NCBI GenBank assembly: GCA_944363605.1
Contig: CALVUM010000030.1
Location: 1-38,163, forward strand
From: an uncultured Bacilli bacterium
Lineage (GTDB): Bacteria; Bacillota_I; Bacilli_A; RF39; UBA660
DNA: 38,163 bases
Reading direction: 5' to 3'
In this document: one piece after another, positions 1 to 38,163 of the stretch
Layout of the letters: every line of letters begins with the position of its first letter
How positions within the stretch are numbered: position 1 is the stretch's first letter
Made by a program: the position numbers and the translations under genes
The notes under the pieces: model-generated
Told to the model about the DNA's origin: nothing
Databases searched by the model: none
Seen by the model: only the letters and a program-made list of their open reading frames with translations

Positions 1-2
1 TA

Positions 3-260
3 GCCGAGAATTCTATTTATAAAACTGTTGAAAATAATTTGGATGATACAAGAACGCAAGATTTACCAGAAGTATCTGAAATTACATTGGATTCTATTTC
101 TGAAACAACTTTTATTATGCCTGATGATTCTGAAGTTGCTGGATACGCTGTTAAATTATCTTGGGATTATGTAGAAAGATTAGGTTATGATAATAGTGCG
201 ACACTTATTTTAATTCCAAGTGAGAAAAAATACGGTGTTGTATACTTTGAACCAAATTAG
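3..260 (+). CDS. 3' end of an unrecognised protein, cut by the window edge
   Basis: The frame is open from the first base of the window, so this is the C-terminal part of a longer gene. The in-frame TTG at 39 has no ribosome binding site and is not a credible start. About 85 acidic residues are visible, ending in a hydrophobic, probably beta-rich tail (LILIPSEKK then YGVVYFEP). No motif allows a family call. The stop is followed by a short gap with a likely -10 (TATAAT) before the surface protein at 318, so that gene seems to have its own promoter. Confidence 0.6.
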   Translation, partial: AENSIYKTVENNLDDTRTQDLPEVSEITLDSISETTFIMPDDSEVAGYAVKLSWDYVERLGYDNSATLILIPSEKKYGVVYFEPN

Positions 261-317
261 AAACTTGATTATTTTTGGATTTTTTGTATAATGGAAATAT
301 AATAAGGAGAATGTACT

Positions 318-959
318 ATGGAAAAAAAAGAAGGAAGTAGTTTGAAAAAATATACAATTATCGTAATTGTATTTGTAGTATCGATTATGGTAATTGGAGT
401 AAGTGTTAGTTATTCTTTCTTCAATATTAGTGTTGAAGGAAGTAAGGATGTTCCTACGTCTACTGCTGCTCCATTTGAGGTTACTACTACTTTAAATGAT
501 GCAAATGCCATTAATGCAGCTCAATTAGCTTTGATTGATGGTAGTACTTATGAAGATAATGCCGAAAAAGTTTCTTTTAGTGTTACTAATTCAGCATCTT
601 CCGGAGCAAAAGCAAAATATACAATTGATTTAGTTGAGATGAGTATTTCTAAAAATTTAGCTAGCAAATATTTTAAATGGGCTTTAGTGGTAAATCCTGA
701 AGGCGAGAAACGTCAAGTTTTTACAGGAGATTTTGCTGATTCTACTATAGGTTCAGAAGGAAATTCAGATACAGCTTTAGTTGAAGGCTTATCTAAAACG
801 TTGATTGGTGAAGAAGATGCGTTAACTTTAGATGTAGGCGCAACAGATAATTTAGTTTTTTATATTTGGTTAGAAAATGATGATGCAATTGATCAACTCT
901 ATTTGACCAATGGAGATTTTAGTGGAAAGCTTTCTATGAATGCAGTTCCAACAAGATAA
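318..959 (+). CDS. Membrane-anchored surface protein of the TYAWF/camelysin-like group
   Basis: A 213-residue protein with a short basic N-terminus, one hydrophobic segment (about residues 11-32) ending in SVSYSFFN, and a Thr/Ala/Ser-rich extracellular part. The Y-S-F-F motif just after the membrane segment resembles the TYAWF motif of the proteins at 32107, 33539 and 35105. Its C-terminal NLVFYIWLENDD matches their VYIWLEGQD element, so it is a shorter relative. TasA/camelysin-type proteins have a comparable layout, but I see no SipW-type signal peptidase in the window. The start is an ATG with AAGGAG upstream. A hairpin terminator follows the stop, so it looks monocistronic. A structural role at the cell surface is inference. 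Confidence 0.75.
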   Translation: MEKKEGSSLKKYTIIVIVFVVSIMVIGVSVSYSFFNISVEGSKDVPTSTAAPFEVTTTLNDANAINAAQLALIDGSTYEDNAEKVSFSVTNSASSGAKAKYTIDLVEMSISKNLASKYFKWALVVNPEGEKRQVFTGDFADSTIGSEGNSDTALVEGLSKTLIGEEDALTLDVGATDNLVFYIWLENDDAIDQLYLTNGDFSGKLSMNAVPTR

Positions 960-960
960 T

Positions 961-985
961 GAGGCTTAGGTTTAAGCCTTTTTCT
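961..985 (+). terminator. Intrinsic terminator after the surface protein
   Basis: AGGCTT (962-967) pairs with AAGCCT (974-979) around a six-base loop and is followed by a T-rich run. Confidence 0.8.
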
Positions 986-1026
986 TTTGATTCATTTGTG
1001 TTAAAATAGGTGTAGTAGGTGAGATT

Positions 1027-1806
1027 ATGAGAAATTTAAGCGCTGTACTCTTAACTTTAGCCGCAGGCATTTTTTTCTTGTTCGGATTTATTTTAGTTAA
1101 ATTTGTTAAGAAAAAAAGAGAATTAAGTATTTTAGCAACTGGAATGGCTTTAGTTGTGATGTTAGGGATGACATTTTTTGATTTGATGCCAGAAATACTC
1201 GAAATAAGTGAAACTGTTTATTTTGGTAAATGGCAAAAATTGTTGTATATTCTAGCTTTTATGATTTTAGGAATATTGATATTAAAAGTTTTTGATCATT
1301 TTTTACCGCATCATCAACATGATCATCATGAACACGAAAAAAATCATGAAGAGCATGACCATCATTTGTTTCATATTGGTTTTATTATGACTACTTCTTT
1401 AATTTTACATAATATATTAGAAGGCATGAGCATTTATATTATTGGAGCAGAAAGTCTATCGGCAGGATTTTTAACTGCTTTAGCTGTTGGATGTCATAAT
1501 TTACCATTAGGAATTGAAGTGGCTACTAGTATGGAAGTTGAAAAAAATAATGGATTTTTAAAAAAAATTATTGAAATTTTATTAGTTTTTTCTTCTTCAA
1601 TAGGAGCAATTTTCTTGTATGTGTTGGGGGGAAATATTCCAGTATATATATTACTAGCCTTGATCTCTTTAGCTTGTGGTATGATTTTATATATTGCATT
1701 ATTCGAACTTTTGGTTGAAGTGATGAGCTATTTAAAGAGACGAGAAACTTATTATGGCATGGCAATTGGGGTAATTATTCTTTTAGTAATGACTTTTATT
1801 CATTAG
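1027..1806 (+). CDS. ZIP family metal ion transporter
   Basis: A 259-residue polytopic membrane protein with about eight hydrophobic segments. A histidine-rich cytoplasmic loop (about residues 96-117, many HH, HDH and HEH steps) lies between transmembrane segments 3 and 4, as in ZIP zinc/iron importers. The two metal-site motifs are visible: HNILEGMSIY in segment 4 and CHNLPLGIEVA in segment 5, matching the family's HN-x-PEG and H-x-x-PEG helices. The ZIP family normally imports Zn2+ or other divalent metals; the actual substrate cannot be read here. The ATG follows an AGGTGAG site. The gene appears to stand alone, with yebC starting 34 bases after it. No metal-regulator box was recognised. 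Confidence 0.9.
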   Translation: MRNLSAVLLTLAAGIFFLFGFILVKFVKKKRELSILATGMALVVMLGMTFFDLMPEILEISETVYFGKWQKLLYILAFMILGILILKVFDHFLPHHQHDHHEHEKNHEEHDHHLFHIGFIMTTSLILHNILEGMSIYIIGAESLSAGFLTALAVGCHNLPLGIEVATSMEVEKNNGFLKKIIEILLVFSSSIGAIFLYVLGGNIPVYILLALISLACGMILYIALFELLVEVMSYLKRRETYYGMAIGVIILLVMTFIH

Positions 1807-1840
1807 TTTAGTATAATGTTTAACGAAAAGGAGTGTTTAT

Positions 1841-2557
1841 ATGGGAAGAGCTTATGAAGTTAGAAAAGCAAGTATTCAAAAAACGGGTGCTGCTAAAGCA
1901 AAATTGTATTCAAACTATGCTAAAGAAATTTATTTAGCAGCTAAAAAAGGAACACCAGAAATTGAAAGTAATGTTTTATTAAAAAGATTAGTAGATAAAG
2001 CTAAAAAGGAGCAAGTTCCTAGTGATATTATTAACCGTGCTATTGATAAGGCTAAAGGTGCAGGTGGAGAAGACTACGAAGTAGTTACTTATGAAGGATT
2101 TGGACCGGGAGCTTCTACTTTAATTATTCGTACTCTTACAGATAATGTCAATCGAACAGTTGGGATGGTGCGAGCTGCTTTTAATAAAATTCATAAAAGT
2201 TTAGGAGTTACGAATTCCGTATCTTATAACTACGATTATTTGGCAATTGTAAGTGTTAAAGATATGAATGAAGAAGAAGTTTTTAATGCTTTACTTGAAA
2301 ATGGTATTGAGCCTGTTGACTTTGAAAATGAAGATGGTGAAATTGTTATTACCGTAAAACCTACGGATCATAATAAAGTAAAGGATGTTTTAGAAAGTAT
2401 TAATCCGGATGTTCATTATGAAATTGATGAAGAAGGAATGTATGCAAAAGGTAAAGTGACTCTAGAAGGTGAGGATTTAGAACTTTTTGAACGACTACTT
2501 TCTTTATTAGAAGATATTGATGATGTTAGTGATATTTATCATAATGTAAACTTATAA
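1841..2557 (+). CDS. yebC: YebC/PmpR family protein (TACO1-like)
   Basis: A 238-residue protein of normal family length. It has the typical N-terminus (MGRAYEVRKAS, then AKLYSNYAKEIY) and the conserved core VPSDIINRAIDKAKG followed by YEVVTYEGFGPGG-like residues. Members have been described as DNA-binding regulators, and more recently as ribosome-associated factors that relieve stalling at proline stretches; I cannot distinguish these from sequence. The start is well supported by AAAAGGAG upstream. It is followed by a hairpin terminator and is probably a single-gene unit. Confidence 0.93.
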   Translation: MGRAYEVRKASIQKTGAAKAKLYSNYAKEIYLAAKKGTPEIESNVLLKRLVDKAKKEQVPSDIINRAIDKAKGAGGEDYEVVTYEGFGPGASTLIIRTLTDNVNRTVGMVRAAFNKIHKSLGVTNSVSYNYDYLAIVSVKDMNEEEVFNALLENGIEPVDFENEDGEIVITVKPTDHNKVKDVLESINPDVHYEIDEEGMYAKGKVTLEGEDLELFERLLSLLEDIDDVSDIYHNVNL

Positions 2558-2559
2558 AG

Positions 2560-2581
2560 TCAGAATTTTCTGATTTTTTTT
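2560..2581 (+). terminator. Intrinsic terminator after yebC
   Basis: A short CAGA/TCTG hairpin (2561-2572) is followed by a run of eight T. Confidence 0.7.
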
Positions 2582-2641
2582 ATGAAAAAAAAGGAAATTA
2601 GTATTTTTTCTTGTATATATTTATGAAAGGAGGTTTTTGTT

Positions 2642-3133
2642 ATTCAATTTGATATAAATAAATATATTTTGGAAAGTTTACCAAAGATTTTTGAAAAACA
2701 TCCTGATTTATTTGTGAAACGAGATAAGTATACGGATTTTTTGGAAAAAAAGATGTATGTAAAAGAGCAAAATATGCTTATTTTAAAAGAAGTTTCCCAA
2801 GGATTAAAAAAAGATATAGATGTTGATTATTCAGTTGATGATCTTTTTTTTATGCAGAAACTTTATTTATTGTATCCGGATGTTGCACCAGAAAATTTAC
2901 TTTCTCTTTCATGGGAACATATAAAAGTTCTGTTAAATCTGCTTTCTAATAAAAAAAGAGATTTCTATATTGAAAAGTGTTTGAAACAAAACTGGGATGT
3001 TTGTCAATTACAAAAGGCTATTTTGCGCGATATGTATGAAAAATATTTATATGTAGAAGAAAAATATAAAAATAAGGATTTTTCAGAAGATAAATTTATG
3101 AAAGTTCAAGATGATCTTTGGATTAACGAATAA
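2642..3133 (+). CDS. DUF1016 N-terminal-domain protein without its nuclease domain; ATT start
   Basis: The C-terminal half (SLSWEHIKVLLNLLSN, then KRDFYIEKCLKQNWDV and CQLQKAI) matches the DUF1016/YhcG N-terminal domain. In full-length homologues that domain precedes a PD-(D/E)XK nuclease domain, which is missing here: the protein is about 163 residues. It could be an adaptor or DNA-binding fragment, or a decayed nuclease. The reading frame has no ATG, GTG or TTG near the ribosome binding site. AAAGGAGG (2626-2633) lies 8 bases before an in-frame ATT at 2642, and the only later candidate (TTG at 2669) has no binding site. I therefore place the start at ATT, giving QFDINKYILESL after the initiator. 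The domain call is by remembered motif. Confidence 0.7.
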   Translation: MQFDINKYILESLPKIFEKHPDLFVKRDKYTDFLEKKMYVKEQNMLILKEVSQGLKKDIDVDYSVDDLFFMQKLYLLYPDVAPENLLSLSWEHIKVLLNLLSNKKRDFYIEKCLKQNWDVCQLQKAILRDMYEKYLYVEEKYKNKDFSEDKFMKVQDDLWINE

Positions 3134-3134
3134 A

Positions 3135-3166
3135 TTTTCATGCTTTTTTCACATATTTGGTATAAT
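3135..3166 (+). promoter_or_regulatory. Promoter of the two-component system with an 11-bp-period response-regulator box
   Basis: TTTTCA occurs at 3135-3140 and again at 3146-3151, exactly 11 bp apart. The -10 TATAAT lies at 3161-3166, seven bases after the second TTTTCACA. OmpR/PhoB regulators bind direct repeats with an 11-bp period, and the same pattern recurs twice downstream of the operon, so autoregulation is likely. Confidence 0.55.
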
Positions 3167-3188
3167 ATATGTCAAAAGAAGGTGAAGT

Positions 3189-3845
3189 ATGAAAATTTTA
3201 GTTGTTGATGACGAAAAATTGATTCGTGATGTTGTCAAGGAGTATTTACAAATTGATGGATTTACAGTAGATGAAGCAAGCAATGGTGATGAAGCTGTAG
3301 AGCTTAGCTTACAACATGAATACAATTTGATCATTATGGATATTATGATGCCTAAGAAAGATGGTTATCAAGCAGTTAAAGAGATTAAAAAAGTCAAAGA
3401 TGTTCCTGTTTTGATGCTTTCTGCTCGAGGTGAAGAATTTGATAAGTTGATTGGTTTTGATTTGGGAATCGATGATTATGTAACAAAACCTTTTAGTCCA
3501 AAGGAGTTAGTAGCTAGAGTTAAAGCTATTATTAAAAGAAATGAAAAAAACGGGGTAAAATTGGAATTTGGTGGTCTTGTTTTAGATGATAAAGCTCATG
3601 AAGTTTCTATTGACGGTAAAGCTCTTAATTTGACACCGAAAGAATATGATTTATTAAAATATTTCGTTTCCAATAATCATATTGCTTTATCACGTGAACA
3701 ACTACTTACTAATATTTGGGGATATGATTTTTATGGAGATGATCGGACAGTAGATACACATGTGAAAACTTTGAGACACCAACTTGGTAAATACGGACAA
3801 TATATTAAAACTGTTCGTAAAGTGGGGTATAAATTTGAATATTAA
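3189..3845 (+). CDS. OmpR-family response regulator
   Basis: A 218-residue protein. The N-terminal receiver domain (about 1-115) has the acidic pair D7-D8, phospho-acceptor D51 in LIIMDIMMP, and the conserved Lys in DDYVTKPFSP. The C-terminal winged-helix DNA-binding domain (about 125-218) has LTPKEYDLL and DDRTVDTHVKTLRHQL. The next gene is its histidine kinase, overlapping by 11 bases, so the pair is translationally coupled. Regulated genes are unknown. Candidate binding boxes with the same 11-bp spacing lie upstream of this gene and at 5246-5263 and 5378-5396, which suggests that it controls itself and a small downstream locus. It resembles VanR/PhoP-type regulators in general form only. 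Confidence 0.95.
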   Translation: MKILVVDDEKLIRDVVKEYLQIDGFTVDEASNGDEAVELSLQHEYNLIIMDIMMPKKDGYQAVKEIKKVKDVPVLMLSARGEEFDKLIGFDLGIDDYVTKPFSPKELVARVKAIIKRNEKNGVKLEFGGLVLDDKAHEVSIDGKALNLTPKEYDLLKYFVSNNHIALSREQLLTNIWGYDFYGDDRTVDTHVKTLRHQLGKYGQYIKTVRKVGYKFEY

Positions 3846-5223
3846 AAAACGGTTTTCTAGTATAAAAGCGAAAACGTTAATTTATTTAATTGCCTTTAGT
3901 GTATCAATATTACTTGTCTTATGGTTTTGCCAAATTGTTTTTTTAAAATATTCTTATCAAGATTATCAAATTCAAAATATGAATCAACTTGCTTTAAGTA
4001 TCCAAAGATCTTCTTTTGTGAATTTAAATAGTACTTTAGAAGAAGTTGCCTATGAAAATGAAGTATGTATCGAATATTATACAGATTCTGGAAATGTATA
4101 TTATTATAACACTATGATGAATGGTTGTGCATTAGGAAAGAATAATCAAGATATCTTAAAAACGGAAAACGCTTTTATGGAATCTAATTTGACTTCTGAT
4201 ACGTATAAAATCATTAATAAGGAATATGAAGTTCGAGCTTTTTTGTATGGAATTAAATTGGATAGTGGTTCTGTGTTTTTATATAGTACTTTGGAAGATG
4301 TAGGTGGAGCCAATGCGGTGTTAAAAAATCAATTAATTTATTTGACTTTTATTGCAATTATCTTTGCTTGTATGATTGCCTATTTTCTTTCCAAAAAAAT
4401 TACTGAACCTATTTTGGATATTACAAAAAAAGCTCAAAAATTAGGCTCTAGCCCAACAGTTAAATTTCCTGACTATGGTGTATTAGAAGTAAATGAACTA
4501 GCACATGTGTTAAGTAATGCTCAAACAGAAATGGTGAAAAATGATGAACTCCGAAGAGATTTGATGGCCAATGTTTCACATGATTTAAAAACGCCTCTAA
4601 CTATGATTAAAGCTTATGCTGAAATGGTACGAGACATTAGTTATCAAGATGAGAAAAAGAGAACAGAACATTGTAATATTATTATGGATGAAGTAGATCG
4701 GTTAAATGTTTTGGTTAATGATATTTTAACTCTTTCAAAGATGCAGGCGAATGCGGATGAAATTCATTTAGAAACTTTTGATTTAGTTAAAGAAATTCAA
4801 ACGATTGTAAAGCGATACGAGATTATTAAGGAAACAGAAAATTATCATTTTGTTTTAGATCTTCCTAATAAAGCTATGGTAAGTGCTGATCAAAAGAAAT
4901 TAAATCAGGTTATTTACAATTTAATTAATAATGCCATTAATTATACGGGACCAGATAAGACGGTTACTGTACGCGTAAAAAAAGAAAAAGATTCCTACTT
5001 AGTAGAAATCATTGATACGGGTAAAGGAATTAAAAAAGAAGAGATTGATCTTATTTGGGATAAGTACTATAAAAATGATAAAAATCATCAAAGAAATGTA
5101 GTTGGAACAGGTTTAGGTTTATCTATTGTTAAAACTATTTTGGAAAATCATCATTTTAAATATGGTGTAAAATCTGAAAAAAATAAAGGAACAACATTTT
5201 ATTTCTATGTAAAGAAAAAATAA
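3835..5223 (+). CDS. Sensor histidine kinase, partner of the upstream regulator
   Basis: About 462 residues from a TTG start at 3835, which has GGGG seven bases upstream and overlaps the end of the regulator gene; longer starts inside the regulator lack a binding site. It has two membrane segments (near residues 12-35 and 165-185) enclosing an extracellular sensor region of about 130 residues, then a HAMP linker. The phospho-acceptor is H249 in SHDLKTPL. The ATPase domain shows N-box NLINNAINYT, G1 DTGKGIKK and G2 GTGLGLSIV. All catalytic motifs are intact. The extracellular domain resembles no sensor fold I can name, so the signal is unknown. Confidence 0.93.
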   Translation: MNIKKRFSSIKAKTLIYLIAFSVSILLVLWFCQIVFLKYSYQDYQIQNMNQLALSIQRSSFVNLNSTLEEVAYENEVCIEYYTDSGNVYYYNTMMNGCALGKNNQDILKTENAFMESNLTSDTYKIINKEYEVRAFLYGIKLDSGSVFLYSTLEDVGGANAVLKNQLIYLTFIAIIFACMIAYFLSKKITEPILDITKKAQKLGSSPTVKFPDYGVLEVNELAHVLSNAQTEMVKNDELRRDLMANVSHDLKTPLTMIKAYAEMVRDISYQDEKKRTEHCNIIMDEVDRLNVLVNDILTLSKMQANADEIHLETFDLVKEIQTIVKRYEIIKETENYHFVLDLPNKAMVSADQKKLNQVIYNLINNAINYTGPDKTVTVRVKKEKDSYLVEIIDTGKGIKKEEIDLIWDKYYKNDKNHQRNVVGTGLGLSIVKTILENHHFKYGVKSEKNKGTTFYFYVKKK

Positions 5224-5245
5224 TTTAATAGAAAGCTCATTTTTC

Positions 5246-5278
5246 TTTCACAAAAATTTTACAAATGAGGAGTATAGT
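5246..5278 (+). promoter_or_regulatory. Candidate regulator box and promoter downstream of the two-component genes
   Basis: TTTCACA (5246-5252) and TTTTACA (5257-5263) are 11 bp apart, followed after nine bases by a -10-like TATAGT (5273-5278). The geometry is the same as at the promoter of the response regulator. Confidence 0.45.
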
Positions 5279-5378
5279 TAATTTTGTGAAGGGAGGAATG
5301 ATCCTAGATAGAAACAAAAGAAATAGATTCAGTTGTAAAATGTAAAGTTTGAATAATTTTTTGATTATTCACTTTATC

Positions 5379-5410
5379 TTCACATAAACTTCATAATAAT
5401 CGTGTAACAT
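5379..5410 (+). promoter_or_regulatory. Second candidate regulator box and promoter
   Basis: CTTCA occurs at 5378-5382 and 5389-5393 (11-bp period; TTCACA then TTCATAA), with a -10-like TAACAT at 5405-5410. Confidence 0.45.
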
Positions 5411-5416
5411 GTTTAT

Positions 5417-5565
5417 CATGAAAGGAGAAGTGATAAAGTAAGATACGACCCATATATTTTGTAAAAAAATATATAAAAAAACTCTATACAATATAAATAA
5501 CATATAAACTCAAACTCACACTTTTTGGGAAAGGACGACCTTTTTAATGTCCTTTCCCTTTATTT
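5417..5565 (+). ncRNA. Candidate small RNA under two-component control
   Basis: No ORF of convincing length lies between the kinase gene and the strong terminator at 5527-5565. Two regulator-box promoters point into this stretch, so a regulated small RNA of roughly 150-280 nt is the simplest reading. The tiny frames present (15 codons from 5298, 7 codons near 5419) have poorly spaced or no ribosome binding sites. The transcript 5' end is inferred from the -10 element only. Confidence 0.35.
5527..5565 (+). terminator. Strong intrinsic terminator
   Basis: GGGAAAGGAC (5527-5536) pairs perfectly with GTCCTTTCCC (5549-5558), followed by TTTATTT. No recognisable gene ends here. From 5566 to 5749 I see only AT-rich sequence. 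Confidence 0.9.
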
Positions 5566-5749
5566 ATGGGGGTTATTGCTTTTGAATAATCGCTAAATTG
5601 GCTACCCTTAAATTTTTTTTATATTTTTTTAATATGATAAATACAAAAAATATTCACTTGTTTATACTGCTCAAAATCTTCGAATGTCAAATGTAAATAA
5701 ATTTGTAACGTTATTTCGTTATAATTTTTATTGTAAAAAAAAAGAAAAA

Positions 5750-5950
5750 TTATTCTTTTTCTTCTGTAGTTGATTTTGTTTTCCAAGTTGTCTCACCACA
5801 AGTCGTACAAACATAAGGAACTAAAACATCTTTTCCTTCAGGGCATTCAGTGCTTGTTAAGTCTACGCATAAAATACCTGTTTCTGAATCAATATATGCA
5901 CGACCTTCCACACTTTTTTCTTGACAGTCTTGACAATTATTATTTTTCAT
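5750..5950 (-). CDS. Small zinc-ribbon protein
   Basis: Sixty-six residues beginning MKNNNCQDCQEKS. A CxxC pair near the N-terminus and a second pair (CTTCGETTW) near residue 50 would form a zinc ribbon. The start is fixed by GGGAGG eight bases upstream on the minus strand; the longer upstream frame lacks such a site. The tail is acidic (TEEKE). It is likely a small cytoplasmic metal-binding protein, possibly a nucleic-acid or protein adaptor. No named family recognised. Confidence 0.7.
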   Translation of the reverse strand: MKNNNCQDCQEKSVEGRAYIDSETGILCVDLTSTECPEGKDVLVPYVCTTCGETTWKTKSTTEEKE

Positions 5951-6033
5951 TAAAATTCCTCCCAAAGTTAATATGTTCAAAAGTTGAAGTTTCATACCTA
6001 TTATCGTATAATATTTTTCGAAGTAGGTGAACT

Positions 6034-7029
6034 ATGAGTTTTAAAATTGGTAATGTTGAAATTAAAAATCCTGTTGTATTAGCGCCTATGGCTGGATATT
6101 CAAATACGAGTTTTCGTAAGATTATTAAAAGAATGGGGGCAGGTCTTATTTATGCTGAAATGGTTAGTGATAAGGCTTTAACTTATCAAAATGAAAAAAC
6201 GTTTCGTCTTCTTAAGATGAGTGATGAGGAAAGACCTATAGCTCAACAAATTTTTGGGAGTGACGTGGATACTTTTGTTAAAGCTGCTAAAATTGTTGAA
6301 GAAGTAATGCACCCAGATATCATTGATATAAATATGGGATGTCCCGTTCCAAAAGTGGCTTTATCTGCTCAGGCTGGGAGTGCTTTATTAAAGAATCCAA
6401 AGAAAGTTTTTGAAATTGTTTCTCATGTTGTTGCCGCTGTATCGGTTCCAGTTACGGTAAAAATTCGAATTGGTTGGGATGATTCTTCAAAAAATTGTGT
6501 AGAGATTGCCAAAACCTGTGAAAAGGCTGGTGCTAAAGCAATTGCTATTCATGCTAGAACTAGAAAACAAGGATATTCCGGTAATGCCGATTGGTCTTGG
6601 ATAAAAAAAGTAAAAGAAGCTGTTTCAATTCCGGTAATTGGAAATGGGGATATAAAAAGTTGCTTTGATGCTAAACGAATGCTTGATGAAACAGGGTGTG
6701 ATGCGGTTATGATTGGGCGGGGAGTATTAGGAAATCCTTGGCTTATTCGAGATTGTGTAAATTATTTACAAGATGGTTCTTTACCTTTGCACGTTTCTAA
6801 TGAAGAAAAAGTTTTGATGATGAAAGAACACTTTTCTTTATTAAAAGAAGATAAATCTTTAAAAACTGCTTTACTTGAAATTCGCTCAAACATTTTATTC
6901 TATTTAAAGGGAATGCCTAAAAGTAAAGAAATGAAGAGAATGATTTGTGAAGTTAAAAGTGAAGAAGAACTTTTAAAAGTTTTAGATGATTATTTAACTT
7001 TTTTAAAACAAACTCCAGATAGCAAGTAG
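6034..7029 (+). CDS. dusB: tRNA-dihydrouridine synthase (DusB-like)
   Basis: A 331-residue FMN-dependent TIM-barrel enzyme that reduces uridines in the D-loop of tRNA. It has the N-terminal [16 protein letters not shown], the substrate motif [10 protein letters not shown] with the catalytic Cys, [25 protein letters not shown], and the flavin-binding VIGNGDIKS and [13 protein letters not shown]. Length and motif order are normal. The start has an AGGTGA site just upstream. Its last 27 bases overlap the end of the convergent mntP-like gene. Confidence 0.95.
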
Positions 7030-7473
7030 AAAATAAACTAGAGCGCTTATATAGGTGTTCTTTTTTTTGTATTCTAATTTGTAACCTAAGTATAAAAATA
7101 ACGTACTGATACTTGAAAAAAGAAAGCAAATGATTAGGAGAGAATATTTTTCTAGGAAAGTCGCGGCAATGATAAATCCATCAATTGAATTTGCAAATAG
7201 TAACATAAAAAGATGTTTTTCTGTTATTTCTGTTGATAGCGTTTCGTCTTGTTTTTTTAAACATGAAATGCCTAAAAGAGTAAAAATTGTAAATTTGATA
7301 AGTGGGTGATATATATTGATTTTAAAAAACGTAAATAAAATTAATAAAATACTTAAAATCATATAAGAAAGAAATCCTATTTTTAGATAGTTGGGAGTAT
7401 AGTTTTCTTTTTTTAAAGAAAACCCAATTAAAAAAGAATCCATACTTGTGATGATTGCACTTATTATAAGCAT
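7003..7473 (-). CDS. MntP/YtaF-like membrane protein, possible manganese exporter
   Basis: About 156 residues with six predicted membrane helices. Two repeated halves carry the family's helix signatures: [11 protein letters not shown] near the N-terminus and [13 protein letters not shown] in the middle, each with the conserved Asp. This internal repeat is characteristic of MntP and the sporulation-associated YtaF group. I chose the ATG at 7473 because AAAGGTGA is spaced five bases upstream; the GTG three codons earlier lies within that site. The 3' end overlaps dusB, and the dusB terminator lies inside this coding region. No Mn riboswitch (yybP-ykoY type) was recognised upstream. Confidence 0.7.
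7040..7069 (+). terminator. Intrinsic terminator of dusB, inside the convergent gene
   Basis: AGAGCGC (7040-7046) pairs with a GGTGTTCT arm (7054-7061, two G-U pairs), followed by eight T. Confidence 0.65.
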
Positions 7474-7524
7474 ATGTCTCACCTTTTATAGTGTATGACT
7501 CTTTTTTTTGCGTGTTTGGGTCTT

Positions 7525-7659
7525 TAGATACTTTTTTGATTTTTTCCTTATTCTTTCTGATCTTTAATAAGAATGATTAAAATAATAAGTACTACTAAAT
7601 ATTCCATATAAACTTTCTACTACCATAACTACCACCCCAATATTTTAAAAAAGTATCTA
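7525..7659. repeat. 13-bp inverted repeat enclosing a tiny hydrophobic ORF
   Basis: TAGATACTTTTTT (7525-7537) is the exact reverse complement of 7647-7659. The 109 bases between them hold the small minus-strand frame at 7548-7607. Apart from this, 7474-7757 shows nothing else I can name. Confidence 0.7.
7548..7607 (-). CDS. Possible 19-residue hydrophobic peptide, type I toxin-like
   Basis: The frame encodes MEYLVVLIILIILIKDQKE: a membrane-spanning core with a charged tail, the general design of type I toxins. Its own ribosome binding site is weak (GAAAG). A better site (GGGGTGG, about five bases spacing) serves an overlapping frame that begins MVVESLYGIF. Joining that start to this hydrophobic core by one frameshift would give a Hol_Tox/BsrG-like peptide. 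It may therefore be a frameshifted remnant rather than a live gene. The flanking inverted repeat could form a long-distance 5'-3' pairing, as type I toxin mRNAs do. Confidence 0.35.
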   Translation of the reverse strand: MEYLVVLIILIILIKDQKE

Positions 7660-7758
7660 GCTAACTTTAGTCAGCGTTTATAATCATAGCATTATTTTTT
7701 TCTTTTTCGTTATTTGTGGTATGAAACGGGGGGTTTTGTATGTGAAAAAATTGTGATA

Positions 7759-7782
7759 TAAAAAAAACTCGTTTTCACGAGA
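7759..7782 (-). terminator. Terminator of tRNA-Asn
   Basis: On the minus strand CTCGT-GAAA-ACGAG is followed by seven T (A run at 7761-7767). Confidence 0.85.
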
Positions 7783-7797
7783 ATTTTAAACTTAAAA

Positions 7798-7874
7798 TGG
7801 CGCTCAATGTAGGACTCGAACCTACGACCCAACGGTTAACAGCCGTTTGCTCTACCGACTGAGCTAATTGAGCA
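7798..7874 (-). tRNA. tRNA-Asn (GTT)
   Basis: A cloverleaf is visible on the minus strand: acceptor TGCTCAA with TTGAGCG, D arm AGCTCAGTCGGTAGAGC, anticodon stem AACGG/CCGTT around loop CTGTTAA (anticodon GTT), T arm with GGTTCGAGTCC, and an encoded CCA. The acceptor closes with a U-G pair. Confidence 0.95.
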
Positions 7875-7885
7875 AGTACATATTG

Positions 7886-7915
7886 ATTATATAGTAATTC
7901 TATGCAAATTGTCAA
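7886..7915 (-). promoter_or_regulatory. Promoter of tRNA-Asn
   Basis: Minus strand TTGACA (7915-7910) and TATAAT (7891-7886) are separated by 18 bp, directly upstream of the tRNA. Confidence 0.8.
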
Positions 7916-7967
7916 CAAAAAATTGTTTTTTTATGCTATAATTTTTTATAGAATGGAGTAGGGTGAT

Positions 7968-8378
7968 ATGAATTTAAAAGATTCTGTAAGTGAAGAAGAT
8001 AAGAAAATCGAAACTTTGGATATGAATGAAACGATAAAAGATCTTCCTGCTTCTAAGTTTAAGTCAATTTTGGATGTTGAGAAGCAGCAAGAAGAAATTT
8101 TAAATGCTTATGAAAGAGAACATGTGAAAGAGGAAGATATAAAAATTCCTGATTTATCTAATGACGTTCGAATTTTGGAACAAAAGTTAAAAGCAAAACA
8201 AAATAGTATTCCAATATCTATAGTTGTTTTAATTGTTATTGGTGTTAATTTAGCTTGGTTTTTGGGGGTTAGATTTTTAATTGTTCCTAAATATGAAGAG
8301 TATGTTAAACAAAATGAAGAAATTAAAGCGAGTTATGAAGAATTAAAGAGTCAAGTGGATGCGATTGTTGGAGGTTAG
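7968..8378 (+). CDS. Unrecognised single-pass membrane protein with coiled coil
   Basis: A 136-residue protein. The first 80 residues are highly charged (Glu/Lys-rich) and cytoplasmic-looking. One membrane segment (about residues 84-107, SIPISIVVLIVIGVNLAWFL) is followed by a short outer part (KYEEYVKQNEEIKASYEELKS) with heptad-like spacing, suggesting a coiled coil. I recognise no family. The start follows a GGAGTAGGGTGA stretch. It precedes the ABC exporter by about 100 bases with a likely terminator between, so a functional link is uncertain. Confidence 0.7.
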   Translation: MNLKDSVSEEDKKIETLDMNETIKDLPASKFKSILDVEKQQEEILNAYEREHVKEEDIKIPDLSNDVRILEQKLKAKQNSIPISIVVLIVIGVNLAWFLGVRFLIVPKYEEYVKQNEEIKASYEELKSQVDAIVGG

Positions 8379-8403
8379 GAGTTTGCAAAAGACTTCTTTT
8401 TTT
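8375..8403 (+). terminator. Likely intrinsic terminator
   Basis: AGGAGTTT pairs imperfectly with AGACTTCT around GCAAA and is followed by a long T run. Confidence 0.55.
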
Positions 8404-8478
8404 TATATAATAAAAAGTGTGGTAAGAGTAATATTTTTATATGTTTAAGCATAAGAAACAAGATTAGAAAGGATATTT

Positions 8479-10788
8479 ATGTTAGAATTAAAAAATATTA
8501 AGAAAAGTTACAAAACAGGAGATTTTGTTCAACATGCTCTCAAAAATGTGAGTTTAACTTTTCGTAAAAATGAATTTGTCGCTGTTTTGGGTCCGAGTGG
8601 AAGTGGAAAAACAACGCTTTTAAATATTATTGGAGGATTAGATCGGTATGATAGTGGTGATTTGATTATTAATCAAAAGTCTACTAAGTCTTTTAAAGAT
8701 CGAGATTGGGATGCTTATCGAAATAATTGTATTGGTTTTGTTTTTCAAAGCTATAATTTAATTAGTCATATTGATATTTTACATAATGTAGAAATGGGAA
8801 TGACTTTGTCGGGAGTTTCAAGTAAAGAACGCCGGAAAAAAGCAATTGAAGTTTTAACAAAGGTTGGTTTAAAAGAACATTTGCATAAAAAGCCTAATCA
8901 GTTATCGGGCGGTCAAATGCAAAGAGTTGCTATTGCAAGAGCCTTAGCGAATGATCCAGATATTATTTTAGCCGATGAGCCAACAGGGGCACTTGATTCT
9001 AAAACGAGTGTTCAAATTATGGATTTGATTCGTGAAATTGCTAAAGATAAACTCGTTATCATGGTTACTCATAATCCAGAACTTGCTCATACTTATGCGA
9101 GTCGAGTAATTGAAATGAAAGATGGAGAGGTCGTAAGTGATTCTAAAGAAGTAAAAAAGAAAGAAAAAGAAGAAGATGCTTATAAAATAAGAAAGACATC
9201 GATGAGCTTTTTTACCGCGTTACATTTATCTTTGAATAATATACGGACAAAAAAGGGAAGAACTATTTTGACTGCTTTTGCATCATCTATAGGAATTATT
9301 GGGATTGCTTTAATTCTTAGTTTATCAAATGGTTTTGATCGTCAAATTGATATTTTTGAAAAAAATACTCTTAGTTCTTTACCAATTATTATTAGTCAAC
9401 AATCTATGAATTTGAATGAAGAAACGATGAGTCAATTACAAGAAGATATGTCAAATAGTGAAACCGATTATCCAGATATTTCTTATGTAATTCCCTCAAA
9501 AACGATGGTAGAAGAATACACTCATGAAAATAAGATGACCAAAGAATATATTGACTATTTAGAACAAATGGATCCTTCAAGTGTAGCTGGGATTACGTAT
9601 ACTTATGCTACTGGTTTGACTTTGCTTCAAAAAATAGGGGAAAAAGTTGAACTTTTAAATGTTCAAGATTTAGGTATTCAAAGTCTTCCGCATTCTTTAA
9701 GCGAAGAAAAAGAAGATGTTATTGATATGCATTATGATATTTTAGCTGGAAGGAAGGCTTTAGCTAAGGATGAAATTGTATTAGTTGTTGATGCCAAAAA
9801 TCAAGTATCACTAGATATTTTACGTGCTTTAGGAATTACAAGTGAAGAAAATGTATCTTTTGAAACTATTTTAAATTCAACCATTAAATTAGTTTACAAT
9901 GATGATTATTATGTTAATTATGGAAATTATTATATTCCAAGTAATGATTTAGAAAGTGTTTATAATAATTCCAATAATTTAACTTTAAAAGTAGTAGGGA
10001 TTTTACGTCTTAAAAGTGATTTTCCAAGTTATGTTGGAAGTGCAGGTATCTTGTATACAAATGATTTATTAAATGATGTTTTAGAAAAAAATAGTGTTTC
10101 AAAGGTTGTCGAGGCACAGAAGAAGGCTAATTATAGTGTTTTATCAGGTGAAATGATAGATACGTCAACTGAAGATGGAAAAGAAACTAAAGAAATGCTT
10201 TTAGCTTATCTAGGAAATGATTCCGTGCCTTATATGATTTCTGTTTATCCAAGAGATTTTGAAACAAAAGATCAAATCACTGCTTATTTGGATCAGTATA
10301 ATGAGAATTTAGAGGAAGACGATCGCATAGTCTATATTGACCAAGCAAGTTTAATGAGTTCTTTATCGGGAAACATTATGGATGCGATTACGATTGTTCT
10401 AGTAGCATTTAGCTCTATTTCTTTAATTGTCTCTTCTATTATGATAGGTATTATTATGTATATTTCTGTTTTAGAAAGAACAAAAGAAATTGGAATTTTA
10501 AGAAGTTTAGGTGCTCGTAAGAAAGATATTTCTAGGGTATTTAACGCAGAAACTTTTCTTATTGGAGTAACTTCTGGTTTAATTGGTATTTTTGTAGCAT
10601 GGCTTTTACTTTTTCCAACGAATTCCTTATTATTTAATTTAACCGATTTGGAAAATGTTGCGGTGTTAAATCCTATTCATGCTTTAATTCTTATTTCTGT
10701 TAGTGTTATTTTAACTTTAATTGGAGGATTTATTCCTGCTAAATTGGCGAGTAAGAAGGATCCTGTTATTGCATTAAGAACTGAATAG
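8479..10788 (+). CDS. MacB-type ABC exporter, ATPase and FtsX-like permease fused
   Basis: A 769-residue fusion. Residues 1-230 are an ABC ATPase of the LolD/MacB group: Walker A GPSGSGKTT (39-47), signature LSGGQMQR, Walker B IILADEPTGALD and the switch histidine in VTHNPELA. The permease half has one membrane helix near residue 265, a large extracellular MacB-like domain (about 290-620) and three helices near the C-terminus ending in an FtsX-type core (YISVLERTKEIGILRSLGARKKDI). Such proteins export peptides or lipids, or act as mechanotransducers. The whole transporter is one polypeptide that would act as a homodimer. No dedicated periplasmic adaptor gene is present. The start has AAAGGA upstream. 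The following padR gene is a plausible regulator by analogy with other loci, but it has its own promoter. Confidence 0.9.
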   Translation: MLELKNIKKSYKTGDFVQHALKNVSLTFRKNEFVAVLGPSGSGKTTLLNIIGGLDRYDSGDLIINQKSTKSFKDRDWDAYRNNCIGFVFQSYNLISHIDILHNVEMGMTLSGVSSKERRKKAIEVLTKVGLKEHLHKKPNQLSGGQMQRVAIARALANDPDIILADEPTGALDSKTSVQIMDLIREIAKDKLVIMVTHNPELAHTYASRVIEMKDGEVVSDSKEVKKKEKEEDAYKIRKTSMSFFTALHLSLNNIRTKKGRTILTAFASSIGIIGIALILSLSNGFDRQIDIFEKNTLSSLPIIISQQSMNLNEETMSQLQEDMSNSETDYPDISYVIPSKTMVEEYTHENKMTKEYIDYLEQMDPSSVAGITYTYATGLTLLQKIGEKVELLNVQDLGIQSLPHSLSEEKEDVIDMHYDILAGRKALAKDEIVLVVDAKNQVSLDILRALGITSEENVSFETILNSTIKLVYNDDYYVNYGNYYIPSNDLESVYNNSNNLTLKVVGILRLKSDFPSYVGSAGILYTNDLLNDVLEKNSVSKVVEAQKKANYSVLSGEMIDTSTEDGKETKEMLLAYLGNDSVPYMISVYPRDFETKDQITAYLDQYNENLEEDDRIVYIDQASLMSSLSGNIMDAITIVLVAFSSISLIVSSIMIGIIMYISVLERTKEIGILRSLGARKKDISRVFNAETFLIGVTSGLIGIFVAWLLLFPTNSLLFNLTDLENVAVLNPIHALILISVSVILTLIGGFIPAKLASKKDPVIALRTE

Positions 10789-10831
10789 ACTTTTTTCGAC
10801 AAAAGATGGCAAAACTTGTCAAAACCTTCTC

Positions 10832-10860
10832 TTGATTATTTAGAATGTTTTCTTTATAGT
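10832..10860 (+). promoter_or_regulatory. Promoter of the candidate sRNA
   Basis: TTGATT (10832-10837) and TATAGT (10855-10860) are 17 bp apart and have no ORF immediately downstream. Confidence 0.6.
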
Positions 10861-10866
10861 AAGTAT

Positions 10867-11030
10867 CACCAAGCAGGAAATGTTTGGTAAATAGTTCCCA
10901 TACTTATATAACTACTACCCTATACAATACGCTTTAATCATTATCTTAGTCAAAACACACTTCTATTTAAATTATTTTTTGGAAATGGGAACTATTTTAA
11001 AAGACAACGTTAAGTTGTCTTTTAGTTTTT
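10867..11030 (+). ncRNA. Candidate structured small RNA between the ABC exporter and padR
   Basis: This stretch of about 165 nt has its own promoter and terminator and no ORF with a start and ribosome site. It would fold as a 5' hairpin (ACCAAGCA with TGTTTGGT), then a long-range 12-bp perfect pairing of AATAGTTCCCAT (10890-10901) with ATGGGAACTATT (10985-10996), then a ten-pair terminator stem (AAAAGACAAC, 10999-11008, with 11014-11023). The long closing stem around an open interior recalls 6S-like architecture but I cannot assign a family. A cis-regulatory leader is less likely because the terminator precedes a separate padR promoter. Confidence 0.5.
10999..11030 (+). terminator. Terminator of the candidate sRNA
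   Basis: AAAAGACAAC and GTTGTCTTTT form a ten-pair stem with a five-base loop, followed by TAGTTTTT. Confidence 0.85.
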
Positions 11031-11039
11031 ACTTAGTAC

Positions 11040-11068
11040 TTGACATTGCATAGTAGTTGTGATATTCT
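11040..11068 (+). promoter_or_regulatory. Promoter of padR
   Basis: A perfect TTGACA (11040-11045) lies 17 bp before TATTCT (11063-11068), 25 bases ahead of the proposed start. No clear operator palindrome was identified. Confidence 0.55.
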
Positions 11069-11092
11069 TTTTGACAAGAGAGGAGTGATACT

Positions 11093-11407
11093 ATTCATAC
11101 GCAGTTTAAAAAAGGCGTTTTGGAATTGCTCGTCTTAAGTATAGTTAATGAAAAAGATGTTTATGGTTATGAACTTGTTGAAAAAGTACGGGAAGCGGTA
11201 GACGTGAATGAAGGGACGATTTATCCGATTTTAAAAAGATTAACTAATGAAGGTTTTTTTGAGACTTATTTAGTTCAATCAACGGAGGGTCCAGCACGTA
11301 AATATTATCATATTACTTTGAAAGGAAAGCAAAGGCAACAAGAAGTATTAGCCGAATGGAATGTATTTTCAAAAAAAATCAACGATTTTATGGAGGGTAG
11401 GAAATAG
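11093..11407 (+). CDS. PadR-family transcriptional regulator; ATT start
   Basis: About 104 residues. The PadR winged helix is clear: QFKKGVLELLVLSIVNEKD, then VYGYELVEKV, EGTIYPILKRL and ARKYYHITLKGK. PadR proteins usually begin M-x-TQFKKG; here the matching residues HTQFKKG are preceded by ATT at 11093. AGGAG ends seven bases upstream of it, and no ATG, GTG or TTG occurs between the upstream stop and the TTG at 11120, which would cut off the conserved first helix. The ATT start is therefore well supported. It is followed one base later by the HAAS-domain gene, its usual partner. Ligand and targets are unknown. Confidence 0.93.
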   Translation: MHTQFKKGVLELLVLSIVNEKDVYGYELVEKVREAVDVNEGTIYPILKRLTNEGFFETYLVQSTEGPARKYYHITLKGKQRQQEVLAEWNVFSKKINDFMEGRK

Positions 11408-11408
11408 A

Positions 11409-13079
11409 ATGAAAAAGGAAGAATTTTTAAATAAATTACGTAAAAGATTAGATGTTTTGGAAGAAAAAGAAGTAGAAGATATTTTAACTGAATATGAAGG
11501 ATATATTGATGAGAAGATAGAAGCAGGTTCTACGGAAGAGGAGGCAGTTAACTCGTTTGGAGACGTCGATTTACTTGCGGATGAACTTTTAAAAGCTTAT
11601 AAGGTTAAAGTTTCTAAAAATGAGGATCCGATAGGAAATTTTGCTAATAAAATTGTTAAAATTATTGACCGACTCATTAATGATCTTAGTAAAAAAAGTC
11701 CAAAAGAACTTGCTCGTTTTATCATTGAAATTTTTGTTATTCTTTTGCTTATTGGGTTATGTCATATTCCGGTTTCTATGTTAGTTAATTTAGGGTCTAA
11801 TGTTTTTAATATTTTATCTTCTCCTTTAAATCGTATTTTTTATACTATTTGGAGTTTTGTTTTGGAATTTGCTTATGCGATTTTAGCAATTGTTGTTTTT
11901 GTTCGAGTTTTTAATTATCGTTATTTGCAAAATGTTTCTTTAGAAGAAGAACCCAAACAAAAAAATACGAAAAAGATTAAAAATGTAAAAAAAGAAGGAA
12001 AGAAAGAAAAAGTTGTTGAAGATGTTCTTATCACAAACAAAAAAAGTTATATTACAAGTTTTAGTGAATTTATTATCAAGATTAGTGTATTCTTTTTGAA
12101 ATTTTTAGCTATCTGTATTTTGTTTGGAGTTAGTATGTATCTTATTGGAATGGGGATCGTTTTAGCTATTTGTATATACTTATTAATTCAAGGAGTTACG
12201 TATTTTGGTTTTTATTTGGTTATGCTATCTTTGTTTATCTTAGGAATTATTTTCTTCTGGCTTTTATTTAATTTTGTTTTAGACCGTAAAAACCATGGAC
12301 TTAGGCTAGCGGTTTCTTTACTTATTTCTTTTACTTTGCTAGGAGTTGGTTGTGGAATTGCTACTTTAGAAGTTGCTGAAACCGAATTTATTAATTCGCC
12401 ACCTAGCGATGTAACTATTGAAGTGATGCAAGAAGAACTTGTGATGAATGAAGATACGATTTTTATTGGAAATATATCCGATTATGTTGTCGATAATTCT
12501 TTGGAAAATGTTTTAGTAGAATATCGTTATTATCCACTTGGTAATCGAATGGCAACCAATATTCATAAAGAAGATGAATTTGTTTATTTAGACTGGACGC
12601 TTGAAAAACTTTATTTAAGAGGAGAATTGCTTACCCATTTTATTGAGGATTTAAAAGAGAAAAAGGTGTATAACTACTATATTGAGCCAACTATTGTTTT
12701 AACAGCAAATGAAAAAAATATTGAGCAAATTAAACAAAATCGTCAAAAATATTATCATAATGAAAGACATTATTCTTCTTGTAATTTTGTACGAACCTAT
12801 TTTGTAGAAATGATTAAGGAAAGTGATGATAAAGAAGACTACTCTGTGGTTTTATCAGAGTATGGTAGTGATGGTATTACAACAGTTCGTTTAGATAAAG
12901 ATGTTTCTTCTGATTTAGAAGTTGGATATTATTTTGAATTTACTTTTAAAACTTATCAATCTTATATAGATACGGATATTGCTCATATATTTTTAGAAAA
13001 CGAAGTTGTAAGTGTTAAAAAAACAGATAAGACTGGAGTGAATCAAATACAAGAAGATAGTTGTAGTATCTTTTATTAA
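11409..13079 (+). CDS. HAAS/DUF1700-type membrane protein
   Basis: About 556 residues. The first 65 form a HAAS domain (MKKEEFLNKLRKRLD, ILTEYEGYIDEKIEAG, EEEAVNSFGDVDLLADELL), which typically accompanies PadR regulators and is thought to sense or transmit a signal. At least six hydrophobic segments follow (near 120-145, 160-185, 240-300 and 315-340), with a Lys-rich cytoplasmic loop around 195-220. The C-terminal 200 residues are a polar, probably extracellular domain resembling nothing I know. The start ATG is one base after the padR stop, with GGAGGG upstream, so the two are coupled. A terminator follows. Confidence 0.8.
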   Translation: MKKEEFLNKLRKRLDVLEEKEVEDILTEYEGYIDEKIEAGSTEEEAVNSFGDVDLLADELLKAYKVKVSKNEDPIGNFANKIVKIIDRLINDLSKKSPKELARFIIEIFVILLLIGLCHIPVSMLVNLGSNVFNILSSPLNRIFYTIWSFVLEFAYAILAIVVFVRVFNYRYLQNVSLEEEPKQKNTKKIKNVKKEGKKEKVVEDVLITNKKSYITSFSEFIIKISVFFLKFLAICILFGVSMYLIGMGIVLAICIYLLIQGVTYFGFYLVMLSLFILGIIFFWLLFNFVLDRKNHGLRLAVSLLISFTLLGVGCGIATLEVAETEFINSPPSDVTIEVMQEELVMNEDTIFIGNISDYVVDNSLENVLVEYRYYPLGNRMATNIHKEDEFVYLDWTLEKLYLRGELLTHFIEDLKEKKVYNYYIEPTIVLTANEKNIEQIKQNRQKYYHNERHYSSCNFVRTYFVEMIKESDDKEDYSVVLSEYGSDGITTVRLDKDVSSDLEVGYYFEFTFKTYQSYIDTDIAHIFLENEVVSVKKTDKTGVNQIQEDSCSIFY

Positions 13080-13080
13080 A

Positions 13081-13108
13081 AAATTTGTCCCATTGGATGA
13101 ATTTTTTT
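13081..13108 (+). terminator. Intrinsic terminator after the HAAS gene
   Basis: AAATTTGTCC (13081-13090) pairs with GGATGAATTT (13095-13104, two wobble pairs), then T run. Confidence 0.75.
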
Positions 13109-13146
13109 GTGATTTATGTTAGAATACTTTTAGAGGATGATAAAAT

Positions 13147-14085
13147 ATGGAAACGTTAAATACGGATATCAGTATGATAGAACGCTACGGAGAAAATTTG
13201 ACTAAGAAGGAATATATTACGGATCCAGCTATTGCAAGAGATGATGAAATTAAGCAGTGTATTTTAACTCTTTTAACTCCTGAGAAAAGTGCTTTGTTAG
13301 TTGGTAAGCCTGGTATTGGTAAAACAGCAATTGTTGAAGGACTTTCTTATCGTATTCAAAAAGGGTTAGTTCCTGATGTCCTAAAAGGATGGGAAATTAT
13401 TAAGATAAATATTACTTCTCTTTTAGGTTCTGTTAATTCAGACGGTCAAACGGAAAGTCGAATTGATATGTTGGTTAAGGAATTAAATGCTCGAGATAAA
13501 ACGATTTTATTTATTGATGAAACGCATGTTTTGGTAAATAAAAATACGCAGGAAAATGGGGGAATTGATTTTGCAAATATGTTAAAGGCTGGCTTAGACC
13601 GGGGAACGATTAAGATGATCGGGGCGACGACTACCGAGGAATACGAAACTTATATTTTGCGAGATCGAGCATTCTTACGAAGATTTCAAAAAATTGATGT
13701 TTTGGAAACGGATAAACCAACCACGGTTAAAATATTGTTAGGAACTTTACCTAAGTTGGAAAAGCAAATAGGCGTCAAACTTAATTATTCGGATTTTGTT
13801 AAAGAACGAATTATGACTTTTATTGTGGAAATGACCGATGAATATAAAAGAGTATATGAAGTAGCTTCGAGGTACCCAGATATTTGTTTAACTATTTTAT
13901 CAAATGCTTTTACTTATGCTTTATTTGATAATGAGAAAGAAGTAAAAATGAAACACGTTTATAAAGCTATTTGTAATGCAAAAAATGTGTATGAAGATGT
14001 AAAGAAAAAAGAAATTGAACGTTTTAAAGTAGAATTTAAAGATTTGATTTTAGAAGAAAATGTGAATTTAGAGGAAAGGGGATAA
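13147..14085 (+). CDS. Stand-alone AAA+ ATPase resembling ClpB/ClpC D1
   Basis: A 312-residue protein with a single AAA+ module. Walker A is GKPGIGKT (53-60), Walker B ILFIDE (120-125), sensor 1 [10 protein letters not shown], and an arginine-finger region DRAFLRRFQ closely like ClpB D1 (ALERRFQ). The [16 protein letters not shown] stretch also matches the Clp D1 signature. It lacks the Clp N-domain, the middle coiled coil, the second AAA domain and the protease-binding loop, so it is not a normal Clp unfoldase. It might be a specialised remodelling ATPase or an adaptor. It is separated by five bases from the oxidoreductase gene, suggesting an operon. Confidence 0.8.
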
Positions 14086-14090
14086 AGATA

Positions 14091-15152
14091 ATGATTAAAG
14101 TTTTTCAAATAGGTTGCGGGAAGATGAGCAAGTATTTAATGCGATATGTGTATGAAAAAGGTGGGTGCGTTGTTGGGGCGGTTGATATTAATCCTTCAAT
14201 TTTAGGAAAAGATATTGGCTTTGTCATGGAAACTGAGGATAAAGATGTAAGTATTTCATCCGTAACAGAGTTAGATAAATTATTAAAAGAAACAAAACCT
14301 GATGTTGCTTTTATCGCGACTATGAGCACCTTAAACGATATAAGTGAGGTAGCTAGAACTTGTTTATGTAATGGTGTAAATGTTTTAACTACTTGTGAAG
14401 AGGCTTTTTTTGCTTCAAATTCTAATCCTGTTGTTTTTAAGGAACTTGATGCGCTTGCGAAAGCAAATCATGTGACGATGATCGGGTGTGGTTATCAAGA
14501 TGTTTTTTGGGGAAATATGATTACTAGTATTTGTTCTTCGTTGCATAGAATTACAAAAATAAAAGGACGTAGTTCTTATAATGTTGAGGATTACGGAATT
14601 GCTTTGGCAAAAGCGCATGGCGCGGGTCTTACAAAAGAAGAATTTGATAAGACAATTGCTAGTTCAAATGGAATGAGCGAAGAAGAAAGAGAAAAATTGA
14701 TGAAAGAAAAAGCCTTTTTTCCAAGTTATATGTGGAATGTAGCTGGGTGGCTTGCTGATAAGTTAGGTATTCATATTGTTAGTATCAAGCAAGAATGCAT
14801 TCCTGTTTTATGTGATGGTGAGCTTGAAAGTAGCACACTTGATATGAATTTACATAATGGAATGGTCCGAGGAATGAATGCTGTTGTAACCGCGACAACT
14901 AAAGAAAATATTTTGTTAGAAATTGAATGTATTGGCAAAGTATATACAAAGGATGAAGAAGATGAGAATGCTTGGACAATTTATGGAGAACCAACAACGA
15001 TGGTTTTAAATTCTAAACCTGATACGGTTATGCTTACCTGTGCAGATGTTGTAAATCGGATTCCTACTGTTTTGAAAGCACCTAGTGGATTTCTTTCAAC
15101 GAGTCAGTTAGAAGAATCTCGATATATTGTTCGCAATTTTGATGAATACTAG
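14091..15152 (+). CDS. DapB-fold NAD(P)-dependent oxidoreductase, 2,4-diaminopentanoate-dehydrogenase-like
   Basis: A 353-residue protein. The N-terminus is a Rossmann fold (VFQIGCGKMSKYLM, then VVGAVDINPSILGKDIG) typical of the dihydrodipicolinate-reductase superfamily. The remainder (GVNVLTTCEEAFF, MIGCGYQDVFWGN, NGMVRGMNAVV) matches my recollection of 2,4-diaminopentanoate dehydrogenases from ornithine fermentation. No other ornithine-degradation genes (aminomutase, thiolase) are nearby, so the substrate is uncertain. The last codons and the following terminator are duplicated as the target site of the adjacent insertion sequence; the coding sequence itself is intact. Confidence 0.7.
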   Translation: MIKVFQIGCGKMSKYLMRYVYEKGGCVVGAVDINPSILGKDIGFVMETEDKDVSISSVTELDKLLKETKPDVAFIATMSTLNDISEVARTCLCNGVNVLTTCEEAFFASNSNPVVFKELDALAKANHVTMIGCGYQDVFWGNMITSICSSLHRITKIKGRSSYNVEDYGIALAKAHGAGLTKEEFDKTIASSNGMSEEEREKLMKEKAFFPSYMWNVAGWLADKLGIHIVSIKQECIPVLCDGELESSTLDMNLHNGMVRGMNAVVTATTKENILLEIECIGKVYTKDEEDENAWTIYGEPTTMVLNSKPDTVMLTCADVVNRIPTVLKAPSGFLSTSQLEESRYIVRNFDEY

Positions 15153-15160
15153 TATTCATT
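15134..15160 (+). repeat. Left 27-bp target-site duplication of the IS
   Basis: Identical to 16933-16959. It covers the last codons of the oxidoreductase gene and a palindrome centred on CTAG that formed its terminator. Confidence 0.9.
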
Positions 15161-15168
15161 TGTGATTA

Positions 15169-15273
15169 ATAAGTTAAAATGTCCTAATTTTAGAAGAGTA
15201 TTTATAAGTTAAAATGTCCTAAGGAAAAAAGGTATGAGAAAACAAAAAACGATTTATAAGTTAAAATGTCCTA
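15169..15273 (+). repeat. Three left subterminal transposase-binding repeats
   Basis: ATAAGTTAAAATGTCCTA occurs at 15169-15186, 15204-15221 and 15256-15273. They are probable transposase binding sites. Confidence 0.85.
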
Positions 15274-15476
15274 TTGATATTTTTCTTATAATTGATATAC
15301 TAAAATCGTTATTTAAGAGGATATGACAACACTGAGGAGTGACCAGAGCGCTTAAGTAATGATTAAACAAAAAAGGAAGTTCATTATTTAGATAATAAAA
15401 CTTCTTTTTTTTACTTTCTTTTTTGGTAATCCTAAAGCGGTAAACCTCAGGAGTTTGAGGACGGAGTCCTCAAAAA

Positions 15477-16784
15477 TTATCTGATCATCCTATTCTTTCT
15501 CCAAGGACTATTTGAATTATTAAACCCATTTTTAGAAGCTTTGTTAGATGTATCTTGTTGTTCTACTAATAATAGTAAGAACAGTTTGTCCTGAATAATT
15601 CCGTACAATTTTTTGTCATAGGAATTTACTACAGTACATTTTGTTCCATTTTTAAAAGAGACAACTTCTCCAGTTTCCTTATCAATTGGAAGATAATAAT
15701 GATTAAAATATTTAATAGAAGAGGCATTATCAATAGTTCTTTCTATTCGAATGGAAATAAGGATATTTAATTCTTCAATTGTATAGGGATTCTCTTTCAT
15801 CATGTTTTTCTTAGGATTGATTTCATAAGAAAATCTTTTATTGATCTTTGGTATAAAAACTTCATTTAAATACTTATTTGCCTCTTCTGGTAAGATAATG
15901 CCTTCATGTCTTAATTCAGCTTTTAGTCTTCTTTTAAATGTTCCATTTTCTCTTTCAGCATTCGGTTTAAATAAAGGATCACTGTTAGAAGATAAATTGA
16001 TTTCTAAGTCCTCACATATTCTACCAAATTGAGTTAAATTTAGCTTTGTTTTAGAGCTTTTTGCATTGTTAACAGAAAAAGAATTTCTTTTGTCTGTTTT
16101 TATTTTGTTAGGAATACCATAGTTTGTTATTAAACCCATCAATACAGTCATATAAGCTTCCGTAGTTTCTTCCCAGTCAAACCAACCGTATAAGACTTTT
16201 TTCGTAGCTTTATCTACAGCTAAATGCAAGGCAGATTCCGCATCTCCAAACCAATTCCAAAAAGCAGCATCCATTTGTATTTCTTGGCCAAAAGAATAAT
16301 GTAAAACAGATTTTCGAATATGATGTTCAAATTCTTCTTGTTTTCGTTGTTCAAAAAACTTTTTTTGACTTTCTGTAATCTCGTTTTCTCGAATTGCTTT
16401 TTTCATATTCTCATTATATAATTTAACTGTTTTATGTTGAGCAAGTGGAGAAATAATATCGTTCTTCTCAAATATGGTAGTCATAGCAGCGAAAGATATA
16501 CCATATTTATAACCTTGCTCCTCATAAAAATGAGTAAAATTATAATCGGAATATTCATTTAAATAGTCATTTAAAATCTCAGTGGATATATTGTCTGGGA
16601 TTTTTTTATTGTGGCTAGGTTGTCCTATGTTTTTATGGACCAAAGAAGCTTCTCCTTCTTCTTTAAATTTTTTTAAGACTCTTCTAAACTGTCTTTCAGA
16701 TATTTCTAATTTTTGAGCAGCTTCTTTTTGAGTCATTTCTTTATTAAGAACCAAACGAACTATTTCTAATCTTTTGCATTCCAT
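15477..16784 (-). CDS. DDE transposase, IS1202 group
   Basis: A 435-residue protein. The N-terminal helix-turn-helix (TQKEAAQKLEISERQFRRVLK) should bind the end repeats. The RNase-H-like core shows the IS1202 pattern: first Asp in EIQMDAAFWNWFGD, followed by LHLAVDKATKKVLYGWFD; second Asp in KTDKRNSF; Glu in ERENGTFKRRLK. All three catalytic residues are present. The start has AAAGGAGGTG upstream on the minus strand. The C-terminus ends in a short basic tail after a small beta-domain (residues about 355-410), as in related elements. Confidence 0.92.
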   Translation of the reverse strand: MECKRLEIVRLVLNKEMTQKEAAQKLEISERQFRRVLKKFKEEGEASLVHKNIGQPSHNKKIPDNISTEILNDYLNEYSDYNFTHFYEEQGYKYGISFAAMTTIFEKNDIISPLAQHKTVKLYNENMKKAIRENEITESQKKFFEQRKQEEFEHHIRKSVLHYSFGQEIQMDAAFWNWFGDAESALHLAVDKATKKVLYGWFDWEETTEAYMTVLMGLITNYGIPNKIKTDKRNSFSVNNAKSSKTKLNLTQFGRICEDLEINLSSNSDPLFKPNAERENGTFKRRLKAELRHEGIILPEEANKYLNEVFIPKINKRFSYEINPKKNMMKENPYTIEELNILISIRIERTIDNASSIKYFNHYYLPIDKETGEVVSFKNGTKCTVVNSYDKKLYGIIQDKLFLLLLVEQQDTSNKASKNGFNNSNSPWRKNRMIR

Positions 16785-16815
16785 AAAAATTACACCTCCT
16801 TTCGGAAGTGTATTT

Positions 16816-16924
16816 TAGGACATTTTAACTTATAAATCAAAATTTCTAAATTTTAAATCTGTACTTTTATAATAGGACATTTTAACTTGTAAACGTTTTC
16901 AAAAAATAGGACATTTTAACTTAT
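16816..16924 (-). repeat. Three right subterminal repeats, inverted
   Basis: The reverse complement of the left motif occurs at 16816-16833, 16873-16890 (one change) and 16907-16924. Confidence 0.85.
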
Positions 16925-16932
16925 CAGTCACA

Positions 16933-16959
16933 CAATTTTGATGAATACTAGTATTCATT
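16933..16959 (+). repeat. Right 27-bp target-site duplication of the IS
   Basis: Identical to 15134-15160. Confidence 0.9.
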
Positions 16960-16963
16960 TTTT
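16941..16963 (+). terminator. Displaced terminator of the oxidoreductase gene
   Basis: The 18-bp palindrome ATGAATACTAGTATTCAT is followed by T6 only in this right copy. The left copy lost its T tract to the insertion, so the original terminator now sits 1.8 kb downstream of its gene. Confidence 0.75.
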
Positions 16964-17000
16964 CTTTTGTGGTATACTATTATATATGGAGTAGTGCAGT

Positions 17001-18443
17001 ATGGAAAAGAAGTTACAAATTGATAAAAGAGTTTTAGTGGGTTTATTGATTACTTTAGGAATACTTGTGATTTTTTTACTTGTCTATTTCTTTTTTATTC
17101 CAAGATTTCGTTTGAGTAATTTTTCGTCTAAAGTTACCATACCGTTAGAAGCAGAATTTGCTTTTAATGATGGAGATGTTTGTTATGGGACTTTTTTTCA
17201 TTGTGAAAAGGTCGAAGCAACAAGGAGTGGCGAAGTAGATACATCAAAGTTAGGAAGTTATACGGTTTTTTATAATTATGAGTATGAGTCTAAAACTTTT
17301 TTAAAAGAACAAATTGTAGAAGTTGTGGATACGGAAAGTCCGGTTATTTTGGTCAGTGGAGATGAACCTCTAACTTATTGTGCAAATCACAAGGGTTATG
17401 GATACGAGGTTACAGCACAGGATAATTATGATGGAGATCTTACGGAAAAGATTATCAGTTCGGTAGTTGGGGATCAACTTATTTTTGAAGTGGAAGATTC
17501 ATCTGGAAATAAAGCTACACTTTCTAAAAGAGCAATTTTGAAAGATGATATTGCTCCATCTATTACGTTAAATGGTGAAGAAAATGTTTTTATTCCTTTA
17601 AATGGTACTTATGTGGAAGCAAATGCTTCAGCTACAGATATGTGTGATGGGGATTTAACAACAAATATTACTGTGGAAGGAGTTGTCGATACTTCAGTAG
17701 CTGGCGAGTATCAATTAGTTTATAAGGTGGTGGATAGTAATCAAAATGAGGCATCAGTAACGCGACATGTCTATGTTTATGAATCTTCTGATTATCCTTC
17801 ATTAGAAGGAAAAAATATTTATTTAACTTTTGACGATGGACCAAGTGCATATACTTCGAAATTATTAGATATTTTGAAAAAATATAATGTTAAAGCGACT
17901 TTTTTTGTTACAGATCAAGGATTAACTAAAGGATATGATGATGTTTTAAAAAGAGCTTATGATGAGGGACACACTATAGCGCTTCATTCAAGTAGTCATA
18001 ATTATGGGTATATTTATTCTAGTGTGAATGCTTATTTTGATGATTTATCCGCAATTCAAGCCAAAGTGGAAAGGATAACAGGAGCGAAATCTACCATTGT
18101 CCGATTTCCAGGAGGAAGTTCGAATACTATAAGTAAAAATTATGATGCAGGATGTCATATTATGAGTAAGCTTACGAAGGCTGTGCAAGCAAAAGGATTT
18201 CGGTATTTTGATTGGAATGTTGACAGTAAAGACGCGGGTGGTGCAAAGACCGCTGGAGAGGTTGCTTCTAATGTGATTAATTCGTTAGGAAATCAACATA
18301 CTTACGTTGTTTTACAACATGATATTAAAGAATATAGTGTTGATGCTGTGGAAACGATTATTCAGTTTGGAATTTCTCATGGATACACATTTCAACCTTT
18401 AAAAATGGATAGTCCTCGAGTAGAGCATAGTGTAAATAATTAA
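17001..18443 (+). CDS. Membrane-anchored polysaccharide deacetylase with Ig-like domains
   Basis: A 480-residue protein. One N-terminal membrane anchor (about 13-33) is followed by beta-sandwich repeats of the DUF5011/Ig-like kind (about 40-255, with VTAQDNYDGDLTEKI and ASATDMCDGDLTTNI). The C-terminal NodB domain (about 270-470) shows all five catalytic motifs: TFDDGPS, HSSSH metal ligands, RFPGGS, DWNVD and LQHD. It should de-N-acetylate peptidoglycan or another surface glycan on the outside of the cell, which can lower lysozyme sensitivity. The start follows GGAG. A -10-like TATACT lies just upstream, after the displaced terminator. Confidence 0.92.
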   Translation: MEKKLQIDKRVLVGLLITLGILVIFLLVYFFFIPRFRLSNFSSKVTIPLEAEFAFNDGDVCYGTFFHCEKVEATRSGEVDTSKLGSYTVFYNYEYESKTFLKEQIVEVVDTESPVILVSGDEPLTYCANHKGYGYEVTAQDNYDGDLTEKIISSVVGDQLIFEVEDSSGNKATLSKRAILKDDIAPSITLNGEENVFIPLNGTYVEANASATDMCDGDLTTNITVEGVVDTSVAGEYQLVYKVVDSNQNEASVTRHVYVYESSDYPSLEGKNIYLTFDDGPSAYTSKLLDILKKYNVKATFFVTDQGLTKGYDDVLKRAYDEGHTIALHSSSHNYGYIYSSVNAYFDDLSAIQAKVERITGAKSTIVRFPGGSSNTISKNYDAGCHIMSKLTKAVQAKGFRYFDWNVDSKDAGGAKTAGEVASNVINSLGNQHTYVVLQHDIKEYSVDAVETIIQFGISHGYTFQPLKMDSPRVEHSVNN

Positions 18444-18471
18444 AAAAATCTAATAAATTTCTTTATTAGAT
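18442..18471 (-). terminator. Minus-strand intrinsic terminator
   Basis: ATCTAATAAA and TTTATTAGAT form a ten-pair stem with a four-base loop. On the minus strand a run of T (A at 18442-18448) follows. It overlaps the stop of the frameshifted gene. Confidence 0.75.
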
Positions 18472-18666
18472 TCGAAGCCATATTCTGTATAGGGAATATG
18501 GTTTTTATAATTTTCAATTATGATTTTTCTAGTATCGGCTAAATTTTCTGGAAGATCATCATATTTCTGTGTGATATCTTTTTTGAAGTAAAATGTATTC
18601 TGTATTCTTTTCCATTTTTGTTAGTATTAAGAAAACCGCACAGCGTAAAGTATGTCTTTTTTTCAT
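18450..18666 (-). pseudogene. Small unrecognised gene broken by two single-A losses
   Basis: An ATG directly follows the stop of the 63-residue gene (TAAATG). Three consecutive frames carry coherent protein: MKK, then KTYFTLCGFLNTNKNGKEYR through IHFTSKK, then DITQKYDDLPENLADTRKI and on to ESNKEIY. The switches occur at an A7 tract (18657-18663) and at an A6 tract (18579-18584). Adding one A to each would give one continuous 72-residue protein ending at the terminator. The second switch is within A-AAA-AAG, the classic -1 slippery heptamer. It may be decay, slippage-expressed, or sequence error. No family recognised. Confidence 0.55.
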
Positions 18667-18858
18667 TTAGTTTCTATTCATTATGGCAAGAACAACAATT
18701 AAAATAATAGCAACGAGTATTCCAAAAATTAATATTGTTAAAACATCTTCAGACATATATTGAAGAAAAAAATCACGAATAGAATTCCATAAATCTCCAA
18801 AAAAATCGGTAATTGGTCTAAAAAATTCTTGAATGTCTGTCCAAATTGATAAAATCAT
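18667..18858 (-). CDS. Small single-pass membrane protein, unrecognised
   Basis: Sixty-three residues. The aromatic, amphipathic N-terminal half (IWTDIQEFFRPITDFFGDL, then WNSIRDFF) is followed by one strong membrane helix (about 40-60, VLTILIFGILVAIILIVVLA). The stop abuts the ATG of the frameshifted small gene, so the two form a unit ending at the minus terminator. The ribosome site (GGAAAG) is rather distant. Function unknown. Confidence 0.6.
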   Translation of the reverse strand: MILSIWTDIQEFFRPITDFFGDLWNSIRDFFLQYMSEDVLTILIFGILVAIILIVVLAIMNRN

Positions 18859-18936
18859 TAAATCACTTACTTTCCTAAAAATATTATAATATATACTTGC
18901 AAAACTAGCAATAATTTGTTAAGATATTCGAGTAAT

Positions 18937-19013
18937 GGCGGAATTGGTGAAGTGGTTAACACACCGGATTGTGGCTCCGGCATGCATGGGTTCGACCCCC
19001 ATATTTCGCCCCA
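18937..19013 (+). tRNA. tRNA-His (GTG)
   Basis: The anticodon stem CCGGA/TCCGG encloses TTGTGGC with anticodon GTG. The acceptor pairs GCGGAAT with ATTTCGC. The extra 5' G (position -1) pairing with C73 is encoded, as expected for tRNA-His, and CCA is encoded. Confidence 0.95.
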
Positions 19014-19052
19014 TAGTGATTTTAGACGCACCTTTGTGCGTTAAATAAGTAA

Positions 19053-19088
19053 AAAAGTTCGTAATACTTGGTATTATGGACTTTTTTG
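19053..19088 (+). terminator. Intrinsic terminator after tRNA-His
   Basis: AAGTTCGTAATAC and GTATTATGGACTT form a long stem with a TTG loop, followed by a T run. A second hairpin (ACGCAC/GTGCGT) lies just upstream. Confidence 0.8.
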
Positions 19089-19232
19089 TAAAGATTTTGA
19101 ATTATAATGAATGTGTCAATAGAAATTTCGGAATTTTCTTTATGTAAAAAAAATTAAAGGTTAATAAAAGTAAATAAATTTTTTTAAAATTGATACTCTA
19201 AATGTAGGGAAATTATATTGAGGTGATAAGGA

Positions 19233-19700
19233 GTGGATAAGCCAGTAAGAAAAGCAGTTAGAACTTTTATCATGCAAAATGGTAAAGTTTTAGTTATTAA
19301 ATATTTAACTGAAAAAAATAAAAATTTTTATGATATACCTGGTGGAAAAATCGAAAAAGGTGAGACTAATTTTGATGCTTCGATTAGAGAATGTTTAGAA
19401 GAAACAGGTATTCAAATAATTAATCAAAAATATGTAGGTAATTTAATAATTGAATATCCAGACATGATATTTGATTTTGATATAATGGCTTGTAACCAAA
19501 TTAAAGGAGAACCCATTAATTTTGATGAGAATGAATCTATGTGGATAAAAATAGAAGATTTACTAAAAGAAAACAAAATATTTCCATGTATTGGAATTTT
19601 GAAACCTGACTATAAAAAATATTTAAAATATGGTAATTTTAAAATTAAATTTGTAGTTGCTAAAGATCATATTATTTTAAGAGAAGAAATAACTGATTAA
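19233..19700 (+). CDS. Nudix hydrolase
   Basis: A 155-residue protein starting at GTG, with AGGTGAT upstream. The Nudix box is complete: G-GKIEKGE, seven residues, then RECLEETGIQI, giving the metal-binding glutamates of the REUxEExGU signature. The fold surrounding it (AVRTFIMQNGKVLVIKY at the start) is the usual small MutT-like type. Substrate (nucleotide diphosphate derivative) cannot be predicted. It is on the edge of the defence region but shares no operon with the Fic gene, which lies 207 bases on after an AT-rich gap with no terminator I can recognise. Confidence 0.9.
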   Translation: MDKPVRKAVRTFIMQNGKVLVIKYLTEKNKNFYDIPGGKIEKGETNFDASIRECLEETGIQIINQKYVGNLIIEYPDMIFDFDIMACNQIKGEPINFDENESMWIKIEDLLKENKIFPCIGILKPDYKKYLKYGNFKIKFVVAKDHIILREEITD

Positions 19701-19907
19701 AGAATCAAACTGTAATGAATTCGGTAAATTATTTTAGAATTTTGTGGAAAAGAGATTTTAATAATTTTTTTTGAGTTTTTTCTTTTAAAATTAAATGATA
19801 CTAAGGTTACTACTTATTTTATGATAAAATATAAAAATTAATGTTTATTAAATAATAAATGAAAATAAAAATATATTATGCAATTTTTAGTTTAAGAGGT
19901 TTAGATT

Positions 19908-20744
19908 ATGGAAGAGAAACGATGGGATTCTAGTGTGAATGAATATGAAGAAATATATCAATCTAGTAGTTATAGAAAACAACTGGAATGGGATATGGCT
20001 ATAGGACTACAGCAGGTTGATAACTTGAAGCCTTCTAAATATTTAGAACAAATTAGTGAGAAAAATATTTTAGGAGAATTAACCCTAGAAGAAGTAGAAC
20101 AAAGTTTAAAAGAATATTATATTGAAAAAGAAAATCAAAAGGATATCAATTATAATGAACTAGAATGTGACTTTGTATCTATAAGAATTGTAGAATTGTT
20201 GAGTTTTGATAATTTTGATTTATCAGTCGATTATTTAAGATATATTCATAAATATTTATTTCAAGATGTTTATGAGTATGCAGGAGAGTTTCGAAAAATT
20301 AATTTTTCGAAACACGAAAAAATATTAAATAATGATTCTGTTGCTTACGGAGACTTTAAAACATTAACAGAATCATTAGAATATGATATTAGTTTAGAAA
20401 AAGAGAAAAATTATAAGGAAATGTCTATTGTAGAAGTAATTACAAATATTGCCGATTTTTCTTCTAGTATATGGCAAGTACATCCTTTTAGAGAAGGAAA
20501 TACTAGAACAACAGCAGTTTTTATAGAAAAATATTTAATAAGTTTAGGATATAATGTAGATAACTCATTGTTTAAAGATAAATCAGTATATTTTAGAAAT
20601 GCATTAGTTAGAAGTAATTACTTTAATAATTATTTAAATATTAAGGAAGATAAAAGTTATTTAATTAAATTTTTTGAAAATTTATTGTTAAGTAAAAGTA
20701 ATAATTTGAATTCTGAAGATTTAATTATGAAAGAATTCTTTTAG
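19908..20744 (+). CDS. Fic protein with an N-terminal VbhA-like antitoxin segment
   Basis: A 278-residue protein. The Fic core contains VHPFREGNTRTTAVF, an exact HPFx(D/E)GNxR motif with catalytic His, and the upstream YAGEFRKINFS flap region, so AMP (or other NMP) transfer to protein hydroxyls is expected. Residues about 27-72 (LEWDMAIGLQQVDNLKPS and on to LGELTLEEVEQSLKEYY) look like the VbhA antitoxin domain fused in front, making it self-inhibited. The inhibitory (S/T)xxxE(G/N) helix appears as LxxxDN (D38, N39), so the inhibitory Glu is Asp. No separate antitoxin gene is adjacent. The start has AAGAGG upstream. Its position next to CRISPR suggests a defence or stress role. Confidence 0.8.
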   Translation: MEEKRWDSSVNEYEEIYQSSSYRKQLEWDMAIGLQQVDNLKPSKYLEQISEKNILGELTLEEVEQSLKEYYIEKENQKDINYNELECDFVSIRIVELLSFDNFDLSVDYLRYIHKYLFQDVYEYAGEFRKINFSKHEKILNNDSVAYGDFKTLTESLEYDISLEKEKNYKEMSIVEVITNIADFSSSIWQVHPFREGNTRTTAVFIEKYLISLGYNVDNSLFKDKSVYFRNALVRSNYFNNYLNIKEDKSYLIKFFENLLLSKSNNLNSEDLIMKEFF

Positions 20745-21284
20745 AGGGTTTTATGTAAAATGGGTTTGGATTCAAATTAACTGCAACAAATTCTGATTCC
20801 ACTTCTTTAATGGATAAAATAGGAGTTGGCAAGAACAAATTGATTAGATAAGAGGAAAGTTACAACAAAAAAATATTAGTAGAGAAAACTTTTACTTGAA
20901 TAATCTAAATATTGTGAAAAGTTATTGAAACTAATTTTAATTTTAATTTGATTTTATAAAATTTTTGATTTACGAGTAAAAAAGTCAAGCTTCTCAAAGA
21001 TAGATTTTTTATGTTTTGAAATTGAAATTTGTTTTTTAAGATAAGATGTTTAAGTTTTTTTAGATAATTTTTAGTTAAAAATTTCCTAGTAGGCGCTAAT
21101 TTACTTTACAAAAGAAAACTAATTTAAAAGTAACTGTTATCTTGTTATATTATAATAAAAAAGTTTAATATCGTATTTTTTTAAATTTAATAGGATTTTT
21201 TGTAGAAGTGATTTCTGTATTTTGCAATATGTATGTGTGTATTAAAATTAATTTAATAATATTACTAAAACTATGTGCTATTTC
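20745..21284. other. AT-rich gap between the Fic gene and array 1
   Basis: I see no credible gene here. A short frame near 20765-20850 (GFKLTATNSDSTSLMDK and a few residues more) looks protein-like but has no start and is probably a remnant. The side next to the array is its distal, trailer end. Confidence 0.4.
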
Positions 21285-22043
21285 TTTTAGATTACACTAT
21301 GTTAAAATTCAAACCATTCCAGATACCTTTTTTGTAAATTTGACACCTATCTTTAAATTACACTATGTTAAAATTCAAACTTTGTCTACTTGTTTAATCA
21401 CCTTAGCTGAATTTGTCTTTAAATTACACTATGTTAAAATTCAAACCAAAAGCTTAATTGTTTCCATTTCTTTTTTCTTGATGTCTTTAAATTACACTAT
21501 GTTAAAATTCAAACCCACACGCTTTGCCAACCCCACCAGCATTTTTTTTACTTTAAATTACACTATGTTAAAATTCAAACTATTAATAATAATGAAATTG
21601 AAAATGAATTTACGAATCTTTAAATTACACTATGTTAAAATTCAAACCCATTTAATCGCACTTTTTATTGCAGAGAATGCCATCTTTAAATTACACTATG
21701 TTAAAATTCAAACTGAGCCTGCAGTGTTTTCTGCAGAGTTTAAATAATCCTTTAAATTACACTATGTTAAAATTCAAACAAGGCAAAGTCAATGTACTAT
21801 CAAAAACAAAATCCACTTTAAATTACACTATGTTAAAATTCAAACTTCTTCAAGAATCTTAGATGTTATTACATTTTAGAGCTTTAAATTACACTATGTT
21901 AAAATTCAAACTAAATACAAGTCAGCAATATTACAGTAGATATGAAACTTTAAATTACACTATGTTAAAATTCAAACATCAGGAAATATAAAGTGTAGGA
22001 TTTCACTAACACTCTTTAAATTACACTATGTTAAAATTCAAAC
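21285..22043 (-). CRISPR. CRISPR array 1: 12 repeats, 11 spacers, read leftward
   Basis: Repeats of 30 bp begin at 21285, 21351, 21417, 21485, 21551, 21618, 21684, 21750, 21816, 21882, 21948 and 22014, with spacers of 36-38 bp. In the direction set by the leader (minus strand) the repeat starts GTTTGAATTTTAACATAG and ends TGTAATTTAAAG, so the likely 8-nt crRNA handle is ATTTAAAG. The leftmost repeat has two changes, as expected for the old, leader-distal end. All 11 spacers appear different. Confidence 0.97.
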
Positions 22044-22183
22044 CCGAAAATTCACAACATTTCAATGAATTTTCATCTAAAATATATCATATAACTACAT
22101 AAAATTCCACAAAATTCTATAATCTATCTATAAATATCTGTCGATCCCCAGTACTTTTTGCAAGATTAACAGTCGACAGACTA
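22044..22183 (-). promoter_or_regulatory. Leader of array 1
   Basis: About 140 bp nearly identical, in inverted orientation, to 30289-30428. It includes an 8-bp inverted repeat TCTGTCGA (22137-22144) / TCGACAGA (22173-22180) placed exactly 93 bp from the first repeat, as in array 2. It should hold the array promoter and the adaptation signals. Confidence 0.85.
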
Positions 22184-22199
22184 GATTGAGTAGAGATTA

Positions 22200-22248
22200 G
22201 TTAGAACGTTTATGTTAGATGTTAATTGTTTTTGTTAGACGTCAATTG
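22200..22248 (+). repeat. Direct repeats upstream of the crRNA-like gene
   Basis: GTTAGATGTTAATTG (22214-22228) and GTTAGACGTCAATTG (22234-22248) differ at two bases and are 20 bp apart. A partial third copy (GTTAGAACGTT) starts at 22200. They lie just upstream of the extended -10 promoter and could be an operator. Confidence 0.5.
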
Positions 22249-22255
22249 AAAAATA

Positions 22256-22264
22256 TGATATACT
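22256..22264 (+). promoter_or_regulatory. Extended -10 promoter of the crRNA-like RNA
   Basis: TG-A-TATACT (22256-22264) matches an extended -10. The -35 is poor. Transcription would begin near 22271, inside the first degenerate repeat but before its hairpin. Confidence 0.55.
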
Positions 22265-22386
22265 TTTTTTGTCGTTGCATAGTGCAATTTAAATTCAATG
22301 TATAAAAAAAGATTTTTTTTATAATCATTACATAGTGTAATTTTTGTTTGATTAATTTCTCATAATTTTATTGAGAAATTTTTTTT
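22265..22386 (+). ncRNA. CreR-like crRNA analogue predicted to repress the cas promoter
   Basis: Repeat-like 1 (22265-22294) and repeat-like 2 (22318-22347) each match 21 of 30 positions of the CRISPR repeat. Both contain CATAGTG, and their stems are perfect (TTGCA-TAG-TGCAA and ATTACA-TAG-TGTAAT). Repeat 1 keeps seven of eight handle bases (ATTTAAAT); repeat 2 keeps the hairpin but not the handle, as expected for a single crRNA-like unit. The 23-nt spacer begins TCAATGTATAAAAAAAGAT. It matches the minus strand of the cas promoter at 16 of the first 19 positions, next to CCT. A terminator closes the unit. Known cas-regulating RNAs act this way with Cascade; the function here is inference. Confidence 0.75.
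22354..22386 (+). terminator. Terminator of the crRNA-like RNA
   Basis: AATTTCTCA (22354-22362) pairs perfectly with TGAGAAATT (22372-22380), followed by a T run to 22386. Confidence 0.9.
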
Positions 22387-22414
22387 ACAAATTTTTACAT
22401 ACAAATTTTTACTA

Positions 22415-22443
22415 TTGACAGTTTTTATGTTTTATTATATATT
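22415..22443 (+). promoter_or_regulatory. Promoter of the cas operon
   Basis: Perfect TTGACA (22415-22420), a 17-bp spacer, and TATATT (22438-22443). The start would be near 22450, with cas6 translation from 22466. Confidence 0.85.
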
Positions 22444-22448
22444 GAAGG
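22427..22448 (-). promoter_or_regulatory. Predicted target of the crRNA-like RNA, with CCT motif
   Basis: On the minus strand, CCT (22448-22446) is followed by TCAATATATAATAAAACAT (22445-22427). This matches the crRNA-like spacer except at positions 6, 12 and 17; beyond position 19 the match ends. The site covers the -10 of the cas promoter. Type I-B systems often use CCN-type PAMs. Confidence 0.65.
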
Positions 22449-22465
22449 TATGAAAGGAGTAAGCT

Positions 22466-23200
22466 ATGAAATTAGAAATTATATGGAAACTGGATGGATA
22501 CCTATTAAATAAAGATTATCGTTCAACTTTTTATTCTTTTTTTAAACAAATTTTGGATGAAGAAGATCATGAAAAGTATTTGGAATTATACGGAAAAAAA
22601 GATGCTAAGGTTAAAAGTTTTTGCTTTTCAATTAAATTAGATAATCCTCATTTTCATTCTGATGACGTTATGGTAAGTAGTGATGTTGTTAAAATGTATA
22701 TTCGAAGTTGTGATGAGATAGAACTTTATCAGTTTTATAATAGTTTTCTACAGGCATATAAGAGTCATAAGTTGTTTCCTATGCATATGAATCAAGCTAG
22801 GATAGTAGGTGTTAAGCTACTTCCATTAAGACCAGCTTCGGCTAAAACATTGTACGTTAAATTTTTAGCGCCGTTAGTGGTAAAAGAACATGATATAGAA
22901 ACAAATAGAACTACTTATTATACATATGAAGATGAAGCATTTTTTGATAATTTGAAAAGTGTAAGCAAAAATATTTCTGAAGTTTTAGGGTATACATTAG
23001 ACTTTGATGGTTTTGAAATAATTCCTGTAAATCCAGAAAAAACAGTTGTTTCTGTGTATAGCATTCAGATACCAGTTAGTATGGGAAGCTATATTTTAAA
23101 AGGAAATGAAGATTTGTTAAATTTCTTGTACAATAAAGGTATGGGATATTTAACGTCAAGTGGATTCGGGGTTTTTGAGATATTAGGAAAGGAGCAGTAA
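22466..23200 (+). CDS. cas6: Cas6 pre-crRNA endoribonuclease
   Basis: A 244-residue protein with the RAMP-type ferredoxin fold. The C-terminal glycine-rich loop GMGYLTSSGFGVFEI (about residues 225-239) is characteristic of Cas6. It cleaves at the base of each repeat hairpin to give crRNAs with an 8-nt 5' handle, and should also process the crRNA-like RNA just upstream. The start follows GAAAGGAG. Its TAA overlaps the ATG of cas8 by one base (TAATG). It is the first gene of the eight-gene cas operon, immediately behind the proposed self-targeted promoter. Confidence 0.93.
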   Translation: MKLEIIWKLDGYLLNKDYRSTFYSFFKQILDEEDHEKYLELYGKKDAKVKSFCFSIKLDNPHFHSDDVMVSSDVVKMYIRSCDEIELYQFYNSFLQAYKSHKLFPMHMNQARIVGVKLLPLRPASAKTLYVKFLAPLVVKEHDIETNRTTYYTYEDEAFFDNLKSVSKNISEVLGYTLDFDGFEIIPVNPEKTVVSVYSIQIPVSMGSYILKGNEDLLNFLYNKGMGYLTSSGFGVFEILGKEQ

Positions 23201-24848
23201 TGAAAGAGGAAGTTGTATTCGACTTAGGTAGCTTTGAAACGAATGCAGGTATTTTAGGATTGATTCGAATGCTTGAATTTGATAAGGAACATAGCGCAGG
23301 TAAGTATCATTATAAAGGCGAAGAATCTTTGACAGTTGATAAAGAATATTTGATGAGTACAGATTTAACGGAACTTTTTATGAAAACGTTAATTTCGTTA
23401 GAAGAAAATACTGGTAAATATCCAAAACTCTTATCTGAATTAAAACGATTTTACGATATTTTGCTTGAACGAGATTTAGAGAAGGAAGAAAGAAAAAAAC
23501 TTGGAGAATGTCTAGATTCTTTATGTGCAAATAGTTACAAGGGTGCATATGTTGTTTTAAAAGAAAAATACTCTTATCAAGATGATTTATATGAACTTAT
23601 TAAGTCTTTGAAAAATGAAAAAGATAGGGAAAAGCAACTAGAACTTTTGAAAACAATTTTAGAGATTTTGAATGATACGGAAATCTATGATACTTTATTT
23701 TTTCGTGAACTTGTGTATAGTCGAATAAATAAGTTTTGGGATGGAGTAAGTTTTTTAAATCGAAATAATGCTAAAAAGGAAATGAAACTTATTCATTACG
23801 AAACTTTTGAGAAAGGTTTTAAAGAATATTTGAACTCGTCTTCAAAAAAAGTAGCAATTTGTGAAGAGTGTGGGGAGCCAATTGGCACAACTGAGAAAAT
23901 AGATTATGGTTTTTTGAAAGGAACTACTGCTGATACTTCAAGAAAACGGAATGACTTTTGGAACTATAAAGTCAATTCATGGGTTTGTCCAAAATGTGCA
24001 TTCTTATTTTCCTTAATGCCTTTAGGATTTCAAAAAAATCGAACACATTATTTATTTGTGAACGTTAATCATAATGTAGGCGATATGGTCAAGGCGAATC
24101 TAGAAAAAATTGTTGATGAAAATAAGGATGCTGTTGAATTATATCATGAAGCTTTACTTGATTTCGTTCAGCAAGAAACAAAAGTTTTGGATAATATTGA
24201 AGTTATCGAAGCGGGAGTATATGAAAAAAGATATCGAGTTAATGTGATTCAAAAAGAAGCCTTGGAAATTATAAAAAAAAGCGAAGAAAATTTAAAAAAA
24301 CTTTTAGGGTGCTATGATATAAAAGTCGATAATGGCTATCTTAACTTATATAATGAAGTTATAGGTAACATTGTGGGATTTAGAGATAATTATTCTTTAA
24401 TTTATTTGATTTTAAAACAAGGATTAGCAGATGGAAAATCTATTTATCCGGCATGGCTTATTTTGAAAATTCAATATCAGATTTCGTTAAAAAGAAAAGG
24501 AAGTGATTTAGAAATGAAAAATGATTTAGATACAGCACAATGGTTAGGAGAACAATTAAGGCTTGCTATTTTTAAAGCAAAGCAAACGAATGACCCAAAG
24601 GTACTTAATTCATTATGCTATAAGCTTTTAAATGCTATACATATTAATGATTTAGATACTTTTGTAAACATGGTTCTTAGGGCGTGTAAGAGCTATGAAG
24701 CAACTGTTCCTGTTTTATTTATGCAGGCTTTAAAAAATCATGAGAATTTTAATGATTTAGCTCATGCATATCTTATGGGATTGATGTATGATAAAAAATA
24801 CGATAAAAAAGAAACTATGGAAAATGTAGAAAAAGGAGTGGATAATAT

Positions 24849-24852
<4 letters not shown>
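23200..24852 (+). CDS. cas8: Cascade large subunit Cas8, Cst1-like with zinc ribbon
   Basis: A 550-residue protein with two zinc-binding pairs, CEEC (Cys221 and 224) and CPKC (Cys263 and 266), the CXXC-CXXC pattern of Cst1-type Cas8 from the Tneap variant of type I-B. The rest is helical and divergent, as usual for Cas8. It should recognise the PAM and hold the crRNA 5' handle. It overlaps cas7 by four bases (ATGA). Assignment rests on the zinc motif, size and position between cas6 and cas7. Confidence 0.87.
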
Positions 24853-26397
<1,545 letters not shown>

Positions 26398-26400
26398 ATT

Positions 26401-28542
26401 ATGAAAGATTATTTAAGAGTCGGAAAAATTTATGATGATACTTTTTTAGCGAAGGAAGATGAGTCTTTACGTGTGCATACAAATAATGTTTTAGAGAAAG
26501 CTTCAGAGCTTATTCATATTTACGGACATTGTTTCACGGATAAAGAAAAGACTCTTCTTTTGCTTGCTTGTGAAGTTCATGATTATGGTAAAGTTAATGC
26601 TTTATTTCAACAAAAGATAAGAGAGCATAAAAAACAAATAAATGGCGAGGTTTATCACAATTTTTTAAGTCCTCTTTTTTTGGATTTTGGAAAATTGAGT
26701 TGTGATTTTGATAAGACAGATATTAATAATTTAGTCACGGCTGTGTTTTATCATCATACTAGAGATTTTAAACAGGCTATACTAAATGTTGAGTATTTTG
26801 AAAAATATTTAAAAGAGAATATTAAAAAGTGTTTTCATACAGATTTAACTTGGCAAGGTTATTTGGGTAGGGTTTTATTTATGTATCCTAATGTCTCTGC
26901 TCGAAGTAATTTTGATTGGACAGGTTATGCTAAGTTAAAAGGACTTTTACAAAAGTGTGATTATGCTGCTAGTGCGCATGTCGAGGTTACCGAGATTTAT
27001 CATCGAGAAAGTAGAGAGATATTTTTACAAAACATTCATGAAAAAATACCTACATTACGGGTATTTCAGAAGTATTTAGAAGAGAATCAAGATAAGAATA
27101 TTGTCGCAGTAGCGCCGACAGGTTCAGGAAAAACGGAAGGTTCTTTTCTTTGGCTTGGCAAGGAGAAGGGCTTTTATACGTTACCTTTAAAAGTTGCATC
27201 GAATGCAATTTATAAGAGAGCTAGGGAATTATATGGCTATGATGAAGTTTCATTACTTCATTCAAGTGCTTTAGATATTCTTATGGAAGAAGGGCTTGAG
27301 GGTCGCTTTGAAATTACTAAAAATTTAGGATATCCGCTTACTATTACCACAGTAGATCAGTTGTTCAAATTTACTTTTAAAGCTCTTGGCCATGAAATTT
27401 TATTTGCAACTTTAACTTATGCGAAGGTTGTTATTGATGAAATTCAAATGTATTCTTCGACGATTTTGGCTTGTTTACTGGTTGGTCTTGGATATCTTGT
27501 TAAGCAAGGTGGAAAGTTTTTGATTACAACGGCTACTTTGCCACCTCTTTTTTTAGAATATTTAGATCGTTTCGTTGGGGCAGAAAATTATGAAAAACCA
27601 GCGCCTTTTTTAGAAGTATCAGCTGAGAAACGACATTATATTTTGGTTGTTCCGGATGATTTTCAGTATTCGCTTATTGTAGAACAAGCTTTAAATCATA
27701 AAGTTTTAGTGATTTGTAACACAGTAAAAAGAGCTCAAGAAGTCTATCAAATTTTACGAGAACAAATAGAGAATGTTTATTTACTTCATAGTCGTTTTAT
27801 TAAAAAGGATCGATTTCGGCTTGAAAATGACATTTGCAATTTTGATGGAATTGGCATATGGGTAACAACACAGGTTGTAGAAGCAAGTTTGGATATTGAT
27901 TTTGATATTTTGCATACCGATATGGCTCATATTGATAATTTGTTTCAGCGAATGGGAAGATGTTATCGTAAACGCAATTATGAAGGGGATAAGCCTAATG
28001 TCTATATTTATGATTCGAAAGTTGGATTACGAAAAAAAGGAAGTACTAAAGGAATTTATGATGAAGATATTTATTTAAGCTCGTTAGAGGAATTAATGAA
28101 GTATTCGGATAGTTTTTTAACAGAGAAAATAAAATATAGGATTATCCAAAACATTTACAATCGTGAAGCTTTAAAAGGAACTACATATTTGAATGACTTA
28201 GATAAGAAAATCTACTTGTTAGAAAATAGTTATCCAGGTGAGTATTCGAAAATGGAAGCAGATAATCTATTTAGAGATATTACCAGTTACACTGTAATTC
28301 CGGAGCCTGTTTATGAGGAAAATATTAATTTGTTTCAAGATTTGATGCAACAATATAATCAAGCAAAAGGATTAGATAAACTAAAAATTAAAAACAAAAT
28401 TTTGGATTATTCGGTTGCTGTTCCTTCTTACTATAAACAATTTATTGATAAGAACGAATTATTGCCTGGACTTAGTCGGGCTCGAGTTTTGTATGATGAA
28501 AAGTTAGGTGTCGTTTATGAAGAATACAACAATCAATTTTGA
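26401..28542 (+). CDS. cas3: Cas3 HD nuclease-helicase
   Basis: A 713-residue protein. The N-terminal HD domain has H60-D61 in EVHDYGK and YHHTRDF. The helicase part has Walker A APTGSGKTE (near 239-247), motif II IDEIQMY in place of DEAH, motif III TTATLP, motif V TTQVVEASLDIDFD and motif VI QRMGRCYRKR. It degrades DNA marked by Cascade. All motifs look intact, so interference should be functional. It overlaps cas4 by 26 bases. Confidence 0.95.
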   Translation: MKDYLRVGKIYDDTFLAKEDESLRVHTNNVLEKASELIHIYGHCFTDKEKTLLLLACEVHDYGKVNALFQQKIREHKKQINGEVYHNFLSPLFLDFGKLSCDFDKTDINNLVTAVFYHHTRDFKQAILNVEYFEKYLKENIKKCFHTDLTWQGYLGRVLFMYPNVSARSNFDWTGYAKLKGLLQKCDYAASAHVEVTEIYHRESREIFLQNIHEKIPTLRVFQKYLEENQDKNIVAVAPTGSGKTEGSFLWLGKEKGFYTLPLKVASNAIYKRARELYGYDEVSLLHSSALDILMEEGLEGRFEITKNLGYPLTITTVDQLFKFTFKALGHEILFATLTYAKVVIDEIQMYSSTILACLLVGLGYLVKQGGKFLITTATLPPLFLEYLDRFVGAENYEKPAPFLEVSAEKRHYILVVPDDFQYSLIVEQALNHKVLVICNTVKRAQEVYQILREQIENVYLLHSRFIKKDRFRLENDICNFDGIGIWVTTQVVEASLDIDFDILHTDMAHIDNLFQRMGRCYRKRNYEGDKPNVYIYDSKVGLRKKGSTKGIYDEDIYLSSLEELMKYSDSFLTEKIKYRIIQNIYNREALKGTTYLNDLDKKIYLLENSYPGEYSKMEADNLFRDITSYTVIPEPVYEENINLFQDLMQQYNQAKGLDKLKIKNKILDYSVAVPSYYKQFIDKNELLPGLSRARVLYDEKLGVVYEEYNNQF

Positions 28543-29023
28543 TTTAGGGGGCTTGGCTTTTTCTTATAGTGTGATGTGTCCTAGAAAATTATGGCTATAT
28601 TGTAATCATATCCAATTTGAAAACTTTAATGAGAATGTAAAAATCGGTAAAGAAATAGAAGAAAATTATTATTTGCGAGAAAAAAAGAATGTTTTAATTG
28701 ATGGCATAAATATTGATTTTTTTAAAGATGGTGTTGTTTTTGAAGTGAAAAAAAGTTCTCATTCTAGGGAATTTGCTTTGCTTCAATTAAAGTACTATTT
28801 ATATGTTTTAGAAAAAAAGGGTTTTTCTAATGTGAAAGGTGTACTTAAAATTCCTGAGGAACGAATTACAGAAGAAATAATTTTGGAACCTGATGATGTA
28901 GCTTTTATTGAGAATAAACTGATAGAAGTATCAAAGGTGCTAAGTGGTTCAATTCCTAAGGTAGAGAGGAAAAAGATTTGTAGTAAGTGTGCTTATTATG
29001 AATTTTGTTTTGTAGAAGAATGA
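28517..29023 (+). CDS. cas4: Cas4 adaptation exonuclease
   Basis: About 168 residues. The four cysteines of the Fe-S cluster are visible: one in SYSVMCPRKLW and three in ICSKCAYYEFC near the C-terminus. The nuclease core shows GVVFEVKKSSHS. It trims prespacers and selects PAM orientation for Cas1-Cas2. The ATG at 28517 is preferred over the GTG at 28508 because AGGTG is correctly spaced before it. Its stop TGA overlaps the ATG of cas1. Confidence 0.92.
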   Translation: MKNTTINFDLGGLAFSYSVMCPRKLWLYCNHIQFENFNENVKIGKEIEENYYLREKKNVLIDGINIDFFKDGVVFEVKKSSHSREFALLQLKYYLYVLEKKGFSNVKGVLKIPEERITEEIILEPDDVAFIENKLIEVSKVLSGSIPKVERKKICSKCAYYEFCFVEE

Positions 29024-30011
29024 AAAGTCTTATTATATTTTTAGTAGTGGAGAACTAAAGAGAAGAAATGATTCAATTACTTTAACTAGTGAAGATTTAG
29101 TTAAAAAAAATATACCTGTAGAAAGAATTAAGGATTTACATATTTTTGGGAATGTGACTTATAATTCAAAACTATTTGATTTTGTTTCACAATATGGGAT
29201 TTTAATTCACATGTACAATTATTATGGTTATTATTCAGGGACATTTTATCCTAAAGAAAAGTATGTTTCAGGTAAATTGTTAGTGAAACAAGTGGAAAAC
29301 TATATTGATTTGTCTAAGCGTTTGGTTATTGCCAAAGAGTTTATAGTGTCGGCTAGTTATAATATTCTTCGGAATTTGAAATATTATCAAAATCGAGGAA
29401 AGGATTTACAGGATTATATTGAACGTATAGAAGAGTTTCGAAAGCAAATTTCGGAAACTAATTCTATTGAAGAATTAATGGGAGTTGAAGGTAATATTCG
29501 AAAGGTTTATTATGAGTCTTGGAGTATTATTATTAATCAAGATATTGATTTTGATAAGAGAGTGAAAAGACCTCCTGATAATATGATTAATTCTTTAATT
29601 TCTTTTTTAAATACGATCATTTATACGAAAAATTTGAGTCAAATTTATCAAACTCAATTAAATCCTACTGTTAGTTATTTGCATGAGCCTTCTGATCGAC
29701 GGTTTAGTTTAGCTTTGGATGTATCGGAAATATTTAAACCTTTGATAGTGGATAGAACAATTTTTTCTTTACTGAATCGAAATATAATTTCAGAAGCAGA
29801 TTTTGAGAGTGATTCAAACTTTTTGAAGTTAAAAGATTCAGCTCGAAAAAGGGTACTTCAGGAATTGGGGGAGTGTTTATCAAGGACAATACAACATCGA
29901 AGTATTAAAAGAAAGGTAAGCTATGAGCATCTTATTAAGTTAGAACTTTATAAACTGATTAAATATTTTATTGAAGATGAACCTTATAAAGGGTTTAAGA
30001 TTTGGTGGTAG
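29020..30011 (+). pseudogene. cas1: cas1 with a one-base frameshift at its start
   Basis: The Cas1 frame reads EKSYYIFSSGELKRRN, then VERIKDLHIFGNVTYNSK, GILIHMYNYYGYYSGTFYP, the metal residues in LMGVEGNIRK, YLHEPSDRRF and LALDVSE, to a stop at 30011. The natural ATG at 29020 overlaps cas4 (ATGA), but ATG-AAA-AGT runs into a stop after 12 codons. One extra A would give MKKSYYIFSSGEL and a normal 330-residue Cas1. In-frame alternatives are an ATT at 29037 with a weak ribosome site or a GTG at 29154 that removes about 45 residues. Cas1 is the spacer integrase, so adaptation may be lost. Confidence 0.8.
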
Positions 30012-30012
30012 T

Positions 30013-30291
30013 ATGTATGTTGTTTTAATTTATGATATTAAACAAGTTGGAGATTATCAGAAAGTTTGGCGATTGGTTTATAAGGAATGCAAGAAATATT
30101 TGTATCATGTACAAAATTCTGTTTTTGAGGGAGAGCTATCTAAAAGTCAATTGTTTACACTTAAATTTAAGTTAGAAAAGATATTTCGTAAGGATTTGGA
30201 CTCATGTATCGTTTTTAAATCTAATAATAGTCGTTGGTTAGATAAGGTTTATATTACTGAGCAAAGGAATGATGATTATCAGTTTATTTAG
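30013..30291 (+). CDS. cas2: Cas2 adaptation subunit
   Basis: Ninety-two residues starting MYVVLIYDIKQVG, the normal Cas2 N-terminus with the conserved Asp after strand 1. FEGELSKSQL matches the family's second strand. It bridges two Cas1 dimers for spacer integration. It begins one base after the cas1 stop; longer starts inside cas1 lack support. The TAG stop is the first base of homology shared with the leader of array 1. Confidence 0.93.
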   Translation: MYVVLIYDIKQVGDYQKVWRLVYKECKKYLYHVQNSVFEGELSKSQLFTLKFKLEKIFRKDLDSCIVFKSNNSRWLDKVYITEQRNDDYQFI

Positions 30292-30428
30292 TCTGTCGAC
30301 CGTTAATCTTGCAAAAAGTACTGGAGATCGACAGATGTTTGTGAAAAAGATTATAGGATTTTGTAGAAAATTATGTGGTTCTATGATATATTTTAGATGA
30401 AAATTCATTGAAATGTTATGAATTTTCG
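30292..30428 (+). promoter_or_regulatory. Leader of array 2
   Basis: Inverted near-copy of 22044-22180. It contains TCTGTCGA (30292-30299) and TCGACAGA (30328-30335), exactly 93 bp before the first repeat. A TTGTAG and a TATGAT separated by about 17 bp may be the array promoter. Confidence 0.85.
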
Positions 30429-31183
30429 GTTTGAATTTTAACATAGTGTAATTTAAAGGCATTAAATTAACCAATTCAACCATAAATTCAACAGGTTTGA
30501 ATCTTAACATAGTGTAATTTAAAGGTTCTCACAAAAACGATATCAAAATGCAATATAGAAGTTTGAATCTTAACATAGTGTAATTTAAAGTTTTTTTATT
30601 GATTTCTTCGCAAGCTCTTTGTCTAGGTTTGAATCTTAACATAGTGTAATTTAAAGCTGTATCGGCATCAATCTGCGTAGGGTATTTATAATAAGTTTGA
30701 ATCTTAACATAGTGTAATTTAAAGGGGCTTATGGAAATTGATATTATAAACACTTTAGAGTTTGAATCTTAACATAGTGTAATTTAAAGCTGCTTGAATT
30801 TTAGTTCCCGCAACACTTGCGAAAGTTTTAATCTTAACATAGTGTAATTTAAAGTAATGAATTAGGTACTTTAGACAACCATTCAAACTCGTTTGAATCT
30901 TAACATAGTGTAATTTAAAGGTTAAAGCAGTAATGAAAGCGCTAAAATCAACTACAGTTTGAATCTTAACATAGTGTAATTTAAAGCACGCAAAAAGAAT
31001 ATATTTAAATTATTTTAGAAAAGTTTGAATTTTAACATAGTGTAATTTAAAGTCTTTTTTGATACATATCATCAACTATTTTTTCAGCGTTTGAATCTTA
31101 ACATAGTGTAATTTAAAGAAATTATGTATCGGAATTGTCCCATTTTCATTTTTGGCTGAATCTAAACATAATGTAATATCTAT
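30429..31183 (+). CRISPR. CRISPR array 2: 12 repeats, 11 spacers, read rightward
   Basis: Repeats of 30 bp begin at 30429, 30495, 30561, 30627, 30695, 30760, 30825, 30891, 30957, 31023, 31089 and 31154; spacers are 35-38 bp. Most repeats have GTTTGAATCTTAAC, while the leader-proximal one and that at 31023 have GTTTGAATTTTAAC, as in array 1. The repeat at 30825 has GTTTTAATC. The last repeat is heavily degenerate, marking the distal end. Confidence 0.97.
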
Positions 31184-31257
31184 TTGTATTTGGAAAATTT
31201 TTTATTTTAAATTTTTAGTACTTTTTGTTTAAAAAAATTAAATTTTTGTATTTAGAA

Positions 31258-31312
31258 TTTTTCGACATTTTTCGACTTTTTCGTTGACAAGAATTTTTAG
31301 AAATTTTATAAT
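31258..31312 (+). promoter_or_regulatory. Consensus promoter of the surface-protein operon with tandem upstream motifs
   Basis: TTGACA (31284-31289), 17 bp, TATAAT (31307-31312). Directly upstream are TTTTTCGAC at 31258-31266 and 31268-31276 and TTTTTCG at 31277-31283. The 77-base leader that follows has a tiny frame near 31348 (MFIYGCKE) behind GAGGGCGG. Confidence 0.8.
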
Positions 31313-31389
31313 GTTAGTGTATTGTAAAGAATATCCGAGGGCGGCTTATGTTTATTTATGGTTGTAAGGAGTAAGAAGGGATAGGGAAG

Positions 31390-32088
31390 ATGCAAGACAA
31401 AGTAAGGATTACTTCAAAAAAAGTATTACGAGAAAAACGATTAAGAAAAATCTTTCTTATATTAATTGTTCTTCTTTTATTTTTACTTCTTTTGTTCTAT
31501 ATGATTGTCGGTATTGTTTATAATCGTGGAAATTTTAGCATCACGCTAGATAAAAACTTGTACTTCGATAGAGGTCTCATCATGTATGATGATCCTTTAA
31601 ATAAAGAATATAGGCCAACGCTTTATGCAGAAGCTCCTAGTACATTTGATAATATCTCGCAGTACTGGCTTCCAGAAGATATTACGGAATATGGTGGAGG
31701 AAGTCATAATGGCAAGAGTTATTTGGCTTATACTTTTTATGTTGAGAATATAGGTGAGGAGATTCGGGACTATTGGAGTGAAGTGTATATCGAAGACGTT
31801 ACAAGAAACGTCGATGATGCTGTTCGAATTCGAATCTATCGAAATGATGAGTATGTTACTTTTGCTAAGGGAAAGGCAAATGGTGAAGCAGAATCTAATA
31901 CAACAGCTTTTCTAAGTGAAACTTTGGCAGGGCGAATGCACATCGAAAATTCAATGCCTGGAAGTATTGATAAGTTCACTTTGGTAATATGGATAGAAGG
32001 CAGTGACCAAGATTGTACGGACGATATTTTAGGTGGCGAATTCAAAGTCCGATTGAGATTCAATTCAGAATATGTCGAAGAAAACTAA
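31390..32088 (+). CDS. Anchored surface protein, first gene of the TYAWF operon
   Basis: A 232-residue protein. A very basic N-terminus (residues 1-22) and one long membrane helix (about 23-43) are followed by an extracellular beta-rich domain. It lacks the TYAWF motif but its C-terminus (KFTLVIWIEGSDQDCTDD, then FKVRLRFN) matches the terminal element of the next three proteins (VYIWLEGQD and later strands), so it belongs to the same system. It may be an assembly or anchoring partner. It starts at an ATG after AGGGAAG and is followed after 18 bases by the first large paralogue. Confidence 0.7.
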   Translation: MQDKVRITSKKVLREKRLRKIFLILIVLLLFLLLLFYMIVGIVYNRGNFSITLDKNLYFDRGLIMYDDPLNKEYRPTLYAEAPSTFDNISQYWLPEDITEYGGGSHNGKSYLAYTFYVENIGEEIRDYWSEVYIEDVTRNVDDAVRIRIYRNDEYVTFAKGKANGEAESNTTAFLSETLAGRMHIENSMPGSIDKFTLVIWIEGSDQDCTDDILGGEFKVRLRFNSEYVEEN

Positions 32089-32106
32089 GAAGGGAAGAGG
32101 TAAAGA

Positions 32107-33519
32107 ATGACAAAAAGAAATAATAAGCATGAAAAAAGACTTAGAATGCTTATTTTAGCTGTAGTAGTTTGTACTTTTATTTTAGGCGCATCTACTTATG
32201 CATGGTTCATTGGAATGCGAACTGTTAATGTTTCTAGTTTTGATGTTAGTATTGCTACAACTGAGAGTTTAATGCTTTCAATCGATGGAAAAACATGGAC
32301 AGAAAATTTAACAATTAATGGCGAAAACTATAATACTGCTGCTTATACTGGCAATACAAATAGCTGGGGTGGCGAAGATGGTTTAATTCCAATGAGTAGT
32401 ATTGGAAAAATTGACACTGCCGCATCAAGAATGATTTTATTTGAAAAAGGAAGCTTTACTGCATCTGATGGCGGATACCGTTTAATGGCTAGTCAAGTTA
32501 AAAATGGCGAAGCTGATGGTGGCGAAGCTGATGGTTATGTTGCTTTTGATTTATTCATTCGTAACATGTCAGGAAATGAATATTATGAAGAAGTTGATTT
32601 CTTAAATGAAGAGGCAATTTATCTAACACCTGGTTCTTCTGTTAAAGTTTCAGGAGCTGGAGCTGATAAAGAAAAAACCGGTATTGAAAATTCAGTACGT
32701 GTTGCTTTCATGCAAGTTGGTCGTGTAAAATCTGATGTAGCTGAGGGAGATATTACAGGAATTACCTGTACAGATGAAGGAGCTGTTTTAGGTATTTGTG
32801 ATGATCGTGATGCAACTATTTGGGAACCAAATGATACACAACACGTAGATAATGCAATTAATTGGTATAATACGGCTTGTAAGAAAAGAACAGGGGCTAC
32901 TTTAACTGCGGATGATGCTTATACAGCTGAAGCATGTAATGCAGTAGTTAATGGTACATATTCTAAAACTTATGCTGTTAGTGGAGTTATTGATTATACA
33001 AATAACGTAGATAATTACGATGGAATTGAATACAATGGATATACAGGTTCAATTGCTAGTGAGGCAGCTGCTGGTAAATTAGTTGGTGTTGATACATTTA
33101 CGGATTCAGAAAAAAATTTACAAAGTACAGCTCGTCCTGAATTTATTCGTTTAGCGCCTAATAGTATTACGAAAGTACGTGTATATATCTGGCTTGAAGG
33201 TCAAGATGTTGATAATTATGATTTTGCTCAATTAGGACGTCAAATTTCAGTTAATTTCGGATTTACGAAAGAAAGATTCTATGGTGAAGATATTGATTAT
33301 GAAGGACCAGAACTTCCAGATGATGTTCAAAAAGATATAGCTACACAAGCATATTCAGCAGAAGATACAGTTGAATTTATTTCTGATAGCTATGTAACTT
33401 ATGCTGATGGTAATTTCAGTATTCCAAGTTGGATTACAACATTCTCATTTAAAGATGGCGATAAGAGAGTATTAGCAACTAAGAGTGTTGACACTTGGAC
33501 ATTTAATGATATAGATTAA
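32107..33519 (+). CDS. TYAWF-motif surface protein, paralogue A
   Basis: A 470-residue protein. A basic tail and one membrane segment end in ASTYAWFIGMRTVNVSSFDV, followed by an extracellular domain with TESLMLSIDGKTW, VAFDLFIRNMSG and the C-terminal RLAPNSITKVRVYIWLEGQD. Extracellular Cys residues are present (for example ITCTDE and NTACKKR). The membrane-proximal motif resembles that of TasA/camelysin fibre proteins, but a long uncleaved anchor is possible. It is a clear tandem paralogue of the next gene, including a stretch of about 36 identical bases near 33150. Frequent CGT and GCT codons suggest high expression. A structural surface role is inference. Confidence 0.8.
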   Translation: MTKRNNKHEKRLRMLILAVVVCTFILGASTYAWFIGMRTVNVSSFDVSIATTESLMLSIDGKTWTENLTINGENYNTAAYTGNTNSWGGEDGLIPMSSIGKIDTAASRMILFEKGSFTASDGGYRLMASQVKNGEADGGEADGYVAFDLFIRNMSGNEYYEEVDFLNEEAIYLTPGSSVKVSGAGADKEKTGIENSVRVAFMQVGRVKSDVAEGDITGITCTDEGAVLGICDDRDATIWEPNDTQHVDNAINWYNTACKKRTGATLTADDAYTAEACNAVVNGTYSKTYAVSGVIDYTNNVDNYDGIEYNGYTGSIASEAAAGKLVGVDTFTDSEKNLQSTARPEFIRLAPNSITKVRVYIWLEGQDVDNYDFAQLGRQISVNFGFTKERFYGEDIDYEGPELPDDVQKDIATQAYSAEDTVEFISDSYVTYADGNFSIPSWITTFSFKDGDKRVLATKSVDTWTFNDID

Positions 33520-33538
33520 AATATAGAAAGGGTAAAAA

Positions 33539-35035
33539 ATGAAAAAACACAATGAAAAACATAGTAAGAAAATAAGAAATTTAGTGGTTATTTGTTTATT
33601 GTGTGGAATCGTTTTAGCAGCTTCAACGTATGCATGGTTTATTGGAATGAGAACTGTTAACGTTTCTAGTTTCGATATTAATATTGCATCAACTGAAGGT
33701 CTATACTTATCCATGGATGGTGAGAGTTGGACATATAATCTTGATGTTGCTAATGCACCACAATATGCTAATAACGCGAATAAACTTGCTGATGTTGAAT
33801 TAATTCCAATGAGTAGTGTTGGAGATATGGATAAAACTTCATCAAGAATGAAACTTTATGAAAAAGGTAGTTTAACTGCAACTAAAGGTGGTTACCGATT
33901 ACTTGCTAGTCAAGTAAATAACTATACAAACAAAGTTGCAGATACTAATGAATATATTGAAGGTGACGGTTACGTAGCATTTGATTTATTTATTAAAAAT
34001 TTATCTGGCGAAGAATATTATGTAGAAAATAATCCATTAAATGAAGAAGCAATTTATTTAACTACAAATTCTTCTGTAACTGTTGCAGAAGCTGGCGGAG
34101 TTCCTAACACAGGAATTGAAAACTCTATTCGGGTTGCTTTTGCACAAATCGGACGTGTTGAAGCTAATACAGAAAATGTTTCAAATATTACAAAGATTAC
34201 TTGTTCTGATGTAGCTGCTACTGATGATCAAGTTCAAGTAACGGGTATTTGTCGTAGTGCTCAAATTTGGGAGCCAAATGATAAAGCACACGTTCAAAAT
34301 GCTATAAATTGGTATAACACAGCTTGCGATAAGAGAACAAGTGATGATGTAAATGCAGACGCGTCTTATGCAGATCGTGCTGAAGATGCTGAAGATACGA
34401 CAACATGTAATGCTATTACAAACGGAACTGCTTCTGCTACTTATGCAATAAGTCGTGAAATCATTGTTGGAGACAACGTTAATATTTATGACGGAACAGC
34501 TTATAATACTTATGCAAAAAATACAATTGATTATGCTACTTATATTGCTGCTGAAGAGGATGCTAGAGATGGCTATAAATTAGTTGAATATCCATACTTT
34601 ACAGATACAATGAAAGCTTTAACAGGAATAGATCGTCCACAATTTATGACATTAGCGCCTAATAGTATTACGAAAGTACGTGTATATGTTTTCTTAGAAG
34701 GTCAAGATATTGATAATTATGACTTCGCTCAATTAGGAGCAAAGATTTCTGTTAATTTTGGATTCACGAAAGAAAGATTTACTGAAAATGATGTTAACCA
34801 TGAAGGTCCATCTACAGATATTACTGAAGGCATGACTTATTATAATGCTGTTGGAGATGTAGTAGTTACAACACCAGATTCAGGAATCACTTATAACGCA
34901 GATACTCATTACTTTGTTATTCCAGCTGAATTTAAAAATAACTTTACATTTACAGATGATGGAACAACTTATACAGCAACTTATTCATTAGTTGATGGTA
35001 ATGATACTTGGACAATTGCTAAACAAACGCCTTAG
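33539..35035 (+). CDS. TYAWF-motif surface protein, paralogue B
   Basis: A 498-residue protein with the same order of elements as its upstream neighbour: membrane segment ending in ASTYAWFIGMRTVNVSSFDI, TEGLYLSMDGESW, VAFDLFIKNLSGEEYY, EPNDKAHVQNAINWYNTAC, and TLAPNSITKVRVYVFLEGQD. It has an Asp/Ala-rich insertion around residues 265-290 and an extra C-terminal beta-like segment. A hairpin terminator after it (35041-35082) may reduce transcription of the last three genes, giving the two large proteins a stoichiometric excess. The start has AAAGGGT upstream. Confidence 0.8.
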   Translation: MKKHNEKHSKKIRNLVVICLLCGIVLAASTYAWFIGMRTVNVSSFDINIASTEGLYLSMDGESWTYNLDVANAPQYANNANKLADVELIPMSSVGDMDKTSSRMKLYEKGSLTATKGGYRLLASQVNNYTNKVADTNEYIEGDGYVAFDLFIKNLSGEEYYVENNPLNEEAIYLTTNSSVTVAEAGGVPNTGIENSIRVAFAQIGRVEANTENVSNITKITCSDVAATDDQVQVTGICRSAQIWEPNDKAHVQNAINWYNTACDKRTSDDVNADASYADRAEDAEDTTTCNAITNGTASATYAISREIIVGDNVNIYDGTAYNTYAKNTIDYATYIAAEEDARDGYKLVEYPYFTDTMKALTGIDRPQFMTLAPNSITKVRVYVFLEGQDIDNYDFAQLGAKISVNFGFTKERFTENDVNHEGPSTDITEGMTYYNAVGDVVVTTPDSGITYNADTHYFVIPAEFKNNFTFTDDGTTYTATYSLVDGNDTWTIAKQTP

Positions 35036-35040
35036 TAAAA

Positions 35041-35082
35041 AAAGAGGAGTAAGGCAAGAAAGTTTCCTTACTCTTTCTTTTA
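35041..35082 (+). terminator. Internal terminator in the surface operon
   Basis: AAAGAGGAGTAAGG pairs with CCTTACTCTTT (one bulge), followed by CTTTT. It lies between paralogues B and C and is probably partial. Confidence 0.65.
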
Positions 35083-35104
35083 ATCCATTAAAGGGGTGAG
35101 AAAT

Positions 35105-36205
35105 ATTACAAAGAATACCGCAAAGAAAAAAAGTATAGGTTCTAAGAAAAATACCCAAACTAAAGAAAGGTTTAGAGATAAAAAAAACTTTAAACTGACT
35201 ATTGCGTTAATTGTACTTTTTGGATTATTGTTTATTTTTTCAACTTATGCTTGGTTCTCATCAAGTTTAAATGTTCAAGTGCGTACGTTTAATGTTGTAG
35301 TAGATCGAACAAGTGGACTTTTCATTTCTTTAGATGGAATAAATTTCGATAGTTCTGTAGAAATTAATTTAAATACAGTAATTCGTGATTTACGGGCAAC
35401 TTATCCTAATCATACAAATCAATGGGCAACTAATGGTCTTACACCTGTCTCTTCTAATGGAATTACAGATTCTAATAGTCCAGAGTTTAATATGTTCGCG
35501 AGCAATGGAGTTTTGTATTACAAAAGAGATCAAAATCGCGAGAATGGTTTTGTAACAACGGAGCAAATTGTAGAAACAGAACCTAAAGAGTATGCTTATT
35601 ATATTGCCTTTGATTTATTTTTTCAAAACATTACCGGTTCGCCTGTAAGTGATAATCTTTATTTAGATTATAGTTCTTCTTTTATTATGAATGCGGATGC
35701 TTCTGAAGAAATGCAAGGACTTGGGAATTCCGTACGTTTTGGAATAGTACGAATTGGCAGTACCAGTAATAACTCACCAGCTAATGTTGTTCAAAACATT
35801 TCTTGTAATGGACAATGTGAATCTATAATTTATGAGCCAAATAGCCGAAATCATACAAATTTGTCTATTGAAAGGGCAAGTAAATATGGCGTGAATTTAG
35901 TAAATGGCGAGCGTTTTTCCACTTATGCTTTTCAAAGAGCAGGTGGACCAATATATGTAAAAAATACTGTATCTGGTTCAGAGAATTTAGATTTAAATTA
36001 CTTTAGTTTACAAAATACTATTACTGAAGAAAATTTAGATGAACCACTTTTTCAAGTTCCAGATGGGATTACTAAAACACGGGTTTATTTGTGGATTGAA
36101 GGACAAGATATTGATAGTTTAGAAACAGAGTCTGAAGGAGCAGAATTAACAGTTTCAATAAACTTTACAAAAGATACTTTAGGATATAATACTTTTGATG
36201 AATAA
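35105..36205 (+). CDS. TYAWF-motif surface protein, paralogue C; probable ATT start
   Basis: About 366 residues. After a basic N-terminus and one membrane segment (LTIALIVLFGLLFIFSTYAWF) it has RTFNVVVDRTSGLFISLDG, YIAFDLFFQNITG and the terminal ITKTRVYLWIEGQDIDS, so it is a diverged third paralogue with a shorter middle. The only canonical start, GTG at 35096, lies inside the AAGGGGTGAG ribosome site. ATT at 35105 is spaced eight bases from it and gives TKNTAKKKS after the initiator, similar to MTKRNNK of paralogue A. I therefore prefer ATT. Surface location is by family resemblance. Confidence 0.75.
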   Translation: MTKNTAKKKSIGSKKNTQTKERFRDKKNFKLTIALIVLFGLLFIFSTYAWFSSSLNVQVRTFNVVVDRTSGLFISLDGINFDSSVEINLNTVIRDLRATYPNHTNQWATNGLTPVSSNGITDSNSPEFNMFASNGVLYYKRDQNRENGFVTTEQIVETEPKEYAYYIAFDLFFQNITGSPVSDNLYLDYSSSFIMNADASEEMQGLGNSVRFGIVRIGSTSNNSPANVVQNISCNGQCESIIYEPNSRNHTNLSIERASKYGVNLVNGERFSTYAFQRAGGPIYVKNTVSGSENLDLNYFSLQNTITEENLDEPLFQVPDGITKTRVYLWIEGQDIDSLETESEGAELTVSINFTKDTLGYNTFDE

Positions 36206-36230
36206 AAGAATGAGGGAAAAAGGTGATACT

Positions 36231-36377
36231 ATGAAAAATAATGAAAAAAAAGTGGATTTTGATTTATCACTTCTTAGTTTACAGGAGTTAATTACGGTTT
36301 ATCAAAAAGTTGCAGAATTTTTAGAGTTTTTAGAAAGTAAGAAAATTGGTGAAGAGAAGGGAGATGCTCATGAATAA
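36231..36377 (+). CDS. Small cytoplasmic protein, unrecognised
   Basis: Forty-eight residues from ATG at 36231, with AAAGGTGA spaced five bases upstream. The sequence (VDFDLSLLSLQELITVYQK, then VAEFLEFLES) is amphipathic and helical, suggesting a helical-hairpin or partner-binding peptide. Its stop overlaps the start of the following gene (ATGAATAA), so the two are translationally coupled and may interact. I considered the exonuclease VII small subunit but no large subunit is present and the match is weak. Confidence 0.65.
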   Translation: MKNNEKKVDFDLSLLSLQELITVYQKVAEFLEFLESKKIGEEKGDAHE

Positions 36378-38010
36378 TTTTTTGGATTTTATTCTTAAAG
36401 ATATTGAAACAAAAACGAGTGTCTTAGCAACTTTACCGACAAAAACAAAAACTCATGTAAAAAAGTATAATGCAACGGTCGAGGAATATGTAAAAAAATA
36501 TACGGATTATAAAACAAATTTAAAAAATTATTTGTTGGCTAAAAGCCGTTCTTTTGAAGTGAAAAATGAAGAAAAAACATCTGTAGATTCATTAACTAGT
36601 CATGTAGATGCCTTAGAACATGTGAAGTTCCTTTTAAATCCAACAAATACCTATTTTGAAAAAATGGGTTTTGATGAACTTTTGTTTCAACTTAGCAATT
36701 ATAATACATTTAATTTTACTTCATTAAATGAGCTTATTAATGGTTTTTTAGATAAGTTTCAAATTGCAGGTATTTCTTTAAGTCAAGAGGATTTTGATTA
36801 TACTTGTTATGTAAAAGAATATATGGCTTCTTTTTTAGATGTTCGGAGCAAGAAAATTGAAGGTCATGAAAAATTGTCTGAGGTTTTTGAGCAAATTTAT
36901 TGGGTGAACCCAGACATAATTGCACATATTGAACTGAATTTTCGAAAACTTATCCGAAAGAATGCTAAAAAATTTGAAAGTTATATAGAAAAAGTTCAAA
37001 AAGAATGGATGGAAAAAGAGCAAGTAACGAATTATTTGGATTGTGTAGAAAAAATTAAAAGTGCTTATCAAAGTTATCAAGTTGCTTCGAAAGAAAATGT
37101 TCACGATCTTGTTTTAGGATGTGAAAAAGGAGAGGTCGATATTTCTACTTTATTACAAGAAAGTAAAGTACGGAGTGCTGCTTATGAGGCATTAGTGCCT
37201 GAAACGGTTTTATTTTCAGATATAGAAGCAATGGGAAAAGTTTGTACTGTTTTAGAAAAGTTGGAAGCAAATGTTTTAGAATATAGTAAATATATGGAAT
37301 TTGAGCCTCTTATTACTGCTTTTAAAAACGAATATCAAAAGGCTGTTACAGAACTTCCTAAACCTGAACCCAAAAAAGGAGAAATTAGCGGTTTAAAAGA
37401 AGTTTTAAATAAAATAGAAAATGGTGAACAGGAATTAGAAAAATTGAATCGAAAAATTTCTGGAACGAAAAATCCGTTTTTTGATTTTAAAAATGAAATG
37501 GAAATTAAACAATTAAAAGCGAAATCTGTAGTAAAAGCCAAAGAATTATATGAACTTTATGCTAAATATGATGAAGAATATTTTAAAGAAAAAGTTTTAG
37601 ATATTTTAAATCCTACGTTAACGGTTTTAGATGTTTTACATTTATATAGTAGTTTTGATTATTTTAAGAAAAAAGCTTTACAGAAAGCCTTTCATTTAAC
37701 TACTTACGATGACATTAAAAGATATAATGAATCATTTGATTTATTTGCAAAGAATCCTAGTAATGTCATTGTTTCGGGAATGTTAGTGTTTGATGAAACA
37801 AATATTCCAAAAACTATAGTAAATAAATATCGTTTAAATGGAATTAAAATCGATGAAATGGATTTATCAATTGATAATATCCAAAATCTTTTAAATCGAA
37901 TAAAACTTATTTTAAGAATTCATTTAGTTGAAACGAGTACATTATCTGTTGAGAAAATTTGGTTTATGAGTCAAGTTCGAAAGTTAATGGAAAAAGAAGA
38001 ACAAAAATAA
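36370..38010 (+). CDS. Large helical cytoplasmic protein, unrecognised
   Basis: About 546 residues without signal peptide or membrane segment. It is Lys/Glu-rich and mostly helical, with several coiled-coil-like stretches (for example KIENGEQELEKLNRKISG near 360). I recognise no catalytic motif. It ends the surface-protein operon and is coupled to the 48-residue gene, so a role in assembly, localisation or regulation of the surface proteins is possible but is inference only. The ATG at 36370 is preferred to that at 36364 because GGGAG is better spaced. Confidence 0.7.
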   Translation: MNNFLDFILKDIETKTSVLATLPTKTKTHVKKYNATVEEYVKKYTDYKTNLKNYLLAKSRSFEVKNEEKTSVDSLTSHVDALEHVKFLLNPTNTYFEKMGFDELLFQLSNYNTFNFTSLNELINGFLDKFQIAGISLSQEDFDYTCYVKEYMASFLDVRSKKIEGHEKLSEVFEQIYWVNPDIIAHIELNFRKLIRKNAKKFESYIEKVQKEWMEKEQVTNYLDCVEKIKSAYQSYQVASKENVHDLVLGCEKGEVDISTLLQESKVRSAAYEALVPETVLFSDIEAMGKVCTVLEKLEANVLEYSKYMEFEPLITAFKNEYQKAVTELPKPEPKKGEISGLKEVLNKIENGEQELEKLNRKISGTKNPFFDFKNEMEIKQLKAKSVVKAKELYELYAKYDEEYFKEKVLDILNPTLTVLDVLHLYSSFDYFKKKALQKAFHLTTYDDIKRYNESFDLFAKNPSNVIVSGMLVFDETNIPKTIVNKYRLNGIKIDEMDLSIDNIQNLLNRIKLILRIHLVETSTLSVEKIWFMSQVRKLMEKEEQK

Positions 38011-38035
38011 AAGTTATGCTTGTCATAGCTTTTTT
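38011..38035 (+). terminator. Operon terminator
   Basis: AAGTTATG (38011-38018) pairs with CATAGCTT (38024-38031, one G-U), then T run. Confidence 0.8.
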
Positions 38036-38049
38036 AGGTTAATTTAAAT

Positions 38050-38077
38050 TCGGATATTCGAATTGGATATTCGAATT
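38050..38077 (+). repeat. Tandem GGATATTCGAATT repeat
   Basis: GGATATTCGAATT occurs twice, 13 bp each, separated by almost nothing, and each copy contains the palindrome ATTCGAAT. It could be a regulator site or a small structural repeat. Confidence 0.45.
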
Positions 38078-38079
38078 AT

Positions 38080-38112
38080 AAAAAATAGGCAAGAAGAGTA
38101 TGCCTATTTTTT
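38080..38112. terminator. Bidirectional intrinsic terminator
   Basis: AAAAAATAGGCA (38080-38091) pairs perfectly with TGCCTATTTTTT (38101-38112) around nine bases, giving T runs in both directions. Confidence 0.85.
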
Positions 38113-38163
38113 TGTAAGAAAAAAATTCATATCTAATTTTTCTATAGGAATATGTTCTAAATT
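38104..38163 (-). CDS. Possible 3' end of a minus-strand gene
   Basis: The minus strand from the window edge is open for 19 codons (NLEHIPIEKLDMNFFLTKK) and stops within the bidirectional terminator, a common arrangement for convergent genes. Too short to identify. Confidence 0.35.
   Translation of the reverse strand, partial: NLEHIPIEKLDMNFFLTKK

Follow-up and report, generated by a model that had tools for sequence, protein, structure and literature searches.

Closest Described Systems and the Type I-B Locus

Autorepression by CreR has been reported for cas promoters of types I-B, I-E, and V-A, and this repression is lifted by competing crRNAs or by the action of anti-CRISPRs (PMC12737573, PMC13131331). 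As presented in these two papers, which cite it, the CreR of Liu et al. (2023) is a crRNA-like RNA encoded by a modulatory mini-CRISPR next to the cas genes and complementary, to a limited extent, to a PAM-flanked target in the cas promoter; the unit that we describe here is like it in these respects. CreA of the CreTA modules, from the type I-B systems of Haloarcula hispanica and Halobacterium hubeiense (PMC8501985, PMC9458426), shares with our unit the psiR1-guide-psiR2 order and the degenerate repeats, the seed at positions 1-5 and 7-11 with positions 6 and 12 free, and repression by Cascade (demonstrated for CreA, proposed for the unit here); however, CreA represses a toxin RNA and not cas, and its PAM is TTC, whereas ours would be CCN. 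For repression, haloarchaeal CreA needs to pair at positions 1-5 and 7-11 only; altering 6 or 12 does no harm (PMC8501985). In a Bacillota type I-B system complementarity below about 26 nt leads to repression and above it to cleavage (PMC10551041), and CCN PAMs are functional in the I-B system of C. difficile (PMC8406132).

The window (the whole stretch analysed, 38,163 nucleotides) comes from a MAG of 1.52 Mb that is only 69.5% complete. It contains a complete type I-B operon, cas6-cas8b-cas7-cas5-cas3-cas4-cas1-cas2, at 22466-30291 on the forward strand: cas6 (22466-23200; TIGR01877), a cas8b-like gene (23200-24852; Pfam Cas_CXXC_CXXC), cas7 of the Cst2/DevR type I-B kind (24849-25727), cas5 (25708-26397), cas3 (26401-28542), cas4 (28508-29023), a type I-B cas1 (29154-30011), and cas2 (29971-30291). 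The true start of cas1 is probably upstream of the annotated one, since the Cas1 proteins of relatives have 335 aa. One CRISPR array lies on each side of the operon, both transcribed outward from it: array 1 (21285-22043, reverse strand) runs leftward with 12 repeats of 30 nt and spacers mostly of 36 nt, and its leader (22044-22186, reverse strand) is 89% identical to the leader of array 2 (30286-30432, opposite strand); array 2 itself is at 30429-31118 (forward strand). A gene for a Fic-domain protein, related to VbhT/Fic adenylyltransferases, adjoins array 1 (19908-20744). Further downstream, 31390-36205 holds a series of surface-protein-type genes (repeats D6-D12), at least three in number, which are related to each other and probably tandem duplications.

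Between the array 1 leader and the cas promoter we find a probable creR unit (22256-22386), which consists of a degenerate repeat pair, a spacer, and an A/T-rich terminator. Of the features of CreR, repeat-like elements beside cas, a retained handle, and a limited match next to a CCT are found in the window, and guide-target co-variation is found among related loci. CreR being already published, the novelty is a new member and not a new kind; this probable member belongs to a new host lineage (uncultured Bacilli) and has a sequence of its own. A natural short-match guide that directs an effector to its own promoter is also found in type II systems, where tracr-L reportedly autorepresses Cas9 (work of Workman et al. 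in 2021). The logic of tracr-L is the same as that of our unit, but it is derived from tracrRNA and acts with a single-protein effector.

A Mini-CRISPR Unit Upstream of cas6

The two degenerate repeats, psiR1 (22265-22294) and psiR2 (22318-22347), lie on the forward strand around a 23-nt guide (22295-22317). Each matches the array 2 repeat at 21 of 30 positions, as the preliminary description had it for the CRISPR repeat, and the array 1 repeat at 20 of 30. A single match of 21/30 is not rare, having been seen in 29 of 1000 shuffles of the A/T-rich intergenic region; a same-strand pair 45-75 nt apart was seen in none of 1000. Across the 1.52-Mb genome there are 24 copies of the repeat core CATAGTGYAATTT, of which 22 belong to array repeats and one to each psiR; the reversed core, used as a control, is absent. 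psiR1 keeps the 5′ handle ATTTAAAT, which agrees with the repeat of its own genome at seven of eight positions and with the repeats of two same-genus genomes (G009 and G012) at all eight; the handle of psiR2 is lost, so the earlier account of the handles stands. Since the array repeats of the window's genome end in ATTTAAAG and those of G009 and G012 in ATTTAAAT, psiR1 may preserve an older form of the repeat. The hairpin had been said to be kept in both repeats, and indeed a TAG-loop hairpin is predicted in each, folding more cleanly than in the array repeat. The unit is closed, as proposed, by an intrinsic-terminator-like element (22354-22386, forward strand), with a 9-bp stem at 22354-22380 followed by a T run (-7.7 kcal/mol; z = -3.7 in folding); its A/T-rich composition is why a simple terminator scan did not pick it up.

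The start of the unit is less distinctive. The preliminary description placed an extended -10 promoter here, and the motif TG.TATACT is present at 22256-22264, as part of a candidate creR promoter TAGACG-17-TATACT (22236-22264, forward strand; TG before the -10); by itself this candidate is no more than expected by chance, promoter-like sites in this stretch being no commoner than in shuffles. Three GTTAGA motifs precede it (at 22200, 22214, and 22234, the last two as GTTAGAYGTYAATTG; 22200-22248, strand unassigned), and possibly serve as an operator for some regulator. No Rfam family matched 22000-22520, no DNA match was found in a plasmid search, and no second copy of the unit was found elsewhere in the genome. 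A 21-nt C75 match, considered as a second copy, spans only the promoter and the start of psiR1 and lacks the repeat core, and was set aside as chance.

The Guide Matches the cas Promoter

The unit is followed on its 3′ side by the cas promoter, a ribosome-binding site, and cas6. The cas promoter is strong (TTGACA-17-TATATT, 11/12; 22415-22443, forward strand). We confirmed that the guide fits the minus strand of this promoter at 16 of 19 positions (target 22427-22445, reverse strand) directly after a putative CCT PAM (22446-22448, reverse strand), and that two of the three mismatches are at positions 6 and 12; the third is at 17, so that nucleotides 1-16 of the guide fit except at 6 and 12. 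No other site on either strand of the window fits the guide as well; the shuffle p is about 0.001 for the match alone and no higher than 0.001 when the PAM is required too. If positions 6 and 12 are left free, this site is the sole exact CCN-flanked match in the 1.52-Mb genome. The target lies over the -10 of the cas promoter, upstream of the expected transcription start (about 22450, about 16 nt ahead of the cas6 ATG), and an R-loop of full length would span 22410-22448, taking in both the -35 and the -10.

We also looked at the array spacers. None of those in the window or in G009 fits the cas promoter as an alternative guide. Five scans of viral contigs with five of the window's array spacers, every sixth position being free, gave no matches from which a PAM could be derived, and the arrays of two other loci (L049 and L024) gave only low-identity matches to phage genomes, unusable for the same purpose.

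Guides and Targets Co-vary Across Type I-B Loci

The comparison comprised 75 type I-B loci: the window and 74 loci found with a Cas7 alignment in named genomes. A scan of the genome contigs with a single Cas6 sequence gave no match, and class- and phylum-wide genome searches yielded few extra loci. Outside the arrays, we searched each locus for an 8-nt handle with a guide behind it that fits, at its read positions, a site near the cas operon. A strict cut-off, which called for a CCN flank and at least 14 of the 15 read positions (1-17 minus 6 and 12), was passed by 12 of the 75 loci, as against 0.15 in shuffled sequence; every PAM dinucleotide other than CC gave zero or one locus at this cut-off.

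When selection was by the seed only (positions 1-5 and 7-11 matching at a CCN-flanked site near the cas operon), about a quarter of the loci were found, 17 of 75, all with an 8/8 handle (the window, L017, L034, L042, L052, L057, L062, L064, L067, L068, L069, L074, L076, L078, L079, L085, and L087), where the background expects about one: CC-flanked pairs make up about 2% of all pairs compared and there are 33 non-CC pairs, therefore about one CC pair would arise by chance. Positions outside the selection are matched in these 17 loci as well: 82% at position 13, 94% at 14, 88% at 15, 71% at 16, and 53% at 17, and from 18 on at the level of chance; positions 6 (53%) and 12 (41%) are near chance, and in the 33 non-CC pairs every position beyond the seed is at chance. 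The mismatch at 17 puts the window's guide among the shorter matches. The described requirement of CreA ends at position 11, whereas the match in the window and its relatives reaches 16-17. A further likely unit (L037) appears at a lower threshold.

The guides vary between species. In 13 units, guides fit their own target at a mean of 14.5 of 15 positions and foreign targets at 8.7; these units were picked for a good own match, so the value of 14.5 is partly due to selection, but selection does not account for the end of the match after 17 or for the tolerance at 6 and 12. The preliminary description proposed a search of relatives for the same unit with co-varying spacer and cas promoter; in 17 of the 75 loci the guide is complementary to its own CCN-flanked site, and this supports the earlier claim that a crRNA-like RNA guides Cascade to the cas promoter. 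Unit anatomy, a unique target, and a guide-target fit kept across species are direct observations.

Most targets lie less than 100 nt from cas6, just upstream of it, where they overlap or adjoin a sigma-70-like promoter. This does not hold for L067, L079, and L087 (210-250 nt upstream of cas6), nor for L074 and L057. In L074 (Peptostreptococcus canis) the psiR-guide-psiR unit (4244-4478) seems to lie within the cas 5′ leader, downstream of one shared promoter, and the target is directly upstream of the -35. In the Tissierella-type loci L067 (4404-4475) and L079 (4380-4463) the site precedes a hydrophobic ORF that is tiny and has a Shine-Dalgarno sequence, and the region in L087 is similar; these units resemble toxin modules of the CreTA type more than they do CreR.

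The same-genus genomes G009 and G012, which share the cas operon, were searched for the unit beside cas6, and it was not found there; thus the unit is not essential and was gained or lost within the genus. A gene for a WYL-domain transcriptional regulator precedes cas6 in 22 of the 75 loci (e.g., L055, 3527-4465, and L048, 3544-4497). We considered whether creR replaces this regulator and dropped the idea, as there is no association (4 of 15 loci with creR vs 17 of 43 without; p = 0.53).

Proposed Function and Alternative Explanations

We consider it highly probable that the unit is a type I-B creR, encoding a crRNA-like RNA that guides Cascade by limited complementarity to repress its own cas promoter. 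Transcription of creR, Cas6 processing, repression of cas, and sensing are what we infer from this arrangement, as follows. Cas6 would cut the short creR transcript in psiR1, and probably in psiR2 too, giving a crRNA-like RNA that starts 5′-AUUUAAAU-UCAAUG. Cascade loaded with this RNA would bind the cas promoter beside CCT, with the RNA paired at positions 1-5, 7-11, and 13-16, and would obstruct RNA polymerase at the -35 and -10. Since the match ends far below the length that Cas3 cleavage requires, the site would be repressed rather than cut. Immune crRNAs would compete with the creR RNA for the same Cas proteins, and an anti-CRISPR that blocks the effector would free the promoter, so cas expression should track free Cascade; for this sensing step we lean on the published work on CreR (PMC12737573, PMC13131331), by analogy with which it is proposed here.

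That the unit is a decayed mini-array remnant, whose spacer has only a chance resemblance to the cas promoter owing to the A/T-rich DNA, is very unlikely. Both repeats are indeed degenerate, the region is very A/T-rich, and two same-genus relatives lack the unit beside cas6; but shuffles give a p of about 0.001 or lower, the promoter is the sole exact CCN-flanked match in the genome, and the comparative data already contradict this reading: the arrangement recurs, with different guides, across 17 of 75 loci, and the match extends to positions that were not selected for. The tolerance at 6 and 12, with its six-base periodicity, and the PAM indicate that it is Cascade that reads the match, and not chance or pairing between RNAs. 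The same signatures, together with the position of the target, make an ordinary antisense small RNA that pairs with the cas mRNA extremely unlikely: the guide RNA is complementary to the plus strand, which is the mRNA sense, but transcription is expected to start at about 22450, downstream of the target (22427-22445), which is hence outside the mRNA.

An addiction module of the CreTA/CrePA type, whose guide silences a toxin instead of the cas genes, has an identical guide anatomy, and in L067 and L079 the matched site, 210-250 nt ahead of cas6, precedes a tiny ORF that has a Shine-Dalgarno sequence. We regard this as very unlikely for the window, where the targeted promoter runs straight into cas6 and, with the expected start only about 16 nt before the ATG, there is no space for a toxin gene.

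The comparative set shows an apparent ceiling of 17 matched positions. It is conceivable, though we hold it as somewhat doubtful, that in this branch of type I-B the self-regulating guides are held to at most 17 nt, in segments 1-5, 7-11, and 13-17 (6, 12, and 18 unread), by selection for firm promoter binding below the length that triggers Cas3, and that many species keep this ceiling, each on its own, as the sequences of guide and promoter drift together. The set and its apparent ceiling are what this analysis adds, and the unit would extend the autorepression of cas by guide RNAs to a lineage of uncultured Bacilli. The set offers about 17 candidate units across Bacillota, each with a predicted guide, PAM, and target, several of them in culturable species (Rummeliibacillus, Agrilactobacillus, Tissierella, and Acetoanaerobium), which makes the minimum match length for repression vs cutting directly testable. 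Such units would couple Cas levels to the expression of immune arrays, and are therefore relevant for editing with native type I-B systems.

Other Features of a Same-Genus Genome

In G012, the type I-B cas6 directly follows an array with 36-nt repeats (GTTTTAGG...GAAAAC) together with a Cas1-like gene that is of a different type (L010, 1115-5599), and the type I-B arrays are on a separate contig (L112). Beside these arrays is a four-gene cluster (L112, 217-8110) that includes a gene for a 1348-aa SMC-like protein, resembling the Wadjet (JetABCD) defence system.

Follow-up and report, generated by a model that had tools for sequence, protein, structure and literature searches.

A type I-B CRISPR-Cas locus of an uncultured Bacilli bacterium carries, between the CRISPR leader of its left array and cas6, a pseudo-repeat unit that most probably (we put this at about 0.88, judging from its sequence) encodes a CreR-type cas-regulating RNA acting as an autorepressor. 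CreR is a cas-regulating RNA, reportedly described by Liu and colleagues in Cell Host Microbe in 2023, through which Cascade represses the operon encoding it. The anatomy of the unit, the significant match between its guide and the cas6 promoter as well as comparable matches at other loci are direct observations of the present analysis. It is the guide and its target, both overlooked in the preliminary description of this DNA, that would explain the unit.

The locus, the unit and its target

The window, i.e., the whole stretch of 38,163 nucleotides that was analysed, harbors the locus with one array on each side (Table 1). The leaders of the two arrays are related, 22075-22186 being 88% identical to the reverse of 30286-30398. 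The array repeat is GTTTGAAT(C/T)TTAACATAGTGTAATTTAAAG, present in two variants, and ordinary spacers have a length of 35–38 nt. An Rfam scan of the window revealed two tRNAs and nothing else. Left of the left array lies a gene of the Fic/DOC family (19908-20744, Pfam E = 5.9e-13), for which no link to the guide was found, and at 32107-36205 three tandem related proteins with a common N-terminal STYAWF motif are encoded.

Table 1. Features of the type I-B locus and of the pseudo-repeat unit (window coordinates)
Feature	Position	Strand	Remarks
Left CRISPR array	21285..22043	-	12 repeats, reads leftwards
Possible unit promoter	22236..22264	+	TAGACG-17-TATACT, TG before -10 (extended -10); 9/12 consensus bases
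psiR1, degenerate repeat	22265..22294	+	perfect stem 22275-22287; 5' handle 22287-22294
psiS, guide, 23 nt	22295..22317	+	length set by ungapped psiR2 alignment
psiR2, degenerate repeat	22318..22347	+	perfect stem 22327-22341
Terminator-like hairpin	22354..22386	+	9-bp AT-rich stem, then T run
cas operon promoter	22415..22443	+	TTGACA-17-TATATT; 11/12 consensus bases
Guide target	22429..22448	-	CCT PAM 22446-22448; 17-nt protospacer 22429-22445 spanning the -10 box
Operon cas6-(cas8)-cas7-cas5-cas3-cas4-cas1-cas2	22466 to 30291	+	
cas6	22466..23200	+	NCBIfam TIGR01877, E 4.2e-24; first gene of the type I-B operon
Putative cas8	23200-24852	+	named by position alone; family search gave no match
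Right CRISPR array	30428..31118	+	11 repeats, reads rightwards

The whole feature extends from approximately 22236 to 22386, together with the target at 22429-22448, and is wider than the stretch from 22265 to 22347 considered previously. Here, ectopic degenerate repeats outside the array, adjoining the cas genes, flank a guide. The last 8 nt of psiR1, ATTTAAAT, represent the Cas5 handle and agree with the array repeat in seven of eight bases. The second element, psiR2, was placed by its best ungapped match to the repeat; its body is identical in 17 of 22 positions and its handle in 4 of 8, meaning that the handle is lost.

Upstream of psiR1 a possible promoter is present, although promoter-like sites occur in the unit region at background level (three found versus a shuffled mean of 4.0). 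Downstream of psiR2 follows the terminator-like hairpin, which a first terminator scan requiring at least three G-C pairs had missed. Given this possible promoter and the T-run hairpin, the unit could therefore be an independent transcript ending before the cas promoter, and possibly it constitutes a complete small transcription unit of promoter, psiR1, guide, psiR2 and terminator. On the -35 side of the possible promoter, three direct copies starting with GTTAGA are located at 22200, 22214 and 22234, two of which extend to GTTAGA(T/C)GT(T/C)AATTG and are perhaps operator sites. Furthermore, the guide and the start of psiR2 (22300-22322) form an A/T palindrome, for which a 10-bp RNA hairpin is predicted.

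The guide begins with TCAATGTATAAAAAAAG; read on the reverse strand, the cas6 promoter contains CCT and, immediately after it, TCAATATATAATAAAAC. Over positions 1-17, mismatches are restricted to 6, 12 and 17, and the matches comprise positions 1-5, 7-11 and 13-16 as well as 18 and 19. If positions 6 and 12 are left out of the first 17, 14 of the 15 counted positions match. In 200,000 shuffles of the guide, the probability of an equal match beside any of the six intergenic CCW sites was P = 5e-6, and moving the guide register by offsets of -6 to +6 gave at most 9/15 everywhere but at offset 0. An exact PAM-plus-target site with the pattern CCWTCAATNTATAANAAAA occurs once in the assembly (1,521,064 bases, 69.5% complete), namely at the cas6 promoter. 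A 21-nt identical stretch at G000:C75 was considered to be due to chance, since it apparently lies in coding sequence (judged by eye).

That CCT would serve as the PAM is deduced from comparable units and from C. difficile, whose type I-B PAM is given as YCN/CCN in the cited part of the source (PMC8406132), and not from protospacers of this organism. Comparing the left-array spacers with 50,697 phage records yielded 18 Campylobacter phage hits, single pieces of 80% identity at E = 5e-3, which were regarded as noise. The right-array spacers gave only weak AT-rich matches outside the own genome among the 291 genomes of the family, and part-spacer patterns covering 5 of at least 21 spacers had 0 matches in viral contigs.

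Units in other cas6-upstream regions

The survey started from the top 80 relatives of Cas7 found in genome contigs, which led to 77 loci with a Cas6 hit. The 75 loci with at least 150 nt upstream of cas6 and the window make up 76 regions, picked by Cas7 similarity and not at random. Each region was scanned for a handle-like octamer and, behind it, a guide with a match to a CCW-flanked site within the same region. A unit was detected in 27 regions at 13/15 or better, in 19 at 14/15 or better and in 11 at 15/15, the window included, in comparison to 0–4, 0–1 and 0 regions, respectively, in ten runs with shuffled guides; hits inside arrays were dropped in the survey, the shuffled controls being run without that filter. 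Two of the 27 regions appear to be an array artefact (L037) and a chance hit (L066), neither of which reaches 14/15.

Among the 19 units at 14/15 or better, the PAM is CCA in 11 and CCT in 8, the scan permitting CCW only; in an earlier scan open to all four CCN, every retained unit still had CCA or CCT. This earlier scan produced 35 raw hits versus 6, 0, 1, 10 and 4 for the wrong-PAM controls (array hits counted in both). Removal of eight array self-matches (L037, L038, L043), an overlapping self-palindrome in L108 and a second target in L049 left 25 units, two of which (L093, L105) fell below 13/15 in the later CCW scan.

All eight core mismatches in the 19 units are located at positions 13, 16 and 17, although any of the 15 positions could mismatch; position 6 is matched in 9 of the 19 units and position 12 likewise in 9. 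In a leave-one-out match profile, positions 1-5 and 7-11 carry a bias, since the CCN scan demanded matches there. Exchanging guides between regions gave a score of 14 in none of 1425 swaps and of 13 in one. The guides fail on foreign regions, and guide and target thus co-change locus by locus. In 15 of the 19 units, no more than 250 nt separate the target from cas6 downstream of it; in L044, L049, L067 and L111 the distance is larger. Between unit and cas6, a gene for a WYL-type regulator was observed in L067 (1216-2458) and L115 (1301-2346), both assigned by Pfam, and by look in L081 (1223-2324); the guide target is upstream of the WYL gene in L067 and just upstream of cas6 in L081 and L115.

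Two type I-B loci from one uncultured Bacilli bin (L042:1520-2448 and L044:1510-2468) contain a DUF3800 gene (Pfam E = 2.7e-13 and 2.1e-13) and, directed away from it, a psiR1-guide-psiR2 unit, the guide of which matches a CCT/CCA-flanked site 40 nt upstream of the start of the gene. Possibly this is a pair similar to CrePA, in which the protein under control would be DUF3800; in the literature, CreTA together with DUF3800 was not found among the matches listed. Such a function has to be weighed for the window as well, where an antitoxin RNA of the CreTA/CrePA type would repress a linked toxin, RNA or protein, instead of or besides the cas genes. Its anatomy would be identical in kind to that of the window unit, and in L042 and L044 the target of the unit is indeed a gene other than a cas gene. 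However, the cas6 promoter is the sole exact target in the 69.5%-complete assembly, and between unit and cas6 there is no ORF of at least 80 aa, although a small RNA toxin might lie in the roughly 80 nt present there. We therefore regard an antitoxin function as quite unlikely and an autorepressor of the CreR type as the preferred reading.

Within the genus, Cas1 (E <= 0.001) was detected in 3 of 36 genomes, the own genome included. An order-wide Cas7 search was positive in 3 of 385 genomes and a family-wide Cas6 search in 5 of 291, again counting the own genome; searching the genome contigs at first with Cas6 only had been without result. The two other operons of the same genus, G297 (L012/L037) and G300 (L038), encode a Cas7 78–79% identical to that of the window. 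Upstream of cas6 the unit was found in neither of them, and conservation within the genus is thus lacking. Nor did inspection by eye reveal a unit upstream of the Cas6 genes in the family loci L013, L014 and L015. In G300, 36 copies of an unrelated 36-nt repeat are located directly upstream of the I-B cas6 (L038:132-2460), and its I-B array sits on a separate contig.

Pseudo-repeat stems and recognition by Cas6

The perfect stems TTGCA-TAG-TGCAA in psiR1 and ATTACA-TAG-TGTAAT in psiR2 are present as they had been described, and the same applies to the stem of the array repeat around TAG, which is either an uninterrupted ACA/TGT of 3 bp or a bulged TT-A-ACA/TGTAA. Predicted RNA energies amount to -4.1 kcal/mol for psiR1 and -3.0 kcal/mol for psiR2 versus -0.2 and -1.6 kcal/mol for the two repeat variants. 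In comparison to dinucleotide shuffles, z values of -1.7 (psiR1) and -1.2 (psiR2) were obtained, 14 and 25 of 200 shuffles, respectively, folding equally well or better. When all possible double substitutions are introduced into the 18-nt repeat core, 4.5% of the resulting variants have a perfect stem of 5 bp or more and 0.29% one of 6 bp or more; one deletion plus two substitutions results in at least 5 bp in 5.8%, and random AT-rich 18-mers reach this in 3.1%. The joint frequency of at least 5 bp in psiR1 and at least 6 bp in psiR2 is approximately 2e-4, a product of two variant frequencies selected post hoc. The combined stem gain is hence unusual, but it was picked after the fact.

In the other units, stem gain is not a consistent feature. 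For the 18 units whose cognate repeat is known (window included), psiR1 folds more strongly than this repeat in 4, equally in 3 and more weakly in 11, and the in-register stem of psiR1 is longer in 6, equal in 10 and shorter in 2. For psiR2 it is longer in 4, equal in 7 and shorter in 1 of 12 units, the 6 of 18 units with a body identity below 60% being left out. Folding energy and stem length disagree in direction, so stem gain has no general rule. In-register stems of 5 bp occur only in the window (psiR1 and psiR2) and in psiR2 of L069. Within the array repeats of the clade, ACA/TGT is kept and the outer 5' arm varies (CTTAACA, CTAAACA, TTAAACA) versus a constant TGTAA, without compensation.

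The preliminary description had taken the improved pairing as a sign of selection for Cas6 processing. This argument is unproven, since 4–6% of similar random changes yield a stem of at least 5 bp and the other units are inconsistent. The elements themselves have nevertheless very likely been selected as a crRNA-like RNA, the processing of which would require Cas6; this selection is indicated, instead of by the stems, by the guide-promoter match (P = 5e-6), the asymmetric retention of the handle and comparable units in 18 other regions (0–1 in shuffled controls). The same three observations speak against a decaying leftover of a CRISPR array, in which stems and guide match would both be due to chance. 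Degenerate repeats are common at array ends, the frequency of stems after random change would fit and close relatives are devoid of the unit, yet with this guide match we consider a leftover very unlikely. Even less likely, and highly improbable, is a reading in which a transcription factor binds the palindromes as DNA operators and the hairpins of the RNA are incidental. Both are perfect inverted repeats with a common TAG centre upstream of the cas promoter, as operators might be, but the likeness to the CRISPR repeat reaches past the palindrome into the psiR1 handle and the psiR2 body (17/22), and the guide match would be left unexplained.

In the 77 Cas6 sequences of the survey set, the column of residue 42 (window 22466-23200), presumably the place of the catalytic His in other Cas6 proteins, is occupied by Tyr (71 sequences) or Phe (6 sequences), and Lys is found at column 50 in 76 of 77. 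The closest solved structures to the window Cas6 by sequence are PH0350 and a related entry (3qjj, 3qjp, 3ufc), where we take PH0350 to be a Pyrococcus Cas6. PfCas6 wraps unstructured RNA according to the cited part of the source (PMC9458426), and Cas6 may thus recognise the pseudo-repeats by their stems, although this is unproven. Tentatively, and with considerable doubt, one may suppose that the pseudo-repeats lost the 5' part of the repeat and gained stable stems, Cas6 reading the regulator by shape and the array repeats mainly by sequence. If this were the case, the affinity of the regulator for Cas6/Cascade would be separate from that of ordinary crRNAs and would fix the set point of the feedback.

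Proposed mechanism and known systems

For the CreR-type reading we infer transcription, cutting by Cas6, Cascade binding, repression and release. The unit would be transcribed from its own promoter, Cas6 would cut both pseudo-repeats of the RNA and the retained 5' handle would load it into the type I-B Cascade, which would then be led to the cas6 promoter beside the CCT PAM. Pairing would extend over approximately the first 16 nt only, positions 6 and 12 taking no part in it, and we propose that due to this limited pairing Cascade would stop RNA polymerase at the -10 box and leave the chromosome intact. Free Cascade would keep the operon down, and crRNAs or anti-CRISPRs drawing Cascade away would release it.

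With this, the type I-B cas genes of an uncultured lineage of Bacilli would be subject to RNA-guided autoregulation, and the survey suggests that about one quarter of the examined cas6-upstream regions (19/76) carry a unit fitted to the own locus. The match profile (1-5, 7-11 and 13-16 paired, 6 and 12 idle) might serve as a cheap sequence test for such regulators, and the natural units represent material for asking which minimal pairing suffices for repression without self-cleavage.

Among known systems, CreTA is comparable in its anatomy. As far as the cited part of PMC9458426 describes it, psiR1 retains the Cas5-binding handle and psiR2 has largely lost it, so that CreA and the window unit share two degenerate repeats, one with and one without a handle. 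No conserved hairpin is seen for haloarchaeal CreA units in the same part of that source. In the cited passages on CreA, toxin repression was lost upon mutation of any of positions 1-5 and 7-11, and positions 6 and 12 were neutral (PMC8501985); the window guide pairs at 1-5 and 7-11, and has mismatches at these neutral positions. In contrast to CreA, which targets a toxin promoter, the target in the window is the cas6 promoter. CrePA is likewise presented, in the cited passages, as a crRNA-like repressor RNA that relies on the CRISPR effector (PMC12737573), but the window target is without a protein toxin, and L042 and L044 with their DUF3800 genes look closer to CrePA.

CreRs are described in the cited parts of two sources (PMC12737573, PMC13131331) as crRNA-like regulators of type I and V-A systems that act as repressors of the cas operon and are generally not accompanied by a toxin. 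In its sequence features the window unit resembles them: it would encode a crRNA-like RNA, adjoins the cas genes, has no toxin and displays a partial complementarity to the cas promoter next to a PAM. Type I-B is among the types reported for CreR in these passages. The window unit differs in the perfect stems of both pseudo-repeats. The host lineage and the sequence of the unit are new, and the kind of self-regulation, that of CreR, is already known.
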